From NCBI GenBank assembly GCA_020832285.1, contig JAFIFB010000122.1, positions 1 to 63,353 of the forward strand: DNA of 63,353 nucleotides. The letters are read 5' to 3'. Positions within the stretch are counted from its first letter, which is position 1. Every line of letters starts with the position of its first letter. A program made the position numbers and the translations under genes. Origin of the DNA: Balneolaceae bacterium (GTDB lineage: Bacteria; Bacteroidota; Rhodothermia; Balneolales; Balneolaceae). Shown here in pieces: positions 1 through 63,353 of the stretch. The notes beneath the pieces are model-generated. The model was given only the letters and a program-made list of their open reading frames with translations, was not told the origin of the DNA and searched no databases.

Positions 1-1841
1 ACATGGGGCATTTCATCAATGGTTTCCCGAATAATTTGAGCTACTTCATTGGTCGGCTCAATGGAGGTGCCGGATGGCAGAGTGAAGCGAAATGTGATTC
101 GCCCGTCATCAACTGCGGGCAAAAATTCCGTTCCGAGACCGCGCATCAGCCAGATGCTGCCTGCCAGAAGAAGAACCGAAGCAAAGATCAATATCCACTT
201 AACCCTTAGGGTACGGGTAAGCAATGATTTGTACCCGTCACGCAGACTGTTGAATCCATTGTTAAATACACGGAACAGCCACCGTTCGGAAAGTGGCCGT
301 TTGCTGCCACTATCTTTAAACATAGCCATCAGTGATGGAACCAGCGTAATGGCTGCGAGCAAAGAAGCGACAACTGCAAAGGCGATGGTGAAAATCAGTT
401 CCCGGAAGAGTAACGCAGCAAGTCCGGTAATCAGTAGAAATGGCAAGACGGCTGCAAGATTTGTCATTGTGCCTGCAACTACGGCCGAGAGTACTTCTTT
501 GGATCCATCCAGAGCAGCATCTAATGGATCTTTTCTGTATTCCTGCTGATGACGGTAGATGTTCTCGATCAACACAATGGCATTGTCAATCAAGAGTCCG
601 ATGCCCAGTGCCAGGCCTCCCAGGCTCATGATATTGAGTGTCAGGCTTGCAGCATTCATCAACACAAAGGTGGCAATGATGGCTACGGGAATCATAAGTG
701 CAACAATCAGCGACCGGCGAACACTTCCCAGAAACAGCAAGATGATGATCATGGCGAGCAGGCCCCCAAGAACAGCCGCTATGCTTACAGACTCAATGGA
801 TGAGTTGATAAAAAAAGAATCGTCACGGATGATCTCGATATTGAAATCTGCAGTTATATAACCGGAGTCTTTCAGATCATCCAACCTGTTCTGAATATTA
901 TCAATAATCTCCACAGTGTTTGCCTGAGGTTGTTTCATGATGGAGATCTGCACAGACTCTTCTCCATTCAGATAGGCAAATAATCGCTGCTCACGGTGGG
1001 CATCATTCACGGTAGAGATATCAGAAAGATTAACCGTACGGTTGGATGCACGTACAGGGATCTGTGTATTGGCCACATCACGAAATGAGTTGAAACGCGT
1101 TTCTGTCCGTGCCAGAATATCGTATTCGTATGAAGTGATATTTCCGACGGACTGGTCAATATTCCTGCCGGCCAGCCGTGCGCTGATATCGTCGATTGTC
1201 AGTTGATAAGTACCAAGCCGTTCAGGGTCAACCAGCACCTCAATTTCCCGGACTTTCCCCCCGCCCAAGTCTATTGTTCCGACTCCCGGAATGGAAGAAA
1301 GCTGCGGAAGCAACCGTTGATCGGCCCATTCACGCACTTCAATCGGTGAACGAACCGGTGAAGAAACCGCCAGCTCCATGATTGGGCTCTGGGAAGGATC
1401 CATCTTCATGATTCGGGGCGGATCAATACCATCAGGCAGTTCCGTTCGGGCCCGTTCAAGCTGCCTGCTTGCATCCTGAAGGGCAATATCTATATCGGTA
1501 TCAAAATCGAAATACATTTCGATGTAGGTTCGTCCCTCAGAGGCCCGGCCATGAATTTCAGCAAGATTTTCGGTTGCCGACAGATTACGTTCAAGTGGCC
1601 GGGTGAGCTGTTCCTCAATTACTTCAGGCGTTACACCCGGATAGTTAACCACGACCCGAATATGCGGATAATCGATTTGTGGCATCAGATCCACAGCAAG
1701 ACGACCTGAAAAGAGGATACCAAGTACAAGTACAACGGAGGTAATGGCGAGAGTGCTGATTGGCCGGCGTATGGCCCATGCGGAAATCCCTTTTTGGCGG
1801 GCGGTCTCAGTAGATGAAATATCTTCTTCAGGTTTGTTCAT
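1..1841 (-). CDS. RND efflux pump inner-membrane transporter (AcrB/MdtB-like), partial
   Basis: The N-terminal ~613 codons are present and the gene runs off the left edge. The start is the ATG at 1841-1839, giving MNKPEEDISS, then a charged cytoplasmic stretch and a first membrane helix near residues 28-46. The periplasmic porter domain follows, and then the TM helix with GLLIDNAIVLIENIY, which carries the Asp of the RND proton relay. In this family the protein is the trimeric proton/drug antiporter of a tripartite pump. It sits 7 bp downstream of the adaptor gene, so the two are cotranscribed. The outer-membrane partner is not adjacent; the TolC-like gene at 19432-20832 is a possible one. 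The family is clear; the substrate cannot be read. Confidence 0.95.
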   Translation of the reverse strand, partial: MNKPEEDISSTETARQKGISAWAIRRPISTLAITSVVLVLGILFSGRLAVDLMPQIDYPHIRVVVNYPGVTPEVIEEQLTRPLERNLSATENLAEIHGRASEGRTYIEMYFDFDTDIDIALQDASRQLERARTELPDGIDPPRIMKMDPSQSPIMELAVSSPVRSPIEVREWADQRLLPQLSSIPGVGTIDLGGGKVREIEVLVDPERLGTYQLTIDDISARLAGRNIDQSVGNITSYEYDILARTETRFNSFRDVANTQIPVRASNRTVNLSDISTVNDAHREQRLFAYLNGEESVQISIMKQPQANTVEIIDNIQNRLDDLKDSGYITADFNIEIIRDDSFFINSSIESVSIAAVLGGLLAMIIILLFLGSVRRSLIVALMIPVAIIATFVLMNAASLTLNIMSLGGLALGIGLLIDNAIVLIENIYRHQQEYRKDPLDAALDGSKEVLSAVVAGTMTNLAAVLPFLLITGLAALLFRELIFTIAFAVVASLLAAITLVPSLMAMFKDSGSKRPLSERWLFRVFNNGFNSLRDGYKSLLTRTLRVKWILIFASVLLLAGSIWLMRGLGTEFLPAVDDGRITFRFTLPSGTSIEPTNEVAQIIRETIDEMPH

Positions 1842-1848
1842 GGCACAA

Positions 1849-2907
1849 TCAGTTACTGAATCCATATCTGCGGAAAGTTCCAACTACACGTACTTCGGAG
1901 CCATCGTCCAGAGACTCAATGTTTGATGCCGCTACCACATCTCCGGGCTGCACGCCATCACGAATTTCAACAAAACCGTCACGGCTAATACCTGTTGAAA
2001 CCGGAACAAGTGATACCGAATCCTTCTCTTCATTCAGTACAAAAAGGTAAGTTTCGCCTTCACGTTCAATGAGGGCTTCTGTGGGAACGGTTGGTATATC
2101 CTCTCTCGGATCGACCGAAAACTGAGTTCGTGCTAAAAACCCCGGACGAATGACCGGTTGTCCCTCATCCTGCATGATCTCTACCTCTACTGTGAACAAT
2201 CCGGTTTGCGCATCCGAACTCGGGAATACACGACGAATAGAACCATTAAAGATGTGTTCTGGATAGACATCAAGTTTAACTTCAACTGACTGCCCTTCCG
2301 CAAGTCCGCTTACATTCATTTCAGAAACTCCGGGCCGTACAACAAGCAAATCCATATCGGTGACAGTAAACATCCGTTCATTTACAGAGACGTTGTTTCC
2401 CGGTTCAACCAACCGGGCGGTTACAACACCATTTATCGGAGCCCTTACTGTGCCAAATTCTATTTGCAGTTCAAGCTGATCTACATCGCTCTGTGCCTGC
2501 TCTAATGCCCGCCGGGATGAAAGATATTCAGCCCGGGAAATTGCATTAGACTCTATCAATGTTTGATTGCGCTCATATACATCATGTGCCTCTTCCAGCG
2601 CGGCATTGGCCCTTCGAAGATCAATCTGTTGCTGCCGCACATCCATTTGTGCCAGGATTTCCCCTCTGTTTATAGATTGCCCCTCTTCGTATCGAACCTC
2701 TTCAACCAAACCAGAAATCCGTGAAGCAATATAAGAACGCCGATAGGCAACGACTTCAGAAGAAACCGAAAATGTTTCAGATAAATTGCGTGTTTGAACC
2801 TCGGCAGAGGTTACGGAAATTGAAGTGGATGAAGAATCCCCGGTCTCAGTTTCCCCAGAACATGACCATAGAAAGAGTGAGAGTGCAAATAGTATAGTCT
2901 TTTTCAA
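1849..2907 (-). CDS. RND efflux periplasmic adaptor (HlyD/MFP family), lipoprotein
   Basis: This 352-residue protein starts with a lipoprotein signal: Lys-Lys, a hydrophobic run and a lipobox ending at Cys16 (LWSC). The mature part has the layout of membrane fusion proteins: a lipoyl half near 70-95 (EEGQSINRGEILAQM), a Gln/Glu/Arg-rich helical hairpin near 95-150, the second lipoyl half (GTVRAPINGVVTARLVEPG), then beta-barrel and membrane-proximal domains. It links the inner-membrane pump to an outer-membrane channel. The pump gene follows after 7 bp. No repressor gene lies in the 190 bp upstream, so regulation cannot be read. Confidence 0.95.
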   Translation of the reverse strand: MKKTILFALSLFLWSCSGETETGDSSSTSISVTSAEVQTRNLSETFSVSSEVVAYRRSYIASRISGLVEEVRYEEGQSINRGEILAQMDVRQQQIDLRRANAALEEAHDVYERNQTLIESNAISRAEYLSSRRALEQAQSDVDQLELQIEFGTVRAPINGVVTARLVEPGNNVSVNERMFTVTDMDLLVVRPGVSEMNVSGLAEGQSVEVKLDVYPEHIFNGSIRRVFPSSDAQTGLFTVEVEIMQDEGQPVIRPGFLARTQFSVDPREDIPTVPTEALIEREGETYLFVLNEEKDSVSLVPVSTGISRDGFVEIRDGVQPGDVVAASNIESLDDGSEVRVVGTFRRYGFSN

Positions 2908-3096
2908 TTTTACGCGCTTTTTTTGTGTGTCTGTAGTACATTATTATAATATCTCTAATGTAAATAACGATTGTAAGAATTAATTTAATAAAACATGTAA
3001 ATGGTTGATGTTTTGTACGGTTTTAGCCCAATGTATCAATAATTTATTAACAACATGAAATACCAAAAGGATTACGAATATTTGCCTACTGGATTC
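2908..3096. other. Intergenic region upstream of the RND operon
   Basis: AT-rich gap of 189 bp between the RND operon and the ferric reductase-like gene, both on the minus strand. It should hold the RND operon promoter. I see no clear hairpin terminator or operator. Confidence 0.4.
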
Positions 3097-4434
3097 TCAT
3101 GAAAAATCGAAATCCTCGTAGTGAATATTCTGATTCTGCACTCCTTTCTTTTTAATATCGGGTAATAAAGATTCACGCATCAGTTTTGGTCCGCATATAA
3201 AAACCTCCTTTTCATGAATGTTGGATATCATTTTCACATTTAAGAATCCCTCTTTGTCTCCTCGAACCAGGTGCACATTGAATCCCTGCATTTGAACTTC
3301 CAGGTTGTTAAAAACATGAAGATGATAAGCCTCACTTTCTGTATTCACACAATAGTACAAGTCAACTTTCATATTGGTAATATTTTTATTTAACAGATCG
3401 TTGGCCCAGCTAATAAACGGAGCTATACCCACTCCTCCGCCAATCCATACCTGATCCCTTTTTCCTAACCGATAATCGAATCTGCCGTATGGGCCTTCGA
3501 GGAACGCAATTGTACCCGGTTTAAGCTGATTATGAAGCTGCCTTGTATAATCTCCCAAAGCTTTCACGATAATCGTAATTTCCCCTTCCTGTGTGATTTC
3601 GCAAACGGTATATGGATGCGATTCCTTTGAAAGATCCACACTTCTGAAACTAAAAAAATAAAACTGCCCCGGAACGTAGTTGATCCCACCATTTTCGGAA
3701 CTTAACCTTATTTCCATCACCTTATCATTCAATCTGTGAACAGTTTCAACCCGGAAACGATATTTTTTTGTAACCCAATCAAACAAAATTGATTTATAAA
3801 GCCAGGCAACCACACCTGCAACAGAAAAGAATGTGAGATATACCATGAGGGCCAAATTTACATTTAATGATAAATCCAGAAAATAAATATGTGCTACCCC
3901 AAGTATGAAAAACACCCCCATAAACTTGTGGCTTAATTTCCATTTGTCATAGGGTAGTTTATTGATTAGTGTAATCACCATCAACATTATGAGACCCCAG
4001 AGTGCCAAGCTGCCCAGATCAATTTCTAAACGCCTATGTACAGGAAACAGGTACCATAATGCTTTGCTAATATCCTCCGGAATCCATCTTAATGCCAGCA
4101 TCACCGGATGCATTATCAACAATACCATTGCGATCCTGGCCATAGAATGATGAAGATGGTACATCTTATCGAGGCCGTTAAAATAATCTTCCAGCCATTT
4201 TATTCGAGATGCCAAAATGAAGGTCAGCGAAAAAAGCACAAAACCGACTAATGAAGCAACCTGACTTGTGTAAACAAAAATAGGCTTCGGATTATGACGT
4301 ATAGTAGTTTCAGGAAAAGAAATTAGCCATAATGGTATAACCAGTAGTGCTGCTCCCCATAAAATCCAGGGTCCAAGTTGACTTTTTTTCATTTCTGCTC
4401 TCTTAATCATCATAAGTTTAGGTGTTCCATTCAT
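3097..4434 (-). CDS. Ferric reductase-like transmembrane flavoprotein
   Basis: This protein of about 430-445 residues has an N-terminal half with six or so membrane helices, including histidines in HLHHSMARIAMVLLIMHP suited to haem ligation. The C-terminal half is a FAD/NAD(P)-binding oxidoreductase: HPYTV (FAD site), GGGVGIAPFISW (nucleotide loop) and CGPKLMRESLL near the end. Families with this layout (ferric reductases, NOX-type oxidases) move electrons from NAD(P)H through FAD and haem across the membrane. The longest start is at 4434. An internal ATG at 4392 (MKKSQLGPW) has AAGAGAG upstream and puts the charges right before the first helix, so it may be the true start. The acceptor is unknown. 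Confidence 0.85.
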   Translation of the reverse strand: MNGTPKLMMIKRAEMKKSQLGPWILWGAALLVIPLWLISFPETTIRHNPKPIFVYTSQVASLVGFVLFSLTFILASRIKWLEDYFNGLDKMYHLHHSMARIAMVLLIMHPVMLALRWIPEDISKALWYLFPVHRRLEIDLGSLALWGLIMLMVITLINKLPYDKWKLSHKFMGVFFILGVAHIYFLDLSLNVNLALMVYLTFFSVAGVVAWLYKSILFDWVTKKYRFRVETVHRLNDKVMEIRLSSENGGINYVPGQFYFFSFRSVDLSKESHPYTVCEITQEGEITIIVKALGDYTRQLHNQLKPGTIAFLEGPYGRFDYRLGKRDQVWIGGGVGIAPFISWANDLLNKNITNMKVDLYYCVNTESEAYHLHVFNNLEVQMQGFNVHLVRGDKEGFLNVKMISNIHEKEVFICGPKLMRESLLPDIKKKGVQNQNIHYEDFDFS

Positions 4435-4762
4435 TAATAGTAAGAATGATTATTACACTAAACTATTAAAGATTGAACACCAGTGTTTTTTGTCAGGAGC
4501 GAATATTTAAAATGACCTTTTGATTATTTTAGCATTTGATTTTATCAGAAGTGATCTGGTAACCTTTATGGCTATTCGTGCAAGAATATTTTTTTACCCA
4601 TCTTTTAGAAACGACCACTAACTCAATATCAAGTCATACAGATAAAACCATATCTCCGGGTAATTTCTTGTTTCAACGGTGTAAACCGGTTCCTGCCCGG
4701 GCTGGGGAGTGAGTTTAACGATGAGGGGATAAATGGAAATAAATTTTACAAAAATCGGAGTA
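4435..4762. other. Intergenic stretch, no gene seen
   Basis: 328 bp between two minus-strand genes. It is AT-rich with one GC-rich patch (CCCGGGC near 4698). I see no coding sequence, RNA gene or convincing terminator. Confidence 0.4.
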
Positions 4763-6313
4763 TCAAATCCTTCTTACTACATCCATAATACCGCTCCGCA
4801 GGCTGATCCACAAATAGTTAAAAAACCCATTCTCAGGCACCTGTTCCTCCGAAATTTCTCCCTCCCGAAAATCCTCTCCGTTATTCCTGCTATCGGATCG
4901 CACAGCAATCTGATTCATCAAAAATCCACCCAAACGATCTCTGAAACTCTGTTCATGGTCATCCCGGTCAATCAGGTCAATACTCAGATCTTCATAGAAC
5001 ATTGAAATCCAACCGGAGGCTTGTTCCCCTTTCATAACGTATTCAAAACGGATACTATGAATTGAACCGTCAGCTATCTCAACGCCTTCAAGGTCTTTAA
5101 AAATGTTATTCAAAAGTGTTGCATCGAACGAACCAAGACCTCCCTTCACTTCGGTAACGGAGACCCCGTTTTCCATAGAAAACCGGATTTCTGCATCCAG
5201 CTCTCCCGAATCTTCAAGCCAGCTTTTCGCAGTTAACACCACAGCCTCCTCAGAATTTGAATATAAGGGATGGATGACCGCCTCTGTTGCGGCAAACAGT
5301 ATAGTTCCCGGCCTTACCCCCTCTTCGTCATACTCGGAATAGCGAATATCCGCATGATGAACTTTTAAAGAATCCAGAACCATTTCAAAGGGAAGATTAT
5401 TAAGTGCTTCGAGAGGCATCGGCGGTATTTCGCGGTCGGGATCCTGCGGCACACGTTTATCAAAGGTCACGTGCAGATCAAGCGAATCCAGTGAGAGAAT
5501 CGTGCCAGCCAGTATTTCACCATCAACAAATCCCATCAAATCAACTCCTTCGAATTTCAGTCCCGAAAGATTCAGCTCAAAAAGGTCGGTTCGGAATTCG
5601 AGTGATTCAAAAAAATCTTCTTCGGATAATTGCGGCTCAAGAATAAGGCCATCCATTTCGATCAGTGAATCTGCCTCACTGATCAGGATTGATTCCGCCT
5701 TTAGCCGATAGCGATTATCCCAAAACGTATAAACAATTTCCGGAACATCAACCCAAAGATCTTCAACTGTCCAGTCATCGCAATCGGAACAGCTAGGCCG
5801 GTATTGTATCGGGCCGGCCTGAAGGTTTAAATCACGAATTTTTCCACTGCCATCATCACCTGAATAAAAATAGATCTCCGCATTTGTAAAGTTGATACGA
5901 TCGAGGTACAGTTCAAATTCAGATGTACTATCTACATCATCGGGTCCGGCTTCGGCCTGTTCAGGGAATGCACCCTGATCTATAAAATATCGATCAATCT
6001 TTAACTCTTTGGCCCGAACTTTTCCTTGAAATGCTGACCAGATACCCACATTGCTGAGTGAAATTGTTTCTGCTTCAAAAATTAAATTCTCTGATTCATT
6101 TTGTTCAGTATAGACCGAAACACCTTCGAGAGACAGGGATCGGGTAAACGGGTTCAGGGAAGCTTTAATCACGCTCACCTCAAAATCATCCCCCAGTAAC
6201 TCCCCGGCTTTTTCCGCTATGCGATCACCGCTCACATAAAAATGAATAAAAATCAGCCCTCCAATAAAGATCGAAATCAATGTGGCAACAAGAATGAAGA
6301 GGGGCTTTTTCAT
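4763..6313 (-). CDS. AsmA/DUF748-like membrane-anchored protein
   Basis: This 516-residue protein has one N-terminal membrane helix (about 5-27) and then a long periplasmic region of alternating beta segments. The opening (VSGDRIAEKAGELLGDDFEVSVIKASLNPFTRSLSLEGVSV) resembles the start of AsmA/DUF748 proteins, which are bridge-like envelope proteins tied to lipid transport. A CSDCDDW motif near residue 175 holds a close Cys pair. AsmA members are usually longer, so this is a short relative. It stands alone between a reductase and a permease on the opposite strand. The family call is by overall pattern; function is not established. Confidence 0.6.
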   Translation of the reverse strand: MKKPLFILVATLISIFIGGLIFIHFYVSGDRIAEKAGELLGDDFEVSVIKASLNPFTRSLSLEGVSVYTEQNESENLIFEAETISLSNVGIWSAFQGKVRAKELKIDRYFIDQGAFPEQAEAGPDDVDSTSEFELYLDRINFTNAEIYFYSGDDGSGKIRDLNLQAGPIQYRPSCSDCDDWTVEDLWVDVPEIVYTFWDNRYRLKAESILISEADSLIEMDGLILEPQLSEEDFFESLEFRTDLFELNLSGLKFEGVDLMGFVDGEILAGTILSLDSLDLHVTFDKRVPQDPDREIPPMPLEALNNLPFEMVLDSLKVHHADIRYSEYDEEGVRPGTILFAATEAVIHPLYSNSEEAVVLTAKSWLEDSGELDAEIRFSMENGVSVTEVKGGLGSFDATLLNNIFKDLEGVEIADGSIHSIRFEYVMKGEQASGWISMFYEDLSIDLIDRDDHEQSFRDRLGGFLMNQIAVRSDSRNNGEDFREGEISEEQVPENGFFNYLWISLRSGIMDVVRRI

Positions 6314-6519
6314 CTATTATTTTTTAAAACAGTGAAGAGTCGTATATCTATCAACAACTTAACGAATAGATTTGTTATCAGTTAACGTATTATTTTTCAT
6401 AACTGTATTCATGAATTGAAACAATTTAACTTATATTCAATCCATAGTAACAGACAGCAGAGGGCTATGTCCCAACTTGTTTAATTGACTTTTACAACAT
6501 TCAACCCAAATACTCAATT

Positions 6520-7608
6520 TTGGTTTCCAGTAATAAACTACCTCTTTCTGTACGGACGCTAATCCGCCTGCTGCTCGGCATTACTGTGGTTTTTATTCTT
6601 ATTGTTACGCAACAACTGCTGGTTCCGCTTTTTTTTGCCATCCTCTTTGCTTATGCGCTCTACCCTGCTGCCGACCGTCTCGAGAAAATGGGACTGCCTC
6701 GTATTCTTACCAACCTGCTTCTCATTTTTACCTCCCTCTTCGTAATTGGTTTAATTCTGTTTGGGTTCATCCTTCTGATCAACTCCTTCAGTGAAGACAT
6801 CCCACAAATCCGGGAACAGGTTTCAGAAAACCTCAGCACGATCAAAGAACGTCTTGAAAGTTCTGTGGGTATATCAGAATCGCAAATTGACCAAACAGCC
6901 GAAAACCTTCAAGATTTTGGCCAGTACATCGGCCAGTTTTTTACAGCCACAGCCAATACTGTATTAATCATAGGGCTGATACCGGTTTATACATTTCTGA
7001 TCCTGTTTTATCGCAACAAATTTCGTGTATTCATTTCCAGGGTATCCGTTTCGAAGTATGAGAATATTGTTCAGCGGATTGCAGATCAGACGGCACTTGT
7101 TGTGCCCAGGTATATGAAAGGGCTCTTTGTGGTTTGCCTGATTTTGGTATTCATCAACTCGGCAGGATTTTACCTGATTGGGATTGAGTATGCGCTATTG
7201 CTGGGTGCCATTGCCGCATTTTTCAACCTGATTCCCTATCTCGGTACTGTTATCGGCTACGGGCTGGTTTTTCTATTTGTTCTTGCCACTCAATCTCCGG
7301 GACTGGCTCTTGCTGTTGCAGCCCAGTTTTTTATCGTGCAGTTTTTCGAAAATAATATTCTCACACCTAACATCACCGGCTCGTATGTGCAGATCAATCC
7401 CCTTGTGACCATATTTTCTCTCATTGCCGGGGGAATGATATGGGGCTTGCCGGGAATGTTTATGGTGATACCCTATCTGGCTATCCTAAAAATTATCTGC
7501 GAAAATATTCCAAAGCTAAAGCCCTACAGTTTTCTCCTCGGCACACGGGGAACAGAAAAACATTTAATGACCTGGGATTCGGTCAAAAGAAAGTTCGGAT
7601 TAAAATGA
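6520..7608 (+). CDS. AI-2E family transporter (PerM/YhhT-like permease)
   Basis: This 362-residue polytopic membrane protein has the family layout: paired N-terminal helices (LLLGITVVFILIVTQQLLVPLFFAILFAYAL), a soluble helical segment near 85-140 rich in Glu/Gln, and several C-terminal helices. These include the conserved region of LIGIEYALLLGAIAAFFNLIPYLG and the G-S-Y-V-Q-I-N-P-L segment. No ATG fits the N-terminus. The TTG at 6520 is the only good initiator before residue ~57, so a TTG start is proposed. Family members export small molecules or ions; the substrate cannot be predicted. Confidence 0.88.
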   Translation: MVSSNKLPLSVRTLIRLLLGITVVFILIVTQQLLVPLFFAILFAYALYPAADRLEKMGLPRILTNLLLIFTSLFVIGLILFGFILLINSFSEDIPQIREQVSENLSTIKERLESSVGISESQIDQTAENLQDFGQYIGQFFTATANTVLIIGLIPVYTFLILFYRNKFRVFISRVSVSKYENIVQRIADQTALVVPRYMKGLFVVCLILVFINSAGFYLIGIEYALLLGAIAAFFNLIPYLGTVIGYGLVFLFVLATQSPGLALAVAAQFFIVQFFENNILTPNITGSYVQINPLVTIFSLIAGGMIWGLPGMFMVIPYLAILKIICENIPKLKPYSFLLGTRGTEKHLMTWDSVKRKFGLK

Positions 7609-7966
7609 AGTCTCGTCAATCACTTTTAAATTTTGTTTACCTGTCTTTTGAAAATAGCTGCCAAACAATGAAGCTATCCGACTCTCTATCCATTTGTTTC
7701 GGACAGTTCAAACACAACGGACTGGTTTAATGGAAAAGCACTCTTATCCAGAAACAACCTGATTCTGGATATACTTACAGCCTTTTACAGCGGAAGTGAA
7801 AATAAATGGACTAAGTTCAGCGAAAAAACATTGCGTAATCAAGTGCCTCGTAACACTATTAAGTCTGAGGCTTGAATCAACAGAGAGCCTGTATCTTTTT
7901 TCAAAATTCGGGTTGCAAAAAGGGTTCATGAAATGATATTATCCACCATATCCGGAATCGCTGGAA
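7609..7966. other. Intergenic stretch between permease and hydrolase
   Basis: 358 bp with no convincing gene. A small perfect hairpin (ATCCAGAA at 7746-7753 with TTCTGGAT at 7763-7770) has no T-run after it. I see nothing else. Confidence 0.4.
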
Positions 7967-9376
7967 ATGAGTTCTTTTCAAATCCGTTACGCCTTCATCA
8001 TGTTCAAATATCTATTCATTTTTATCGGACTCTTTTCATTTGTTGCCCACTCGCAGAACCTTTCTGAAGTTGCCGGATATTGGGATGGTTCCATTGACTT
8101 ATATGGAGAAGAGCTTAAAATCAACCTCACCTTTTCTTATACAGATGAGGAACTGGATGGTACGATTGATATTCCCCGTCAAGGCTCTTTCAATCTGCCC
8201 GTAGAAGTGACAGGGGCCAACAGTGATTCACTTTTTTTTCAGTTTGAAACAGGAACCGGACCTGCTGTTTTTCATGGCAAACGAAATAGAGGAAACAGAA
8301 CAATTGAGGGAAATTTCGAACAGATGGGAGAATTTTTCCCGTTTCAGCTATTCAAAAAAAATGTCTTCAATGGTCGTGTATCTGATTTTTCAGAACTCGA
8401 ACTGCTCATACCTACGCGGGCAGGTCAAATTAGCGGCAGTCTCCTGCTGCAGGAAGATCCCGCACCACTCATCATCATGCTCTCAGGAACCGGTTCGCAA
8501 GACAGAGATGAAAATACCGCCGGTTTCCGCATGTTCCGTGTGCTCTCCGACAAGCTATACAACACCGGTTACTCTACCTTTCGTTTTGACGACCGCGGTA
8601 TTGGGGAATCGGAAGGCGAACAGGATGCCACCTTACAAGAGCTGGCCGATGACCTTGTCGATATCATCGGATACCTGCACGAAAATCACGGAGAACAGTT
8701 CAACCGGCTGATTCTGCTTGGCCATAACCAGGGCGGGCTTGTGGCTTCTCTCGCTGAAAGAGAAACAGAAATCTCCGGGCTGATTTTATTGGGCACTCCA
8801 TTTCTCCGGGGTGATGAAATCATTAAGGAACAAATCATCCTCATTTCCGAAGAAAGGAATGTGCCCGATGAGATCGTTGATATGAACCTCGAATTTCAGC
8901 AGCGAATTTTTGATGTTGTCCGCAACAACTCAGACTGGAGCGAGATTGAGCAGGATCTTACGAATCGTCTTGAAGAACAAATTAATGAACTCCCGGACGA
9001 ACAGCGTGCCACACTGGGCGATATGAGTTCATTTATTCAGAGCCAGGTAGATCGCCAGCTCTCCACCGCGAAAAGCCGGTGGTTCAAGTCATTAATTGAA
9101 CTTGAGCCTGCCGAACTGATTACCGAAGTGGACGTTCCCATAATTGCTATTTTCGGGGAAAAAGATATGCAGGTATCGGCCAGATCAAACTCTGAGGTTG
9201 CGAACCGCCTGGTGGCCTCAGTAAATGTAAATCTTGAAATTGCAGAGATTTCAGGTGCCAATCATCTTTTCCAGAGTGCCAATACCGGCATGCCCAGCGA
9301 ATATGGGATGCTTGAGAATAATTTCGCCGATGAATTCCTGGATGTACTGCTCCAATGGCTGCAGTCGATGGATTGA
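7967..9376 (+). CDS. Secreted alpha/beta-hydrolase with Ser-to-Asn nucleophile change
   Basis: This 469-residue protein starts at 7967 or, better, at the ATG at 8000, which directly begins a signal peptide ending near AHSQ. A ~110-residue N-terminal beta domain precedes an alpha/beta-hydrolase fold. The fold has the oxyanion segment LSGTGSQDRDEN, FDDRGIGESEG and a nucleophile elbow that reads LLGHNQGG instead of the usual GHSEGG. Asn254 (codon AAC, 8726-8728) replaces the catalytic Ser. The other triad candidates are kept: Asp in GEKDMQ and His in GANHLFQ. The frame is intact along its full length. It may be a non-catalytic relative, or the base may be an error. Confidence 0.82.
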   Translation: MSSFQIRYAFIMFKYLFIFIGLFSFVAHSQNLSEVAGYWDGSIDLYGEELKINLTFSYTDEELDGTIDIPRQGSFNLPVEVTGANSDSLFFQFETGTGPAVFHGKRNRGNRTIEGNFEQMGEFFPFQLFKKNVFNGRVSDFSELELLIPTRAGQISGSLLLQEDPAPLIIMLSGTGSQDRDENTAGFRMFRVLSDKLYNTGYSTFRFDDRGIGESEGEQDATLQELADDLVDIIGYLHENHGEQFNRLILLGHNQGGLVASLAERETEISGLILLGTPFLRGDEIIKEQIILISEERNVPDEIVDMNLEFQQRIFDVVRNNSDWSEIEQDLTNRLEEQINELPDEQRATLGDMSSFIQSQVDRQLSTAKSRWFKSLIELEPAELITEVDVPIIAIFGEKDMQVSARSNSEVANRLVASVNVNLEIAEISGANHLFQSANTGMPSEYGMLENNFADEFLDVLLQWLQSMD

Positions 9377-9464
9377 TTATAAGCTGCTTTCTTAATTTCT
9401 CCATGCTATGAGAGTTTTTCCCATCAGGATAAATAGCAGGCAGCAGTTCGATTTATTGGTGCCA

Positions 9465-9497
9465 CAAGGTTTTCAAAACCTTGGAGGTCTTTTTTAT
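9465..9497 (+). terminator. Rho-independent terminator after the hydrolase gene
   Basis: A 9-bp perfect stem, CAAGGTTTT/AAAACCTTG (9465-9483), is followed by GAGGTC and a T-run. It lies 88 bp after the hydrolase stop on the same strand. The T-run and the bases after it are also similar to 11798-11870 (see the fragment at 9484-9536). Confidence 0.65.
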
Positions 9498-9536
9498 TCT
9501 TGTGCTCTCCTCAAAAATTTCTTCAATATTATTCCT
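9484..9536 (-). pseudogene. Decayed fragment matching the 3' end of the HTTM-like gene
   Basis: Together with the hairpin beside it, this stretch aligns with 11798-11870, which spans the terminator and last codons of the HTTM-like gene. Read on the minus strand it ends EGIILKKFLRRAQE-stop, against AGILVKNLLRRAEG-stop in the intact gene. Similarity stops abruptly upstream of this. It looks like the tail of a lost paralogue or a segmental duplication. Confidence 0.55.
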
Positions 9537-9942
9537 TCCACACGGGGATACATCAACCACCCTTTGCTCACATATACCACTCAGCTGGTGGCATAAACGA
9601 ATCGGTCAGGCACCCATTGCGGAGGCTGTTTTGGACCGGGTGGTTTACTCCTCTCACCCCATCGAACTCCAAGATGAATCCCTTCGCATCAAAGAAACCG
9701 TTTGTAACAATGACCCTTAGACCTTAACATTGCCTGGCGAAATTGGCAAAATATGACCAAAAGAGCCAACAAAACTAACCTGGCATTGATTTCTACACTC
9801 CATTCAATGTTCAATTAATAAAAAACATAGATTTTCTATATGTTAAAAAAAAAATAACACTCTATTCCATCACTATAAGAGCCGGGGATTTGCCGGGGTA
9901 TACAGACTTAATCAGGCACGACTCCGGATAACCGGGTTCTGT
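9537..9942. other. Intergenic stretch before the BspA-like gene
   Basis: About 400 bp with no convincing gene. There is an A-tract near 9845-9855. The open frame of the lipoprotein gene downstream extends back to a TAA at 9844-9846 without an ATG. Confidence 0.4.
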
Positions 9943-11535
9943 TTGATGTTGGCCATAGCCTTAGTCGTTACAGGATGCGACTCTTCTATGCAACCGCACG
10001 ATTCAGTGAGTGAAGTGGACTCTATTGCCAGCGGAGAAGCGCAATCCCTTGTTTCTGATGGTGTAAATGAAAACAACCAAGGATTCTACTTCCTTCCGCC
10101 GATTGCAAATGCGCCTTCCTACAGCGGCACCTTCGATGCGGGGCTCTCCCCTGTCGTAGAGATCTGCGAGACCACCGACTGCGAGGAGATCCACACCAGC
10201 TTAAGCATGGATACCGGCTCCGGATCGGAAACCGTTCGCCTGGATGAGGAGGATGAGCACTACATCGTAAACTGGCACACCAGGCGCACCGATGCAGAAA
10301 GCGGGCAGCGCTACCGTATCCGCGTGCTCGTGGATGATGTGGTACTCGGCCATACGGACGTAGAGCTGGTAAACAACGGACGTGAGACCAGGAACATTGA
10401 CCCGAACGAAGCGAAGGCTATCGTCAACAACCGCACCCTGCCGATCCGCTTTCGCGCTGAAACGGGTATTCCGGGTGCGGTCGAGGTGACGCCGACCGAA
10501 GCGACGATCGAGACGGACGAGACAAAGCAGTTCACCGCTGAGGTCTTGGACCTGCATGGAGAGCCGCTCACCGACTTTACTGTGGAGTGGTCGAGCGAGG
10601 ATGAAGAGATAGCCACCGTTGACAGCGACGGGCTGGCAGTTGGCCTGGACGAAGGCACAGCCGGGATCATCGCAAGCGCAGGCACAGTATTTGGCAGCGC
10701 AATGCTCACCGTGGAAGCTGGTGAACCTTCGGATCCCTTCGTCACCACCTGGGACACCAACCTGGGCGAGGGCACAACCGTAACACTGGGCTTTACAGGC
10801 ACCGTTGATGCCACCATCGACTGGGGCGATGGTACGATCCAAGACGTAACCACTCCCGGCGAGCATGAACACGAATACGCTGAAGAAGGAGAATACACCG
10901 TATCAGTGACCGGCAGCGCCACGGGTTACAGTAATAATGGAATTTCAAGTGATGACAGAAGCAAACTCATGAGCGTTGATTCCTGGGGAGACTTGGGGTT
11001 TGAGAATTTAAGCTTTGCATTTTCAGGTGCCATAAACCTGACGAGCGTACCCAACCATACCAATGGATTGGAAAATGTGACGCTAATGGGAGCCATGTTT
11101 TCTGGTGCATCCTCCTTCAACCAGCCGCTTGATGGCTGGGACGTCTCAAAGGTGACAAATATGAGGAGTATGTTTCAAAATGCAGACTCCTTTAACCAGC
11201 CACTCGATAGCTGGGACGTCTCAAAGGTGACAAATATGAGTAGCATGTTTGAAAATACAGAATCCTTTAACGCATCTCTCAATGGTTGGGACGTCTCAAA
11301 AGTAACAACCATGAGGCAAATGTTTAGAGCTGCAAACTCCTTTAACCAGCCACTCGATGACTGGAATGTCTCCAATGTGACGAATATGGGGCAAATGTTT
11401 GAAATGGCAAGATCCTTTAACCAGGATCTTTCGGGCTGGTGCGTTAACCAATTTTCCAGTCCACCAATTCGATTTGACTTTCGTGCCAGTAGCTGGAGAC
11501 TTGCGCGGCCGGCCTGGGGAACATGCCCTTCGTGA
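9943..11535 (+). CDS. BspA-like surface lipoprotein with Ig-like, PKD and DUF285 repeats
   Basis: This protein of about 530 residues has a hydrophobic leader and lipobox (LVVTGC). An Ig-like BIG2 domain lies near 180-262 (VTPTEATIETDETKQFTAEV). A PKD-like domain follows near 268-330 (ATIDWGDGTIQDVTTPG). The C-terminus carries four to five DUF285/BspA repeats of ~25 residues (SFNQPLDGWDVSKVTNM). Such proteins are cell-surface adhesins or binding proteins. The start is unclear: only TTG-ATG at 9943-9948 is available, yet the same frame reads on upstream as a basic segment (RLNQARLRITGF) typical of a signal-peptide n-region, with no ATG. The middle is clearly richer in GC than its neighbours, which fits transfer. 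Confidence 0.8.
   Translation: MMLAIALVVTGCDSSMQPHDSVSEVDSIASGEAQSLVSDGVNENNQGFYFLPPIANAPSYSGTFDAGLSPVVEICETTDCEEIHTSLSMDTGSGSETVRLDEEDEHYIVNWHTRRTDAESGQRYRIRVLVDDVVLGHTDVELVNNGRETRNIDPNEAKAIVNNRTLPIRFRAETGIPGAVEVTPTEATIETDETKQFTAEVLDLHGEPLTDFTVEWSSEDEEIATVDSDGLAVGLDEGTAGIIASAGTVFGSAMLTVEAGEPSDPFVTTWDTNLGEGTTVTLGFTGTVDATIDWGDGTIQDVTTPGEHEHEYAEEGEYTVSVTGSATGYSNNGISSDDRSKLMSVDSWGDLGFENLSFAFSGAINLTSVPNHTNGLENVTLMGAMFSGASSFNQPLDGWDVSKVTNMRSMFQNADSFNQPLDSWDVSKVTNMSSMFENTESFNASLNGWDVSKVTTMRQMFRAANSFNQPLDDWNVSNVTNMGQMFEMARSFNQDLSGWCVNQFSSPPIRFDFRASSWRLARPAWGTCPS
11116..11440 (+). repeat. Tandem ~75-bp repeats encoding DUF285 units
   Basis: Four to five imperfect direct repeats inside the surface lipoprotein gene. 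Each contains a version of GGGACGTCTCAAAGGTGACA and codes for one repeat around the motif WDVSKVTNM. They could expand or contract by recombination. Confidence 0.75.
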
Positions 11536-11566
11536 TTAGACAGGACTGATTTAATACAGGAATCTG

Positions 11567-11602
11567 AAAACCCGGTGTACGTTCTGCCTGCCGGGTTTTT
11601 TT
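11567..11602 (+). terminator. Rho-independent terminator of the BspA-like gene
   Basis: The stem AAACCCGG ... CCGGGTTT has a ~14-nt loop and a T7 run. It lies 32 bp after the stop codon. Confidence 0.85.
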
Positions 11603-11668
11603 AATCAGGTTCGGGAACCTCCTTTATGCATTTGATTGAATTCTCCCAAGTAGTAAATATTTTAATCT

Positions 11669-11703
11669 CCGATTTCTAAATTGATTTTACCCCGCATTTG
11701 CCG
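11669..11703 (-). pseudogene. Second decayed fragment of the HTTM-like gene
   Basis: It matches 12007-12041 inside the HTTM-like gene at 32 of 35 positions. On the minus strand it reads GKCGVKSI-stop-KS against GKRGVKSILKS in the intact gene. It therefore carries a premature stop and is non-functional. It lies outside the intact gene, between the terminator at 11567-11602 and the gene's 3' end. Confidence 0.65.
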
Positions 11704-11790
11704 CCCCCCTTCCATCTGGCGTTCCCTTTACATCAGGCACAAGCGAGACGCTTGCGCCATTATCGAGTAAATATTATAAACTCCAAATTC

Positions 11791-11829
11791 AGACCTCCAA
11801 GGTTTCCAAAACCTTGGAGGTCTTTTTTT
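11791..11829. terminator. Strong palindromic terminator at the HTTM-like gene end
   Basis: A perfect 15-bp stem, AGACCTCCAAGGTTT with AAACCTTGGAGGTCT, has a 3-nt loop and T7 after it on the plus strand. An A-run precedes it, so it can act in both directions. It touches the stop codon of the minus-strand gene at 11828. Confidence 0.75.
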
Positions 11830-12922
11830 ATCCTTCTGCTCTTCTCAATAAATTCTTCACTAAAATTCCTGCTACAGTCAGGAGACCACCACCCACAATC
11901 GCTACTTCGTGAAGCATCAGGTCGGAATCAAGCAAAACGAGATCCATCGAACTGAGGCGGTTCAACACTGCAAAAAGAATGGCCAATATCAGGACAAATA
12001 ACAGAACCGATTTCAAAATTGATTTTACCCCGCGCTTGCCGGTCCATTTTCGGTATTTTTCGAGATTTGAGTCATAGATTTCTGTCCAGTTCAAAAACAC
12101 GGCATAAGCCAGAAAATTTGGCACAAAGGCGATGTTGAGCATCAGCATGGTGGAGAAATGAAACAGAACGGCAATTCCCACAAACGTTTTGAACCAGGCT
12201 GTTTTCCACACGGCAAAGAGAAAACCAACTTCAAACAGCACCGTTGCCCAGTCGAGCAGTTCCCAGAAGAACACATTGTCGAAACTGACAAACCATTCGG
12301 ACAGGAGTGCCTGACGCTCCCTCACAAAAAACTGGTTGAAGAGGTGCCCCTGTGTGGCCTGCGTGGTGGGATCGAGCCATCCTCCCAGGATTTTGGGAAA
12401 TCCGGCGGTAAACATCATAAATCCGATGAAAAGAGCGAGTAGTGTTAACGGCCAGCTTTCCGTCTTTTGCTCTCCCCACCGTGCTGAATCAAAAGAAAAC
12501 GCTGCACCCCAGTTGCTGAAGGCCATCACGATGGGAACCAGAGCTGTCAAAATTTCGTGATTCACCTTACCGATACTGAAAATAAATCCCTGTAAGAGCA
12601 GAATGGAAAGGCCCGCAGTGATCGATGCAAGTTTAGTACGGTATCCCAGCAGCATCGCGAGCAGTGAAATCATCATGACGGTTTGAACTGTCTGAAAAAC
12701 AGCCACCGAGGGAAACCCGTCCATCAGCATAAGCGGGCCGGGAGGCGGGGCAAAAAAATCATCGGGCATGACTGAGAGATATTCAAAGTGGGCAGCACCC
12801 TGTCCCGGTATCAAAAAAAAGAAAATAAAAAGAGCCGTGATTATTCTGAGCAGGCCCAGCCCTTCAGCCGAAACCGAAAACGAATGGAATATCCAGTTAT
12901 GGAACCGGTTTTGATCGCTCAT
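11828..12922 (-). CDS. HTTM/DoxX-like integral membrane protein
   Basis: This 364-residue polytopic protein has about eight hydrophobic segments. The first membrane segment (EGLGLLRIITALFIFFFLIPG) and the pattern of short loops resemble HTTM-domain proteins, the membrane part related to vitamin K-dependent gamma-carboxylase. The GGWLDPTTQATQGHLFNQFF loop recalls DoxX-like relatives. It overlaps the upstream gene by 4 bp (ATGA), so the two are translationally coupled. Fragments of its sequence recur at 9484-9536 and 11669-11703. The molecular function is not known. Confidence 0.6.
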   Translation of the reverse strand: MSDQNRFHNWIFHSFSVSAEGLGLLRIITALFIFFFLIPGQGAAHFEYLSVMPDDFFAPPPGPLMLMDGFPSVAVFQTVQTVMMISLLAMLLGYRTKLASITAGLSILLLQGFIFSIGKVNHEILTALVPIVMAFSNWGAAFSFDSARWGEQKTESWPLTLLALFIGFMMFTAGFPKILGGWLDPTTQATQGHLFNQFFVRERQALLSEWFVSFDNVFFWELLDWATVLFEVGFLFAVWKTAWFKTFVGIAVLFHFSTMLMLNIAFVPNFLAYAVFLNWTEIYDSNLEKYRKWTGKRGVKSILKSVLLFVLILAILFAVLNRLSSMDLVLLDSDLMLHEVAIVGGGLLTVAGILVKNLLRRAEG

Positions 12923-13404
12923 CTCTCCCCGAATAGGATGGATGTTCGCCGAACTTCTGCGGTGGAATCTTTCACAGCTCCTTCAGGATGATGCGAATAA
13001 TACTCCACATACTGCACCACATCCATTGCATTAGGCTCAATCCCGGCTGCCTGCTGAACCTGAAAGCGCAGCCAAAATCGCCCTTCAGCCGAAATTTCCC
13101 GGATCGATTCGTCATCATGAAAATGGGCTCGCATAAATCCGGGTACCTGGGAGAGCGGAATTTCAGAAAAAAGCTGTTGTGGCTGCAAGGATATGAGCTC
13201 TTCTCCATCCTCGCGGTACACTTCAAAGCGGGTCTGGCCAATCTCAAACCCCTCCTCAAACACATGCACACTTTTGAAACCGGGAAATACGAATGCCGGC
13301 CATGGCTCGCTGTGATAATATCCCACAATCCCCACAATGCCGTATTGGAGGGGCAGCCAGATCATCACAACAATAAAAATGAGTTTAACCATCTTTGGGT
13401 TCAT
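12919..13404 (-). CDS. Membrane-anchored protein of unknown function, partner of the HTTM-like gene
   Basis: This 161-residue protein has one N-terminal hydrophobic helix (VKLIFIVVMIWLPLQYGIVGIVGYY) and a soluble C-terminal part. I do not recognise the family. The start at 13404 gives MNPKMVKL; MVKL at 13392 is an alternative. Its last 4 bp overlap the start of the HTTM-like gene, which suggests the two proteins work together in the membrane. Confidence 0.7.
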   Translation of the reverse strand: MNPKMVKLIFIVVMIWLPLQYGIVGIVGYYHSEPWPAFVFPGFKSVHVFEEGFEIGQTRFEVYREDGEELISLQPQQLFSEIPLSQVPGFMRAHFHDDESIREISAEGRFWLRFQVQQAAGIEPNAMDVVQYVEYYSHHPEGAVKDSTAEVRRTSILFGER

Positions 13405-13495
13405 ACGCGAACTTAATAATTCTCCTAATAATGAATTTCACCAGGTTGATCCGGGCTGTAATTTATTATCTTTCCCCTGAAATGAGAAATTGAAA

Positions 13496-14629
13496 ATGGC
13501 TTCCGGTACTTCAGAACTGAAGATGAAAAAAGTTCTTCACTACAAAACCAATTACCTTAATCCGTCAGAAACGTTTATCGACAGGCTGGTGCGCAATCAC
13601 CAGAATTGGACGGCGGCGGCTCTTTGCTATAGAAAACGTGAATTCTGCGATGGCCTGACCGTTTTTGAAGTACCGGATTCTGGCTTCAGTGCCCTCATTA
13701 ACACCGCTTCCTTTCACCTGAACCGGCCGCTTCCATTTTACCGGGATATTGTTTTTGACATCAAACCCGATCTGATTCACTCCCATTTTGGCTTTGACGG
13801 ATATAAACTGATTAATATAGCTAAAGAAAGCGGAATACCTCTAATCGTAAGCTTTTACGGCTCGGATGTATCGCGTTTGCCAACCGAACTTGGTTGGAAG
13901 CGCCGTTACCAGAAACTGGCCAAGTCTGCATCTCATTTTATCGCGGCATCTGCTTTCATGAAATCTAAGCTGATCGATCTCGGATTCCCTGAAAACGCCA
14001 TAACCATCGTCCGGTTTGGGCTGGATCTTGACAAACACCGGTTTGAAGAAGGCAGCCGCCACCCACTCAGCCTGATTCTCGCTGGACGCCTGGTTGAAAA
14101 GAAGGGGTTTGAGTTTGCTCTTCGTGCGATCGCAGCATCCAAAAACCGCGGGCATAACTGGAAAGCCGACCTGTATGGCGACGGCCCTTTGCTGGAATCA
14201 GTCAAAAATTTGGTCATAGAACTTGGTTTAAATGACAGCGTGCAGTTTCACGGATTTCAGCCGGTGGAAACCATTCTTGATGCACTCCGAAACCACACGT
14301 TGTTGCTGGCCCCAAGTGTCACAGCGTCAGACGGTGATATGGAAGGGCTCCCCAATACCATTCTTGAAGCGATGGCTGCCGGAACTCCCGTAATCACCAC
14401 CCGACACGCTGCCATTCCTGAAGCAATCATCCATGAAAAGAGCGGGTTTCTGGCCGATCAACGGGATACAAAAGAGCTCGGACTCATTCTGGACCGGATC
14501 GCAAACGGGGAAACCAACCTAGGTAAGATTCGTCGAAATGCACGAAAAATCATCGAGGAACAGTACAGCATCGACAAGATGGTACAGAATGTTGAAAAAG
14601 TGTATGATCGGGTGATTGCCGACGCATAA
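13496..14629 (+). CDS. Glycosyltransferase family 4
   Basis: This protein of about 370-377 residues has the GT-B layout. The N-terminal acceptor half has HSHFGFDGYKL and SFYGSDVSRLP. The C-terminal nucleotide-sugar half starts LILAGRLVEKKGFEFAL, continues with DLYGDGPLLES, and has the retaining GT4 motif EGLPNTILEAMAAGTPVI with its two Glu. Starts possible are 13490 (TTG), 13496 (ATG) and 13523 (ATG, MKKVLHYKTNY); the last fits the first beta strand best. It is divergent from the downstream surface-glycan genes but probably belongs to the same function. Donor and acceptor are unknown. Confidence 0.88.
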   Translation: MASGTSELKMKKVLHYKTNYLNPSETFIDRLVRNHQNWTAAALCYRKREFCDGLTVFEVPDSGFSALINTASFHLNRPLPFYRDIVFDIKPDLIHSHFGFDGYKLINIAKESGIPLIVSFYGSDVSRLPTELGWKRRYQKLAKSASHFIAASAFMKSKLIDLGFPENAITIVRFGLDLDKHRFEEGSRHPLSLILAGRLVEKKGFEFALRAIAASKNRGHNWKADLYGDGPLLESVKNLVIELGLNDSVQFHGFQPVETILDALRNHTLLLAPSVTASDGDMEGLPNTILEAMAAGTPVITTRHAAIPEAIIHEKSGFLADQRDTKELGLILDRIANGETNLGKIRRNARKIIEEQYSIDKMVQNVEKVYDRVIADA

Positions 14630-14955
14630 TAGGATCTACAGAAATTTTGTAATTATTTTTTAGAAAACTGAAATCCACTCCCTGAGGGGTCAAAGAGTGG
14701 CGTCGATGTCGCTGACAGGTTTTAACCGACGGATCATATTTGACTTTATAATGGTGTCGTGTCAACTGTAAAAGTGTGAGAGAGCCATCAGACGAGTCGA
14801 TCCGGGATCATCCCAATCATCTACATTGGTATATTTTTTAAAAAAACTCGTCAGATGACTTAACCCGACGTTTTATCTTTGACTTTACACTAGACGGGAT
14901 TGTTTGGACCATCATATTAAATAACCCACAATAATTGCTGTAGAACCAATTCTGT
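14630..14955. repeat. Intergenic region with degenerate direct and inverted repeats
   Basis: Two ~45-bp direct repeats (14711-14755 and 14849-14892) share the pattern TTTAACCGACG ... ATCTTTGACTTTA. An inverted pair (GCCATCAGACGAGT at 14786-14799 with ACTCGTCAGATGAC at 14846-14859) brackets the middle. A short hairpin lies at 14675-14700 (CCACTC/GAGTGG). The segment 14754-14783 resembles 50981-51015. No gene is seen; it looks like a worn non-autonomous repeat. Confidence 0.45.
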
Positions 14956-16482
14956 TTATTCTCCTTTTGAATAAAGAAACTTCAGCATAGTCCAGTCTCT
15001 GAACTGCCGCCAGTCGTCCCGTGATATGATACGAAAAGCTGTACCCGCTATACAAAAAAGCGAAAAGTAAACAACCAGGCTGTAACCCAGGCCGATGACA
15101 ACACTTTCCTCAGGAATCAGCAAAAACCGTGAATACCAAACCGGTATAGCTGTAATGGCTGCTGTTGCCAGTACTTTGAGGTAGTATGGAAACGGGAGTA
15201 CTTCCCGAACGGGCAGCTCCATGTGGCGGCCGATTCTCCGCAGTGTAATGATCCAGTTATAAAAATTGGCTATTAAAGTCCCCACAGCGGTACCCGTAAT
15301 ACCGTACATGATAGTGAGCGGAATACTCAGCACAATGTTCGCCACTACAAGGTTCAAACTCAGGTAAAATACTCCTTTTGTATCGCCGAATGCCTGGAGG
15401 ATACTTCCATAGTTGGTTACTCTCAGCAGTACAATCAGATTAAATATCTGAAACGGAACCACTGAATTACGGTAGTCGGTTCCTTCCGATTCGGCCACAA
15501 TCGCAATCAGATCGGAGGCTATGATAATAGAAGCGATAGTGAGTGGAACCACCAAAAGGCTCACTTTTTCCACCCCTTTGTACCAGAGTTTGAGCAGCTC
15601 CTCTTTTTTGGATTCAAGATGGTAGGCTACATAGCGGCTGATGAGTACTGATCCAACTGCAAATGGTATCACCCGGATAATGGGAACCTCCTGAGCACCG
15701 ATGGTATATTCTGCGTAGGCTGAGGCAGGAAGAAGAATCGAAACGACGAACTTATCGGTATAGCGATTGATCTTGTTCACCAGCGATGAGAGCCCCAGGG
15801 GGACAGCAAAATGGGTCTGTTCTCTCAAGCCGATTTCTGAATCTGAGAGTTTTCCCTTCGGCAGAACCAGTTGCATCCAGATCCACGAACCGATAAAACG
15901 GATCACTGCATATCCCAGAAGTCCGTAAATTGCCACCTCAAGACCAAAGCCCAGAGCGAGCGGCCCAACGAGCATACCAAGGATCAGCAGGCTGGTGATC
16001 ATTTCATACCAGGCCGATTCACGCTGCCGGTCGAGTGCCAGTAAAATATTTGTGACCGGCCAGGTGGGAATTTCAAGAAAGACCACAAGTGCCATTACCG
16101 GTAAAAGCTGCTGTATTGTGGAAATACTTGCCGCATCCCATTCCGGGAGCAGGGACGGGACAATCCATGAAACCATCAAGATAAATAAGGCCGCCACAAA
16201 CGCTGTGACCAGTAAAATAGCTGTCGTTTGCAGAACGAATGCGCGGCGTGCATTGCCTGCTACCCTCTCGAAATAATAGAAGACACTGTCCGGAAAACCG
16301 AGCGTGGCCAGGTTTCGAGCCACCTCATGAACCATAAGCAGATAGCCGATGATGGCAAAATCGGTTTTAGAGAGAATCTGGATGGTAGCGATTACAATGG
16401 CAAGGTCAATCACCGTAGTGATGATTCTTGCAAATACAACTACTCCTGTTTTCCTGCTAAGGTTTTGGGACTTTTCAGGCAT
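14956..16482 (-). CDS. Polysaccharide/oligosaccharide flippase (MATE/Wzx-like)
   Basis: This 508-residue protein has about 12-14 membrane helices. The N-terminal SRKTGVVVFARIITTVIDLAIVIATIQILSK region matches the polysaccharide biosynthesis (Wzx/MurJ-fold) family, which flips lipid-linked glycans across the inner membrane. Its start overlaps the 3' end of the glycosyltransferase gene upstream by 8 bp, so the two are coupled. Context is a surface-glycan locus, though no polymerase gene is in the window. Confidence 0.85.
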   Translation of the reverse strand: MPEKSQNLSRKTGVVVFARIITTVIDLAIVIATIQILSKTDFAIIGYLLMVHEVARNLATLGFPDSVFYYFERVAGNARRAFVLQTTAILLVTAFVAALFILMVSWIVPSLLPEWDAASISTIQQLLPVMALVVFLEIPTWPVTNILLALDRQRESAWYEMITSLLILGMLVGPLALGFGLEVAIYGLLGYAVIRFIGSWIWMQLVLPKGKLSDSEIGLREQTHFAVPLGLSSLVNKINRYTDKFVVSILLPASAYAEYTIGAQEVPIIRVIPFAVGSVLISRYVAYHLESKKEELLKLWYKGVEKVSLLVVPLTIASIIIASDLIAIVAESEGTDYRNSVVPFQIFNLIVLLRVTNYGSILQAFGDTKGVFYLSLNLVVANIVLSIPLTIMYGITGTAVGTLIANFYNWIITLRRIGRHMELPVREVLPFPYYLKVLATAAITAIPVWYSRFLLIPEESVVIGLGYSLVVYFSLFCIAGTAFRIISRDDWRQFRDWTMLKFLYSKGE

Positions 16483-17758
16483 TGGAGGTCAGTTCATCAA
16501 AAATCGCGGCAAGCTGTTTGGTGGTTTCTTTTGATTCATACACTTTACGATCGGGCAAATCTTCTTCCATCGCAAATAGAAAATTTTCCTGGTTTCGTTT
16601 TGCCTGAATAAATGAATGGAAAATTTCGGCAATTTCCTCTTTCTCTTCAGGATGTACCTGTACCCCTGCTTTACTTTTCATAATAATTTCGCCCACTTCC
16701 GGGTTCGGGGCAATCGAAAAGATCGGTTTTTCAACAGAGAGGTAGTCCCAAAGTTTTGCCGGAATAATTTCTTCTCTTTCCATATCTGTACTTAAAAGCA
16801 AAATATCTGCACTTTTCAGAACAGGTATCATATTTTCGGGGACAACCGGTTCATGGAACTGGAAATTTTTTTTCAATCCATAATCTTCAATGGTCTTATA
16901 GTTTTTTTGGTCAGGCTCACCAAAACTATGAATACAGATATAATCAGACTTCTGGGGATATTTTTTTTTGAGTACCTTCAGAGCGTTTGCAACTGAGTTA
17001 ACAGGACTCAGGCGTCGAAATTTGCCGAAAAAAATTAAATTTAAGACATCATCTTTAAGTTCAAAATCCCATTCTGTTCCCGATTGAGGTTTTACCAAAG
17101 CTGAATCATAAGAGTTGTAGATAGTCGAAGACTTGTCTGAATCCAACTGATAGTGATCGGCGTACTTTTGTTCAGTAAGTCTTGATGTAAAGATCAGTTT
17201 ATCTGCATTATTAACGACTTTTTTTTCAGCCTCTCGATCTACCCCGGATGAAAAAACGGATCTCTCTCTTAAATTTACTTTGGTAAGAGTCCAGGGATCT
17301 CGAAAATCGGCTACAAATGGTTTGCCAAGTTCGGATGCAAGCTTTTCGCCAAGCCAAAGCCCTGACCAGGGATCACCTGTAGCCCAAATGAGTTCCGGAT
17401 CAATAGCTTTTGTCTGTTGCAGGATCCATGAATAACGCATTTGGAAAAGATAAATCCATGAATCAAGCGGGGTTTGTTTATCGATCCAGTTCAAAACAGA
17501 ACCGGAAATACTTCCTTCTTTTTTTGAACTTTTCTTTCCGTTTTCTGTTCTGTCGATCGGAGAAGCTACCTCGATTACTTCAATTCCATTCAGCAGATTA
17601 TATTCTTTTTTTGTGAGCTTTCCGCCTGGATTAGCAATCGTTAATATGACAGGTTTGTAGCCATATTTTCTTAAATGAATGGCAAATTTAAACGGCCTGA
17701 GTGCCCCCACCCGTCTTCTGGGCACAAAATACGGAGCAATCATTAAAACCACTTTCAT
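16475..17758 (-). CDS. Glycosyltransferase, GT-B fold (family 4-like)
   Basis: This 427-residue protein opens with VLMIAPYFVPRRRVGALRPFKFAIHLRKYGYKPVILT, the N-terminal signature of WbuB/PslH-like GT4 enzymes. It has the acceptor-domain ATGDPWSGLWLGEKLA and FVADFRDPW motifs, and a C-terminal nucleotide-binding half (LIFFGKFRRLSPVNSVANAL, VKSADILLLSTDMEREEIIPAKLWDYLS). The usual Glu pair is partly replaced, but EEIIPAKLWDYLS sits at that position. It is the gene upstream of the flippase, overlapping by 8 bp. It probably adds a sugar during lipid-linked glycan assembly. Confidence 0.85.
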   Translation of the reverse strand: MKVVLMIAPYFVPRRRVGALRPFKFAIHLRKYGYKPVILTIANPGGKLTKKEYNLLNGIEVIEVASPIDRTENGKKSSKKEGSISGSVLNWIDKQTPLDSWIYLFQMRYSWILQQTKAIDPELIWATGDPWSGLWLGEKLASELGKPFVADFRDPWTLTKVNLRERSVFSSGVDREAEKKVVNNADKLIFTSRLTEQKYADHYQLDSDKSSTIYNSYDSALVKPQSGTEWDFELKDDVLNLIFFGKFRRLSPVNSVANALKVLKKKYPQKSDYICIHSFGEPDQKNYKTIEDYGLKKNFQFHEPVVPENMIPVLKSADILLLSTDMEREEIIPAKLWDYLSVEKPIFSIAPNPEVGEIIMKSKAGVQVHPEEKEEIAEIFHSFIQAKRNQENFLFAMEEDLPDRKVYESKETTKQLAAIFDELTSNA

Positions 17759-17847
17759 AGCCGGTTAAATAGGTTAGAGCGAATGAACTTGTTACTGACT
17801 TCACATACTGTAAAGTACTTCGTTCACTTAACTTTTGCAGAAAATAT

Positions 17848-18822
17848 TTACGCATTTGTTAAGTTCTTCCAGCATCGTTCGGCAAAATTATTCAATGGTT
17901 CTTTTTGATGGTACCATCCAAAATGCAAACAGTATGGAGTAACATATAAATAATCTCCTCTTCCCGGAATCAGTGACAATAGTTTAATGATGCTTTTTTG
18001 TAGCGAGCGGGTTTTCAATCCTTTTAAATCATAAATAAACCGGTTACTGTAAAAAAGGCATTTAACATTATGAAATTCGTCATCATAGGTTGTATAGCTC
18101 TCAATAAAATCAAGCTGCGGGCTTTCGTATCCGTTGAGCCAGGGAATAACCTGAAGTTTTAATTTGGCCATTGCCATTGCCAGGCTCCATTCACAGCTCT
18201 CATCATTGCGTCCTTCCTCCTCTCTTCTGCTTCTGAAATGGGTCTGGGCTCTTTGTTCAAAAAACCTTTTGGACGTATTGCACACCTTCTCGGCAAGTTC
18301 CATATCGGAGATATAAATCATACCGGCCTGAACTCTGCTTAAGTAGGTCAAATCAAATCGTTTCAGTGTTCTGTCTCTGCGCCCGAGGAAAAGATCTTTT
18401 AAAACAGCAAACCCCTTTGGAGCGCCAAAAAAAAGATCGGCAATCTGATTACCTGTAATCGTAAAACTGTATGCGGAAAGCGATACCCACAATCTGTTTG
18501 GTTGCCTGCACCAAAGAATGTCACTATCTATAAACAGGTTTTTTTTAAATGGAGTAAACTTGTAGAGATTGTGTTTAAATCCATTTATCGATTGGTTTTC
18601 TTCTGGAAGTTCGTAAAGATGGGTAAATAAGCTGTCCAAAGAGTTTTCTTTTAACAACTTTTGGTGTCCGGCTGAACAGAAGAGGGCAACAGGTCTTTTT
18701 TTATCGTAACGCCGGAGAGTCGTTACACTTGCGACTGCGTGTTTCAGATATTTATAATCTCCGTACGTAACATACACGTAACCCTCGTCTGCCAATTTCT
18801 TACCGGAAAAGGAATTGCTCAT
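17848..18822 (-). CDS. Putative GT-A type glycosyltransferase
   Basis: This 324-residue soluble protein opens with GYVYVTYGDYKYLKHAVASVTTLRRYDKKRPVALFCS. That is the start of a GT-A Rossmann-like fold seen in nucleotide-diphospho-sugar transferases. It has the DxD-like metal motif FIDSDILW near residue 100 and a later AGMIYIS strand. No membrane segments are seen. It follows the MlaC-like gene after 9 bp and precedes the other glycosyltransferase gene on the same strand. I cannot assign a CAZy family or a substrate. Confidence 0.65.
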   Translation of the reverse strand: MSNSFSGKKLADEGYVYVTYGDYKYLKHAVASVTTLRRYDKKRPVALFCSAGHQKLLKENSLDSLFTHLYELPEENQSINGFKHNLYKFTPFKKNLFIDSDILWCRQPNRLWVSLSAYSFTITGNQIADLFFGAPKGFAVLKDLFLGRRDRTLKRFDLTYLSRVQAGMIYISDMELAEKVCNTSKRFFEQRAQTHFRSRREEEGRNDESCEWSLAMAMAKLKLQVIPWLNGYESPQLDFIESYTTYDDEFHNVKCLFYSNRFIYDLKGLKTRSLQKSIIKLLSLIPGRGDYLYVTPYCLHFGWYHQKEPLNNFAERCWKNLTNA

Positions 18823-18831
18823 TCAATTTTA

Positions 18832-19425
18832 TTATGTTGAAGCCCTTGCGGCCCGTCTTTCCAAACTTTGCATCAGTGCATCAAAGCCCCTCTGCCTGAT
18901 GATGCTTTGAAATTGTCTGTTATAGGATTCTGCAGTAGATACATCATCAATCGTCATATCAACAATCATCCATTCACCATTGCGTCGCTCCATATCATAA
19001 TCAACCGGAGTCCTTACATTTTCGAGCTGAGCGATGGTTTTGACATGCGCCTGATCTCCGTTGACCTGAATATCTTCATATGTGACTTCGGCCCGGTAGA
19101 TATCCAGCCTGTTCATGGAGTTGTCACGAATGATCGTGGAGAAGAGGGATACAAATTTCTCCCTTTCTTCACTGCTAATTTCATCATAAGTATTTCCAAG
19201 TGCAAATTGTGCCATTGCCCTGTAGTCAACCACATCATTAATGATATCTTTCAACTGATCCCGCTGCTCCTGAGTGTATTCAGTTCCTTCGGGGCCAAGC
19301 AGTTCTTTAATCTCTTCATCCCGATCTACAAGCATCGACCTGATCTCATTTGTAGCTGATTGAGCTGAAAGAAAGCTTGTAAATCCAAAAAGCACTATCA
19401 ACAGGGTTATTATTTTCTTATTCAT
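18832..19425 (-). CDS. MlaC/Ttg2D family phospholipid-binding periplasmic protein
   Basis: This 197-residue protein has a Sec signal peptide (MNKKIITLLIVLFGFTSFLSAQS). The mature part matches the MlaC/toluene-tolerance family: FALGNTYDEISSEEREKFVSLFSTIIRDN near 85-110, and later VDYDMERRNGEWMIVDMTIDDVSTAESYNRQFQSII. MlaC carries phospholipids between the outer and inner membranes. It starts 6 bp after the TolC-like gene, so it is in its operon. The MlaE, MlaF and MlaD partners are not in this window, which makes the pairing with TolC of interest. Confidence 0.88.
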   Translation of the reverse strand: MNKKIITLLIVLFGFTSFLSAQSATNEIRSMLVDRDEEIKELLGPEGTEYTQEQRDQLKDIINDVVDYRAMAQFALGNTYDEISSEEREKFVSLFSTIIRDNSMNRLDIYRAEVTYEDIQVNGDQAHVKTIAQLENVRTPVDYDMERRNGEWMIVDMTIDDVSTAESYNRQFQSIIRQRGFDALMQSLERRAARAST

Positions 19426-19431
19426 AATCTT

Positions 19432-20832
19432 CTAATTATTTATTATCAACTGATGAATGGGTATGCCGCCCGCTTTATAGAGAGCCGCAACCTTTTTATT
19501 CAAATCAAAGATATTTTGTTTCAACTCGAGCCGTAATTCAAGCTCTTTTTGTACAGATTCAAGGAGATCTTCAATATCTCCGAAACCAATATCATAATTT
19601 AACTGCTCATTTCGAACCCAGTTCCGTGCCGTAGTGAGTGCCTGACGGGTTTGCCTTACTTTTGCATCGGCTACAACAGCGTCCCTGTATCGTTCATTCA
19701 GATCCAGTACAATACCATCTGTTACAGCTTTGTGCAAATCGTTTACACGCCTGTACTCTATTTCGGCTCGCTCTACAGTATTTCTTGTACTTGAAAAATT
19801 CAGGTTTTGACGAATACCGACTCCCACCGCACCCGAAGCATAATTCGTACTATTGATAATAAACGGATTGGTTTGACGCGGCCTGTTGGGTGTGTGTGCA
19901 AAACTTCCGGAGATACCAAGAAATACCATTGGGTACTGCTGTGCACGGGCAGCATCAACGCTTTTCCTCATCGCATCAATCCCCGATTCCACACCTCTGA
20001 GCTCAGGACGGCCCTGCATCGCCAGCTGCTCATAGTATTCATAATTCTCCAGTTCAAATGCCACTGCATCGAGAAAGCTTTCTTCCGGGATATAAGTCAC
20101 AGAAGCATCGGCCTGAAGAGCATAATTCCAAACCCTTTTCACAAAATCAAGGCTCTGCTTAACTTCAACCTTCTGAACCTCAAATTCGGTCTGCAGAATT
20201 TCAAATTTAAAAATGTCAGATTCTTTCAGGTCGGGATCTCCTTCATCCCGCATTCGCTGGAGGGTCCGTTCCACCTGGTCAATTTCACTGCTTGCCTCAT
20301 CCATGATTCTTGAAACTTCGAGAGCCAGCAGATAACTGTAATAAAGTTCGTATAATTGCAGTTCGGCTTCAGCTTTCACAGCATCAAACTGAAATTCAGC
20401 AGCTTTTGCCCCAGACTCAGCGGCACTGATAGCGTTTTTAACAGCCCCCCAGCTAAATACCGGCTGTACTGCACTAAGTTCTGCCCGAGTAAAAATTGCC
20501 CAGTCTTCCCAGTCATTTTCCAGATTCGGATCCAGGTAAAGGCGCCCCTCCGGCAACGGCTCACTGCCCGGTCGCTGACGAACTCCGGGTATTACACCGT
20601 GTTGAGAACTTAGCTCAATCCGTGGCAGAAACCGCTGATTGCGAGCCATATCAGCTCTGTTATCTGCCAGGTCAACTGCACGCCCTTCATAAGCTACTTG
20701 TCCCGAAGCCTCCAGCCCTCTTTCTATAAATTCGCTTAGATTTACTTGTAAAGTATCCTGTGCAATTGCCGTGCTGCAAAAGAAGAGAAAGGATAAAAAC
20801 CCTAATATCAGGTTTAAGAATCGTTGCTTCAT
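19432..20832 (-). CDS. TolC-family outer-membrane efflux protein
   Basis: This 466-residue protein has a signal peptide ending near STAIAQ. Long amphipathic helices follow in two structural repeats (SEFIERGLEASGQ... and ESGAKAAEFQFDAVKAEAELQLYELYYSYLLAL...) with the two strand-rich barrel segments typical of TolC. Its C-terminal half has YRDAVVADAKVRQTRQALTTARNWVRNEQL. It is likely the outer-membrane channel for a type I or RND export system. It is the promoter-proximal gene of the TolC-MlaC-GT series. Confidence 0.88.
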   Translation of the reverse strand: MKQRFLNLILGFLSFLFFCSTAIAQDTLQVNLSEFIERGLEASGQVAYEGRAVDLADNRADMARNQRFLPRIELSSQHGVIPGVRQRPGSEPLPEGRLYLDPNLENDWEDWAIFTRAELSAVQPVFSWGAVKNAISAAESGAKAAEFQFDAVKAEAELQLYELYYSYLLALEVSRIMDEASSEIDQVERTLQRMRDEGDPDLKESDIFKFEILQTEFEVQKVEVKQSLDFVKRVWNYALQADASVTYIPEESFLDAVAFELENYEYYEQLAMQGRPELRGVESGIDAMRKSVDAARAQQYPMVFLGISGSFAHTPNRPRQTNPFIINSTNYASGAVGVGIRQNLNFSSTRNTVERAEIEYRRVNDLHKAVTDGIVLDLNERYRDAVVADAKVRQTRQALTTARNWVRNEQLNYDIGFGDIEDLLESVQKELELRLELKQNIFDLNKKVAALYKAGGIPIHQLIINN

Positions 20833-20899
20833 TTCTATGGAATGTATGATTTTTTATTATTAAGCCTCAAACGAACAAACCACAGCTTTATTTAAAAGA

Positions 20900-20936
20900 A
20901 AAGCCTCAACAAGGTTGAGGCTCTGTAAACGAAAAA
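20900..20936 (-). terminator. Rho-independent terminator upstream of the TolC operon
   Basis: The perfect 9-bp stem AGCCTCAAC (20902-20910)/GTTGAGGCT (20914-20922) has a 3-nt loop. On the minus strand it is followed by TTTTCTTTT. It would end transcripts from the tRNA-Ser/GIY-YIG region before the TolC gene. Confidence 0.8.
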
Positions 20937-20982
20937 ATGCTTTCACTGCTTAACCCGATGATTAATATTCATCGGTAAAATG

Positions 20983-21057
20983 GCGGAGGGTGAGGGATTC
21001 TCCCGAAGGGATCCCTTTGGGGGAACCCACCGGAGACCGTGAAGCCTCCATTCTATA
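20983..21057 (-). repeat. tRNA-Ser 3'-fragment copy 1 (distal) with T-loop insertion
   Basis: 75 bp identical to 21386-21460. On the minus strand it reads as the variable arm, T-arm and 3' acceptor strand of the tRNA-Ser at 21487-21573. A 22-nt insertion sits in the T-loop (20997-21022 region) and one T-stem mismatch is present. It lacks the D-arm, anticodon and 5' acceptor, so it cannot be a working tRNA. This copy is followed directly by CCA, which neither the other copy nor the real tRNA gene has. Confidence 0.9.
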
Positions 21058-21105
21058 TCATTATATCTTCAATCAAAGAAAAAAATTTACGTAACTAAAA
21101 CCGCT

Positions 21106-21348
21106 TCATATAATCTTTCTTTGCTTTAAAAACCTGTATCCTTCTATGCTTTTAAAAAAAAGTTCTCGTCTGAAAGCCTCAGATTTCGTTTCAAACTCTT
21201 CATGATAAATCAATTCCCAAGGTCTGCCCCCCTTCGTACTACGGACTTTCCCGGAATTATGATCTTTCAGACGTTCCTCAAGATTCCCAGAATGCCCATA
21301 ATAGTGCCGATGAGTTGATTGACTGCGTAGGATGTAAACAAAATACAA
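21106..21348 (-). CDS. GIY-YIG nuclease family protein (COG2827-like)
   Basis: This 80-residue single-domain protein has VYI at 4-6 and YYG at 16-18, the GIY and YIG positions. Arg26 and His30 follow (NLEERLKDHNSG), and Glu62 lies in the metal-binding helix (RRELFFKS). All key GIY-YIG catalytic positions are therefore present. The family includes small stand-alone DNA endonucleases related to homing enzymes and to the UvrC N-terminus. The gene lies between two identical 75-bp fragments of tRNA-Ser and starts 37 bp after one of them. It has no extra DNA-binding domain. A role in mobility of the tRNA-derived unit is inference. Confidence 0.9.
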   Translation of the reverse strand: MYFVYILRSQSTHRHYYGHSGNLEERLKDHNSGKVRSTKGGRPWELIYHEEFETKSEAFRRELFFKSIEGYRFLKQRKII

Positions 21349-21385
21349 AACAATACAACAGTTTATTTTTCAAAATATCAAAGTA

Positions 21386-21460
21386 GCGGAGGGTGAGGGA
21401 TTCTCCCGAAGGGATCCCTTTGGGGGAACCCACCGGAGACCGTGAAGCCTCCATTCTATA
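21386..21460 (-). repeat. tRNA-Ser 3'-fragment copy 2 (proximal) with T-loop insertion
   Basis: 75 bp identical to copy 1. It lies 26 bp beyond the 3' end of the intact tRNA-Ser and 37 bp ahead of the GIY-YIG start. The 22-nt insertion TCCCGAAGGGATCCCTTTGG plus GG is nearly its own reverse complement and splits TTC from GAAT in the T-loop. Confidence 0.9.
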
Positions 21461-21486
21461 ATTTGTTTCATAATAAATATAATAAG

Positions 21487-21573
21487 CGGAGGGTGAGGGA
21501 TTCGAACCCCCGGAGACCGTGAAGCCTCAACGGTTTTCAAGACCGCCGCATTCGACCACTCTGCCAACCCTCC
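21487..21573 (-). tRNA. tRNA-Ser(UGA)
   Basis: 87 nt. The acceptor stem is GGAGGGT/ACCCTCC with discriminator G. The D-arm is GCAGAGTGGTCGAATGC, and the anticodon stem GCGGT/ACCGT carries the loop CTTGAAA, so the anticodon is TGA. The long class II variable arm TGAGGCTTCACGGTCTC is typical of Ser, and the T-loop is TTCGAAT. CCA is not encoded. Confidence 0.97.
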
Positions 21574-21683
21574 AAATTGATCAAGAAGGAAAAATAACAA
21601 TAAAAATTGTCAGATAGTAACTCTCTTAGACTATTTCTATGATATTTTAAACTTTATAATGAATAAGAAGTAATATCTAATGA

Positions 21684-22577
21684 TTATTGATCTTCGAGTG
21701 CTGCTGCGCCCGACACGATTTCGGAAATTTCGGTTGTAATGGCACTCTGTCGAGCCTGATTGTACTTGAGGCGTAAATCTTGTTCAAGCTCTTTTGCATT
21801 TTCTGTAGCATTATCCATCGCTGCCATTCTTGCACCTTGCTCCGAGGCATTCGATTCCAGAACAGCCTTCCATAACTGCATATTTAAATGAACTGGTAAA
21901 ATACGTTTGAGTATTGTTTCAGCATCAGGCTCATAGATGTAATCGATAAATTCATCAGCCGATGAGTCATTATTTTCATCAAATGCTTCTGTATTTAATG
22001 GAAGAACATCAACCACCAATCGATTCTGAGTGATTACCGTCTTGAATTCATTAAAAGCAATCAACACTTTGTCGTATGTACCGCTTGCAAATGCATCGGT
22101 TGCTGCCGTCATGATGGCAGAGGTGTCCTCATAGTTAAGATTATCAAAAAAGCCAATGTGCGATTCAACAACATTATAATTTCGCTTTTTAAAATATCCG
22201 TCTGCCTTCCGCCCAATTGTAACAAGATCCAGTTTTCCGTCCTGGTTCAACTTAAACAGATTTTCAGCAATGTAGTTCTCAACTACTCTGAAAAGGTTAT
22301 TGTTAAAACCTCCACAAAGACCGCGGTCAGATCCAACCACTATCATCACCACTCTTTGAATATCTTCTGGCTGACGAAGCAGTTTATATTCAGCACTATT
22401 TCCGGAAACCAGTCTGCTTACCACATCCCGCATTTTTTGAGCGTAAGGACGAGTGGCTGCCATTCTCTGCTGAGCCTTCCTCAGCCTTGCTGCAGCCACC
22501 ATTTTCATCGCTTTGGTAATCTGCTGGGTATTCTTAATAGATGAAATCCGATTGCGTATGTCTCGCAGATTGGCCAT
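21684..22577 (-). CDS. atpG: F1F0 ATP synthase subunit gamma
   Basis: This 297-residue central-stalk subunit has the conserved N-terminal helix ANLRDIRNRISSIKNTQQITKAMKMVAAARLRKAQ. The middle strand is VVMIVVGSDRGLCGGFNNNLFR, and the C-terminal helix is ARMAAMDNATENAKELEQDLRLKYNQARQSAITTEISEIVSGAAAL. It rotates inside the alpha3beta3 head and couples proton flow to ATP synthesis. It is the last gene of the operon and starts 4 bp after atpA. atpD (beta) and atpC (epsilon) do not follow, so they must lie elsewhere in the genome. Confidence 0.98.
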   Translation of the reverse strand: MANLRDIRNRISSIKNTQQITKAMKMVAAARLRKAQQRMAATRPYAQKMRDVVSRLVSGNSAEYKLLRQPEDIQRVVMIVVGSDRGLCGGFNNNLFRVVENYIAENLFKLNQDGKLDLVTIGRKADGYFKKRNYNVVESHIGFFDNLNYEDTSAIMTAATDAFASGTYDKVLIAFNEFKTVITQNRLVVDVLPLNTEAFDENNDSSADEFIDYIYEPDAETILKRILPVHLNMQLWKAVLESNASEQGARMAAMDNATENAKELEQDLRLKYNQARQSAITTEISEIVSGAAALEDQ

Positions 22578-22581
22578 TAGG

Positions 22582-24198
22582 TTACTCCTCTTCGGAAGCT
22601 AAAATTTGGTCGATTGTGCTTTTTGCTGTTTCTACAATTTCTGCACCAAAGGCATCATCAAGAATACCGGAATCAGCAAGCTGTTCCATCTTTTTGGAAA
22701 ACTTTGCGCCTACGATTTCAAGGAACATGTCTTCGAATTCACTGATTTTCGTAACTGGCAGCCTGTCAAGAAGACCCTCATTGTTCACTTTCAAAAGTAT
22801 GATCTGCTGATCAACAGAAAGCGGATTGTATTCCCCCTGTTTCATCAGCTCAACAGTTCGTTCGCCTCGTTTGAGCTGACGCTGTGTAGCAGCATCCAGG
22901 TCTGAACCAAATTTGGAAAATGCTTCAAGCTCACGATACTGGGCCAGATCAAGTTTCAGTGTACCTGATAATTTTTTCATCGATTTTACCTGAGCCGCAC
23001 CACCCACACGTGAAACAGAAATACCCACATCAATAGCTGGACGAATACCGGAGTTAAAGAGATCAGTATCAAGAAAAATCTGTCCGTCGGTAATCGAAAT
23101 TACGTTGGTAGGTATGTAAGCGGAAACATCACCTGCCTGTGTTTCAATAATTGGCAGAGCTGTAAGTGAACCGCCTCCTTTTACATTGGGAGCCAGTTTC
23201 TCGGGGATATTGTTCATCTGTTTGGCTACATTATCATTTTCAATGATTTTTGCAGCTCTCTCGAGCAATCGGCTGTGAAGGTAAAATACATCACCCGGAT
23301 ATGCTTCACGTCCAGGAGGCCTTCTGAGAAGCAGGGAAAGTTCACGATAAGCAACAGCCTGTTTTGACAAGTCATCATAAATAACGAGAGCATGGCGGCC
23401 CGTATCCCGAAAATATTCTCCGATAGAAGCACCTGCAAAAGGCGCAATATATCGCATTGGTGCCGTTGAACTCGCAGGAGCAGAAACCACTACAGTATAA
23501 TCAAGGGCATCATACTCTTTCAGTGTATTTACAATCGAGGCTACCGTTGAACCTTTTTGGCCAACTACAACATAAATACAGAATACAGGTTTGTCGGTAT
23601 CCTGGGTATTTTTCTGATTAATGATCGTATCAATCGCAACTGTGGTTTTTCCTGTCTGCCGGTCACCAATAATCAATTCGCGCTGCCCCCGGCCAATCGG
23701 AATTAATGAATCAATCGCCTTGATTCCAGTCTGAAGCGGCTCTGCTACCGGCTGCCGGTAAATTACACCAGGAGCTTTTCTCTCCAGCGGCAGTTCAATG
23801 GTTTCACCGGTAATGGCCCCTTTTCCGTCCATCGGCCGTCCAAGCGGGTCAATTACACGTCCAAGAACTCCATCACCTACCATAAGAGAGGCGATACTCT
23901 TGGTTCTTCTAACAGTGTGTCCCTCTTCCACAACTTTTGTGGAACCGAAAAGAACAATACCTACATTATCTTCTTCCAGGTTCAGTACCATACCCCGAAC
24001 GGGCTTGCCTTCATTATCTAAAGAATCGGGCAGTTCAACGAGTTCCCCCGCCTGTACTTTAGACAAACCGTAGACACGGGCAATACCATCTCCTACCTCG
24101 AGTACGGTACCAACATCATAAACTTCAGCTTCTCCGTCGAATCCGGAAAGTTGTTTTCGTAAAATAGCCGAAACTTCGTCAGGTCTGACTTGACTCAT
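22582..24198 (-). CDS. atpA: F1F0 ATP synthase subunit alpha
   Basis: This 538-residue subunit carries the non-catalytic nucleotide site: Walker A GDRQTGKT at 178-185 and a signature near [17 protein letters not shown]. The N-terminal beta-barrel region ([22 protein letters not shown]) and C-terminal helical bundle are complete. It is slightly longer than the usual ~510 residues at the C-terminus (ending [14 protein letters not shown]). It forms the F1 hexamer with beta. It is separated by 16 bp from atpH and 4 bp from atpG. Confidence 0.98.
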
Positions 24199-24214
24199 TC
24201 TATTATCCTAATTT

Positions 24215-24760
24215 TTAATCTACAGCAGCCGAGGTAAATCTTTCCTTCAGCTCATTTAATTTAAATTTAACAGAACCATCCACCACAGTGTCATCAATCC
24301 GAACCGTAAGTCCGCCGATCAGGTTTTCATCAACAGAAACGATGGCTTCAATTTTTTTTCCAGTTACCGATTCGAGCTTTTTTACAAGCATTTCAAGCTG
24401 TTCATTATCCAGCCCGGCTGATGAGGTTATCTGCACTTCGATAATGCCGTGATGATAGTTATATAACTCTATAAAGTGCCTGGTGATATCTCCGAGAAGA
24501 GGCTCTCTGCCCTTTTCCGATAATACATGGAGCAGATTAATCGACAGTTCGCTGACTTTATTCTCGAAAATAGCCTCAAGAGCCGATTTTTTTTGTTCTT
24601 TTCTTACAATCGGGCTTCGGAGAAACAGACGCAAATCAGCAGACTGATCCAGGGTATTTTGGATCAGCAGAATATCTTCTTTGGCCTTTTCGAGGCTGTC
24701 TTTTTCAAGAGCCGTGATCAAAAAAGCATTTGCGTAACGTCTTGCAGCCTTGGCTACCAT
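24215..24760 (-). CDS. atpH: F1F0 ATP synthase subunit delta
   Basis: This 181-residue peripheral-stalk subunit has the N-terminal helical domain KAARRYANAFLITALEKDSLEKAKEDI. The C-terminal family signature is GGLTVRIDDTVVDGSVKFKLNELKERF. It fixes the stalk b-subunit to the top of F1. It starts 2 bp after the atpF stop, so the pair is closely coupled. Confidence 0.96.
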   Translation of the reverse strand: MVAKAARRYANAFLITALEKDSLEKAKEDILLIQNTLDQSADLRLFLRSPIVRKEQKKSALEAIFENKVSELSINLLHVLSEKGREPLLGDITRHFIELYNYHHGIIEVQITSSAGLDNEQLEMLVKKLESVTGKKIEAIVSVDENLIGGLTVRIDDTVVDGSVKFKLNELKERFTSAAVD

Positions 24761-24762
24761 TC

Positions 24763-25281
24763 TTAATTCTTTTTAGATAAATCGTTGATAAAAGAATCAA
24801 CCAGTTTCTTGTTTTTCTCTTTATCAAGCTCCGAATGAATGATAAGTGATGCTGATTGTACGGCAAGTTCCGCCACTTCATTACGAAGTTCAGTCAAAGC
24901 ACGTTTCTTTTCCTGCTCGATAGTTTGACGTGCATCTTCAAGAATCTTGGCAGCATCTTTCTTTGCCTTTTCAATCTTCTCAGTCCGAAGAACCTCAGCA
25001 TCTTCCAAAGCCTCTTTTCTGATTTTCTGAGCTTTGATTTCAACTTCTTTAAGAGCCTTCTCATTATCTTGTGAGATCTTCTCTGCTTTCGCCAAAGCTT
25101 TTTCGGCAGATTCAAGAGAATCTTTAATCCGCTCTTCCCGCTCTTTTAAAGCGCTGTTAATGGGGGGAACCAAATATTTGTTCATCAGATACAGAAATAA
25201 CAGGGTAGATATTAATACCCATACACCAAAGCCTGTATCGAATGAGAGCAGTGCCCCCCCATTTGCCAAGAAATATTGCAT
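24763..25281 (-). CDS. atpF: F1F0 ATP synthase subunit b
   Basis: This 172-residue protein has a single N-terminal membrane helix (GFGVWVLISTLLFLYLMNKYLVPP). A long charged coiled coil follows (EREERIKDSLESAEKALAKAEKI ... AKKDAAKILEDARQTIEQEKKRAL). Subunit b is the peripheral stalk that holds the F1 head still. It lies between atpE (15 bp) and atpH (2 bp). Confidence 0.97.
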   Translation of the reverse strand: MQYFLANGGALLSFDTGFGVWVLISTLLFLYLMNKYLVPPINSALKEREERIKDSLESAEKALAKAEKISQDNEKALKEVEIKAQKIRKEALEDAEVLRTEKIEKAKKDAAKILEDARQTIEQEKKRALTELRNEVAELAVQSASLIIHSELDKEKNKKLVDSFINDLSKKN

Positions 25282-25296
25282 TTTATTTTCCTTGTT

Positions 25297-25551
<255 letters not shown>

Positions 25552-26601
25552 TTATTGAAGTTCTACTTCTTTTGTCTGTGCTACAGACGATTCATCATGA
25601 TGATGATGTTCTTCTGCAGCCATACCGATAAATACGGCCGAAAGAAGTGTAAATACATAAGCTTGTATAAGAGCTACGAGCGCTTTTAGGAAATAGAGCG
25701 CTGCGGTCAGCAATACCCAGAACACCCCTGAACCCACTCCAATAGCTGCGCCGAAGAGATCTGAAAAAATAAAAATGAGTCCCAGAATGCTCACAATCAT
25801 AATCTTGCCTGAGAGCATATTTGCAAAAAGACGTATGGCCAGCGCAAATGGTTTGGTGAAGAGCCCTAAAAATTCTACTGGTGTCAGAATGATTCTCGAC
25901 CAAGCTGGAACCCCGGGAAACATAAATACGTGCGCCCAGTAATCTTTGGTTCCGGCAAGCTGTGTAAGTACAAATGTAATTCCTGCAAGAGTTGCGGTAA
26001 CCGTAATATTTGCTGTTGCAGCCGCGCCCCAAGGCAGCAAACCGAATAAGTTTAAAAATGCGATTACCATAAAAATACTATAGAGATACGGCACATACTT
26101 CTCATGCTTGCCGTGTGGAATAAATTCTTTAGCGATATCATCCCGAATAAACACAAACAGGACCTCAAATGTATTCTGCAAGGCTCCTTTTGGTTCGGTT
26201 TTTGATCCTACACCACTCCTGTACCTTTTACCTGCCCATATGGTAATAAAAAATGTGAGCAACAGTCCAAACCACAGATAAATCAAATGCGATGTGATAG
26301 ACATATCCAGGCTAACGGGGACACCATCGGCTCTTGCGAGGCCCTCTTCACCCTGAACAAATTCTCCTGATTCTACTGCACTGTTAGTGGAACTGTAAAA
26401 ATACCACTGACCGTCAGCAAGAAGAATTCTGGGCAGATAAATCTTACCGAAAGGAATTTCAAAATAGTCGTGGTTGGTTGCTTTTCCAACTACATCAATT
26501 TCACTCTCTTGTTCATCGGATGCGTCAGCGGCTATTACAGTTGGATTAACAACCAGCAAAAGAATTATAGCGACAGCAACCCGACGCAATATTTGGCTCA
26601 T
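25552..26601 (-). CDS. atpB: F1F0 ATP synthase subunit a
   Basis: This 349-residue protein has an extra N-terminal signal-like helix and a ~80-residue periplasmic segment before the usual five or six membrane helices, as in Bacteroidota-type a subunits. The essential Arg is at about 257 in LAIRLFANMLSGKIM, and the helix-5 region has ALVALIQAYVFTLLSAVFIGMA. The C-terminus carries a natural HHHH run. It forms the proton half-channels beside the c-ring. It starts 21 bp after the small membrane protein gene. Confidence 0.97.
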   Translation of the reverse strand: MSQILRRVAVAIILLLVVNPTVIAADASDEQESEIDVVGKATNHDYFEIPFGKIYLPRILLADGQWYFYSSTNSAVESGEFVQGEEGLARADGVPVSLDMSITSHLIYLWFGLLLTFFITIWAGKRYRSGVGSKTEPKGALQNTFEVLFVFIRDDIAKEFIPHGKHEKYVPYLYSIFMVIAFLNLFGLLPWGAAATANITVTATLAGITFVLTQLAGTKDYWAHVFMFPGVPAWSRIILTPVEFLGLFTKPFALAIRLFANMLSGKIMIVSILGLIFIFSDLFGAAIGVGSGVFWVLLTAALYFLKALVALIQAYVFTLLSAVFIGMAAEEHHHHDESSVAQTKEVELQ

Positions 26602-26622
26602 GCTAAAATGACCTGTGAGTAA

Positions 26623-26973
26623 TTAGTTAGACAATTTACGATTTAGAAAAATCACTTCGTTTACAGAATGGAAAATATAAGAAATAATAAAACTAACAGT
26701 AAAGCCAAATTCGTCAATTTTTGTCAGAATCATAATTGCAACAAAGATAGCACAAACAATCAGAAAACGAATAAACAAGCTAAGAAAGTAAATGTTGGTA
26801 AATTGCTTTTCAGATGCATTCTTCGTGATTGATGTAGAAATGAAATGAATTATTACGGTTAACATTCCCAGTGAATACCCAATCAGCCAGGCTACAGTTT
26901 CATCTTCTGAAAGCAGGTAGGCAACAATGAGGTTGAGAAGAGCAAAAAAAAGTGTAGAAATGCGAATATTCAT
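26623..26973 (-). CDS. Small membrane protein in the atp operon (AtpI-like position)
   Basis: This 116-residue protein has four predicted helices (ISTLFFALLNLIVAYLL, WLIGYSLGMLTVIIHFI, FLSLFIRFLIVCAIFVAIMIL, FTVSFIISYIFHSVNEVIF). Its size and its place between the AtpZ-like gene and atpB match the AtpI-type proteins that aid c-ring assembly. I cannot see a decisive sequence motif, so the assignment rests mainly on position. Confidence 0.65.
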   Translation of the reverse strand: MNIRISTLFFALLNLIVAYLLSEDETVAWLIGYSLGMLTVIIHFISTSITKNASEKQFTNIYFLSLFIRFLIVCAIFVAIMILTKIDEFGFTVSFIISYIFHSVNEVIFLNRKLSN

Positions 26974-27003
26974 GGGAAGTTTAAACCCATCCTTAGGGGC
27001 GGG

Positions 27004-27252
27004 TTAGTCGGGCTTGTTTAAATTCCGAATCATTCTTGCAAAAATGGCAATCATAAGAACAATTCCCAAAAGAACACCACAAAAAAATAACCAGGGAGAA
27101 GTATTATAACGGACATCAAGCCAATAGCCAAGTAGTATTGGGAGAGAAAAAGCCACTGCAATTTCTCCTCCCAAACTAAGATACTCAAGATATTTTTTTT
27201 GATTAGACGTATTTAAAAATATCTGATCTTTTCAGCTTGCTGTTTTCAACAT
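27004..27252 (-). pseudogene. AtpZ/AtpI-like gene with an in-frame UGA after the ATG
   Basis: The segment 27231-27004 reads KDQIFLNTSNQKKYLEYL and on to a two-helix hairpin (EIAVAFSLPILLGYWLDVRY, SPWLFFCGVLLGIVLMIAIFARM) ending NLNKPD-stop. This is the AtpZ/AtpI family, with its glycine/Trp-Leu-Asp loop intact. The only in-frame ATG (27252-27250) gives MLKTAS and then TGA at 27234-27232. Without it no ATG, GTG or TTG is available before the first helix. Either it starts at a rare codon (ATA at 27222) or the 5' end is broken. The helices are well kept, which argues for expression. Confidence 0.6.
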
Positions 27253-27275
27253 TATTATGAAGGCAAACAGTCTAA

Positions 27276-27803
27276 CTATTTTACTTTTATTTTGTCACTA
27301 TAGAAAGACTTATCACTGTCTTTTGAGGAGCTGCTGCTGGAATCGCTATCTTTATTTGACTTATCACTCAGACTGTCTTTCTTATCAAATGGACCAGACT
27401 TAATCTTTTCATCAATTTCTGACTTATAGTTGTTTGCGTCTGAACCTGTTTTGCAATTTCCATTTAGAGTGGCTTTTTCCTCAACAACTAAAACTTTGGC
27501 ATAGACGTCGCCCCCAACATATGCCGTTTCTTTTAGAGTCAGCTTATTTGATACTTTAATGGTTCCTTCAACTCTGCCGGCAATATCAGCATCAACTGAA
27601 GTAAGATTACCATCAAGTTTAGCTGAAGGGCCTACAATGATTTTGCCTTTGCAAATAGCTTCACCATCAATTTCGCCTACAATTCTAATGTCATCTTGCG
27701 ATGTAATTGTACCTTTGATTTTTGTTCCTTCACTGATAACATTTAATGAAGGATGCTTTTGAGATGTATCGTTCACCGTGGGTGTGGGTTTATTTTTAAA
27801 CAT
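27276..27803 (-). CDS. Bactofilin (polymer-forming cytoskeletal protein)
   Basis: This 175-residue protein has a short disordered N-terminus and then the bactofilin beta-helix (residues ~20-115): repeats such as GTKIKGTITSQDDIRIVGEIDGEAICKGKIIVGPSAKLDGNL. A Ser/Asp/Lys-rich tail follows (SSSSSKDSDKSF). Bactofilins polymerise on the membrane and organise wall enzymes. The M23 peptidase gene lies 156 bp upstream on the same strand, a pairing known from other bacteria. Confidence 0.93.
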   Translation of the reverse strand: MFKNKPTPTVNDTSQKHPSLNVISEGTKIKGTITSQDDIRIVGEIDGEAICKGKIIVGPSAKLDGNLTSVDADIAGRVEGTIKVSNKLTLKETAYVGGDVYAKVLVVEEKATLNGNCKTGSDANNYKSEIDEKIKSGPFDKKDSLSDKSNKDSDSSSSSSKDSDKSFYSDKIKVK

Positions 27804-27915
27804 TAATACCTGATGAATTTTAATTTACTTAAATATAAACAATGAAAACAGTCTTTTTCGCAGATTATTGAAAATGGCATTTTAGCTATATGCACAATCT
27901 TCTTAAATCCCTGTT

Positions 27916-27962
27916 AACCTGCATTATTCACAGCCTGATTTCCTGGTGGATAATGCAGGTTA
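27916..27962. other. Stem-loop spanning the M23 stop codon
   Basis: Near-perfect 17-bp inverted repeat: TAACCTGCATTATTCAC with GTGGATAATGCAGGTTA, separated by 14 nt. The stop codon of the M23 gene is part of the stem. There is no T-run on either strand, so it may be a processing or Rho-linked stop rather than an intrinsic terminator. Confidence 0.5.
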
Positions 27963-28826
27963 GTTTAAGAAAATAAGAGGATTTTGAGGCATTCCATCCT
28001 TCCAAATTTCAATATGCAGATGGGAACCTGTACTGAGGAGGCCGCGATCACCAACCAGTCCGATTACATCACCTTTAAGCACATAATCTCCGGGCTCTTT
28101 AAAGAGTCTTGCAGCATGCTTATAGACACTTACAATGCCCCCTTCGTGTTGCACATAAATGATATTACCGTAATTAATTGTCCATTTTGTGTTCATCACA
28201 GACCCATCAGCTATCACTTTGAATTCGGAGTTTTCCCGTGCAGCGATGTCAATTCCAAAATGGCCTAACTCTGAAGAAAATTCTTGAGTAAGCTGTCCTT
28301 CAACTGGAAAAAACGATGGAAACTCTTCAGTGCGTTCTATCCGTGAGGAGGTCATAATATGATTTCTTGTGAGCATTTGTGCTGGCGACACATCACTCTG
28401 CCCGCTGAAACTGATTCTCGAATTCATGGAAACTTCTGTGCCAGTATACACTTCAACATCAAACGTGGTATCGGGTACGGATCGCACAAAGTTCTTCAGG
28501 TCCTCTAACTGAATTTCCCTTGCATTCAGTGAATCCTGCAGAGCGAGAACTCTTTCGCTGATAGCTACCACTTCATCACGAAATTGTTCATCCACCTGTT
28601 GCTGGTACATCGAGCTCAGGGGTGTTATAAAAAACGCAATAACAGATAAAAATATCGATGCAGCTACAACAACAGACAATACCGCTATTACATCAAACCT
28701 GGTAATTTTAAAACGGCTTGCAGGGTCTGGATTGTCATCATAAAGCACGAAAACCGTTACATCTTCCTGCTCAGAGAATAACCTTTTTATAAATTCCCAA
28801 ATGTATTTAAGATTATCTAATCTCAA
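27960..28826 (-). CDS. M23 family metallopeptidase, membrane anchored
   Basis: This 288-residue protein has a cytoplasmic tail of ~45 residues, a membrane helix near 46-68 (DVIAVLSVVVAASIFLSVIAFFI) and a coiled-coil segment near 75-115 (VDEQFRDEVVAISERVLALQDSLN). A C-terminal LytM domain follows with the zinc motifs HFGIDIAA (HxxxD) and HLHIE. It would cleave peptidoglycan cross-links. The motifs are complete, so it should be active. Its neighbour, the bactofilin gene, suggests localisation by that polymer. Confidence 0.93.
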   Translation of the reverse strand: MRLDNLKYIWEFIKRLFSEQEDVTVFVLYDDNPDPASRFKITRFDVIAVLSVVVAASIFLSVIAFFITPLSSMYQQQVDEQFRDEVVAISERVLALQDSLNAREIQLEDLKNFVRSVPDTTFDVEVYTGTEVSMNSRISFSGQSDVSPAQMLTRNHIMTSSRIERTEEFPSFFPVEGQLTQEFSSELGHFGIDIAARENSEFKVIADGSVMNTKWTINYGNIIYVQHEGGIVSVYKHAARLFKEPGDYVLKGDVIGLVGDRGLLSTGSHLHIEIWKDGMPQNPLIFLN

Positions 28827-28889
28827 AACACGCTAAATCAATATTGTTAACTGTTTATAACTCTAAAGAGACCAAAGAAAAATTGTTCC

Positions 28890-30365
28890 CTAAGAAACTG
28901 AATAATTTGGAGCCTCCTTGGTAATTTGTACAGAGTGCGGATGGCTTTCTCGATAACTTGCTGCCGAAATCTGAACAAATTCTGCCCTTTTAAGCTCTTC
29001 GATGGTGGTTGCTCCTACATAACCCATCGCTGCACGAAGACCACCGGTAATCTGGTGAACCACTTCGCCGAGGTAGCCTTTATACGGCACGCGGCCCTCT
29101 ATGCCTTCGGGAACGAGCTTTAGATCATCTTCTACATCCTGGAAATACCGGTCTTTAGAGCCTTTAGTCATCGCACCCAGGCTGCCCATACCGCGATATG
29201 ATTTATATTTCCGTGATTCATAAATTATTGTTTCACCAGGACTTTCATCCACACCGGCAAACATCGATCCCATCATAACTGCGTCGGCACCGCCAGCGAT
29301 GGCTTTGGGAATATCTCCCGTCTGCTTGATACCTCCGTCAGCAATCATCCCAATGTTTTTCGAAGCTGTAAATTCAGCAATCTCCATAACTGCAGATAAT
29401 TGCGGTACTCCCACACCGGTCACCACCCGGGTTGTGCAGATCGAACCGGGCCCTACTCCAACTTTCACCACATCCGCACCAGCTTCAACCAATGCCTCGG
29501 CTCCGTCTCGCGTACCAATATTGCCGCCAACCACATTCAGGTCTTTGTATGTAGTTTTGATGGTCTTCACCATCTCCAAAACCCCTCTTGAGTGCCCATG
29601 AGCGGTATCTACAGTAATGATGTCTACTCCCGACTCTACAAGAGCATCTATGCGGTCCATCGTATCAGGGGTTACGCCAACTGCGGCCCCAACCCGGAGC
29701 CTACCCATCTCGTCCTTACAAGCATTGGGAAAGTTCATCTTCTTTTCGATATCCTTGAACGTAATTAAGCCAACCAAAATCTTGTCTTTATTGACAATCG
29801 GTAGTTTTTCAACTTTGTATTGCTGAAGGATCTCTTCGGCTTCTTCGAGACTTGTATTTTCTTTTGCCGTGATGAGGTTTTCTCTCGTCATGATGTTTCC
29901 AAGCTTTTTATCAACATAATGCTCGAAACGCAGGTCACGGTTTGTTACGATTCCAATCAATCGGTTATCACTTTCAACTATGGGTATACCACCTATTTTG
30001 TGCTTTTTCATTAATGCACGAGCATCTTTTACTGTAGCATCGGCCGGAAGTGTAACAGGATCCACAATCATACCACTCTCACTTCTTTTAACAAGGCGCA
30101 CATGCTCTGCCTGGTCTTCGATAGACATGTTTTTGTGCAGCATTGCGATACCTCCCTCCCTTGCGAGTGCAATAGCCAGCCGGTATTCGGAAACGGTGTC
30201 CATTGCCGCACTGAGTATTGGAATATTCAACGTAAGAGTGGGAGTGAGCTGAACTTTAGTATCCACATCGCGGGGAAGCATATAGGAATATGCCGGTACG
30301 AGCAGAACATCATCGTAGGTTAATCCCTGTCGGGTAATACTGTCGAAGGGCTGGGAGTTTTTCAT
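28890..30365 (-). CDS. guaB: IMP dehydrogenase
   Basis: This 491-residue protein has the TIM-barrel catalytic domain split by two CBS domains at about 100-210. The active-site loop GPGSICTTR has Cys310. It also has [13 protein letters not shown] and the flap region with [20 protein letters not shown]. It oxidises IMP to XMP with NAD+, the first step to GMP. The length is typical. It stands alone with 200 bp upstream. Confidence 0.98.
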
Positions 30366-30565
30366 GAAAAATTCGCTTGGTTTACATTTTTGTAAAGATA
30401 AAAAAACCAGCAGAACTATATTACCCGATTCGGTAAATAAATTTTCTTTCCAAAAGTGGACCGGCCCTTCCCTGCTCTCCGGTTTGTAGAAAACAGGAAG
30501 GGCCTGGCCTTTCAGCTAACGCTATCTTCACTGAACTTCAGCCAGACGGCGCCTCTCTCTGAATT
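30366..30565. other. Intergenic region with a long stem-loop
   Basis: The stem-loop GGCCCTTCCCTG (30463-30474)/CAGGAAGGGCC (30494-30504) has a ~19-nt loop. No T-run follows on either strand. It lies between guaB and the small gene downstream. Confidence 0.4.
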
Positions 30566-30943
30566 TCAGATTCTGGAAACTTTTAGTGCTTCTAAAGCCG
30601 TTTCGAGGGAGCAGATTTCATCGATGTAGCTTTTAACCCAGAAATCTACACTTTCACGGCGGCGCTGTACGAGCGGGCAGCTGGTGGAGTAACGGCCGTG
30701 AAGTTCATCCATATACCCTTTCACATCATCTTCAATCGTAAATTTCAGTTCGGCAGGAAGTTCACCCCAACCGATCAGATCGAACATCTCTTCGGTTTTG
30801 CGGTGCTCTATTTCCGCTTTTTTGAAAATGGTAAGAAGTGCAGGATTTGCTGCTCTATTTCGGGCGGATTTTTTGGCTGCGTTGATCATTGCTTTGTGTG
30901 TTTTGTTAATGTTCACAAGCAATTTACCAGGCATTGGTGACAT
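30566..30943 (-). CDS. Small helical protein of unknown function
   Basis: This 125-residue protein is mostly helical and charged, with no signal peptide or membrane segment. I do not recognise the family. Notable motifs are MFDLIGWGELPAELKF and a Cys/Arg-rich stretch (STSCPLVQRRRESVDF). The start may be 30943 (MSPMPGKLL) or 30934 (MPGKLL). The first ATG lies inside a perfect inverted repeat (30936-30955). Confidence 0.65.
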   Translation of the reverse strand: MSPMPGKLLVNINKTHKAMINAAKKSARNRAANPALLTIFKKAEIEHRKTEEMFDLIGWGELPAELKFTIEDDVKGYMDELHGRYSTSCPLVQRRRESVDFWVKSYIDEICSLETALEALKVSRI

Positions 30944-30955
30944 CTTTATGTCACC
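30936..30955. promoter_or_regulatory. Perfect 8-bp inverted repeat over the start codon
   Basis: GGTGACAT-CTTT-ATGTCACC. On the minus strand the second arm includes the start ATG of the small helical protein. It could be a repressor operator or an mRNA hairpin that hides the start. Function is inferred from position only. Confidence 0.45.
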
Positions 30956-31064
30956 CCTCTTTAAAAAAATTTTCTCTCTAAAATTTATTCTCTTTTATGG
31001 CCTTTAACTGTTCTGAAAAAGAGAAATTTAACCCATAATTAACCTGCAAGCAGCCGATCACAAC

Positions 31065-32357
31065 TCACAAACCCACCCTCTCAAATATCTCATCTACCCG
31101 CCGGGTGTGGTGGTTCACATCAAACGCATCTTCAATTTCAACAGGAGAAAGATTTTCTTTGATGGTGAGATCTGCTTCGACCAGCTCCCGAAACGGCCGT
31201 TTTTCTTCCCACGCTTTCATCGCAAGAGGCTGAACCGTATCGTACGCAAGTTCGCGGGATAGTCCTTTTTCGATGAGCATCAACAGCAGGCGCTGTGAGT
31301 AGACCAACCCGTGGGTTTTTTCCATATTTTCCTGCATGTTTTCGGGATAGACCATCAGTTTCTCAATCACACCCGAAAAGCGGTGAAGCATATAATCAAA
31401 CAGAATTGTAGCATCGGGCAGTATGATTCGTTCCACCGATGAGTGCGAGATATCCCTCTCATGCCAAAGCGGAATATTTTCAAACGCTGAAACCATATAT
31501 CCCCGTAGTACACGTGCGCATCCTGTAATATTTTCTGAACTGATGGGATTGCGTTTGTGCGGCATGGCCGATGACCCCTTCTGCCCTTTTCTGAAAAACT
31601 CCTCTGCTTCCCGAAGTTCTGTACGCTGTAAATGACGAACCTCTACCGCAATTTTTTCCAAAGTTGAACCGATCAACGCCAATACTGACATATAGTGTGC
31701 GTGCCTGTCGCGCTGAAGTGTTTGGGTAGATATCGGTGCCGGACTTATACCCAAAATTTCACAAGTCATTTTTTCCACTTCGGGCGGAATGTGCGCGAAG
31801 GTACCTACCGCGCCGGAAAGCTTTCCAAACTCCACATCCGAAGCAGCTTTTTCGAACCTTTCAAGATTCCGCTGCATTTCGGCATACCAGAGTGCGCATT
31901 TAAGCCCAAAAGTGGTCGGCTCAGCGTGAACTCCGTGTGTGCGTCCCATCATTACGGTCAGTTTGTGTTCGCGGGCTTTATCGGCCAGGGCTTTTGTAAA
32001 CCGGCTCAGTCCCTCTTTTAAAAGGTCATTAGCTTGTTTTAGGCGGTAACCGTTTGCAGTATCCACAACATCGGTTGAAGTCAGGCCGTAATGAACCCAT
32101 TTTTTTTCATCTCCCAGTGTCTCGGAAACAGCCCTCGTAAATGCTACCACATCGTGGCGGGTCTCCTTTTCTATTTCTTTGATCCGGGAGATATCGAATG
32201 AGGCGTTATCATAAAGCCGTTCAACATCTTCAGAAGGGATTTTCCCGATGTTGCTCCATGCACGGCATGCGGCCAGTTCTACATCAAGCCACGCCTGATA
32301 CTGGTTTTGTTCGGTCCAAATTTCGGTCATCTGCTGCCGGGAATATCGTTCTATCAT
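31065..32357 (-). CDS. purB: Adenylosuccinate lyase
   Basis: This 430-residue protein of the fumarase/aspartase superfamily has the first catalytic region ([13 protein letters not shown], near 138-150). The signature [11 protein letters not shown] is at 261-271, and the Ser of that loop is the catalytic base. It cleaves SAICAR and adenylosuccinate in purine synthesis. Its length matches the shorter PurB type. No purine cluster is adjacent. Confidence 0.97.
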
Positions 32358-32478
32358 GCTGTTGGTTTGTTCTGTTAGTTTTGTTGTAAATTATAAAAAG
32401 GAAAGGCACACGGGTGATGAGACAGGGCACAAGCGAAAAACCTGTTCCGGCCGTTCATCTATCAATTAAAAGCTTTGG

Positions 32479-33966
32479 TCATTGAACGGGAATTTTTATA
32501 TAGGTCCCGGCCTCAATCATATCATCCAGATGCACCTGGTTTACAATAGCCATCTCTTCGGCATCGATATTCATCGGCATGGATGATGGAAGCAGATCAC
32601 GAAACCGGGTATTGCTTTCAACCTGAGTAACCCTCAATGTAACCGGGTTGATGTTTAAAATCCGTTCATCATTTAATTGGGCAAAACCACCGGTTATATC
32701 ATCAAATCTTGGTTTAAAATTGTTAAACCTGTTTTCACTCGTGTAGTTGATATATCGGTAAACCCTTTCGCCATACTCCACAGCATACACGTTGACGCCG
32801 AGTGTTTCTCCTTCATTCTGAATGGTAAAGTTGGCTTCGTACGCTGTAAGATTACCGCTTTGGGCAGAACGCTGATCTTCCGTTTCAATATTGTTATTAC
32901 TCAAAAATTGCTGCACAGACTCTCTTGCGGTGGCTGACTGACTGTCGATCCTGAGAATGGATACAGCTTCATTATTTGGACTCAGTAACACAACCTGTGT
33001 AGGCTGATTAATAAGCTGCCAGTTTTCGGGGATTGGAAAATAAAACTCCAGGTCGGGATGATAATATCTTCCGTCTTCACGGAAACCCTGCCTGGGATTT
33101 TCTCCATAAGTCATTCCATCCAAAAGCTGCATATATTCATCGGTGTTCAAGATGGTTTGCTCATACCCCTGCTGGCGCCACTCTTCTGCTTTTCGCGGAA
33201 TGTTACGCTCCCGCTCACCGGGATCGGGGTGGGTAGATAAAAGGTTGGGAATGGCCTGACCTGACCTTTCGGAAATTCGTTTCAAACTGGTAAAAAATGC
33301 AGCTCCTTCGGCCGCCACATAACCGGTTTTTGCAGCATATTCTACTCCCAGCCGGTCCGATTCCCGTTCATGATTTCGGCTGTAACTCAGAAAAATAAGC
33401 TGTGCGGCTGTGCTGCTGAGGTTGAGAATACCTTCACCGGGAAGACCGAAAAGTTCCTGGCCGATAATAGCACCTCCAATAACCACAACCTGGCCTATGG
33501 CATGCTGCAATCCCCTTTGCGATGCATGCCTCGCCGCAACATGGCCAATTTCATGACCGATCACAACGGCCAGCTGGGCTTCGTTATTCATGTGAGCCAT
33601 CAGGCCGCGTGTTACATAGACATAGCCGCCGGGCAGTGCAAAAGCATTCACTACGGGACTATCCAACACGCGAAATGTAAATTCGGTTTCACGAAAGCGC
33701 TCTGCCGTTTCGGGCCTTCTCATGTGACTGTTTTCAAGAATTTCTTGGCTGATACGATTAAAATAGTCTCCAACCCCCTCATCTTCATATAAGCCAAACT
33801 CGGCTACAATCTCACGATCAACTTCCCGGCCAATCTGGACTTCCTGACTCCAGGAATAGGCATAGGCACGCTTGGTTCCGGTAATCGGGCTCTCCTGAAC
33901 CACACAGGAACCAGTAAACATGAAAATGAGCAAAAACGACAGAAGTAAAGTAAACAGCCTTTTCAT
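32479..33966 (-). CDS. M48 family metalloprotease, lipoprotein (BepA/YfgC-like)
   Basis: This 495-residue protein has a lipobox ending at Cys21 (FTGSC). The M48 domain carries HEIGH at 138-142 and the third zinc ligand Glu in HERESDRLGVEYA, both intact. The region after ~270 is an extension with a beta-rich part (YYHPDLEFYFPIPENWQLIN), and the C-terminus is LysM-like (MAIVNQVHLDDMIEAGTYIKIP). Related periplasmic M48 proteins degrade or help fold outer-membrane proteins. It is monocistronic. Confidence 0.9.
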   Translation of the reverse strand: MKRLFTLLLSFLLIFMFTGSCVVQESPITGTKRAYAYSWSQEVQIGREVDREIVAEFGLYEDEGVGDYFNRISQEILENSHMRRPETAERFRETEFTFRVLDSPVVNAFALPGGYVYVTRGLMAHMNNEAQLAVVIGHEIGHVAARHASQRGLQHAIGQVVVIGGAIIGQELFGLPGEGILNLSSTAAQLIFLSYSRNHERESDRLGVEYAAKTGYVAAEGAAFFTSLKRISERSGQAIPNLLSTHPDPGERERNIPRKAEEWRQQGYEQTILNTDEYMQLLDGMTYGENPRQGFREDGRYYHPDLEFYFPIPENWQLINQPTQVVLLSPNNEAVSILRIDSQSATARESVQQFLSNNNIETEDQRSAQSGNLTAYEANFTIQNEGETLGVNVYAVEYGERVYRYINYTSENRFNNFKPRFDDITGGFAQLNDERILNINPVTLRVTQVESNTRFRDLLPSSMPMNIDAEEMAIVNQVHLDDMIEAGTYIKIPVQ

Positions 33967-34079
33967 TATAAAAGAATTTTATTTAGCAGCGACTCCTTAA
34001 GGTACGGCTTCACAGTGTTTATGTCGATTCTAACACATAAAATTCAGGGAATGTTTCCTGAAAACAGACTCTGTATTTT

Positions 34080-35927
34080 TTAAAAAATTAAATCTTCATC
34101 CTCCATTTTTTTCAGAAGATCTAAGATATGTCTGTAAATCAACACCATTGAATAGGAATCGAGGGCGCAGTATTTTTTTAATACCTTCGGAATGAACTCC
34201 TCTTCATCGGGTGTGAGCAGACCATTTTTCATAGCAATCCAGGCATTCATCGCAGATGATCCATCCGTAATCTTCGAACCATTTGATTGGATATCGAGAT
34301 ATGGATCACTCAGCTTTTCAATCTCTTGCTGCTCAATGTTTCCGTATACTTTTTCCCAGTCCAATACGCTTTTCAAAATCTGTTTTAGTCCCAGCCCTTC
34401 ATCCAGAAAACGGTTATGATAATAATCCCGAAGCAGTGCATTCAGATCCATAAATCTGAACTCTCCGTTTTCTCCCCGGCCTGCCCGGATCTCTTCAAGC
34501 AGTTCGATCTGTTTGATATAAAGCATCGAATTCCGTCGAAAATCACGGATCAGGTTGTTGATGCCTTGCTTTTCAAAGGGGGAATACTGAATCAAAGTAC
34601 CTTCAAGAATACCGGGAATTCCTGCAAGTTGTTCGGTAAATTCGAGGTGTGGGTCAGGCCTTTCAGGGGCAATATCAAGCCATTCAGTGTGCGTAATCTG
34701 TCCGCCTTCATCTAACGAGTGGCACGAAAATTGAAAATAGACCGGTTCATAAGGATGAACTCCGCGTTTCAGCGGAAGAGCATAAGTGGCGGCTTCAAAG
34801 TCGATGAAATGCAGGGGGAATTTCAGTTCTGATAATTTTTTAAGGCCCGGTTTCAGCCAGAGTTCAGGCACGGTTTCATTTTTAGCACTCAGTATCTGAA
34901 GGTTCCTGCGCTGTTGAATGGTGATTTTGGGCCCGCCATATTTTTTCATCAGTTCGAAGGAGTGAAATCCGTCTGTTATTTCCACCTTTTCCTGATAATA
35001 CACACCATTTCCCGATTCAAGAGTATTACCATGCCCCATCAATTCAAAAACATGCTTGTTTGGCTTCGATACGGCTTCCGGTGCAAAAAATATCTCCCAG
35101 CAGCCCTCTCTCTCCGCACTTGGTTTCCTGTACTCACAATACTTGCACGCTTTGTGGACCCCGTTTTCAAGATTACTGAGATCTTCATCCTCCGAAAGCA
35201 AACTACTGATAACCTCTGAAACAGAACAGTTCACAAAGTTTGGATGTGCCACCGATTCCGGAACAGAGTTCAAAACTTCGCTGACACCCGCTGTCGCATC
35301 CACTGTAGAAAAAAGGCGCTCCAGGTTATCCTCAAATCTGGGTTGCTCAAGGGCGGAAATTTCTCCAAAATCCCTGACTCTGTTCAATCCGCTCACCGTT
35401 GACCTAAAGTCTTTGTTTGGGAATACAAATTGTACCTCAACAGCCATTCCGGGAAAACAGCGCTGAACCACTTCTGCGCGGTAAGCCGCTTTTAACAGGT
35501 AAACAGCCGTGCTTCTTTTTTTACCCGCCGTCTCGATAGTGCTTCGCTGAGACTGTTTCCGAAGCTTTCCATGAATTTGAATAATAGTGAGCTCCTGTCC
35601 CTTTTTTACAAGAATCGGGATGCGTGTGATCAGGTTCCCCGATTGCAGTACAGCTCCGCAAATGGCCACTTCTTCATCATTCAGCCAGGTCCCGGTCTTT
35701 TTCAGAGCGGTTTCAAGATGATCCGGGGTAAACTTGCGATTTGGAAAACGCAAAGCAACAGCATCTCGCAGATTGAGTTTGTTTCGCTGCCTGTATACCG
35801 GTTTCCCGGAATGCAGGTCATGATATCGCAAAATATGCCGGATTTTGAGCGGACAGGACAAGCCCTGATGAAACAGATGATCATTAATCAGGAAATCTTC
35901 GGGGCCTTTTGTCATGTTATTGAACAA
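34080..35927 (-). CDS. DUF2779 protein: Cas4-like Cys cluster plus RNase H-like domain
   Basis: This 615-residue protein has an N-terminal half resembling PD-(D/E)XK nucleases of the Cas4/RecB type. It starts near SCPLKIRHILRYHD and has a Cys cluster CKYCEYRKPSAEREGCWE near 260 that could hold an iron-sulfur cluster. The C-terminal half is the DUF2779 RNase H-like domain: LHFIDFEAATYALPLKRG (DFE acidic pair), YFQFSCHSLDEGG, and IQYSPFEKQGINNLI. Nuclease activity is likely but unproven. It overlaps the murB end by 11 bp, so its translation is coupled to murB. Confidence 0.85.
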   Translation of the reverse strand: MFNNMTKGPEDFLINDHLFHQGLSCPLKIRHILRYHDLHSGKPVYRQRNKLNLRDAVALRFPNRKFTPDHLETALKKTGTWLNDEEVAICGAVLQSGNLITRIPILVKKGQELTIIQIHGKLRKQSQRSTIETAGKKRSTAVYLLKAAYRAEVVQRCFPGMAVEVQFVFPNKDFRSTVSGLNRVRDFGEISALEQPRFEDNLERLFSTVDATAGVSEVLNSVPESVAHPNFVNCSVSEVISSLLSEDEDLSNLENGVHKACKYCEYRKPSAEREGCWEIFFAPEAVSKPNKHVFELMGHGNTLESGNGVYYQEKVEITDGFHSFELMKKYGGPKITIQQRRNLQILSAKNETVPELWLKPGLKKLSELKFPLHFIDFEAATYALPLKRGVHPYEPVYFQFSCHSLDEGGQITHTEWLDIAPERPDPHLEFTEQLAGIPGILEGTLIQYSPFEKQGINNLIRDFRRNSMLYIKQIELLEEIRAGRGENGEFRFMDLNALLRDYYHNRFLDEGLGLKQILKSVLDWEKVYGNIEQQEIEKLSDPYLDIQSNGSKITDGSSAMNAWIAMKNGLLTPDEEEFIPKVLKKYCALDSYSMVLIYRHILDLLKKMEDEDLIF

Positions 35928-36972
35928 TATTCACTTCGGGTACCAAGTCAATGCCGAACACCTTTTTCACCGATGCTTTAATTCTCATGGCATGTTCGTA
36001 AACTTCTTCACCTGTCGCTCCGCCGTGATTAACAATAACAAGTGCTTGGTTTTCGTAGGTGCCCACATTACCCACTCGCCTGCCCTTCCAACCGGCTTTT
36101 TCGATCAGCCAGCCGGCAGGAATTTTTACCAGTTCTCCCTCCATCTCATAGTAAGGCACATCACAATATTCACGGAGAATCGGCTCCAGCACAGAACGTA
36201 CTACAACAGGATTTTTAAAAAAACTTCCTGCATTTCCAAGATCTGCGGGATCGGGCAGCTTCGACCGGCGGATTGCCACTACCGCATCAAAAATATCCCG
36301 GATTACCGGCTGAGTAATGTTGTGCTCCCGGAGATAATCGTTCAGAGAGCGGTAGGATGATTGGATGATGTGATTTGTCTTTGTAAGTGTGAGAACCACT
36401 TTTGTAACAATTACCTGCCCTTTCAGTTCACGTTTGAAAATACTGTCGCGGTAGCCAAATTCACACTCTTCGCGACGGTATGTGTGCAGTTTTCCGGTAC
36501 GCATATCAAAAAGTTCCAAAGATTCGAACACCTGCTCGAGTTCCACACCGTATGCCCCGATATTCTGGATCGGTGCTGCACCCACAGTTCCAGGAATCAG
36601 GGCCAGATTTTCGATACCACCAAAATCCTGCTCTACAGCCCAGCTGACCAGCTTGTGCCAGTTTTCTCCCGCACCTGCTTCGATCCACACAAAATTTTCA
36701 TCCTGTTTAATAACTTTTTTGCCTGAAATGGAATTTTTAAGCACGGGTATATCCAGATAATCCTTCAGCAGAACATTACTTCCTCCGCCCAGTACAAAGG
36801 GAAGCTTCTCTTTGAAAAAGGCCTGTTCGTGAAGTTTTAAAAGGTGATCGGTTGATGAGACCTCAACAAACCGGGCCGCTTTCGAAGGCAGCCCCAGTGT
36901 ATTGAAAGAGGTTAGATCAAAGTTCTGTTTAATTTGAGGATGCGAAGATGATTTCACAGAAAAGTGTGTCAT
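35917..36972 (-). CDS. murB: UDP-N-acetylenolpyruvoylglucosamine reductase
   Basis: This 351-residue protein has the type I MurB layout. The FAD-binding PCMH part has FVLGGGSNVLL and ENLALIPGTVGAAPIQNIGAYGVE. The catalytic Ser lies in DLGNAGSFFKNPVV, and the C-terminal Glu region ends with FGIDLVPEVNIV. It reduces enolpyruvyl-UDP-GlcNAc to UDP-MurNAc. It overlaps the downstream nuclease-like gene and lies 9 bp from the upstream transporter gene, all on the minus strand. Confidence 0.97.
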   Translation of the reverse strand: MTHFSVKSSSHPQIKQNFDLTSFNTLGLPSKAARFVEVSSTDHLLKLHEQAFFKEKLPFVLGGGSNVLLKDYLDIPVLKNSISGKKVIKQDENFVWIEAGAGENWHKLVSWAVEQDFGGIENLALIPGTVGAAPIQNIGAYGVELEQVFESLELFDMRTGKLHTYRREECEFGYRDSIFKRELKGQVIVTKVVLTLTKTNHIIQSSYRSLNDYLREHNITQPVIRDIFDAVVAIRRSKLPDPADLGNAGSFFKNPVVVRSVLEPILREYCDVPYYEMEGELVKIPAGWLIEKAGWKGRRVGNVGTYENQALVIVNHGGATGEEVYEHAMRIKASVKKVFGIDLVPEVNIVQ

Positions 36973-36981
36973 TTTTTCGGA

Positions 36982-38361
36982 TTACACCCTGGATGCCGAA
37001 ACAGGTTTCACTCTCAGTTTTTTTACGCGGTTGTTTTTTACGGAGTGTACCGTAAGTTCAAGGTTTTTGTACTGAACCCGTTCACCCACATTAGGGATAC
37101 GTTCAGTGAGATGATAGATAAGCCCGCCAAGCGTTTCGAATTCATCATCGGAGGCAGAAATAGATGTTCCCATAATCTCGTCAAGGTCATCGAGGTCGAT
37201 TTTGGCATCAAAAATGTATACACCGCTTTTAAATTTGGTATAAAGTTTTTCCTCTTCCTCGTCATATTCATCACCGATATCACCCACAATCTCTTCCAGA
37301 ATATCATCAAGTGTTACAATTCCTTCGGTGCCCCCGTATTCATCCACAACAATGGCCATGTGGGTTTTTTCGTGCTGAAAATCGCGCAAAAGATCATCCA
37401 GCTTTTTAGTGGCCGGGATAAAAAGTGCTTTCCGGGCGATGGTTTTCCAGTTAATAACACTTTTCTCCATATCTGTGTTGATATAGGGCAATACATCTTT
37501 TGAATAGATCACCCCAAGAATGGTGTCCAGATCATTTTCGAAGAGAGGCATACGCGAGAGGCCTTTTTCCCGGATCAGGTCGATGACTTCCGGCAGGGTC
37601 GATTCCACCGAAACGGCAACGATATTAACGCGAGAAGTCATAATTTCACGCACCGTGGTATTACCGAACTCAATCACATTTTCGATAATTTCCCTCTCAT
37701 CACCTTTAATGGAGCCTTCTTTCTCACCCATTTCGGCCATAGTTTTCAGATCTTCAGCCGTCATTTTATTGTCGGGCTTGGGCAGATTTCTCTCAAGCGT
37801 CATGGTACTGTTTGCAATCAATTTCGAAACCGGTGTGAGTAAAATAAAATTCACATAGATAAACGTACTCATCCACCGGGCTACTTTAAGCGGATTATTA
37901 ATAGCTATAATTTTCGGCGTGATTTCACTCAGTATTAATATCATAAAGGTGAGAACCACGATTTCAATGGTGTAAACCAATGTCATTGAGAGGCCGTAAT
38001 GAATGGCTATTTTCCCGGCAATGACCGCTGCCAAAACAGAGCTGACAATATTGGCAAATGTATTTCCGATAAGAATAGTTGCCAGCAGACGCCTTGGCTT
38101 GTTAAGCATTTTATGTATAAGGGCATCTTTGGCTCTGTTTTTTTCACTCTCTTTTAGTTTATCGAGCTGGTTTACCAGAGAAAAGAAGGCCACTTCGGAG
38201 CCAGAATAGAGCGCACTTATTAAAAGTCCGGCAAGCATCACACCCAGTTCAATCAGAGTCCCCCCATAATGAAGTGTATCCGCCTGTTCAGCAACTAGCA
38301 GAAACAAAAATTTAATTGTCAAAACAACAGGGCTACCCGGAGGTTCATCTATCGTTTCCAA
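36982..38361 (-). CDS. CNNM/CorC-family membrane protein (hemolysin C-like)
   Basis: This protein of up to 459 residues has a DUF21/CNNM membrane domain ([20 protein letters not shown] onward, four helices). A CBS pair (~220-340) has [15 protein letters not shown] and [35 protein letters not shown]-terminal CorC_HlyC domain follows. Members move magnesium or cobalt out of the cell; in Bacteroidota a relative is GldE. The long start at 38361 adds ~40 residues before the first family-conserved helix, so an internal Met near 38238 is possible. Confidence 0.9.
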
Positions 38362-38404
38362 AAACGTTGGATTGGTTAACAGGATTCAATAATGTGAAAT
38401 ATGA

Positions 38405-38444
38405 ACAAAAAAAGGTGACGATCAAAGTTTTGACCGTCACCTTT
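38405..38444 (-). terminator. Rho-independent terminator of ssb
   Basis: The stem AAAGGTGACG (38411-38420)/CGTCACCTTT (38435-38444) is followed by TTTTTTT on the minus strand. It lies 22 bp after the ssb stop. Confidence 0.88.
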
Positions 38445-38465
38445 AAATGTACGAAAGTTCTGTGA

Positions 38466-38903
38466 TTAAAATGGCAGATCGTCATCCATATCATCAAACG
38501 AGTCGTCGATTTCTACAGTGCCTGCCGGCTTTTGATTGCCGCTCTGGCCCGATTGCCCACCGCCGGAGCCGCCGCGACTGTCGAGCATCTGCATGTTCAG
38601 CGCTTTAATTTCTGTGGTGTAGCGCTTCTGCCCGTCTTTGTCTTCCCACTCACGGGTCTGAATAGGACCTTCAAAATAGGCCAGCGAGCCCTTTTTAAGG
38701 TATTGCTGGCAAATTTCAGCAAGTCGGCCCCAGGCAACAATCCGGTGCCATTCGGTGTTTTCCTGTAACTCACCGTTTCGGTCTTTGTACCGTTCTGTGG
38801 TTGCAACACTCAGAGTGGCAACGGCTGTGTTAGATTGTGTGTAACGTACTTCCGGGTCCTGACCCAGTCTTCCGATTATCATTGCTTTATTTAATGAACT
38901 CAT
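38466..38903 (-). CDS. ssb: Single-stranded DNA-binding protein
   Basis: This 145-residue protein has the OB fold at 1-105: [56 protein letters not shown] and [21 protein letters not shown] Gly/Gln linker follows, then the acidic tip MDDDLPF, which binds partner proteins. Essential in replication and repair. It ends in a clear terminator. Confidence 0.98.
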
Positions 38904-38976
38904 AATGATTTCCTCATTTTTTTATTAATGTTCTATCTATAAGAACCGAAAAATTCGATTTCCTTACAGAATTTTT

Positions 38977-39723
38977 TTATCTCAGGGCATCTTCGAGTTC
39001 AAGAGAAGCATCACTTCCTTCATCTCTGTACTTGATAATGATCGGGCAGGAGACGGAAAGACCTTGATCTGCGGCCCATTTATTGCCGGCCGGACGGGTC
39101 CCGGGAACCACAACAGCACCTTCGGGAATAGCAGATCCTTTCTCCAACTCGATTTCATTCACACAATCATAGACCGGCACAGATTTCGACAAGATAACTC
39201 CGGGTGCCAGTACAGCTCGTTTTTTAACAAGAATTCCTTCTACAACAACCACACCGGCTCCAAGGAAGCAGTCATCCTCGATCACCACGGGACTGAGACC
39301 AACAGGCTCCAGAACACCACCAATCTGAACACCCGCAGAAAGATGAACATTTTTACCAATTTGAGCACATGATCCCACAAGGGCATGGCTGTCTACCATT
39401 GTGCCTTCGTCTACATAAGCACCAATATTAATATAGGCAGGAGGCATTATAATAACTCCGCTTGCCACATAGGCACCGCGGCGAACCGATGAACCTCCGG
39501 GCACAAGCCTTACACCATCAGCGGCATCAAACATTCGCGGGGGGATGGTGTCACGGTCTACAAATCCATCGTAAATACCGCCGTAATTTACATTTTTTCC
39601 TTCTTTGAACGATGCGAGTATCGCTTCTTTAACCTCAACATTGGCTTTCCACGTGTCGCCATCGGGATTGGCAGCACGAACGGTTCCATTTTCAAGCTGA
39701 TCGAGTATTGTTTTCCAGTCCAT
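38977..39723 (-). CDS. dapD: Tetrahydrodipicolinate N-succinyltransferase
   Basis: This 248-residue protein has left-handed beta-helix hexapeptide repeats: VRLVPGGSSVRRGAYVASGVIIMPPAYINIGAYVDEGTMVDSHALVGSCAQIGKNVHLSAG. The repeats and the GGVLEP loop match the DapD succinylase family rather than DapH. It is a little shorter than the usual ~270 residues. It acts in the succinyl branch to meso-diaminopimelate. It is the last gene of the lysC-dapB-dapA-dapD unit, 8 bp after dapA. Confidence 0.93.
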   Translation of the reverse strand: MDWKTILDQLENGTVRAANPDGDTWKANVEVKEAILASFKEGKNVNYGGIYDGFVDRDTIPPRMFDAADGVRLVPGGSSVRRGAYVASGVIIMPPAYINIGAYVDEGTMVDSHALVGSCAQIGKNVHLSAGVQIGGVLEPVGLSPVVIEDDCFLGAGVVVVEGILVKKRAVLAPGVILSKSVPVYDCVNEIELEKGSAIPEGAVVVPGTRPAGNKWAADQGLSVSCPIIIKYRDEGSDASLELEDALR

Positions 39724-39731
39724 ATAATTTC

Positions 39732-40610
39732 TTATCTATTTTTTTGATACCAGTTCTTAATTAAGTCGTCTATAGTCAGCAGCTGTTGTGTGGAGGATAG
39801 TTCACGTTCCGTAAGAGGCGGCCTGAGTGCGGAGCTCGTGATCCATCCTTTTTCTCTGAGCAGGCATTTGGCCGGAATAGGATTTGAAGCTGAAAACAGA
39901 ACTTTAACAGCCTCGGTCCAGAGCGGAAAAAGAGTACGGGTATCTCCAGAGAGGCATTTTTTGACATATAATCCGGTTTCCTCCGGCCAAACGTTGGAAG
40001 CAACGGAAACCAGCCCTCCACATCCTGCTGCTGCAAAGAAAGGAAGCATGGCATCATCCCCGCTGAATAGTGGTATTCCGGGAACTGCTGCACGGAACTG
40101 CTGATATTCTGTAATATTGCCACTTGCCTCCTTCACCGCCCATAGATTATCATGACCAGCAAGTGTTTCCAGCACTTCAGGGAAGAGTTTCACGCCCGTA
40201 CGCGATGGTATGTTATAAATCATACATGGTTTTTCAGACTCATCCAGTAACGCCTTAAACCAGGCAATTTGACCTTTTAATCCCGGTTTTGAATAAAGAG
40301 GTGCAACTGCCAGAAAGGCGTCTGTATTTTTTTGATTACAGTAGGCGATCCACTCTTTCTGTTTCTTCAGATTAAATCCGCCTACGCCTACCATGACAGG
40401 CACGTCGGGTGAGAGATCTGAGACAAAATCTACCACCTCTTTTTTTTCATCATCCCCAAGGGCGAGTCCCTCGCCGGTACTTCCCAGGATCAATATACCG
40501 TTCCCTGCCGCTTCTTGTTTGTGTACAAGGGTTTTCAGATCTTCAAAATGGATTTTTCCATCACCATGCATTGGTGTTACCAGTGCCGTCCAAAGTGTTG
40601 TCTCAGTCAT
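39732..40610 (-). CDS. dapA: 4-hydroxy-tetrahydrodipicolinate synthase
   Basis: This 292-residue TIM barrel has GSTGEG near 43-48, Tyr132 in IYNIPSRTG, and the Schiff-base Lys160 in LWAVKEASGN. It condenses pyruvate and aspartate semialdehyde. It overlaps dapB by 4 bp (ATGA-type coupling). Confidence 0.97.
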   Translation of the reverse strand: MTETTLWTALVTPMHGDGKIHFEDLKTLVHKQEAAGNGILILGSTGEGLALGDDEKKEVVDFVSDLSPDVPVMVGVGGFNLKKQKEWIAYCNQKNTDAFLAVAPLYSKPGLKGQIAWFKALLDESEKPCMIYNIPSRTGVKLFPEVLETLAGHDNLWAVKEASGNITEYQQFRAAVPGIPLFSGDDAMLPFFAAAGCGGLVSVASNVWPEETGLYVKKCLSGDTRTLFPLWTEAVKVLFSASNPIPAKCLLREKGWITSSALRPPLTERELSSTQQLLTIDDLIKNWYQKNR

Positions 40611-41293
40611 AATAATTCGCTGTATGCGCGGTCAAAGATATCAGAAAATTTGTAGATACCCGGTGTTATGTCAGAATTTGAGAGTAGATAATCGGCAGTC
40701 CAGATAGCGCCTTCGGCAAAAACCGACCGGTTGTGAGCTTCGTGCTTCAGATAGATAGATTCTCCGGCTGTTTTGATGTGCAGATTATGAATTCCTTTTA
40801 CATCGCCCTGCCGGTCGGAGGAGATTACCGCATCTTTTCCCAGCCACTCACGCCAGGAAATGGCTGTTCCACTTGGTGCATCCTGCTTCTGAACATGGTG
40901 CACTTCATGGATATGAAACTGCGGCTCCTTTAGCAGTCCGGACCCTTTTCCAAAGATTGCAATCGCTTTTCTTATGAGGTTCATTCCCAAGCTGAAATTG
41001 GAACCGATAATCCACTTTGCGTTCGCTTGCTTTACTTTTTCAGGAAGGTCAGCCGGCCATTCATATCCTGTGGTACCCCAAACGGCAGGGATCCCGGCTT
41101 CCAATACAACCCTTATTACCTCTTTAGCAGCATTTCCGGGCACAAAAATAATGGCAATATCGGTTTCTTTCAATGCTTCGGGAACAGGGCGGTTATATTC
41201 ATCAAACCGAACGGCCTGATCGCCCAAATGGTCTGCTACCGTTCCTCCTGTTTTTCCCGTGCCGATTACGGCATATCTTGTTTGTTTTTTCAA
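40607..41293 (-). CDS. dapB: 4-hydroxy-tetrahydrodipicolinate reductase
   Basis: This 228-residue protein has an N-terminal NAD(P)-binding fold (YAVIGTGKTGGTVADHL). The catalytic region includes IHEVHHVQKQDAPSGTA with His and the Lys of KQDAPSGTA. It is shorter than E. coli DapB (~270) because the domain linkers are compact, as in some other phyla. It reduces the DapA product. It overlaps lysC by 4 bp at its start and dapA by 4 bp at its end. Confidence 0.93.
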   Translation of the reverse strand: MKKQTRYAVIGTGKTGGTVADHLGDQAVRFDEYNRPVPEALKETDIAIIFVPGNAAKEVIRVVLEAGIPAVWGTTGYEWPADLPEKVKQANAKWIIGSNFSLGMNLIRKAIAIFGKGSGLLKEPQFHIHEVHHVQKQDAPSGTAISWREWLGKDAVISSDRQGDVKGIHNLHIKTAGESIYLKHEAHNRSVFAEGAIWTADYLLSNSDITPGIYKFSDIFDRAYSELL

Positions 41294-42654
41294 GCTTTGA
41301 TTTTTTTAGTTATAAATCTATCGTGTAATACCCGCACAACTTCCTCAGCTTCTTTTTCCTCAACTAAAAAGCACAAGTTGTGAGAACTGGCGCCATGACA
41401 GATCACACGGACATTTACATTTTCCAGCGAACCGAAAACCGGGCCGCTTAGTCCGGCCGTAGCATCCAGGTTATTGCCAACCAACGCGATCAGGGAAAGA
41501 TTCTCTTCGATCTGTACTTCGCAGAAAGTGCGAAGTTCCTTAAGAATTTCGTCACTGAGAATCTGATTTCCCTGTGCGTGGATGTCGGAATCGAGCGTAA
41601 GCGCTACACTAACTTCACTGGTTGTTACCAGGTCTACGCTGATTTTGTGATCTGAAAGTACCTGGAACAGCTTTGCGAGAAACCCGTAGCGGTGAAGCAT
41701 ATCAAGACTGTGAACCGTGAGCAGGGTTTGTTTTCTCCTGAGGCTGATGGCACGGATCACCGGCTTTCGCCGTGTGTCTTTCACAATCCATGTACCCGGT
41801 TTTTCCGGGTGTATACTTGATCCTACATATACCCGGATATTTTTACGGATGGCAGGAACCATCGTTGCCGGATGCAGCACTTTTGCACCAAAAACAGAAA
41901 GTTCGGCAGCCTCATCGAAACTGATTTCAGTTATAGGCCTTGCATCAGGCACAATACGCGGATCAGTAGTGTAGATAGCGGTTACATCCGTCCAGATTTC
42001 CAACACATCGGCATCGAGGGCTTCGGCAAACAGTGCTGCAGAATAATCACTTCCACCCCGTCCCAATGTAGTTGTTGCTCCGTTTTTACCCGATCCGATA
42101 AACCCCTGCGTGACCACTCTGGCATCTTTTAGTTTCGGTTCGAGATTCGCCTTTGAACGGAGCCCGATCTCGCTGATGTCCGGTTCGGCAGAACCGAAAT
42201 TATTATCTGTAATAATCGCTTCTCTGGCATCGAACCAGTGGATATTCTCACCACTTACTTCTTTCAGAACCTGTGTAAAAATGGTGGATGAGAGACGCTC
42301 TCCGAACGAATAAATTTCATCTTTGAGCATAGCTGTCATTAACTGTTTGCGACTGGCAATCGCTGCCAATTCGTCCAAAAGTCTGGTAACTTCATCCAGA
42401 ACATCATCAGGATGCTCCAGATCAGAGCAAATAGCAATATGTTTTTCACGTATTTGTTCTGCGATGGCCATTCTCTGCTCCACCGAAATATCGGTTGCAA
42501 GCTCGCTAAGTAAATTGGTCGTTCCGGCCGTGGCACTGACAACAATCACTTTTTTATCGGGATCGGACTGTACAATCGATGCACATCTTTTCATTGCGGC
42601 GGCATCGGCCATACTTGTTCCGCCAAACTTGGCTACTTTAAATAAATCAGGCAT
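41290..42654 (-). CDS. lysC: Aspartate kinase (monofunctional)
   Basis: This protein of about 454 residues starts MPDLFKVAKFGGTSMADAAAMKR at 42654. The upstream open frame to 42726 has no family similarity. The kinase domain has KFGGTSM, LGRGGSDYSAAL and VLEIWTDVTAIYTTDPRIV. Two C-terminal ACT domains (QTLLTVHSLDMLHRYGFLAKLFQVL and LSLIALVGNNLDATAGLSGPVF) bind feedback inhibitors. It makes aspartyl phosphate, the first step to lysine and threonine, and heads the lysC-dapBAD operon. Confidence 0.97.
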   Translation of the reverse strand: MPDLFKVAKFGGTSMADAAAMKRCASIVQSDPDKKVIVVSATAGTTNLLSELATDISVEQRMAIAEQIREKHIAICSDLEHPDDVLDEVTRLLDELAAIASRKQLMTAMLKDEIYSFGERLSSTIFTQVLKEVSGENIHWFDAREAIITDNNFGSAEPDISEIGLRSKANLEPKLKDARVVTQGFIGSGKNGATTTLGRGGSDYSAALFAEALDADVLEIWTDVTAIYTTDPRIVPDARPITEISFDEAAELSVFGAKVLHPATMVPAIRKNIRVYVGSSIHPEKPGTWIVKDTRRKPVIRAISLRRKQTLLTVHSLDMLHRYGFLAKLFQVLSDHKISVDLVTTSEVSVALTLDSDIHAQGNQILSDEILKELRTFCEVQIEENLSLIALVGNNLDATAGLSGPVFGSLENVNVRVICHGASSHNLCFLVEEKEAEEVVRVLHDRFITKKIKA

Positions 42655-43126
42655 TTTTTTATTCCAATATTTTTCAGCTTGGAAAAATAAAGAAATTATA
42701 CACCCAATGCATTCAAAACCCTTCACACCATGTAAAAAGGTTCAACAATCGATTTAATACCATTCAAAACGCCTGCAGCGAACATAATCAGAGATTCATA
42801 TTTAGCAATCAGCTCTTTACCTTTATACAGGGCGACTCTGAAAAATGTGGTGCTAAAATAAAATCGTATTTCAATCGTAAATTCATAAACTAAAAAAACA
42901 GGCTGCAATGAAAGTCGGCCGAAGTGATAATACGTTCTTAATAAATATTCCTTATATTTTCAGGTCTACAAAAAAAAGGATTGGGTTGACTGCCTGTTCT
43001 TGATAGTGAATCGGTAATTTTTGAAAACACCTAATTCTGATTCCGGCTCATAATTCATTAGAAAAAATCAATTCAGACGGTTTCTTTTGTGACTCCTATT
43101 GTTTGAAGAAATGACAGTTAATAAAT
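42655..43126. other. Divergent promoter region between lysC and pyrE
   Basis: 472 bp between divergent operons. It should hold both promoters. I see no lysine riboswitch-like set of conserved helices, no leader with a Lys-codon run and no terminator. A 61-codon frame on the minus strand (42723-42908) is unconvincing. Confidence 0.4.
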
Positions 43127-43768
43127 ATGATTTTAGATAAAAATTTTTCCAGAGAACTTGCAAAATCTCTTCTTGAGATTAACGCAGTTGTGTTGCGCCC
43201 GAACGCACCATTCACCTGGTCATCGGGGTGGAACTCTCCCATTTATTGCGATAACCGTCTCACCTTGCGTTATCCTGCAATCCGCAAGGAAATATCCAAA
43301 GCGTTCGCAAGGATTATCGAAGAAAAATACGGTGAAGTCGATGTGATCACAGGAACTGCCACAGCTGGTATTCCTCATGCAGCCTGGATTGCTCAGAACC
43401 TTGACAAACCAATGGCTTATGTTCGCGCAAAAGCGAAATCCTACGGATTGGGGAATCAGATTGAAGGCGGGGTGGACAAGGGGCAGTCAACTGTAATTAT
43501 TGAGGACCTGATCTCAACCGGAGGTTCTGCTATTTCTGTGATTGACGCACTACAATTTATCGGTGCGGATGTAAAAGCTGTTCTCAGCATTTTTACTTAC
43601 GGCTTCGATAAAGCCAACCAAAAATTTGAAGAGAAAGGCGTACCACTCTACGCACTTACCGATTACGCTACACTGATTGATGTTGCACTCGAACTGGGCA
43701 CTGTAAAAGAGGCGGACCTGACCCTTCTGAACGACTGGAGAAAATCTCCCGAAACATGGCCCAATTGA
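43127..43768 (+). CDS. pyrE: Orotate phosphoribosyltransferase
   Basis: This 213-residue protein has the PRPP-binding motif VIIEDLISTGGSA at about 123-135, and RAKAKSYGLGNQIEG in the flexible loop (catalytic Lys region). The N-terminal hood segment is PFTWSSGWNSPIYCDNR. It converts orotate to OMP. It overlaps the next gene by 13 bp. Confidence 0.97.
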   Translation: MILDKNFSRELAKSLLEINAVVLRPNAPFTWSSGWNSPIYCDNRLTLRYPAIRKEISKAFARIIEEKYGEVDVITGTATAGIPHAAWIAQNLDKPMAYVRAKAKSYGLGNQIEGGVDKGQSTVIIEDLISTGGSAISVIDALQFIGADVKAVLSIFTYGFDKANQKFEEKGVPLYALTDYATLIDVALELGTVKEADLTLLNDWRKSPETWPN

Positions 43769-44229
43769 ACTCAGAACTTTTTGAACTTGCTGCTGCAACC
43801 TCATCCGCGACATTAACCACAAGCCGCAAGCTGATACGTAACTTTACCTGCTACAGGAACAGAACCGGATCGAAAAAAGTGGTTTACCGGGATGAAATGC
43901 TCAGAATTTGCCGAAAGATCCGTATGAATGCCTTCGGAATGCACAACCTTCTTGAAGACAAAAACAATCAAAACTCACCTTTTCTTGTATCTCTTGCCGG
44001 TGAGATAAATGATTCACTCGAAGAACTTCACCGGAAAGTGCTTTTCTTTGATGCCGGGCAAATTGAGACACTTGTTCCAGAGCTGGATAACCTTCGTAAT
44101 TTCTGGAATAATTATACCAATGAAACGTTTTATTTTAATTTGAACCACTATTTTGAATTCGAACTTCCAAGCAAACTTGAAGTTCTGGAGCGAAGAATCA
44201 GTACTTTGCCGGCTTCGGCAGCATTATAA
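43756..44229 (+). CDS. Unknown protein coupled to pyrE
   Basis: This 157-residue soluble protein is mainly helical, with no signal peptide. I do not recognise the family. Near its middle it has RKIRMNAFGMHNLLEDKNNQNSPF, and a Tyr/Phe-rich end (NNYTNETFYFNLNHYFEFELPSKLEVLE). It starts inside the last codons of pyrE, so it is translated together with it. A link to pyrimidine metabolism is only contextual. Confidence 0.7.
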   Translation: MAQLNSELFELAAATSSATLTTSRKLIRNFTCYRNRTGSKKVVYRDEMLRICRKIRMNAFGMHNLLEDKNNQNSPFLVSLAGEINDSLEELHRKVLFFDAGQIETLVPELDNLRNFWNNYTNETFYFNLNHYFEFELPSKLEVLERRISTLPASAAL

Positions 44230-44261
44230 TTTTATTTTTTAGCACCATTTAATCCTACACT

Positions 44262-45050
44262 ATGAAACACGCTACATATTTAATTTTTTCCATCTTTTTT
44301 TTAATGGGATGCCTGAGTGACACTAACACTTATAATGACCAGCGCGATCTGGACTTTCTTGATGAATACCGTGCTGAAGAAGGTGTGCAGGTAACGTCCA
44401 GCGGTCTGCTTTACAAGGTGATTGAAGAGGGTGATGGCGACAAACCCGGTTCAAGCAATCATGTTATTGTCAGATATGAAGGCGAATCATTAGATCGCAC
44501 TCAGCGCTATAACACTGATGACCGCTATGATATGATTGTACCCCGAGACATGGAAAGGTTTTCCGGGCTTGGCGAGGGAGTTATGTTAATGAACGAAGGA
44601 TCCACCTATGAATTTGTACTTCCAACTGAACTGGCTACCAGTGACGGCCGGGTTCATATTTTTGAACTCACTCTGGATTCATTTTTAAGGGATAACCAGG
44701 AGCAATTCCTCACAAGCAATGCCCAGCATGATGATATTGTGGTTACTCAAAGCGGACTTCAATATCGAGTTCTTCAAGCGGGTGATGGCGACACTCCTCA
44801 TACCAGCGACGTTGTAAATGTCCATTATAAGGGAACCTATACAAACGGTTTTGTTTTTGATGAGTCAACCGGCAACCCTGTTTCATTTGAAGTAAACGGT
44901 GTTATTCCCGGCTTTTCCGAAGGTCTTCAACTGATGGAAGTAGGCAGCAAATTTCAGTTTTTTGTTCCGCCATCACTGGGTTATGGAAATAATGCACCAC
45001 AATACGGTGCTGTATTGATTTTTGAGGTGGAGCTCGTAAGCATCATCTGA
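44262..45050 (+). CDS. FKBP-type peptidyl-prolyl isomerase, lipoprotein, two domains
   Basis: This 262-residue protein has a lipobox ending at Cys17 (LMGC). There are two FKBP domains. The first (~45-145) starts VQVTSSGLLYKVIEEGDGDKP but lacks most active-site aromatics, so it looks degenerate. The second (~160-262) has VNVHYKGTYTNGFVFDES, VIPGFSEGLQLMEVGSKFQFFVPPSLGYG and FEVELV and appears complete. It would catalyse proline isomerisation at the outer membrane. It stands 33 bp after the unknown gene and 95 bp before miaB. Confidence 0.9.
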   Translation: MKHATYLIFSIFFLMGCLSDTNTYNDQRDLDFLDEYRAEEGVQVTSSGLLYKVIEEGDGDKPGSSNHVIVRYEGESLDRTQRYNTDDRYDMIVPRDMERFSGLGEGVMLMNEGSTYEFVLPTELATSDGRVHIFELTLDSFLRDNQEQFLTSNAQHDDIVVTQSGLQYRVLQAGDGDTPHTSDVVNVHYKGTYTNGFVFDESTGNPVSFEVNGVIPGFSEGLQLMEVGSKFQFFVPPSLGYGNNAPQYGAVLIFEVELVSII

Positions 45051-45144
45051 CAAGAACAGCCCCTACAGTTTAAATCAGGTTTGTTAAAAGTGCCGAATGA
45101 TGGTTATTTTTTAACAACTTTACACGCATGAATTCACTTAAGTA

Positions 45145-46503
45145 ATGAACAAAAAACGTTTTTACATAGAGACCTACGGCTGTCAGATGAACTTTGCCGA
45201 TTCGGAAATTGTGAACTCTATTCTGATAGATGAGGGAATGACTCCCGTTCACGAAGCCGGAGAGGCCGACGTTATTTTTGTGAATACCTGTTCGATCCGT
45301 GAAAATGCGGAAACTCGAGTCTGGAACCGCCTGAAGGAGTTCCGTTCCCTCAAAAACGGGAAAAAGAATTTAACCGTGGGGGTACTGGGCTGCATGGCCG
45401 AACGTGTTCGCGAACAGATTATCGATCAAGAACAGCTTGTGGATATTGTCGTAGGACCTGATGCTTATCGCGACATCCCCAATCTTCTGGCAGAAGTGGA
45501 CGACGGGCGAAAAGCTGTCAACGTACTGCTTTCACTTGAAGAAACCTATGCCGACATCAGCCCTGTTCGAACCAGCGGAAATGGTGTAACCGCATTTGTT
45601 TCGATCATGCGGGGATGTGATAACATGTGTTCTTTCTGTGTTGTCCCTTTTACGCGCGGACGTGAGAGAAGCCGGCCGCTTGAAAGCATTTTGCGCGAAA
45701 TTCGGCAACTGAGTGATCAAGGCTATAAAGAAGTAACCTTGCTGGGGCAAAATGTAAACTCCTACAAATATCGGGATATCGACTTTACCCGGCTGATGGA
45801 TGAAGCCAGTAAAACTGACCCAGAAATGCGTTTCCGATTCTCATCTCCACATCCCAAAGATTTTCCTGAACCCCTGCTCCACCTGATTGCCGATCGTCCC
45901 AATTTATGTAACTATATTCACATTCCGGCTCAATCAGGAAGCAGTTCCATGCTGGAACGTATGAGACGGCCCTACACCCGCGAACAGTATCTTGAACTGA
46001 TCGAAAACATGAAATCAATCATACCGGGTGTTGCACTTTCCACTGACATCATTGCCGGATTCTGCGATGAAACCGAAGAGGAACACCAGGATACCATGAC
46101 ACTCATGGAAATAGTAGAATACGACCTTGCCTATATGTTCGCCTATTCCGAGCGGGAACGCACTCTGGCTCACCGAAAGTATGATGATAATGTACCAGAT
46201 GATGTGAAAAAACGCCGGCTCACTGAAATCATTCAGCAGCAGATGGCTATTCAGGAGAAAAACAATAAAAAGGAGATCGGTACGCGTCACCTCGTTTTAG
46301 CGGAGGGCGAAAGCAAACGGTCTGACCAGCAGCTTTCCGGTCGTACCGATACCAATAAAATGGTGGTTTTCGACCGAAGAGAGTATCAAAAAGGCGATTA
46401 CATAGAAGTTGAAATAACCGGCTGCACCTCTGCAACTCTCATGGCCCGCCCACTGAAAAAGAGTTCTATCTCAGAATACCACGCTGAACCGGCTCTTGCC
46501 TGA
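45145..46503 (+). CDS. miaB: tRNA-2-methylthio-N6-dimethylallyladenosine synthase
   Basis: This 452-residue protein has three N-terminal UPF0004 cysteines (ETYGCQMNF, FVNTCSIREN, GVLGCMAERV). The radical-SAM cluster is RGCDNMCSFCVVPF, the conserved RGRERSRP follows, and a C-terminal TRAM domain covers the last ~65 residues. It methylthiolates i6A37 in tRNAs. The length and motifs are complete. Confidence 0.97.
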   Translation: MNKKRFYIETYGCQMNFADSEIVNSILIDEGMTPVHEAGEADVIFVNTCSIRENAETRVWNRLKEFRSLKNGKKNLTVGVLGCMAERVREQIIDQEQLVDIVVGPDAYRDIPNLLAEVDDGRKAVNVLLSLEETYADISPVRTSGNGVTAFVSIMRGCDNMCSFCVVPFTRGRERSRPLESILREIRQLSDQGYKEVTLLGQNVNSYKYRDIDFTRLMDEASKTDPEMRFRFSSPHPKDFPEPLLHLIADRPNLCNYIHIPAQSGSSSMLERMRRPYTREQYLELIENMKSIIPGVALSTDIIAGFCDETEEEHQDTMTLMEIVEYDLAYMFAYSERERTLAHRKYDDNVPDDVKKRRLTEIIQQQMAIQEKNNKKEIGTRHLVLAEGESKRSDQQLSGRTDTNKMVVFDRREYQKGDYIEVEITGCTSATLMARPLKKSSISEYHAEPALA

Positions 46504-46598
46504 TTGTAATTCGTCTTTTTACAAAACTTTGATTAATAATTCATCCGGAAGAAAGTTAAAGAGCCGGACCGAAACATAGCGATATAGCCGAACCAGGT

Positions 46599-48335
46599 TT
46601 ATACTTTTACCCAAATAACCTGAAAAGGCTCTAAACCAGCTTTTCCATTAGTAAATACTTTTTCGCCCGAGAGAATATCGCTGTACTCACTGCCCTCTTT
46701 AATCGGCACACGGGAATCAGAGAAATCGACCTCTTTCACTTTGTTAGTCAGGTTAGCCACGACCAGTACCTGTTCGGTTTTGTCCGGGTCCCATCGCAGA
46801 AGGCAGAACAGATCGGAATCGAGTTCGAATACCTGCTGGCGCCCGAATGGATGAAACGCAGGATGTTTTTTCCGTTTGGAGATCACCTCCTTCATTTTAT
46901 TGAAAATCCGGTGTGTGGATGTATCAGGATCACTCAGCTCACTCATTAACTCTTCGTAGTACCATTTTTTTCGATTTATTGTACGGTACCGCCCTGTGAT
47001 AGATACACCCTGAACATTATTGCGTGTTGCCGTGAGATTATGAAAATAGATACCTGGCACTCCTTTCAGGCTCATTGCAATAATTTGCGAACACATAAAT
47101 CGACGCTCCTGTAACGACTGTGAACCGTTCATTCCGCTGAACGCATCGAAATAGGTAATATTCAGTTCATACGGGCTGAGGGAACCATCGGCATTTTTCT
47201 TTTCCGAAACAAAGCCGCCCTTCTGGCTGATATCATTCACAAGTTTATCGAACTCCTCCTGAGGCACCAGGCCTTCAAGCGGACGCACACCAATTCCATC
47301 ATGCGAAGCAGTGAAATTAAAGTAGGTGCAGTTTGAGGGCAGTCTGTCCAGTGATTTCACCCATTCGGTCAGATAAGTAGCATTTTCTGTAAGAATGGCG
47401 TGCAGAAGCAGCGGCGGCAGGCTGAACTGGTAGACCATGTGCGTCTCATCCCCATCTCCAAAGTAACTGATGTTTTCGTTATGAGGAACATTGGTTTCGG
47501 TAATGATGGTTGATTCAGGCTCAAAGCAATCTGCCATCGTACGCATCAGTTTTACAATTTCATGGGTTTCTTCCAGGTGAATGCAGGATGTACCCGGTTC
47601 CTTCCAGATAAACGCAACGGCATCGAGGCGAATAACCGAAAGCCCCTTGCTAAGATAGAAGAAAAAGATATCGAGATATTCGAACAGAACATCGGGATTG
47701 GCAAAATTCACATCAATCTGATCATCACTGAATGTGGACCAAACAAACTTCTCACCTTTTTTTGTATGAACAGGGGTAAGCAGCGGCGAACTTCGCGGCC
47801 GGGTCACCATTGACAGGTCAGTCTCAGGATCAATCTCTATAAAAAAGCCGGTGTAAGGCTCCTGGTTTTGGAGATATTTTTTGAACCACTCGCTGTATCG
47901 TGATGTGTGATTCATCACAAGATCACCCATCAGCCGGAAGTCCTTGCTCATCTCCTCAATGTCATCCCATCCCCCCAGACGTTCATCAACCCGCCTGTAA
48001 TCGATCACCGAAAAACCATCATCAGATGAACTTGGAAAAAAGGGTAGAATATGAACGGAACTGATATGATCTTTGAGCTTTTTTTTCAGAAACTCATGTT
48101 GTTTGTGTAGTTTGGAAACCGGTTCTCCAATATTTGGCTGAACCATGTCTCCATAAGTTATGAGAATATGATCTTCGTGAGTCCAAACATCATGTACTGA
48201 TACTTTATCCCTGGGTTTTAAATTAAATTTATTGATGTGGATTTTAATTCTCTTCATGCACATATCCACCATTTCTTCACCGTAAATCACAGAAAAATGT
48301 TTTCTGAGCTTTTCTTCAGTTCCTTTACAAAACAT
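46599..48335 (-). CDS. GH13 sugar phosphorylase-like protein (sucrose/glucosylglycerate phosphorylase type)
   Basis: This 578-residue protein has the GH13_18 layout: HILPFFPSSSDDGFSVIDYRRVD, DLVMNHTSRYSEWF, the nucleophile in VIRLDAVAF, the acid/base Glu in IITETNVPH and the third Asp in FTASHDGIGVRP. A C-terminal beta domain is present. Relatives use phosphate to split sucrose, glucosylglycerate or glucosylglycerol. About 55 N-terminal residues precede the core, so the true start may be further in. Substrate is undecided. Confidence 0.85.
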   Translation of the reverse strand: MFCKGTEEKLRKHFSVIYGEEMVDMCMKRIKIHINKFNLKPRDKVSVHDVWTHEDHILITYGDMVQPNIGEPVSKLHKQHEFLKKKLKDHISSVHILPFFPSSSDDGFSVIDYRRVDERLGGWDDIEEMSKDFRLMGDLVMNHTSRYSEWFKKYLQNQEPYTGFFIEIDPETDLSMVTRPRSSPLLTPVHTKKGEKFVWSTFSDDQIDVNFANPDVLFEYLDIFFFYLSKGLSVIRLDAVAFIWKEPGTSCIHLEETHEIVKLMRTMADCFEPESTIITETNVPHNENISYFGDGDETHMVYQFSLPPLLLHAILTENATYLTEWVKSLDRLPSNCTYFNFTASHDGIGVRPLEGLVPQEEFDKLVNDISQKGGFVSEKKNADGSLSPYELNITYFDAFSGMNGSQSLQERRFMCSQIIAMSLKGVPGIYFHNLTATRNNVQGVSITGRYRTINRKKWYYEELMSELSDPDTSTHRIFNKMKEVISKRKKHPAFHPFGRQQVFELDSDLFCLLRWDPDKTEQVLVVANLTNKVKEVDFSDSRVPIKEGSEYSDILSGEKVFTNGKAGLEPFQVIWVKV

Positions 48336-48531
48336 AAATTCAGATCAAGTTTATTTTTTTGAAACGTTTCGTCGTTTATTCAGTTAATTTATACAGTATC
48401 TTTCTATCCTGCTTAATATAAAGGGATTCAAAGCTTAAGAGTTCACTTGGCACTATAAAAATTTTATGGAATGCGATTTATTACAAAGATCAGAACTTTC
48501 TTACCTTTAGGTTTGAACAAAAAATGAATTT
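48336..48531. other. Divergent promoter region between the GH13 gene and the sigma-54 activator
   Basis: 196 bp, AT-rich, between divergent genes. No clear sigma-54 -24/-12 element (GG-N10-GC) is seen. Confidence 0.35.
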
Positions 48532-49821
48532 ATGGACAGGCAAGTATTTCAAGAAAAATTCGGGCTTCTAGGAGAGTCAGATGCTATCAGGCAGGTTGTT
48601 GATAAAATCATGCAGGTTTCCGGTACCGACATTACGGTTATGCTTCAGGGAGAAAGCGGGGTTGGAAAAGATGTAACCGCCCGTGCCATACATGCAATGA
48701 GTAAACGAAGCCGCAAAGATATTGTAATTGTAAACTGCGGAGCTATACCTGAAGGAATTATTGAAAGCGAGCTTTTTGGACACGAAAAAGGCTCTTTTAC
48801 AGGTGCACACGAAGCACGTAAGGGATATTTTGAGAAAGCTGATGGCGGCACCATTTTTCTTGATGAGATTGGGGATACCCCAAAAAACATTCAGGTAAAA
48901 TTGTTACGGGTACTGGAAAGCGGTGAATTTTTCAGAGTGGGATCCAGTAAATTATCAACGGTAGATGTTCGTGTAATTGCAGCAACCAACCGTGACCTAT
49001 GGGAGCTGGTAAAGGATGGTTCTTTTCGCGAAGACCTTTATTACCGGCTCGATACGGTAAAAATCAAATTACCACCTCTCCGCGACAGACAAGAAGACAT
49101 CATCCCGATTTTTCGAAAATTTGTGACCGAGTTTTCATCGAAGTATGATTCGGTTTTCCAGGGATTTTCGGATGAAGCCAAAGAGCTGCTGGTTTCATAT
49201 CGCTGGCCGGGCAATGTGCGTGAACTCCGCAATGTAGCCGAGCAGCTTGTTGTACTTGAAAAATCGCAATTTATAGACAAAGACCGCCTCCAGAAATACC
49301 TGAAGGGTCGACAGTTTCTCGGTTCAACTGACAATCTTCCGGTACTTTCAAAATCGGAACGCGAGCAACACTTTGAAAATGAAAGTTCATCGGCCGACAT
49401 GGGTATTATCTACAGGGCCCTTGTTGAGATGAGAACGGATATTTCTGATCTGAAAAAAATGCTTGCAAAATTTCTCTATTCAACAATAGCAGATAAGAAT
49501 ATCAAGGCACTGCCCGGTGCAACTCCGCGTAATATTGATCCGAATGACATTTCGAGCCACCTGCGAAAACAGATGGATGACTCTTCACTGGGAATTCGCT
49601 CGGTAGATTCGTTCGATGATGTGGACGACAATGACAAAGAAAACGATGATATTGAAAGCTTTTTCCGTGAAAAAGAGATACCATCTATCGAAGATGCAGA
49701 AAAATTTCTAATAGAACAGGCTTTAAAACGTTTTGATGGGAACAGAAGAAAAGCCTCAGAGGCGCTTGGCGTCAGTGAGCGAACTCTTTACAGAAAACTT
49801 GATCAATATGGTTTACAGTAG
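48532..49821 (+). CDS. Sigma-54-dependent activator, AAA+ and Fis HTH without sensor domain
   Basis: This 429-residue protein begins at the AAA+ domain. It has Walker A GESGVGKD near 39-46, the sigma-54 loop as GSFTGA (usual GAFTGA), Walker B GGTIFLDEIGD, and the sensor/R-finger region RELRNVAEQL. A long acidic linker (DDVDDNDKENDDIES) leads to the C-terminal Fis-type HTH NRRKASEALGVSERTLYRKLDQYGL. No receiver or PAS domain precedes AAA+, so the input is unknown. It overlaps lptE by 14 bp. Confidence 0.93.
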   Translation: MDRQVFQEKFGLLGESDAIRQVVDKIMQVSGTDITVMLQGESGVGKDVTARAIHAMSKRSRKDIVIVNCGAIPEGIIESELFGHEKGSFTGAHEARKGYFEKADGGTIFLDEIGDTPKNIQVKLLRVLESGEFFRVGSSKLSTVDVRVIAATNRDLWELVKDGSFREDLYYRLDTVKIKLPPLRDRQEDIIPIFRKFVTEFSSKYDSVFQGFSDEAKELLVSYRWPGNVRELRNVAEQLVVLEKSQFIDKDRLQKYLKGRQFLGSTDNLPVLSKSEREQHFENESSSADMGIIYRALVEMRTDISDLKKMLAKFLYSTIADKNIKALPGATPRNIDPNDISSHLRKQMDDSSLGIRSVDSFDDVDDNDKENDDIESFFREKEIPSIEDAEKFLIEQALKRFDGNRRKASEALGVSERTLYRKLDQYGLQ

Positions 49822-50323
49822 AAAATTTGCAGGTATACTTGCTGCTGCATTGCTTCTTATGACAGGCTGTATCAGTTACAGTTTTACAGGCACTTCGATT
49901 CCCTCGGATGTTCGAAACATCTATATTCCGTTTTTCCCGGACCGCTCTCAAAGCGGTATGGGTGATCTGAGTGACCGCTTGAACCAGGCGCTCATCAACC
50001 GTTTTGTGAACCAGAGCCGTCTCTCACTCGCAAACGATGAAGACGGAGCCGATGCTTATGTTGAAGGAGCAATCCAGAGTTATTCCAACCGTCCGTTCAG
50101 TGTGGGTGGAGATGAACAGGCCAATCTGAATGAAATCAGAATTACTGTTCAGGCTACCTTTCAATATGCCACAGACGATGAACCGCTCTGGAGTAAAAGT
50201 TTCAGCGGCAGTGCCACCTATGATGTTCTGGACAATCCTGTAGACGGAGAGATAGCAGCAGCTGAAGCCGCGCTTCAACAAATTTCCAATAACATGTTTA
50301 ATGATGCCGTGAGTAGTTGGTAA
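49808..50323 (+). CDS. lptE: LptE-like LPS-assembly lipoprotein
   Basis: The start at 49808 (MVYSRKFAGIL) lies inside the last codons of the sigma-54 gene and gives 171 residues. The lipobox ends LLLMTGC. The mature part has the LptE pattern: SYSFTGTSIPSDVRNIYIPFFPDR, LNQALINRFVNQSRL, and VEGAIQSYSNRPFSV. LptE plugs the LptD barrel for LPS delivery. Translation is coupled to the regulator, an arrangement seen in Bacteroidota. Confidence 0.88.
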   Translation: MVYSRKFAGILAAALLLMTGCISYSFTGTSIPSDVRNIYIPFFPDRSQSGMGDLSDRLNQALINRFVNQSRLSLANDEDGADAYVEGAIQSYSNRPFSVGGDEQANLNEIRITVQATFQYATDDEPLWSKSFSGSATYDVLDNPVDGEIAAAEAALQQISNNMFNDAVSSW

Positions 50324-50350
50324 TTAAACGATCCTTATTTATCATTCTGC

Positions 50351-50974
50351 ATGGATTTAGAGTCTTACCAAATACCAGAATCGTACAAAAGTTATATCGA
50401 AAAATTTGAGACTGATCCGGAAGATGCGATCAAAAGGCTCAAAAACCATGTTGAAAAACGATCGGCCGGTGCTATCGGTTATTTTTTTCTTGCATGGCTT
50501 TACTTGAAAAATAACGACAGAGACCGGGCTATTGATGCCGCCTGGAGGGCAAAAGTAAGAGCTCCCGGAAGCCGTTTTATTGAACGGCTGCACTATTTCA
50601 TTTCCCATCCAAAATCTTTCGAAGCCTGGGAGCCTGAAAAAAAACGCATTGAGCTCAAACGAAAAATTCATGAATTTGACCGCCCCCACCCGATCAGCGA
50701 CCTTGACTCTCTAATCACACGACTCTCCTCCATTGAATCCCGCCGGATGCGTCCCAATCTCTCAGATGAAAGTGAACAGCCCGACCTCAGTAAAAAAAGT
50801 GAAGATGTAGATGACATTGTAACTGAAACACTCGCGGTTATTCACGAGAAACAGAAAAATTTCTCTGCAGCAATCTCAACTTACAAAAGTCTCAAAAAGA
50901 AAAACAGCTCGCGCAAAGAGCATTACGATAAACAGATCAGCCGCCTGGAACAAATTATGAAGGATGGAAAATAG
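50351..50974 (+). CDS. TPR-like protein of unknown function in the lptE operon
   Basis: This 207-residue soluble helical protein has TPR-like segments near 35-70 (AIGYFFLAWLYLKNNDRDRAIDAAWRAKVRAPGSRF) and near 170-200 (NFSAAISTYKSLKKKNSSRKEHYDKQISRLEQIM), with a charged linker between. No signal peptide is seen. It starts 27 bp after lptE, so it is in the operon. A scaffold role is inferred from fold only. Confidence 0.75.
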   Translation: MDLESYQIPESYKSYIEKFETDPEDAIKRLKNHVEKRSAGAIGYFFLAWLYLKNNDRDRAIDAAWRAKVRAPGSRFIERLHYFISHPKSFEAWEPEKKRIELKRKIHEFDRPHPISDLDSLITRLSSIESRRMRPNLSDESEQPDLSKKSEDVDDIVTETLAVIHEKQKNFSAAISTYKSLKKKNSSRKEHYDKQISRLEQIMKDGK

Positions 50975-51358
50975 GATTAGTATCGTGTCATATCAACTGT
51001 CAAAGTGAGAGAGAGGAAGTGACTGAGAGACGTGGAGAGTGGGTGATGGAGTGAGTTTAAAGCAGCGCAGTGAAATCTCCTTGATATTGGAGGGAGAGGG
51101 TATGTTGAGGCGTTATCTTGATCAGTCGTACGTACAAGGAGATCACTCCATGCACTCGCTTTGTTCATTTAGATTCGAGATGACAGGTTCTAATATATAG
51201 AATAGGCGGCGTATAAGAATTCCGGGTTTGCACCATCCTGAGCTACGCCGCTGCTATGGTTTTTGCAACAATATACCTTCTGCAAACTGAAACGTGGTCA
51301 TCAAGCGAATTCATACGGGATGAATCTGATCATCTTATTTAGTTCATTTTTCGAAACT
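50975..51358. repeat. Intergenic region with degenerate repeats
   Basis: 50981-51015 resembles 14754-14783 (GTGTCGTGTC ... AACTGT ... AAAGTG ... AGAGAG). An inverted pair around AAGGAGAT (51076-51084 on the minus strand and 51137-51144 on the plus strand) flanks ~60 bp. No gene is seen. It looks like worn intergenic repeat sequence between convergent genes. Confidence 0.4.
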
Positions 51359-51997
51359 TCATGCCTTAACAAAGGCATTATTCTTTTTTTCGTGGCCAAT
51401 GGTTGTTGCCGGCCCGTGCCCTGGATAGACATTTACATCATCGGGCAGTGTATACAGCTTATCCCGGATGGATTGAGCCAGCAGTTCAAAATTACCCTTG
51501 TAAAGATCAGTTCGTCCGATACTTTCCCGGAACAATACATCTCCTGCAATAAGTGTGCTGTACTCTTCAAAATAGAGAGAGACATGATCGGGTGAATGGC
51601 CGGGGGTGTAGATCACATCAAAAGAAAAATTACCAATAGAAAAATCATTCTGTTCCGGAAACGATTCGGGCTCAAAATCAAAACCAGTAGCACGAAAACC
51701 GAACATCTGCGCCTGATTCGGAAAATTTTCCCATAGATAGAGATCAGTATGATTCAGATAAACAGGAACGTCAAAATCTTTCACCACCCGGTCCAGGCCA
51801 AGGACGTGATCGACATGAGCATGGGTTAGACAAACTGCCTTCAGCTCCGACTCACTTTTGGAAAGTTCTTCATGAAAAGTGCGATACTCCGAGGGGTCAA
51901 AAAAGCCGGGATCAATCAAAATGGCATCACCAGATTTTGTGATCAGGTAGGTATTTTCGCTGAAAGGCCCGACAGTGAATAGTTTAATTTCCATCAA
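51359..51997 (-). CDS. MBL-fold metallo-hydrolase (glyoxalase II-like)
   Basis: This 212-residue protein has the metallo-beta-lactamase motif THAHVDHVLGL (HxHxDH) near 58-68. Later metal ligands are in YTPGHSPDHVSLYFEE and the Asp of LIAGDVLF, and the final His is in VNVYPGHGPATTIGHEK. This is the YcbL/glyoxalase II-like hydrolase type; the substrate is not fixed. It is convergent with the upstream operon. Confidence 0.92.
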   Translation of the reverse strand: MMEIKLFTVGPFSENTYLITKSGDAILIDPGFFDPSEYRTFHEELSKSESELKAVCLTHAHVDHVLGLDRVVKDFDVPVYLNHTDLYLWENFPNQAQMFGFRATGFDFEPESFPEQNDFSIGNFSFDVIYTPGHSPDHVSLYFEEYSTLIAGDVLFRESIGRTDLYKGNFELLAQSIRDKLYTLPDDVNVYPGHGPATTIGHEKKNNAFVKA

Positions 51998-52267
51998 ATA
52001 ATAATATTTTTTTAACCTGAGTTTGATTCGTAAAAGATGCCTTTAAAAGTTCCCCTTAGAGAAGGGGGATGTTCATCAAAATACAAAAAATGGAGGAACA
52101 CCCCTCTATACCTCTCCGCCAGCCGGCAGTAGACTTCATACTGAAATAAGTAAAATTGATTGTGAATCGAACTGAGGTTTTTAGATTTATATAATGATCT
52201 GGGTAATATTCTGCATCAAAAATAGTTTGATACTGGCTGATTCGAAAAAGAATTTGTTAATAATGCA
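51998..52267. other. Intergenic stretch with small inverted repeat
   Basis: 270 bp. Near 52050-52070 is a short inverted repeat (TCCCCTT/AAGGGGGA). The stretch after it, ending CCTCTCCGCCAGCCGGC, looks like repeat remnant. No gene is seen. Confidence 0.35.
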
Positions 52268-53416
52268 TTAATCCTCAATCATCCACCGATAGGTTCGGTG
52301 TGTTTTGTGGTGATAGCACCCGAGTGCTTCCAGGCTACGCTGCATCAGCCAGTTTTTTTCGCTTACCCAGCCACCTTCGAGATGTTTGAGCTGAGGCGCA
52401 GCTTTGTAAGTCATCTGTATTCCCCGCACAAATGTAAGTGCTTCAAGACCGAGTTTCCGGTATTTAGGAAGCGTGCCAAATACAGCAACCCGCAACCGGG
52501 TGGCTGTCCGTCGAACTCGTAATACTTTCAGGAAATGCCACCATTTCAGTTTTCCGTTGGTCTGAGCAGAAATTTCATTCAAATCGGGAATACTTACGAT
52601 GAAAGAAGCAGGTTCACCGTTCACAAAAGCTATCAATACGCTTTCGGGAATCATAATCCTTTTGAGCTGGTTTACCATTTTATTCACCGTTTCACGTGTA
52701 AGTTCTGTAAACTCATGTTCACGATCGGTAATATCCTGTTCACTCCAGGCCTGGTTGTAAATAGTTCGGATCGCCTCGGCATCTTCTTCAATATTTTTTA
52801 AATTAATGGGCCTCAATTTTACTCCGGGACGGCTTTCAATCCGGTTGGTGATTCGAACCAGCCGCTCGGGAAGCGGAATGGAAAACTCTCGTTTATAGCT
52901 CCAGTGGTCATCGAGTTTTTCAGCACCGGTTTCTTCCAGTAATGTTTTGTAATAGGGCGGATGATAGAACATTCCGTAGATAGGTGGTTCATCAAAGTTT
53001 TCAATAAGAAGGCCCCAATAGTTGTCGTTTTCTCCGAAATTGATCGGTCCCCGGAATGCTTTATACCCTCTTTTGCTGTGCCACACCTTACAAAAACGGA
53101 TCAAATCATCGGCTACATTCTGGTCGTTGACCATCTCCAGAAATCCCATGCCTCCCATTTTTGGCTCAAAAACATTATCTTTTTCGGAGTGATTCATCAC
53201 CGCAAAACGGGCCACGATTTTATCCCCTTCAAACATCAGGTAGCGTTCACACTCCCCTTTTTCGAAAAAAGAATTTTTATCTTGATTAAATATATTTTCA
53301 ATTTCAAAGCGCAGAGGAGGTATCCAGTTGGAATATTCCCTGTATAATGTAATCGGAAAATGGTGAAAGAGATCGATCTCTTTTTTATTCTCAATTTTTT
53401 CAAACCTGTATGCCAT
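52268..53416 (-). CDS. GNAT-like acetyltransferase-fold protein
   Basis: The start at 53416 (MAYRFEKIENKKEIDLFHHFP) gives 382 residues; the frame upstream to 53551 enters an inverted-repeat element and is not family-like. The protein has an N-terminal helical part (PITLYREYSNWIPPLRFEIENIFNQDKNSFFEKG) and a GNAT-like core (LIAFVNGEPASFIVSIPDLNE, RVAVFGTLPKYRKLGLEALTFVRG). The family is widespread but unassigned. It is divergent from the short protein gene at 53813, with the MITE-like element between them. Confidence 0.75.
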   Translation of the reverse strand: MAYRFEKIENKKEIDLFHHFPITLYREYSNWIPPLRFEIENIFNQDKNSFFEKGECERYLMFEGDKIVARFAVMNHSEKDNVFEPKMGGMGFLEMVNDQNVADDLIRFCKVWHSKRGYKAFRGPINFGENDNYWGLLIENFDEPPIYGMFYHPPYYKTLLEETGAEKLDDHWSYKREFSIPLPERLVRITNRIESRPGVKLRPINLKNIEEDAEAIRTIYNQAWSEQDITDREHEFTELTRETVNKMVNQLKRIMIPESVLIAFVNGEPASFIVSIPDLNEISAQTNGKLKWWHFLKVLRVRRTATRLRVAVFGTLPKYRKLGLEALTFVRGIQMTYKAAPQLKHLEGGWVSEKNWLMQRSLEALGCYHHKTHRTYRWMIED

Positions 53417-53540
53417 CAGTTCAAATCTATTCTTACCTTTAAGGGTGGTTCGGTTCTTCCCGGCAAGAGGATTCAATCGGGCCTTTCTCCGGAAAACACT
53501 CCGTGAATGTACAAGGCAGTGGCCAATCAACCAAACTTCT

Positions 53541-53775
53541 TTAACCCGCATTTCTCACAGAAAAAATTATGGATAAAACTACCAAATTAATTATTTATGT
53601 ATTAGCCTGCATTTTCAACGATAGTATAAAAAACACTTTGTCAAATTCTGCGAAATTTGCTCGTGGGCTGTGTTGTCTCGGAAATGGCTTGCTCAACGTA
53701 CTCAGGTACGTTTCCGCCACCATTTCAGAGACGCCTTGCCCACAACCAAATTTCTTGGTGAGAAATGCGGGTTAA
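53541..53775. mobile_element. MITE-like element with 18-bp perfect terminal inverted repeats
   Basis: TTAACCCGCATTTCTCAC (53541-53558) is perfectly inverted at 53758-53775 (GTGAGAAATGCGGGTTAA). The 235-bp element also contains a long internal hairpin (53652-53754) with two ~45-nt arms around the centre ACGTACTCAGGTACGT. Each end carries ATGCGGGTTAA, so both divergent genes appear to start there, but their better starts lie outside the element. There is no transposase inside. Confidence 0.8.
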
Positions 53776-53812
53776 TCGCTTTCTGAGTGAAGCTTCAATC
53801 AGAATCTACATC

Positions 53813-54220
53813 ATGACAAAGAGAGCATGGCTTGTTCTTCTTCTTTTGTTTTCCTGCACAGCAGCTGTGCTTCTTCTGTGGAAAACCGAGCCGGGTGAAA
53901 TGCATTCGCTCACATCCACTAATCAGCTCGATTCACTGATTACCCTCACTTTGCGGGAATTTCAGCTCCCACAGGATCGGGTTATAATGCGTACCGTTGA
54001 GATCGATTCCCTGTTCTCCCGAAATATTTATTCGGCCCGGGTTCCGGCCGATTTTTCCAAAACTTCATTTCATTATCGCCTCCACCAGGAGTTGTGGCCA
54101 TACGGGGCCAGAACAGCAGGCAGGGTGGAGTTCCCGGATCGGAATCTGAGAATTCATGTATTATTTAATAACAAGGTGCACCGCTCCGTTTTCTTATATT
54201 CAGACCGGGAACTGGAATAA
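53813..54220 (+). CDS. Membrane-anchored protein of unknown function
   Basis: The start at 53813 (MTKRAWLVLLLLFSCTAAVLLLW) gives ~135 residues with one N-terminal membrane helix or uncleaved signal. The soluble part contains QLDSLITLTLREFQLPQDRVIMRTVEIDSLFSRNIYSARV. I do not recognise the family. It lies 20 bp before the lipase gene on the same strand, so it may be coexpressed. Upstream lies the MITE-like element. Confidence 0.65.
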   Translation: MTKRAWLVLLLLFSCTAAVLLLWKTEPGEMHSLTSTNQLDSLITLTLREFQLPQDRVIMRTVEIDSLFSRNIYSARVPADFSKTSFHYRLHQELWPYGARTAGRVEFPDRNLRIHVLFNNKVHRSVFLYSDRELE

Positions 54221-54240
54221 CTGCAACAGAATTTTGTTTT

Positions 54241-55098
54241 ATGAAATGGATTGAACCGAAAAAGTATCTCAAAAAGCTGGAGCTGTCGGAGTTCCCCCAG
54301 CCTGATGTTATCGAGCTGAAATATCCGGTACTGATGTGTCACGGATACGGAGGTTTTTCGATGCTTGTGACCCCGTCTCCGCTTCACAATCCCTGCATGA
54401 GACTCAGGCATTACGGAATTCATGCATTTGCCCCAAATATTGTTCCTTATGCTACCATTGAAATCCGGGCCGAGCAGTGGGCTGAAGTAATCCATAAGCT
54501 CAAAAAAAAGTACGGTTATGAAAAAATGAACGTAGTTGCTCACAGTATGGGCGGCCTGGATATGCGTTACGCCATTTCAAAACTGGATATTGCCGATTCG
54601 GTAGTCTCACTGACCACCGTGGCTGCACCTCACAAGGGTACAAGCCTTGCCGAACTGGTGCTTACCGCTCCCGATACAATCAAAGAAAAACTGGCGGAAC
54701 TCGTTGACTGGTTTGGAGAGAGCATGTACCCGGCTCAAAAAAGTGATGCCGTAGCAGCTGTCGAACAGCTTACAAGGGAATACGTGACCGAAGAGTTTAA
54801 TCCGAATACTCCTGATGTGGATGATGTTTTTTATTTCTCCTACAGTGCTGCCGTTGGAAAAGGAACCAATCATCCGCTTAATCCTATCTACCGCCTTCAG
54901 AACCAGCTGATTTATCAGAACGAGGGAGTGAATGATTCTTTTGTTACAGTTGAAAGCGCAAAGTGGGGCAAACATCTGAAAACACTCGACGTCAGTCACC
55001 TTGAACAGATTGAAATCCAGCTCAGCAAAGAGAGACGGCCCAAAGTGGAAAATTTCTGGAAGGGATTGGTTTTAAATCTGCAGAAGTATCATTTGTGA
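54241..55098 (+). CDS. Lipase-like alpha/beta-hydrolase
   Basis: This 285-residue protein has the lipase oxyanion segment LMCHGYGGFSML. The nucleophile elbow VVAHSMGGLDMRYAIS (Ser in AHSMGG) is intact. A His near the end (TLDVSHLEQIEI) and Asp in NEGVNDSFV are triad candidates. It is close to family I bacterial triacylglycerol lipases. There is no signal peptide. The preceding small membrane protein could be a partner, which is inferred from spacing only. Confidence 0.87.
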   Translation: MKWIEPKKYLKKLELSEFPQPDVIELKYPVLMCHGYGGFSMLVTPSPLHNPCMRLRHYGIHAFAPNIVPYATIEIRAEQWAEVIHKLKKKYGYEKMNVVAHSMGGLDMRYAISKLDIADSVVSLTTVAAPHKGTSLAELVLTAPDTIKEKLAELVDWFGESMYPAQKSDAVAAVEQLTREYVTEEFNPNTPDVDDVFYFSYSAAVGKGTNHPLNPIYRLQNQLIYQNEGVNDSFVTVESAKWGKHLKTLDVSHLEQIEIQLSKERRPKVENFWKGLVLNLQKYHL

Positions 55099-55140
55099 GA
55101 TGAACGACTATAGCTATATATCTGTATATCGACCTTGATC

Positions 55141-55179
55141 ACAACGCTGACAGATCCGGTGGGTGCTGTCAGGTTGTTT
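55141..55179. other. Hairpin of a repeated intergenic family
   Basis: ACAAC/GTTGT extends the stem CTGACAG/CTGTCAG across a 12-nt loop. On the minus strand it reads AACCTGACAG ... CTGTCAGCGTTG, close to 63296-63330 (AACCTGAC ... CTGTCAGCGTTG). The T-run is weak, so a terminator role for convergent genes is uncertain. Confidence 0.45.
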
Positions 55180-55196
55180 GCTAAACACGTATATAG

Positions 55197-55961
55197 CTAA
55201 AGCTCAATATCTTTCAGATCACTCAGAAGCGAGTAGGATGTCAGATCATATTGTATGGGTGTTAATGAGGCAAACCCTTTTTCAAGTGCTGAAATGTCGT
55301 TATCGTCATCTTCATCCAGAAGCTGGAACTTTCCGGTCATCCAGTAATATGAGCGGTTGTTCGGATCAATTCTTCCCTCAAACTCTTCCACATAACGGCT
55401 GTTGGCCTGACGCACCCATTTAATTCCCTTCAGCGGACCTGCAGGTGCATTCAGGTTCAGGGTCACTCCTCTCGGCAATCCGTGGTTCAACACATACCCG
55501 ATCACTTTTCTGGCGGCATCCTGGGAACCGATCAAATCGGCTTCTTCGCTCAGATCGGTACAGGAGACTGCGATGGATGGATATCCCAAAATCGTACCCT
55601 CTGTGGCTGCACTTACGGTACCGGAGTACAAAATATTGATCCCTGCATTGCTGCCGTGGTTTATCCCGCTCACCACAAGGTCAGGTTTACGGTTCAGGAG
55701 CTGGTTGTGAGCCAGTTTAATGGAGTCGGCCGGTGTGCCAGATACTGCCTGTCCATTGAAACGATTATCGATACGAAAGGCGCGTGAACGCAACGGTGTC
55801 TGGATAGTGATGGCATGACCCACAGCACTTTGCTGACGGTCGGGAGCGATAATTTCCACATCACCGAACTCATCGGCCACCTCGGCAAGGGCTTTAATAC
55901 CCGGGGAGAAAATACCATCGTCGTTACATACTAAAATTAACGGTTTCTGATGCTGACTCAT
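55197..55961 (-). CDS. surE: 5'/3'-nucleotidase SurE
   Basis: This 254-residue protein has the metal motif NDDGIFSPGIKAL near 13-25, and VVSGINHGSNAG, VSGTPADS and APDRQQSAVGH. All four metal/substrate regions are present. It dephosphorylates nucleoside monophosphates under stress. It is followed after 14 bp by panB on the same strand (upstream in transcription). Confidence 0.96.
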   Translation of the reverse strand: MSQHQKPLILVCNDDGIFSPGIKALAEVADEFGDVEIIAPDRQQSAVGHAITIQTPLRSRAFRIDNRFNGQAVSGTPADSIKLAHNQLLNRKPDLVVSGINHGSNAGINILYSGTVSAATEGTILGYPSIAVSCTDLSEEADLIGSQDAARKVIGYVLNHGLPRGVTLNLNAPAGPLKGIKWVRQANSRYVEEFEGRIDPNNRSYYWMTGKFQLLDEDDDNDISALEKGFASLTPIQYDLTSYSLLSDLKDIEL

Positions 55962-55975
55962 GATGGATCAATTTT

Positions 55976-56803
55976 TTAATTATACTGCTCATCCTCATTC
56001 GGAAAATCACCGGTTTTTACATCTTTTATATATTCTCCAACAGCATCCGACATGGAGGTGTGCAAATCAGCATAGCGTCGTAAAAATCTCGGTGAAAAGT
56101 CTTTGTTGAGTCCGAGCATATCGTGTATAACGAGTACCTGCCCGTCGCAATAAGATCCGGCACCTATTCCAATAGTAGGCACGGACACAGACTCCGTTAC
56201 TTGTTTGGCAAGCGAGGTTGGAATTTTTTCAAGTACAATAGAAAAGACGCCGGCCTCTTCCAGTTTTTTTGCATCCTTCAAAAGCTGATTGGCCTCGGCC
56301 TCATCTTTTGCCCTTACTTTATACGTGCCAAACTTATAAATGCTTTGCGGCGTCAGCCCCAGGTGTCCCATCACGGGAATACCGGCATCCACAATGCGTT
56401 TGATAGTAGAAGTAATCGATTCACCCCCCTCCAGTTTCACGGCGTGTGCCCCGGCTTCTTTCATCATACGCCCGGCGCTGATCAGTGCTTCCTTGGTCGT
56501 TACCTGGTAGCTCATAAATGGCAAATCGGCAATAACAAGTGCTCGTTCCACACCACGAACCACACAGGAGGTGTGGTAGATCATATGATCGAGAGTCATC
56601 GGTACAGTGGTATCGAATCCAGCCATCACATTACTGGCCGAATCGCCCACAAGAATTACGTCCACTCCTGCCGCATCAACAATTCCGGCCATTGTGTAGT
56701 CGTAAGCCGTTAGCATACTGATTTTTTCACCGTTCCGTTTCATATCCACAACGGTCTGAGTCGTTACTTTTTCAGGGCGGGTATCTTTATTTTGTGTGCT
56801 CAT
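55976..56803 (-). CDS. panB: 3-methyl-2-oxobutanoate hydroxymethyltransferase
   Basis: This 275-residue TIM barrel has [30 protein letters not shown] and [12 protein letters not shown], with metal-binding Asp and Glu near EGGESI. It makes ketopantoate on the pantothenate/CoA route. It overlaps fabZ by 4 bp. panC and panE are not nearby. Confidence 0.96.
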
Positions 56804-57237
56804 GCTTTTTCTTTCGGTACAATCGCTGCTGATGCTTCAAGCTCGCAGACCACTTTTCCATCGACTGTGGCTTTTCCTTCCATTGTAACAAAATTTCGCC
56901 TCATGCCAGCCAGTTTCACTTCCATTTTCAGCTGATCGCCCGGAACCACCTGCTGTCTGAACTTTGCATTTTTGATACCTGTAAATACAATCAGAGTGTT
57001 TTGAGGGTCTTCCACGTGGGCTTTCATCAGCATAATACAACCGCTCTGGGCCATCGCCTCTACCTGCAGCACACCGGGCATGATAGGAGCGCCGGGAAAA
57101 TGGCCGTTAAAAAACTCTTCGTTGACGGTCACATTTTTGATGGTAACAATTCGGTTCTCCTCAGCTTCCAGAACTCTGTCAACAAGTAAAAAAGGATATC
57201 GGTGGGGCAGGTAATTTTTAATTTCTTCGATCTTCAT
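56800..57237 (-). CDS. fabZ: 3-hydroxyacyl-ACP dehydratase
   Basis: This 145-residue hot-dog fold has [15 protein letters not shown] near 12-26, and [22 protein letters not shown] with the catalytic His and Glu. It dehydrates 3-hydroxyacyl-ACP in fatty-acid synthesis and is not fused to LpxC as in some Bacteroidota. Translation couples it to panB (ATGA overlap). Confidence 0.96.
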
Positions 57238-57369
57238 GATTCAGTTTTCTGTCAGATTAATGTTCTGTTTTCGATCGGTTCAGTTTTTCATCTTATTTTT
57301 TAGTGTAAAACAGGCAATTAATTAAATTCATGTCTGGCCTGGTGTAAGGTGAACAGGCAGAGAAATATA

Positions 57370-58065
57370 CTAATTCTCTCCCACGGTACCTATATAGACG
57401 TACGCGATGCCACCGGTTAGAGAAACCCCCTTTTCTTTACTGAATGTCCCGGCTTCTTTCATCAAATCCAGAAATTTATCCCCAGCCGGAAATTTGGCAC
57501 TGGTTTCGGGCAGATAGGTATAGGCCTCACGGTTTCCACTGAGAAAGCCACCGATGGCAGGCATTACATGTTTGCTGTAGATTTTAAAAGGTATCCGCAC
57601 AATTCCTTTAGGCTGGCCGAATTCCAGAACAACCACCCTGCCTCCCGGTTTCACTACACGTGACATCTCTTTGAGGCAAACAAGCGGATCATCCACATTG
57701 CGGATGCCAAAAGCAATACTGGCAATATCGAACGAATTATCTTCGTAGGGAAGATTCATCGCATCGGCCACTTCAAAATCTACCACCAGTTTCATTTTAT
57801 CGGCTTTGTCCGGGGCGTGTTCAATCATCTCCTTGCAAAAGTCAGTGCCCAGAACGTAACCTTCATGGCCAACTGTCTGCTTGAATTCGATTGCCAGATC
57901 ACCTGTGCCGGTAGCGCAATCCAAAACACGGTCACCAGGCTTTGCTCCGCTTTCGAACACTGTTTTTTTACGCCAGGCGTTGTGCACACCAAATGACAAA
58001 ATACCGTTGATTCGGTCGTAATCATCCGCAATATCGGCGAACATACTTTTTACTTTTTCACTCAT
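57370..58065 (-). CDS. menG: Demethylmenaquinone methyltransferase (UbiE/MenG)
   Basis: This 231-residue class I SAM methyltransferase has the SAM motif VLDCATGTGDLAIEF near 46-60. The UbiE signatures are YDRINGILSFGVHNAWR, and PGGRVVVLEFGQPKG. It methylates demethylmenaquinone. It lies in no apparent operon with the neighbours. Confidence 0.93.
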   Translation of the reverse strand: MSEKVKSMFADIADDYDRINGILSFGVHNAWRKKTVFESGAKPGDRVLDCATGTGDLAIEFKQTVGHEGYVLGTDFCKEMIEHAPDKADKMKLVVDFEVADAMNLPYEDNSFDIASIAFGIRNVDDPLVCLKEMSRVVKPGGRVVVLEFGQPKGIVRIPFKIYSKHVMPAIGGFLSGNREAYTYLPETSAKFPAGDKFLDLMKEAGTFSKEKGVSLTGGIAYVYIGTVGEN

Positions 58066-58124
58066 CGTATAAATAATTTCAGTCTGAAGCTATTTTCATG
58101 AATCATTTAGCTGCCTCAGCGATT

Positions 58125-58751
58125 TCAGGAAGATAGATTTTTTAAGTGGTCGGTTTTATTTAGGTAAACCGGTTCAAACCCTTTTCCGTTAAAAATAAGC
58201 TGGTTTACAGCACCATTCGTGTGTTCAATCTGCTCCATATTCTTTAAGCCGTAGCCAAGCCATTCCGACAGTAAGATCCTGATCAGCCTTCCGTGTACAA
58301 CCAAAACAAGAGTTCCCTTCTGAAGTGAGCGTATGTACTTCTGCACTGCCGCATCTGCCCTTTCAAAAACTTCACCGGGCGATTCACCTCCCGGAACTTT
58401 CAAAAAAACCTCACCTTTCTGCCAGGCTTTGACAAGTTCACCTAATTCATTAATTGCACTATTGTAATCCACTCCTTCATAATCACCAAAGTTCATTTCA
58501 TCCAAATCAGAGTTTTTCAGAAATCTTACATTCGTATTTTTTTGATAGATTTCTGCCGTCTGCATAGCCCTGATAAGAGTACTGGTTGCCAGAAGATCAA
58601 CCTGGTATTGGTTCAGATATCCGGCCAGTGCTTCGGCCTGTTTTATCCCGGTTTTATTGAGTGGGGCGTCTATTCCCCTGCCCTGCATAAGCCCTTTTCG
58701 ATTGTACTCGGTTTCTCCGTGCCGGGCGATGAAAAGTCGAATTTCACTCAT
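58125..58751 (-). CDS. Histidine phosphatase family protein (CobC/PhpB-like)
   Basis: This 208-residue protein has the phosphohistidine motif IARHGETEYNRKG near 8-20, a second Arg at STLIRAMQTAEI, and the C-terminal His in LVLVVHGRLIRI. Family members include broad phosphatases and cobalamin-biosynthesis CobC; no cobalamin genes are near. It overlaps the upstream membrane protein gene by 4 bp. Confidence 0.9.
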   Translation of the reverse strand: MSEIRLFIARHGETEYNRKGLMQGRGIDAPLNKTGIKQAEALAGYLNQYQVDLLATSTLIRAMQTAEIYQKNTNVRFLKNSDLDEMNFGDYEGVDYNSAINELGELVKAWQKGEVFLKVPGGESPGEVFERADAAVQKYIRSLQKGTLVLVVHGRLIRILLSEWLGYGLKNMEQIEHTNGAVNQLIFNGKGFEPVYLNKTDHLKNLSS

Positions 58752-59386
58752 TTTTTCTTTTTTTTGTGATAATCAATAACTGCCTGCTGAACATACCTGT
58801 CAAGCTTCTCCACTTCTTTAGGCGGCATGTTCTGATAAAGTGCATATCTTACCAAAACCATTTTGAGTGTACGGTCATTCAACGGAAGTTTACCGTTCTC
58901 TTTTTTGGCATCAAACCTGTCCCAAAGACGGCGCAGCAGGCCAATCTTAAACAGAAAAAAAGTGATAATGCCCAGTACCACAGCCGTGTACATGCCGGTA
59001 ATACCCATAAAACTGAGCACAACAGCAGCCATAAGTAATTGGAAAAAATCCTGGTTAATAAGCTTAAGAACCGGAGTTGTGGGAATATTTACAAAGGCAC
59101 TTTTTTGATGGTACCACCAGTAATGAAAGAGCAGCGAAACCCCTGCAGCGATCCAGGGGTTAATAAAAAAGGCCAGTCCAAAAAAGAGGATCATTGCAAG
59201 CGAATCGGCACTGTCGATCCATGTAACAGCTTTACCAATTAAATCTTCAAACGGATAGATCTTCATCAGGCCCGGTACATAATCTTTAATCGTTTCCCTG
59301 GTAGCATGAAACCAGTGCCCGCTCGATGTAACCGTCGAAAACGGAGTTTCCAGTACGTTGATGGAGTGTGATCGCGTAGAATTCAT
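58748..59386 (-). CDS. Integral membrane protein of unknown function
   Basis: This 212-residue protein has two pairs of hydrophobic helices (SLAMILFFGLAFFINPWIAAGVSLLFHYWWY and LLMAAVVLSFMGITGMYTAVVLGIITFFLFKIGLL), ending in a Lys-rich tail. I do not recognise the family. It overlaps the phosphatase gene by 4 bp and so may work with it. Confidence 0.75.
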   Translation of the reverse strand: MNSTRSHSINVLETPFSTVTSSGHWFHATRETIKDYVPGLMKIYPFEDLIGKAVTWIDSADSLAMILFFGLAFFINPWIAAGVSLLFHYWWYHQKSAFVNIPTTPVLKLINQDFFQLLMAAVVLSFMGITGMYTAVVLGIITFFLFKIGLLRRLWDRFDAKKENGKLPLNDRTLKMVLVRYALYQNMPPKEVEKLDRYVQQAVIDYHKKKKK

Positions 59387-59713
59387 AAGCTCATAAGATA
59401 GGCTCTATTACAGAAAAATGATACTTATCTTAACTCTATGAGTTTGAAGTTAATATGATTTTTGCTGGCTAAAAATATAAAGAAAGAAAAATTACACTGG
59501 GATTACCGGCAAATATTACTGGTAGTTCCAAAATGGCATTTATATAAAAATCAGAGATATATGATTTTCATTTATCCATTTATTCGTTTAATATTTTCTT
59601 TCATATTTAGCCTGCAATATTCACAAATTATAGTTGATTGGTTTTATCGCTAAGTCCATCAGAAAAAAACATTAAACGCAGATTAAAAATTATTAGTGAT
59701 TAATGCAGGTAAG
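59387..59713. other. Intergenic stretch, no gene seen
   Basis: 327 bp between divergent genes, AT-rich. It should hold the promoters. I see no motif that I would call. Confidence 0.4.
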
Positions 59714-60502
59714 ATGACTGAATCACACCATTTATTGACCATCAAACCCACCAAAGACGGTTCCACCACACTTTTTTCGAAAAAGTTTGATCAGCACTAT
59801 CACAATCCGAATGGAGCCGTGGCCGAAAGCCGTCATGTTTTCTTTGAAACGCCCGGTGTTCCCGCTGCCCTGAAGTGCCAGGACTTCATCACCATTTTTG
59901 AAACAGGTTTTGGTACCGGAATGAACCTGCTACTGGTTCTCGAATACCTGGAAAAAACAGGAAGTCCGCCGGCTGTCATTTTCAACAGTGTTGAGGCCTT
60001 TCCTGTCAGCCCGGAAATCGCTGCTCAATTCGACTTTGGCAATAATACTTTTCTCAATAGCTCAAGGCAGATCCTATCTGATATTTTCGGGGAGCTTCAG
60101 CCTGGGCTGAACCAATTTAAAGTCTCAAATCACCTCACCTTTAACCTGTTTGCAGGCTTTTTCGATGAGCTTTTTGAGCAGAATGCAGTTTCCGGCAAAG
60201 CCGATTTCATCTTTCATGACCCTTTTTCACCTGATGCCAATCCGGATTTGTGGACGGTTGAAGTTTTTAAAAAACTGGCGTCCCTCAGCAAACCCGATAC
60301 CGTTCTTTCAACCTACTGTGCTGCAACATCGGCTCGCGCAGCTATGGCCGCAGCAGGATGGTACGTGGCCCGTGCCCCCGGAGCCCTGGGAAAACGTGAA
60401 ATGACGGTTGCCTCTCTCACTTCAGATAAGCTTGTAAACTTTAAACGGGTCAGCGAAAAAAGGCTTATTGAACGTCTGGAACGCGGAGATTTCCGGAATT
60501 AA
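59714..60502 (+). CDS. mnmD: tRNA wobble-uridine methyltransferase (MnmD-like)
   Basis: This protein of about 262 residues has the MnmC methylase domain only: DHYHNPNG-like segment (FDQHYHNPNGAVAESRHVFFE), SAM motif FETGFGTGMNLLL, and FHDPFSPDANPDLWT. The FAD-dependent oxidase half of MnmC is absent, so it is the stand-alone MnmD type. It makes mnm5(s2)U34 in tRNA. ATG at 59714 follows AGGTAAG; GTG at 59696 is another option. Confidence 0.92.
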   Translation: MTESHHLLTIKPTKDGSTTLFSKKFDQHYHNPNGAVAESRHVFFETPGVPAALKCQDFITIFETGFGTGMNLLLVLEYLEKTGSPPAVIFNSVEAFPVSPEIAAQFDFGNNTFLNSSRQILSDIFGELQPGLNQFKVSNHLTFNLFAGFFDELFEQNAVSGKADFIFHDPFSPDANPDLWTVEVFKKLASLSKPDTVLSTYCAATSARAAMAAAGWYVARAPGALGKREMTVASLTSDKLVNFKRVSEKRLIERLERGDFRN

Positions 60503-60633
60503 AATCAGCTATCCACATTTCGCCAAATTATTACTATTATTCAATCGCGTTGGCAAGAAATCACCCATCAGCGGGAATAGTCAGCCCTGTTTCTTCGTTG
60601 ATGAATTGTAATTATCAATATTTAGCAGCATCT

Positions 60634-61497
60634 ATGAAGAAACGAGAATCCAGTAAAAGTGAAATCGAATCCCTGATCTACCTGCTCGATGATCCAGATC
60701 CGCAGGTGCAGCTTGGGGTTAAAAAACGGTTTGAAGAACTGGGTGAGAATGCTGTGCCCCTGCTGGATCAGTACCGATCTGAGCCGATTAAAGACTCAGA
60801 TAAAGAAACGATCAACGAAATTATTTACAACATCACGATCGGCAATCTTCTCGAAGAATTCTCCACCCTTATGGAACAGGGAATTGACAGCCGCTCACAA
60901 CTCGAAGAGGCCCTGCTGCTCCTCGGCAAATTTGGAACACCCACTCTTAGAATTGATGATTACCGTAAAAAGCTGGACAATATGAGCACACACATCGGCA
61001 GCGATATCGCCTACACGCCATCGATTTCCGAAAAGATGCAGATCATGCTGCAATATGTGTTTCGCGAGCTTCGGTTCCGGGGTGATTCGAAAGATTATCA
61101 CAACCCGGAAAACGCCAGCCTCGATCGCGTTATTGACCGGAGGAAAGGTCTGCCGATCATGCTGAGTGTGGTGGTGATGTTTCTTGCACGCAGGCTGAAT
61201 CTTCCCTTTCATGGCGTAAATATGCCGATCCATTTTATGCTGATGTACCAAACACATAACCAGGAAATTCTGATCGATCCGTTCGATGGAGGCACAATTG
61301 TCACCTATAATCAATGTTGTTATTTCCTGAAAAAGAATGGTATTGAACCCCGTTCTGAACATCTCAAAAAAGCCGATGAAAACGATATCCTGGTCAGATG
61401 TATCCGCAACCTGATGCACAGCTACGCGAAAAAAGGGCAAGAAAAGCGAGTAGCAGACTTGCAAAAACTGCTCCAGATTGCTGAACTGAAAGCGTAA
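60634..61497 (+). CDS. SirB1/transglutaminase-like protein
   Basis: From ATG at 60634, 287 residues. N-terminal region of helical HEAT-like segments (SLIYLLDDPDPQVQLGVKKRFEELG). Then a SirB1-type transglutaminase-like domain (LDRVIDRRKGLPIMLSVVVMFLARRLNLPFHGVNMPIHFML and EILIDPFDGG). The catalytic Cys of true transglutaminases is not apparent at the usual place. Other starts in the same frame are 60550 (TTG) and 60601 (ATG). The function of this family is not settled. Confidence 0.8.
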   Translation: MKKRESSKSEIESLIYLLDDPDPQVQLGVKKRFEELGENAVPLLDQYRSEPIKDSDKETINEIIYNITIGNLLEEFSTLMEQGIDSRSQLEEALLLLGKFGTPTLRIDDYRKKLDNMSTHIGSDIAYTPSISEKMQIMLQYVFRELRFRGDSKDYHNPENASLDRVIDRRKGLPIMLSVVVMFLARRLNLPFHGVNMPIHFMLMYQTHNQEILIDPFDGGTIVTYNQCCYFLKKNGIEPRSEHLKKADENDILVRCIRNLMHSYAKKGQEKRVADLQKLLQIAELKA

Positions 61498-61573
61498 ATC
61501 AGAATTGTCGCAGAAAAACCTGGTATCACCAGCCATTCACCCATTTCCCGCGCAACACCAGACCCACAACAGA

Positions 61574-63109
61574 TCAATTTACAATTACCGAAACACCTCC
61601 TCTTCTCGGGTCCCCAAATCCCGAATAACCGCCCGGATCAATACTTACTACGTGAGTACCCCCAAAAAAGAGATCCTTCCGGTCCCACACTTTATGATCC
61701 TTGAACCTTTCACACATTGCCTCAACCACCTTCAAGTCAAAACCGTGTTCGATGTTCAGCAGTCCCCTTTCATAATGAATCCGGGGTGATCGGACCGCTT
61801 CCTGAGGTGACATACCAAAATCAGCCAGGTTCACAAGCAGTTGCAATATAGCAGTCCGGATTCGATTCGAGCCGCCCGAGCCGAACGCAATTTTTCTGTC
61901 ATTACCCATTTCCAGGATACCGGGTGCCATCATGGAAGTCATTCGTTCATTCAGCGGCCATTTCCCAAAACCTTTCGGGTTGATGTCTTCTTCCCCAAGC
62001 ATGTTGTTCATCATCACGCCCGTACCGGGAATCATAATACCGCAGCCCTCCCCATTACTGGTACTGAGTGCGGCCATATTTCCATCACGATCAACAATAC
62101 TGATGTGGGTAGTTCCTCTCAATGCCGGGAATTTACCCATGACCTCCGAGGTGTACTCTTCAAGATATGACGGATCAAGAATATTGGCCTCATCATCCCC
62201 TTCAACAAATGCGTCTGCTTTAGCTTTTTCAGTCAAACCCTGAATTTCTGCCAGCAGATTTAAATACTCCACAGATCCAAAACCCTGTTTTTGTACAGGT
62301 AATTCTTCCAGCAACTTAAGGGCAAAAGCCACCAGAATTCCCCCTGAGCCAGGTGGCGGGTTGATACATAGCCTGCAATTTCTGTATCGTACCACAAGAG
62401 GCTTTCGTTTGATAACCCTGTAATTCCGGAAATCGGCTTCGGAAAGATGTCCGCCCTCCTCTCTGCAGATAGAGGCCGTTTTTTTCGCCATTTCACCCAT
62501 GTAAAACAGAGCCTCACCTTCGATGGCGATTGCCTCCAGCAGGTCTGCCTTCAGCGACTGTATTAAGAGATCGCCTTCCTGCACAAGTTGGCCGGGAATA
62601 CCGGGACTGGCAAAAGTTTTTTTTGCTTCAGGGTATTCAAGGTAGATCGGCTTCACCACATCCAGTACACGGGATTGAAAGGCATTCATCTGTATACCGT
62701 TTCGTGCAAGTTTTACAGCGGGTTCTACAAGACGTTTCATCGGTAACGTGCCAAGGTCTTCATGGATCGCAAACACTCCTTTTACTGTACCGGGCACCGC
62801 CATAGATCCCGCCCCGATGTGAAATTCCTGCTGTACCGTTCCGAAATCGGCCGAAATGGGGAAAAAGTGCGGTTCCGGGTTTCTTCGACCGGGGGTTTGT
62901 GCAAAAAAATCATAAACGGTTTCCATTCCATCAGCTTTTTTGGCCATAAGAAACCCCCCTCCGCCAAGAGACGTCAGCACCGGCTCGGCCACACAAGCCG
63001 CCAAATGAGCCGCCACTACAGCGTCAAACGCATTACCTCCGTCAAGAAGTACTTCTTCTGCAGCTTTTGCCGTTTCGCTATGCCCTGCTGCTACTGCTCC
63101 TTTCGCCAT
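61574..63109 (-). CDS. Gamma-glutamyltransferase family protein without signal peptide
   Basis: This 511-residue Ntn-hydrolase has the large-subunit Gly-rich region (LTSLGGGGFLM) and PGSGGILVAFAL. The autoprocessing/nucleophile Thr333 is in RGTTHISIVDRDGNMAALSTS, and NNMLGEEDINP follows. No signal peptide precedes MAKGAVAAGHSETAKAAEEVL, so it acts in the cytoplasm unless the start is wrong. Family members split gamma-glutamyl bonds; some relatives act as acylases or nucleosidases. It runs convergent to the SirB1-like gene. Confidence 0.9.
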   Translation of the reverse strand: MAKGAVAAGHSETAKAAEEVLLDGGNAFDAVVAAHLAACVAEPVLTSLGGGGFLMAKKADGMETVYDFFAQTPGRRNPEPHFFPISADFGTVQQEFHIGAGSMAVPGTVKGVFAIHEDLGTLPMKRLVEPAVKLARNGIQMNAFQSRVLDVVKPIYLEYPEAKKTFASPGIPGQLVQEGDLLIQSLKADLLEAIAIEGEALFYMGEMAKKTASICREEGGHLSEADFRNYRVIKRKPLVVRYRNCRLCINPPPGSGGILVAFALKLLEELPVQKQGFGSVEYLNLLAEIQGLTEKAKADAFVEGDDEANILDPSYLEEYTSEVMGKFPALRGTTHISIVDRDGNMAALSTSNGEGCGIMIPGTGVMMNNMLGEEDINPKGFGKWPLNERMTSMMAPGILEMGNDRKIAFGSGGSNRIRTAILQLLVNLADFGMSPQEAVRSPRIHYERGLLNIEHGFDLKVVEAMCERFKDHKVWDRKDLFFGGTHVVSIDPGGYSGFGDPRRGGVSVIVN

Positions 63110-63353
63110 ATTTCACATTATCTGATTACAAAATTCCGTAGTACCATGAAAGTAGCACAAGAAAGGATTTTTTTATGGCACTCTCTACTTTTTTGACCGA
63201 ATTTTCTGATTTATGAAAGTTAAGCTCCACTGTGCACCGCTGCCTCGCCGGTGATCCGGTCAGGGGCCGTTCATTCTCTTATGCCAAAGGGTGAAAACCT
63301 GACTGCGTGCGATAACTCCTGTCAGCGTTGCTGGTTGCTGGTTGCTGGTTGCT
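63110..63353. other. Right-edge intergenic region
   Basis: 244 bp to the window edge. It holds a hairpin-like segment at 63296-63330 related to 55141-55179, and a 7-bp tandem repeat at 63328-63353. Confidence 0.4.
63328..63353. repeat. Short tandem repeat TTGCTGG, about 3.7 copies, cut by window edge
   Basis: Three perfect copies of the 7-bp unit TTGCTGG (63328-63348) are followed by TTGCT. The window stops inside the array, so its length is unknown. It could be a variable-number tandem repeat. Confidence 0.7.

Follow-up and report, generated by a model that had tools for sequence, protein, structure and literature searches.

A putative integrase-free GIY-YIG nuclease element in tRNA genes of Balneolaceae and other bacteria

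Why would a bacterial tRNA gene be followed by two copies of part of itself, with a small nuclease gene between them? The question is raised by a locus in the window, i.e. the whole 63,353-nt stretch of a Balneolaceae contig that we analysed, for which an initial annotation had proposed a tiny element, mobile or selfish, with a tRNA gene as its target site. Our analysis supports that proposal, with mobility and cleavage themselves remaining inferences. We consider it probable that the locus holds a minimal mobile element of the homing type, without an integrase and resident in tRNA genes, for which a tRNA-family-specific nuclease, cleavage, recombination and mobility are all inferred.

Table 1. 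Features of the tRNA-Ser locus (window positions) and, in the last row, nuclease genes at RNase P RNA in other genomes
Feature	Position	Strand	Basis
Intact tRNA-Ser(UGA), target gene	21486..21573	-	ARAGORN; Rfam tRNA
Putative insertion point between tRNA nt 71 and 70, T-loop GGGTTC^GAATCCC	21503..21504	-	Boundary analysis
Element 1, 100 bp, internally deleted, without nuclease gene	21404..21503	-	End comparison with element 2
tRNA fragment copy 2 (nt 46-70, hairpin, nt 71-88)	21386..21460	-	Sequence comparison
22-nt double hairpin, end of element 1	21404..21425	-	Sequence analysis
Element 2, 403 bp, complete, with GIY-YIG gene	21001..21403	-	Sequence comparison
GIY-YIG nuclease gene, 80 aa, TTG start	21106..21348	-	Pfam PF01541
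tRNA fragment copy 1	20983..21057	-	Sequence comparison
22-nt double hairpin, end of element 2	21001..21022	-	Sequence analysis
Old tRNA terminator region	20900..20925	-	By-eye comparison with empty genus sites
GIY-YIG genes between inverted arms resembling an extended P3 stem	L162:809-1112; L151:745-1048; L168:803-1106 (locus coordinates)

The tRNA-Ser(UGA) gene is the sole tRNA gene in the window. On the minus strand the order of tRNA-Ser, copy 2, GIY-YIG gene and copy 1 is as first described, and the two copies on either side of the nuclease gene are indeed identical over 75 bp. Their description as 3' fragments holds in that they match tRNA-Ser nt 46-88, but they are not plain fragments, as nt 46-70 and nt 71-88 are split by a 22-nt double hairpin, CCCCAAAGGGATCCCTTCGGGA. 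If insertion took place at the 70/71 point, the inserted DNA would span 21001-21503 and consist of two stacked units with common ends (first 19 and last 57 nt shared), each with tRNA nt 71-88 at its start and tRNA nt 46-70 plus the double hairpin at its end, and with fragment copy 2 straddling their junction. The insertion point falls in the T-loop, the region in which cleavage had been suspected and in which it is still only inferred. We accordingly read nt 71-88 of the intact tRNA (21486-21503) as element-borne and the same nucleotides of copy 1 (20983-21000) as the displaced original 3' end. Joining nt 1-70 to 20983-21000 gives exactly the intact tRNA-Ser, and the identical 88-mer was returned once inserts were removed by script; as the rejoining follows from the repeat, it is a consistency check and not independent proof. 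By eye, the DNA beyond 20983 resembles the terminator region behind the tRNA at empty sites, and the old terminator region now lies about 560 bp from the intact tRNA-Ser. As far as comparison of sequences can establish it, the anatomy is that of one exact point in the tRNA, a restoring tRNA half at one end of the element and a hairpin with the displaced half at the other. The initial annotation had not recognised the hairpin inserts or the two stacked elements, one of them deleted, nor that the family extends to other tRNAs, tmRNA and RNase P RNA. The RNA folding energies of the fragments were not unusual (z about -1.1 and -1.2), so we make no claim of structure at the RNA level.

The sole gene of the full element encodes a single-domain GIY-YIG nuclease, which matches Pfam PF01541 with E=2.2e-15 (57.2 bits, against a cut-off of 22.6). 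It meets the criterion for the superfamily, a two-part GIY/YIG motif plus conserved Tyr, Tyr, Gly, Arg, His and Glu, and in agreement with the earlier observation that the family residues are kept, Y5, Y16, G18, R26 and H30 are invariant in 30 relatives and E62 is present in at least 90% of them. An AlphaFold2 model (mean pLDDT 97.9) had UPF0213 (PDB 1ZG2, E 0.0013) and Slx1, then I-TevI, as its nearest folds, none of which reaches E=0.001, and the sequence-profile matches were to the same three, UPF0213, Slx1 and I-TevI. The window protein belongs to no NCBIfam family above its cut-off; the group I intron endonuclease family TIGR01453 was weakly matched by 17 of 30 members. The median dN/dS was 0.13 and the maximum 0.32 (47 usable of 536 pairs, the others being saturated), values that would fit a selected protein. 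A phage origin was considered and rejected: one scan of viral_contigs with the window-type alignment A2 returned no relative, and the phage and plasmid matches are few and distant (below 60% identity), amounting to four plasmid records and, by tblastn of the window protein, seven phage records (Listeria 4, Staphylococcus 2, one other), none of them a T-even phage.

With atpG as an anchor the locus was recovered in 25 of the 28 genus genomes. The nuclease is present at the atpG/tRNA-Ser site in six of these (the window's own genome G000, G003, G010, G018, G021 and G027), and an intact tRNA-Ser without the nuclease in 15 (G001, G002, G004, G005, G007, G012, G013, G014, G016, G019, G020, G022, G023, G024 and G026); in these empty genomes an efflux-protein gene, recognised by eye only, lies downstream of the tRNA. 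G015 carries a hairpin-bearing tRNA copy and an apparent nuclease remnant followed by the contig end, the loci of G009 and G017 are cut by contig ends, and G011 was left out of the occupied and empty counts. The criterion for a homing element, a gene at its target site with alleles with and without the element in existence, is met. The initial annotation had named vertical descent at a single fixed place as a refutation of the mobile-unit idea, and with 15 of 25 sites empty and the family at many tRNAs this does not describe the nuclease.

Occupied sites come in two layouts. The window and G027 have the intact tRNA, the gene, the displaced 3' half with its hairpin and the old terminator, in that order, with the nuclease stop codon falling within the displaced tRNA half in G027. 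G027 is the genome of Rhodohalobacter sulfatireducens or one nearly identical to it, as judged from a 700-mer of L012 that recurs in L213, which makes Rhodohalobacter (Balneolaceae) the probable genus of the window. G003, G010 and G021 have the displaced 5' half with hairpins, the gene and then the intact tRNA; G018 belongs with these, but is cut before the intact tRNA. The old terminator comes after the intact tRNA in G003 and was not seen there in the stretch examined for G010 and G021; G010 has a further interrupted tRNA copy at the position after the intact tRNA.

The association with tRNA genes is not confined to this site. In the window's own genome the window protein (E up to 0.001) found five places, all of them downstream of a same-strand tRNA (Ser, Asp, Met, Met and Pro) with a piece of the respective tRNA nearby, and because this holds for five of five we judge from the sequences that the association is not chance, even if the Pro case is weak (a decayed gene about 720 bp away and a 19-nt piece scoring 33, against 30 for shuffled tRNA). 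Matches at E up to 1e-6 occurred in 26 of the 28 genus genomes, with up to seven per genome. In 52 of the resulting 68 genus loci (67 non-duplicate loci plus the decayed one of the own genome) a tRNA gene lies within 1 kb on the same strand, and in none is there an opposite-strand one. When 14 of the other 16 were compared with the tRNA set, without a shuffled null, seven contained a tRNA piece with a local score of 48 or more (L011, L025, L027, L032, L052, L058 and L069), L048 a weak one (35) and six none (30 or less). At the level of the phylum, 188 of 296 genomes had a nuclease match at E up to 1e-8, with at most 19 candidates scored per genome. Wider loci were taken from the top of the match list with tandem arrays first, which makes this a biased sample, and 67 of the 83 (67 of 82 distinct ones, as L133 repeats L094) have a same-strand tRNA within 1 kb; among the remaining 16, one lies at tmRNA and three at RNase P RNA, L094, L098, L128, L133 and L171 hold tRNA pieces, L140 holds a weak piece, and six hold none. 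Both samples together contain 194 nuclease domains of 50 aa or more, with the nearest tRNA within 500 nt for 138, on the gene's strand in all 138, preceding the gene in 110 (median distance 66 nt) and following it in 28.

The loci without a same-strand tRNA within 1 kb, 16 of 68 in the genus and 16 of 83 in the wider sample, count against our preferred explanation. About half of these 32, to 20 of which Rfam was applied, are accounted for by tRNA pieces, tmRNA or RNase P RNA. Seven others (L017, L049, L050, L110, L119, L120 and L158) form a GIY-YIG clade adjoining the RNase P group in the nuclease tree; no RNA gene was found beside these seven, which may represent a stand-alone ancestor type. 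At L058, L094 (the same as L133) and L025, the last situated at a contig end, a tRNA-Asp 3' half (about nt 29-75) lies before the nuclease with no matching 5' half. L140 has a hairpin-bearing tRNA-3'-like piece after the nuclease (about 1095-1165, oriented) and no tRNA gene was found nearby; the piece may mark a lost or moved tRNA.

At L139 the target is tmRNA, with the nuclease next and then the displaced 3' end of the tmRNA, its T-loop interrupted by a hairpin. L162, L151 and L168, from three genomes that belong to a different genus of the same bacterial family, have the gene flanked by 24-nt arms with 92-100% complementarity. An RNase P RNA matched by Rfam follows directly, and an apparent P1 strand, recognised by eye, lies upstream. 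From this arrangement the gene appears to occupy the P3 loop of the RNase P RNA (Table 1), which is interrupted and not rebuilt.

To see how nucleases and targets correspond we built a tree of 187 nuclease domains (181 different) over 73 columns, from which six loci were left out (five apparent repeats of genus or phylum loci and L207, which has a broken domain), some other repeated copies of the same DNA stayed in, and 90 of 178 inner branches were unresolved. For the 170 rows with a tRNA label the tree requires 28 changes of label. In 200 shuffles this number averaged 98.8 and never fell below 92; near-copies contribute to the low observed count. Judged from this tree, the nuclease clades are sorted by tRNA, not by host. 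A search with alignment A2 gave 65 named loci, 64 of them with a detectable domain, and 47 of the 64 have a same-strand tRNA-Ser within 600 nt (24 UGA, 10 CGA, 10 GGA and 3 GCU by anticodon; Bacteroidota 30, Ignavibacteriota 10, Balneolota 5 and Calditrichota 2 by phylum); only another tRNA was present in seven, and none in ten, six of which lie at contig ends. The nearest tree neighbour of the window protein by path is L202 from Ignavibacteriota; the most similar sequence, at 72% identity, comes from a Cytophagales contig. Together with the presence of tRNA-Ser beside such nucleases in four phyla, this suggests horizontal transfer with a conserved target.

The initial annotation had made its idea depend on fragments and nuclease occurring together in other genomes, and they do so: 186 interrupted tRNA copies were found in 123 of the 171 loci with a same-strand tRNA. 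The only requirement of the script was that a tRNA copy be interrupted by 8-60 nt; L207 and L219 were not counted, and the copies are not independent, some loci covering the same DNA. Stems of six or more pairs are present in 144 of the 186 inserts, against 15.4% of 3720 random windows, and stems of five or more in 156, against 37.6%. By rough assignment, the interruption points lie in the anticodon arm (81), the T arm (59), the D arm (35) and the variable arm (4). Two kinds of insert can be distinguished. The 22-nt double hairpins occur mostly in tRNA-Ser, and also in Glu, Cys and Pro, without loss of tRNA bases, and clean insertions of any length into tRNA-Ser(UGA) fall at 36|37 (21), 70|71 (6) and 21|22 (5), among others; these counts exclude the copies of the window itself, for which the alignment gave 64|71. 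The single hairpins, mostly of 15-18 nt, replace 3-17 nt (mostly 8-13) of Asp, Gly, Met, Asn, Val and some Pro tRNAs.

The hairpin stems in displaced tRNA pieces change in step. Among 39 distinct 22-mers, 288 of 312 stem cells are Watson-Crick, whereas 1000 column shuffles, which ignore relatedness, gave a mean of 216 and at most 232. All eight pairs are formed in 23 of the 39. The alternative of a single long palindrome was rejected, with 63% Watson-Crick pairs against 92% for the double hairpin and no perfect 22-nt palindrome in any of the 39. Loops of the type R-N-A, closed by C-G, are found in 35 of 39 first hairpins and, on the other strand, in 29 of 39 second hairpins. Because this loop symmetry holds for both strands, it suggests, without proving, that the hairpins function as DNA and not as RNA. 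According to the portion of PMC4686876 available to us, GNA loops with G-C pairs form very stable DNA mini-hairpins. Template switching that perfects hairpins could also yield paired changes without selection.

Could the pieces simply have arisen by ordinary tandem duplication and decay of a tRNA gene beside a resident housekeeping nuclease? They are direct repeats of the neighbouring tRNA, as such an origin would have it, but the empty sites, the many tRNAs used per genome, clades that track the tRNA over four phyla, the same-strand rule, the exact boundaries and the paired changes in the hairpins already contradict this explanation, to which we give next to no credence.

Hairpins of the same build also occur elsewhere in the own genome. 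We found 47 double hairpins with up to two mismatches, two of them in the window, and none for a control pattern (places include G000:C68:45791, C10:2439 and C43:77831); several of those outside the window are copies of other dispersed repeats, and no GIY-YIG gene was found at the 16 loci examined there. Single hairpins of the form TCCCGA-n-TCGGGA are present at 33 places, against two for the control (including G000:C8:25275 and C43:21608); the first 15 loci examined include a pseudo-tRNA-Asp (C17), one place inside the genome's own RNase P RNA (L085) and several within a dispersed repeat with cccgcatttctcaccaagaaattt. Hairpins alone were thus rejected as proof of an element, like hairpins being present in other repeats with no nuclease nearby.

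Complete units can be repeated in tandem. Single-contig genomes contain five-unit arrays at 315 bp (tRNA-Asp, domains 100% identical) and 450 bp (tRNA-Leu, 97-100%) and three-unit arrays at 306, 316 and 323 bp (96-100%). In L038 a gene-free unit of 101 bp is repeated, which can be compared with element 1 of the window. These arrays bear on the idea that the nuclease is cargo or a remnant of an integrase-carrying tRNA island that lost its integrase. A restored tRNA with a displaced half is the hallmark of such islands, at least in the sections of PMC4383910 that were accessible, and as read from the sequence the criterion, restored tRNA and displaced fragment as the element ends, is met at our locus. 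However, the arrays are made of short units (0.3-0.45 kb), displaced halves can be 5' as well as 3', the boundary carries a hairpin and the nuclease clade tracks the tRNA; furthermore, as the initial annotation had stated, we found no integrase in the 403-bp element or by Pfam among the seven neighbouring proteins, one of them without a family, an analysis limited to the window. We regard an island remnant as very improbable. For the simpler version, plain 3' fragments left by an integrase, the hairpin inserts, the displacement of both halves and the failure to find an integrase led to its rejection.

A different possibility is that the host benefits, i.e. that the nuclease and the hairpin-bearing tRNA pieces form a device for defence or control of competence that acts on tRNA or foreign DNA and is selected in the host. 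The low dN/dS is compatible with this, the small GIY-YIG single-strand nucleases of the Ssn family affect DNA uptake in Neisseria, and one relative, L004, matches PDC-S14 and UzuA of PADLOC weakly and over part of their length (E 3e-4 to 2e-3). SegB of phages, as far as the accessible text of PMC13096335 goes, amplifies tRNA genes against defence systems. Set against this, neither the window protein nor L038 had a PADLOC match, the extra tRNA copies add no tRNA dose because they are interrupted, and the patchy presence, the identical tandem arrays and the gene-less or decayed copies look selfish. We therefore think a beneficial device unlikely.

For the integrase-free homing-type element, the mechanism that we favour is a homing-like copying into a cut tRNA loop with the displaced half disabled by the hairpin. 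Each nuclease would be specific for one tRNA family, tRNA-Ser in the case of the window, and would cut the tRNA gene, or its single strands or hairpins, in a loop; recombination with an element-bearing copy would then put the element in, and the hairpin may protect the displaced half against cutting, against use as a tRNA and against loss by recombination. Homing-like copying is favoured because a SegB motif crosses the T-loop insertion point: RAWTSGAAC, reported for 23 of 83 sites in the part of PMC13096335 that we could consult, matches nt 67-75 of the window tRNA-Ser on the bottom strand. The same motif is found in 68 of the 130 tRNAs of our set.

How the intact tRNA escapes its own nuclease remains unexplained. 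The intact tRNA of the occupied G027 is identical to that of the empty G024, and those of G021 and G010 are identical to that of the empty G001, G002 and G004, so that self-protection by a resistant tRNA was not seen and a tRNA-specific double-strand cutter should cut its own host. Either the duplex is spared, or the nuclease is tightly controlled, or the gene is protected in some other way. The unchanged tRNA is best accounted for, without direct support, if the enzyme reads single strands or hairpins. Such a structure-guided element, which overlaps with our preferred explanation, would have a nuclease acting on single-stranded hairpins, with tRNA arms on the lagging strand or in incoming DNA as substrates and the terminal hairpin as the recognition end, and would be a GIY-YIG counterpart of hairpin-reading transposases. 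The interruption points lie in hairpin arms, the tmRNA T-loop and an apparent RNase P P3 loop, an unchanged intact tRNA at occupied sites is expected if the duplex is spared, and the fold is nearest to UPF0213 and the branched-DNA nuclease Slx1. The R-N-A loops of the 22-nt inserts are of the type that includes the very stable DNA mini-hairpins of PMC4686876, a paper available to us in part. However, the single-hairpin families replace tRNA bases and thus do not show clean insertion, and there is no assay and no evidence of hairpin binding or cutting. We view single-strand recognition as conceivable and tentative.

Taken together, comparative anatomy indicates that this is a real and widespread family of tRNA-restoring nuclease elements, the movement of which is inferred. 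Searches of the open-licence PMC literature brought up no title or opening of an abstract on such elements, which is not proof of absence. A bolder proposal, which is plausible and still somewhat less likely to be right than wrong, is that of a new class of mobile DNA in Bacteroidota, Balneolota, Ignavibacteriota and Calditrichota: an 80-aa GIY-YIG protein would read the hairpin loops of RNA genes (tRNA, tmRNA and RNase P RNA), insert the element, rebuild the gene and seal the junction with a DNA double hairpin selected for its shape and not its sequence, and shorter hairpin-only copies would move in trans.

We believe that, if the element reading is true, these would be among the smallest autonomous mobile elements known to us and would show that an integrase-free, site-specific element can inhabit essential RNA genes. 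The nucleases at different tRNAs (Ser, Asp, Gly, Met, Asn, Val, Pro, Leu and others) provide a natural series that makes target-switching by GIY-YIG nucleases directly testable, and the elements account for a class of tRNA fragments in these genomes.

Several known systems share parts of this anatomy. REP sequences and their RAYTs likewise combine short palindromes with one nuclease-like gene, but RAYTs are HUH-type enzymes and there is no tRNA restoration. UPF0213 (PDB 1ZG2, 1YWL) and Slx1 match the nuclease best, by sequence profile and by fold. Genes for UPF0213 proteins ordinarily stand alone and in single copy, whereas the nucleases described here are multi-copy and tied to RNA genes. The Ssn nucleases of Neisseria are linked to dispersed palindromes and cleave single strands specifically at repeats that flank the gene; we do not know of tRNA targeting by them. 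To our knowledge, no nuclease is linked to the double-hairpin elements of mitochondria, which resemble our inserts as small double hairpins within genes; ours differ in lying at fixed tRNA-arm positions beside a GIY-YIG gene. These mitochondrial double-hairpin or repetitive hairpin elements occupy tolerated places in genes, as described in the available part of PMC2800124. In tRNA and tmRNA islands of the Islander type, which use tyrosine integrases, the split target is also restored by the element and a displaced piece left at the other end, as far as the consulted portion of PMC4383910 describes them, whereas in the elements described here, with units of 0.1-0.45 kb, no integrase was found, a hairpin marks the boundary and either half can be displaced. 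SegB is a free-standing GIY-YIG homing endonuclease of T-even phages that is enriched beside tRNAs, cuts in tRNA genes and promotes tandem amplification of the tRNA-segB segment; it resides in a phage rather than a chromosome, and the accessible text of the study (PMC13096335) describes neither a restored tRNA with a displaced half nor a hairpin for it. With a GIY-YIG gene beside tRNA genes in both cases and the SegB motif matching the T-loop of the window tRNA-Ser, our observations suggest that phage SegB has a chromosomal counterpart.
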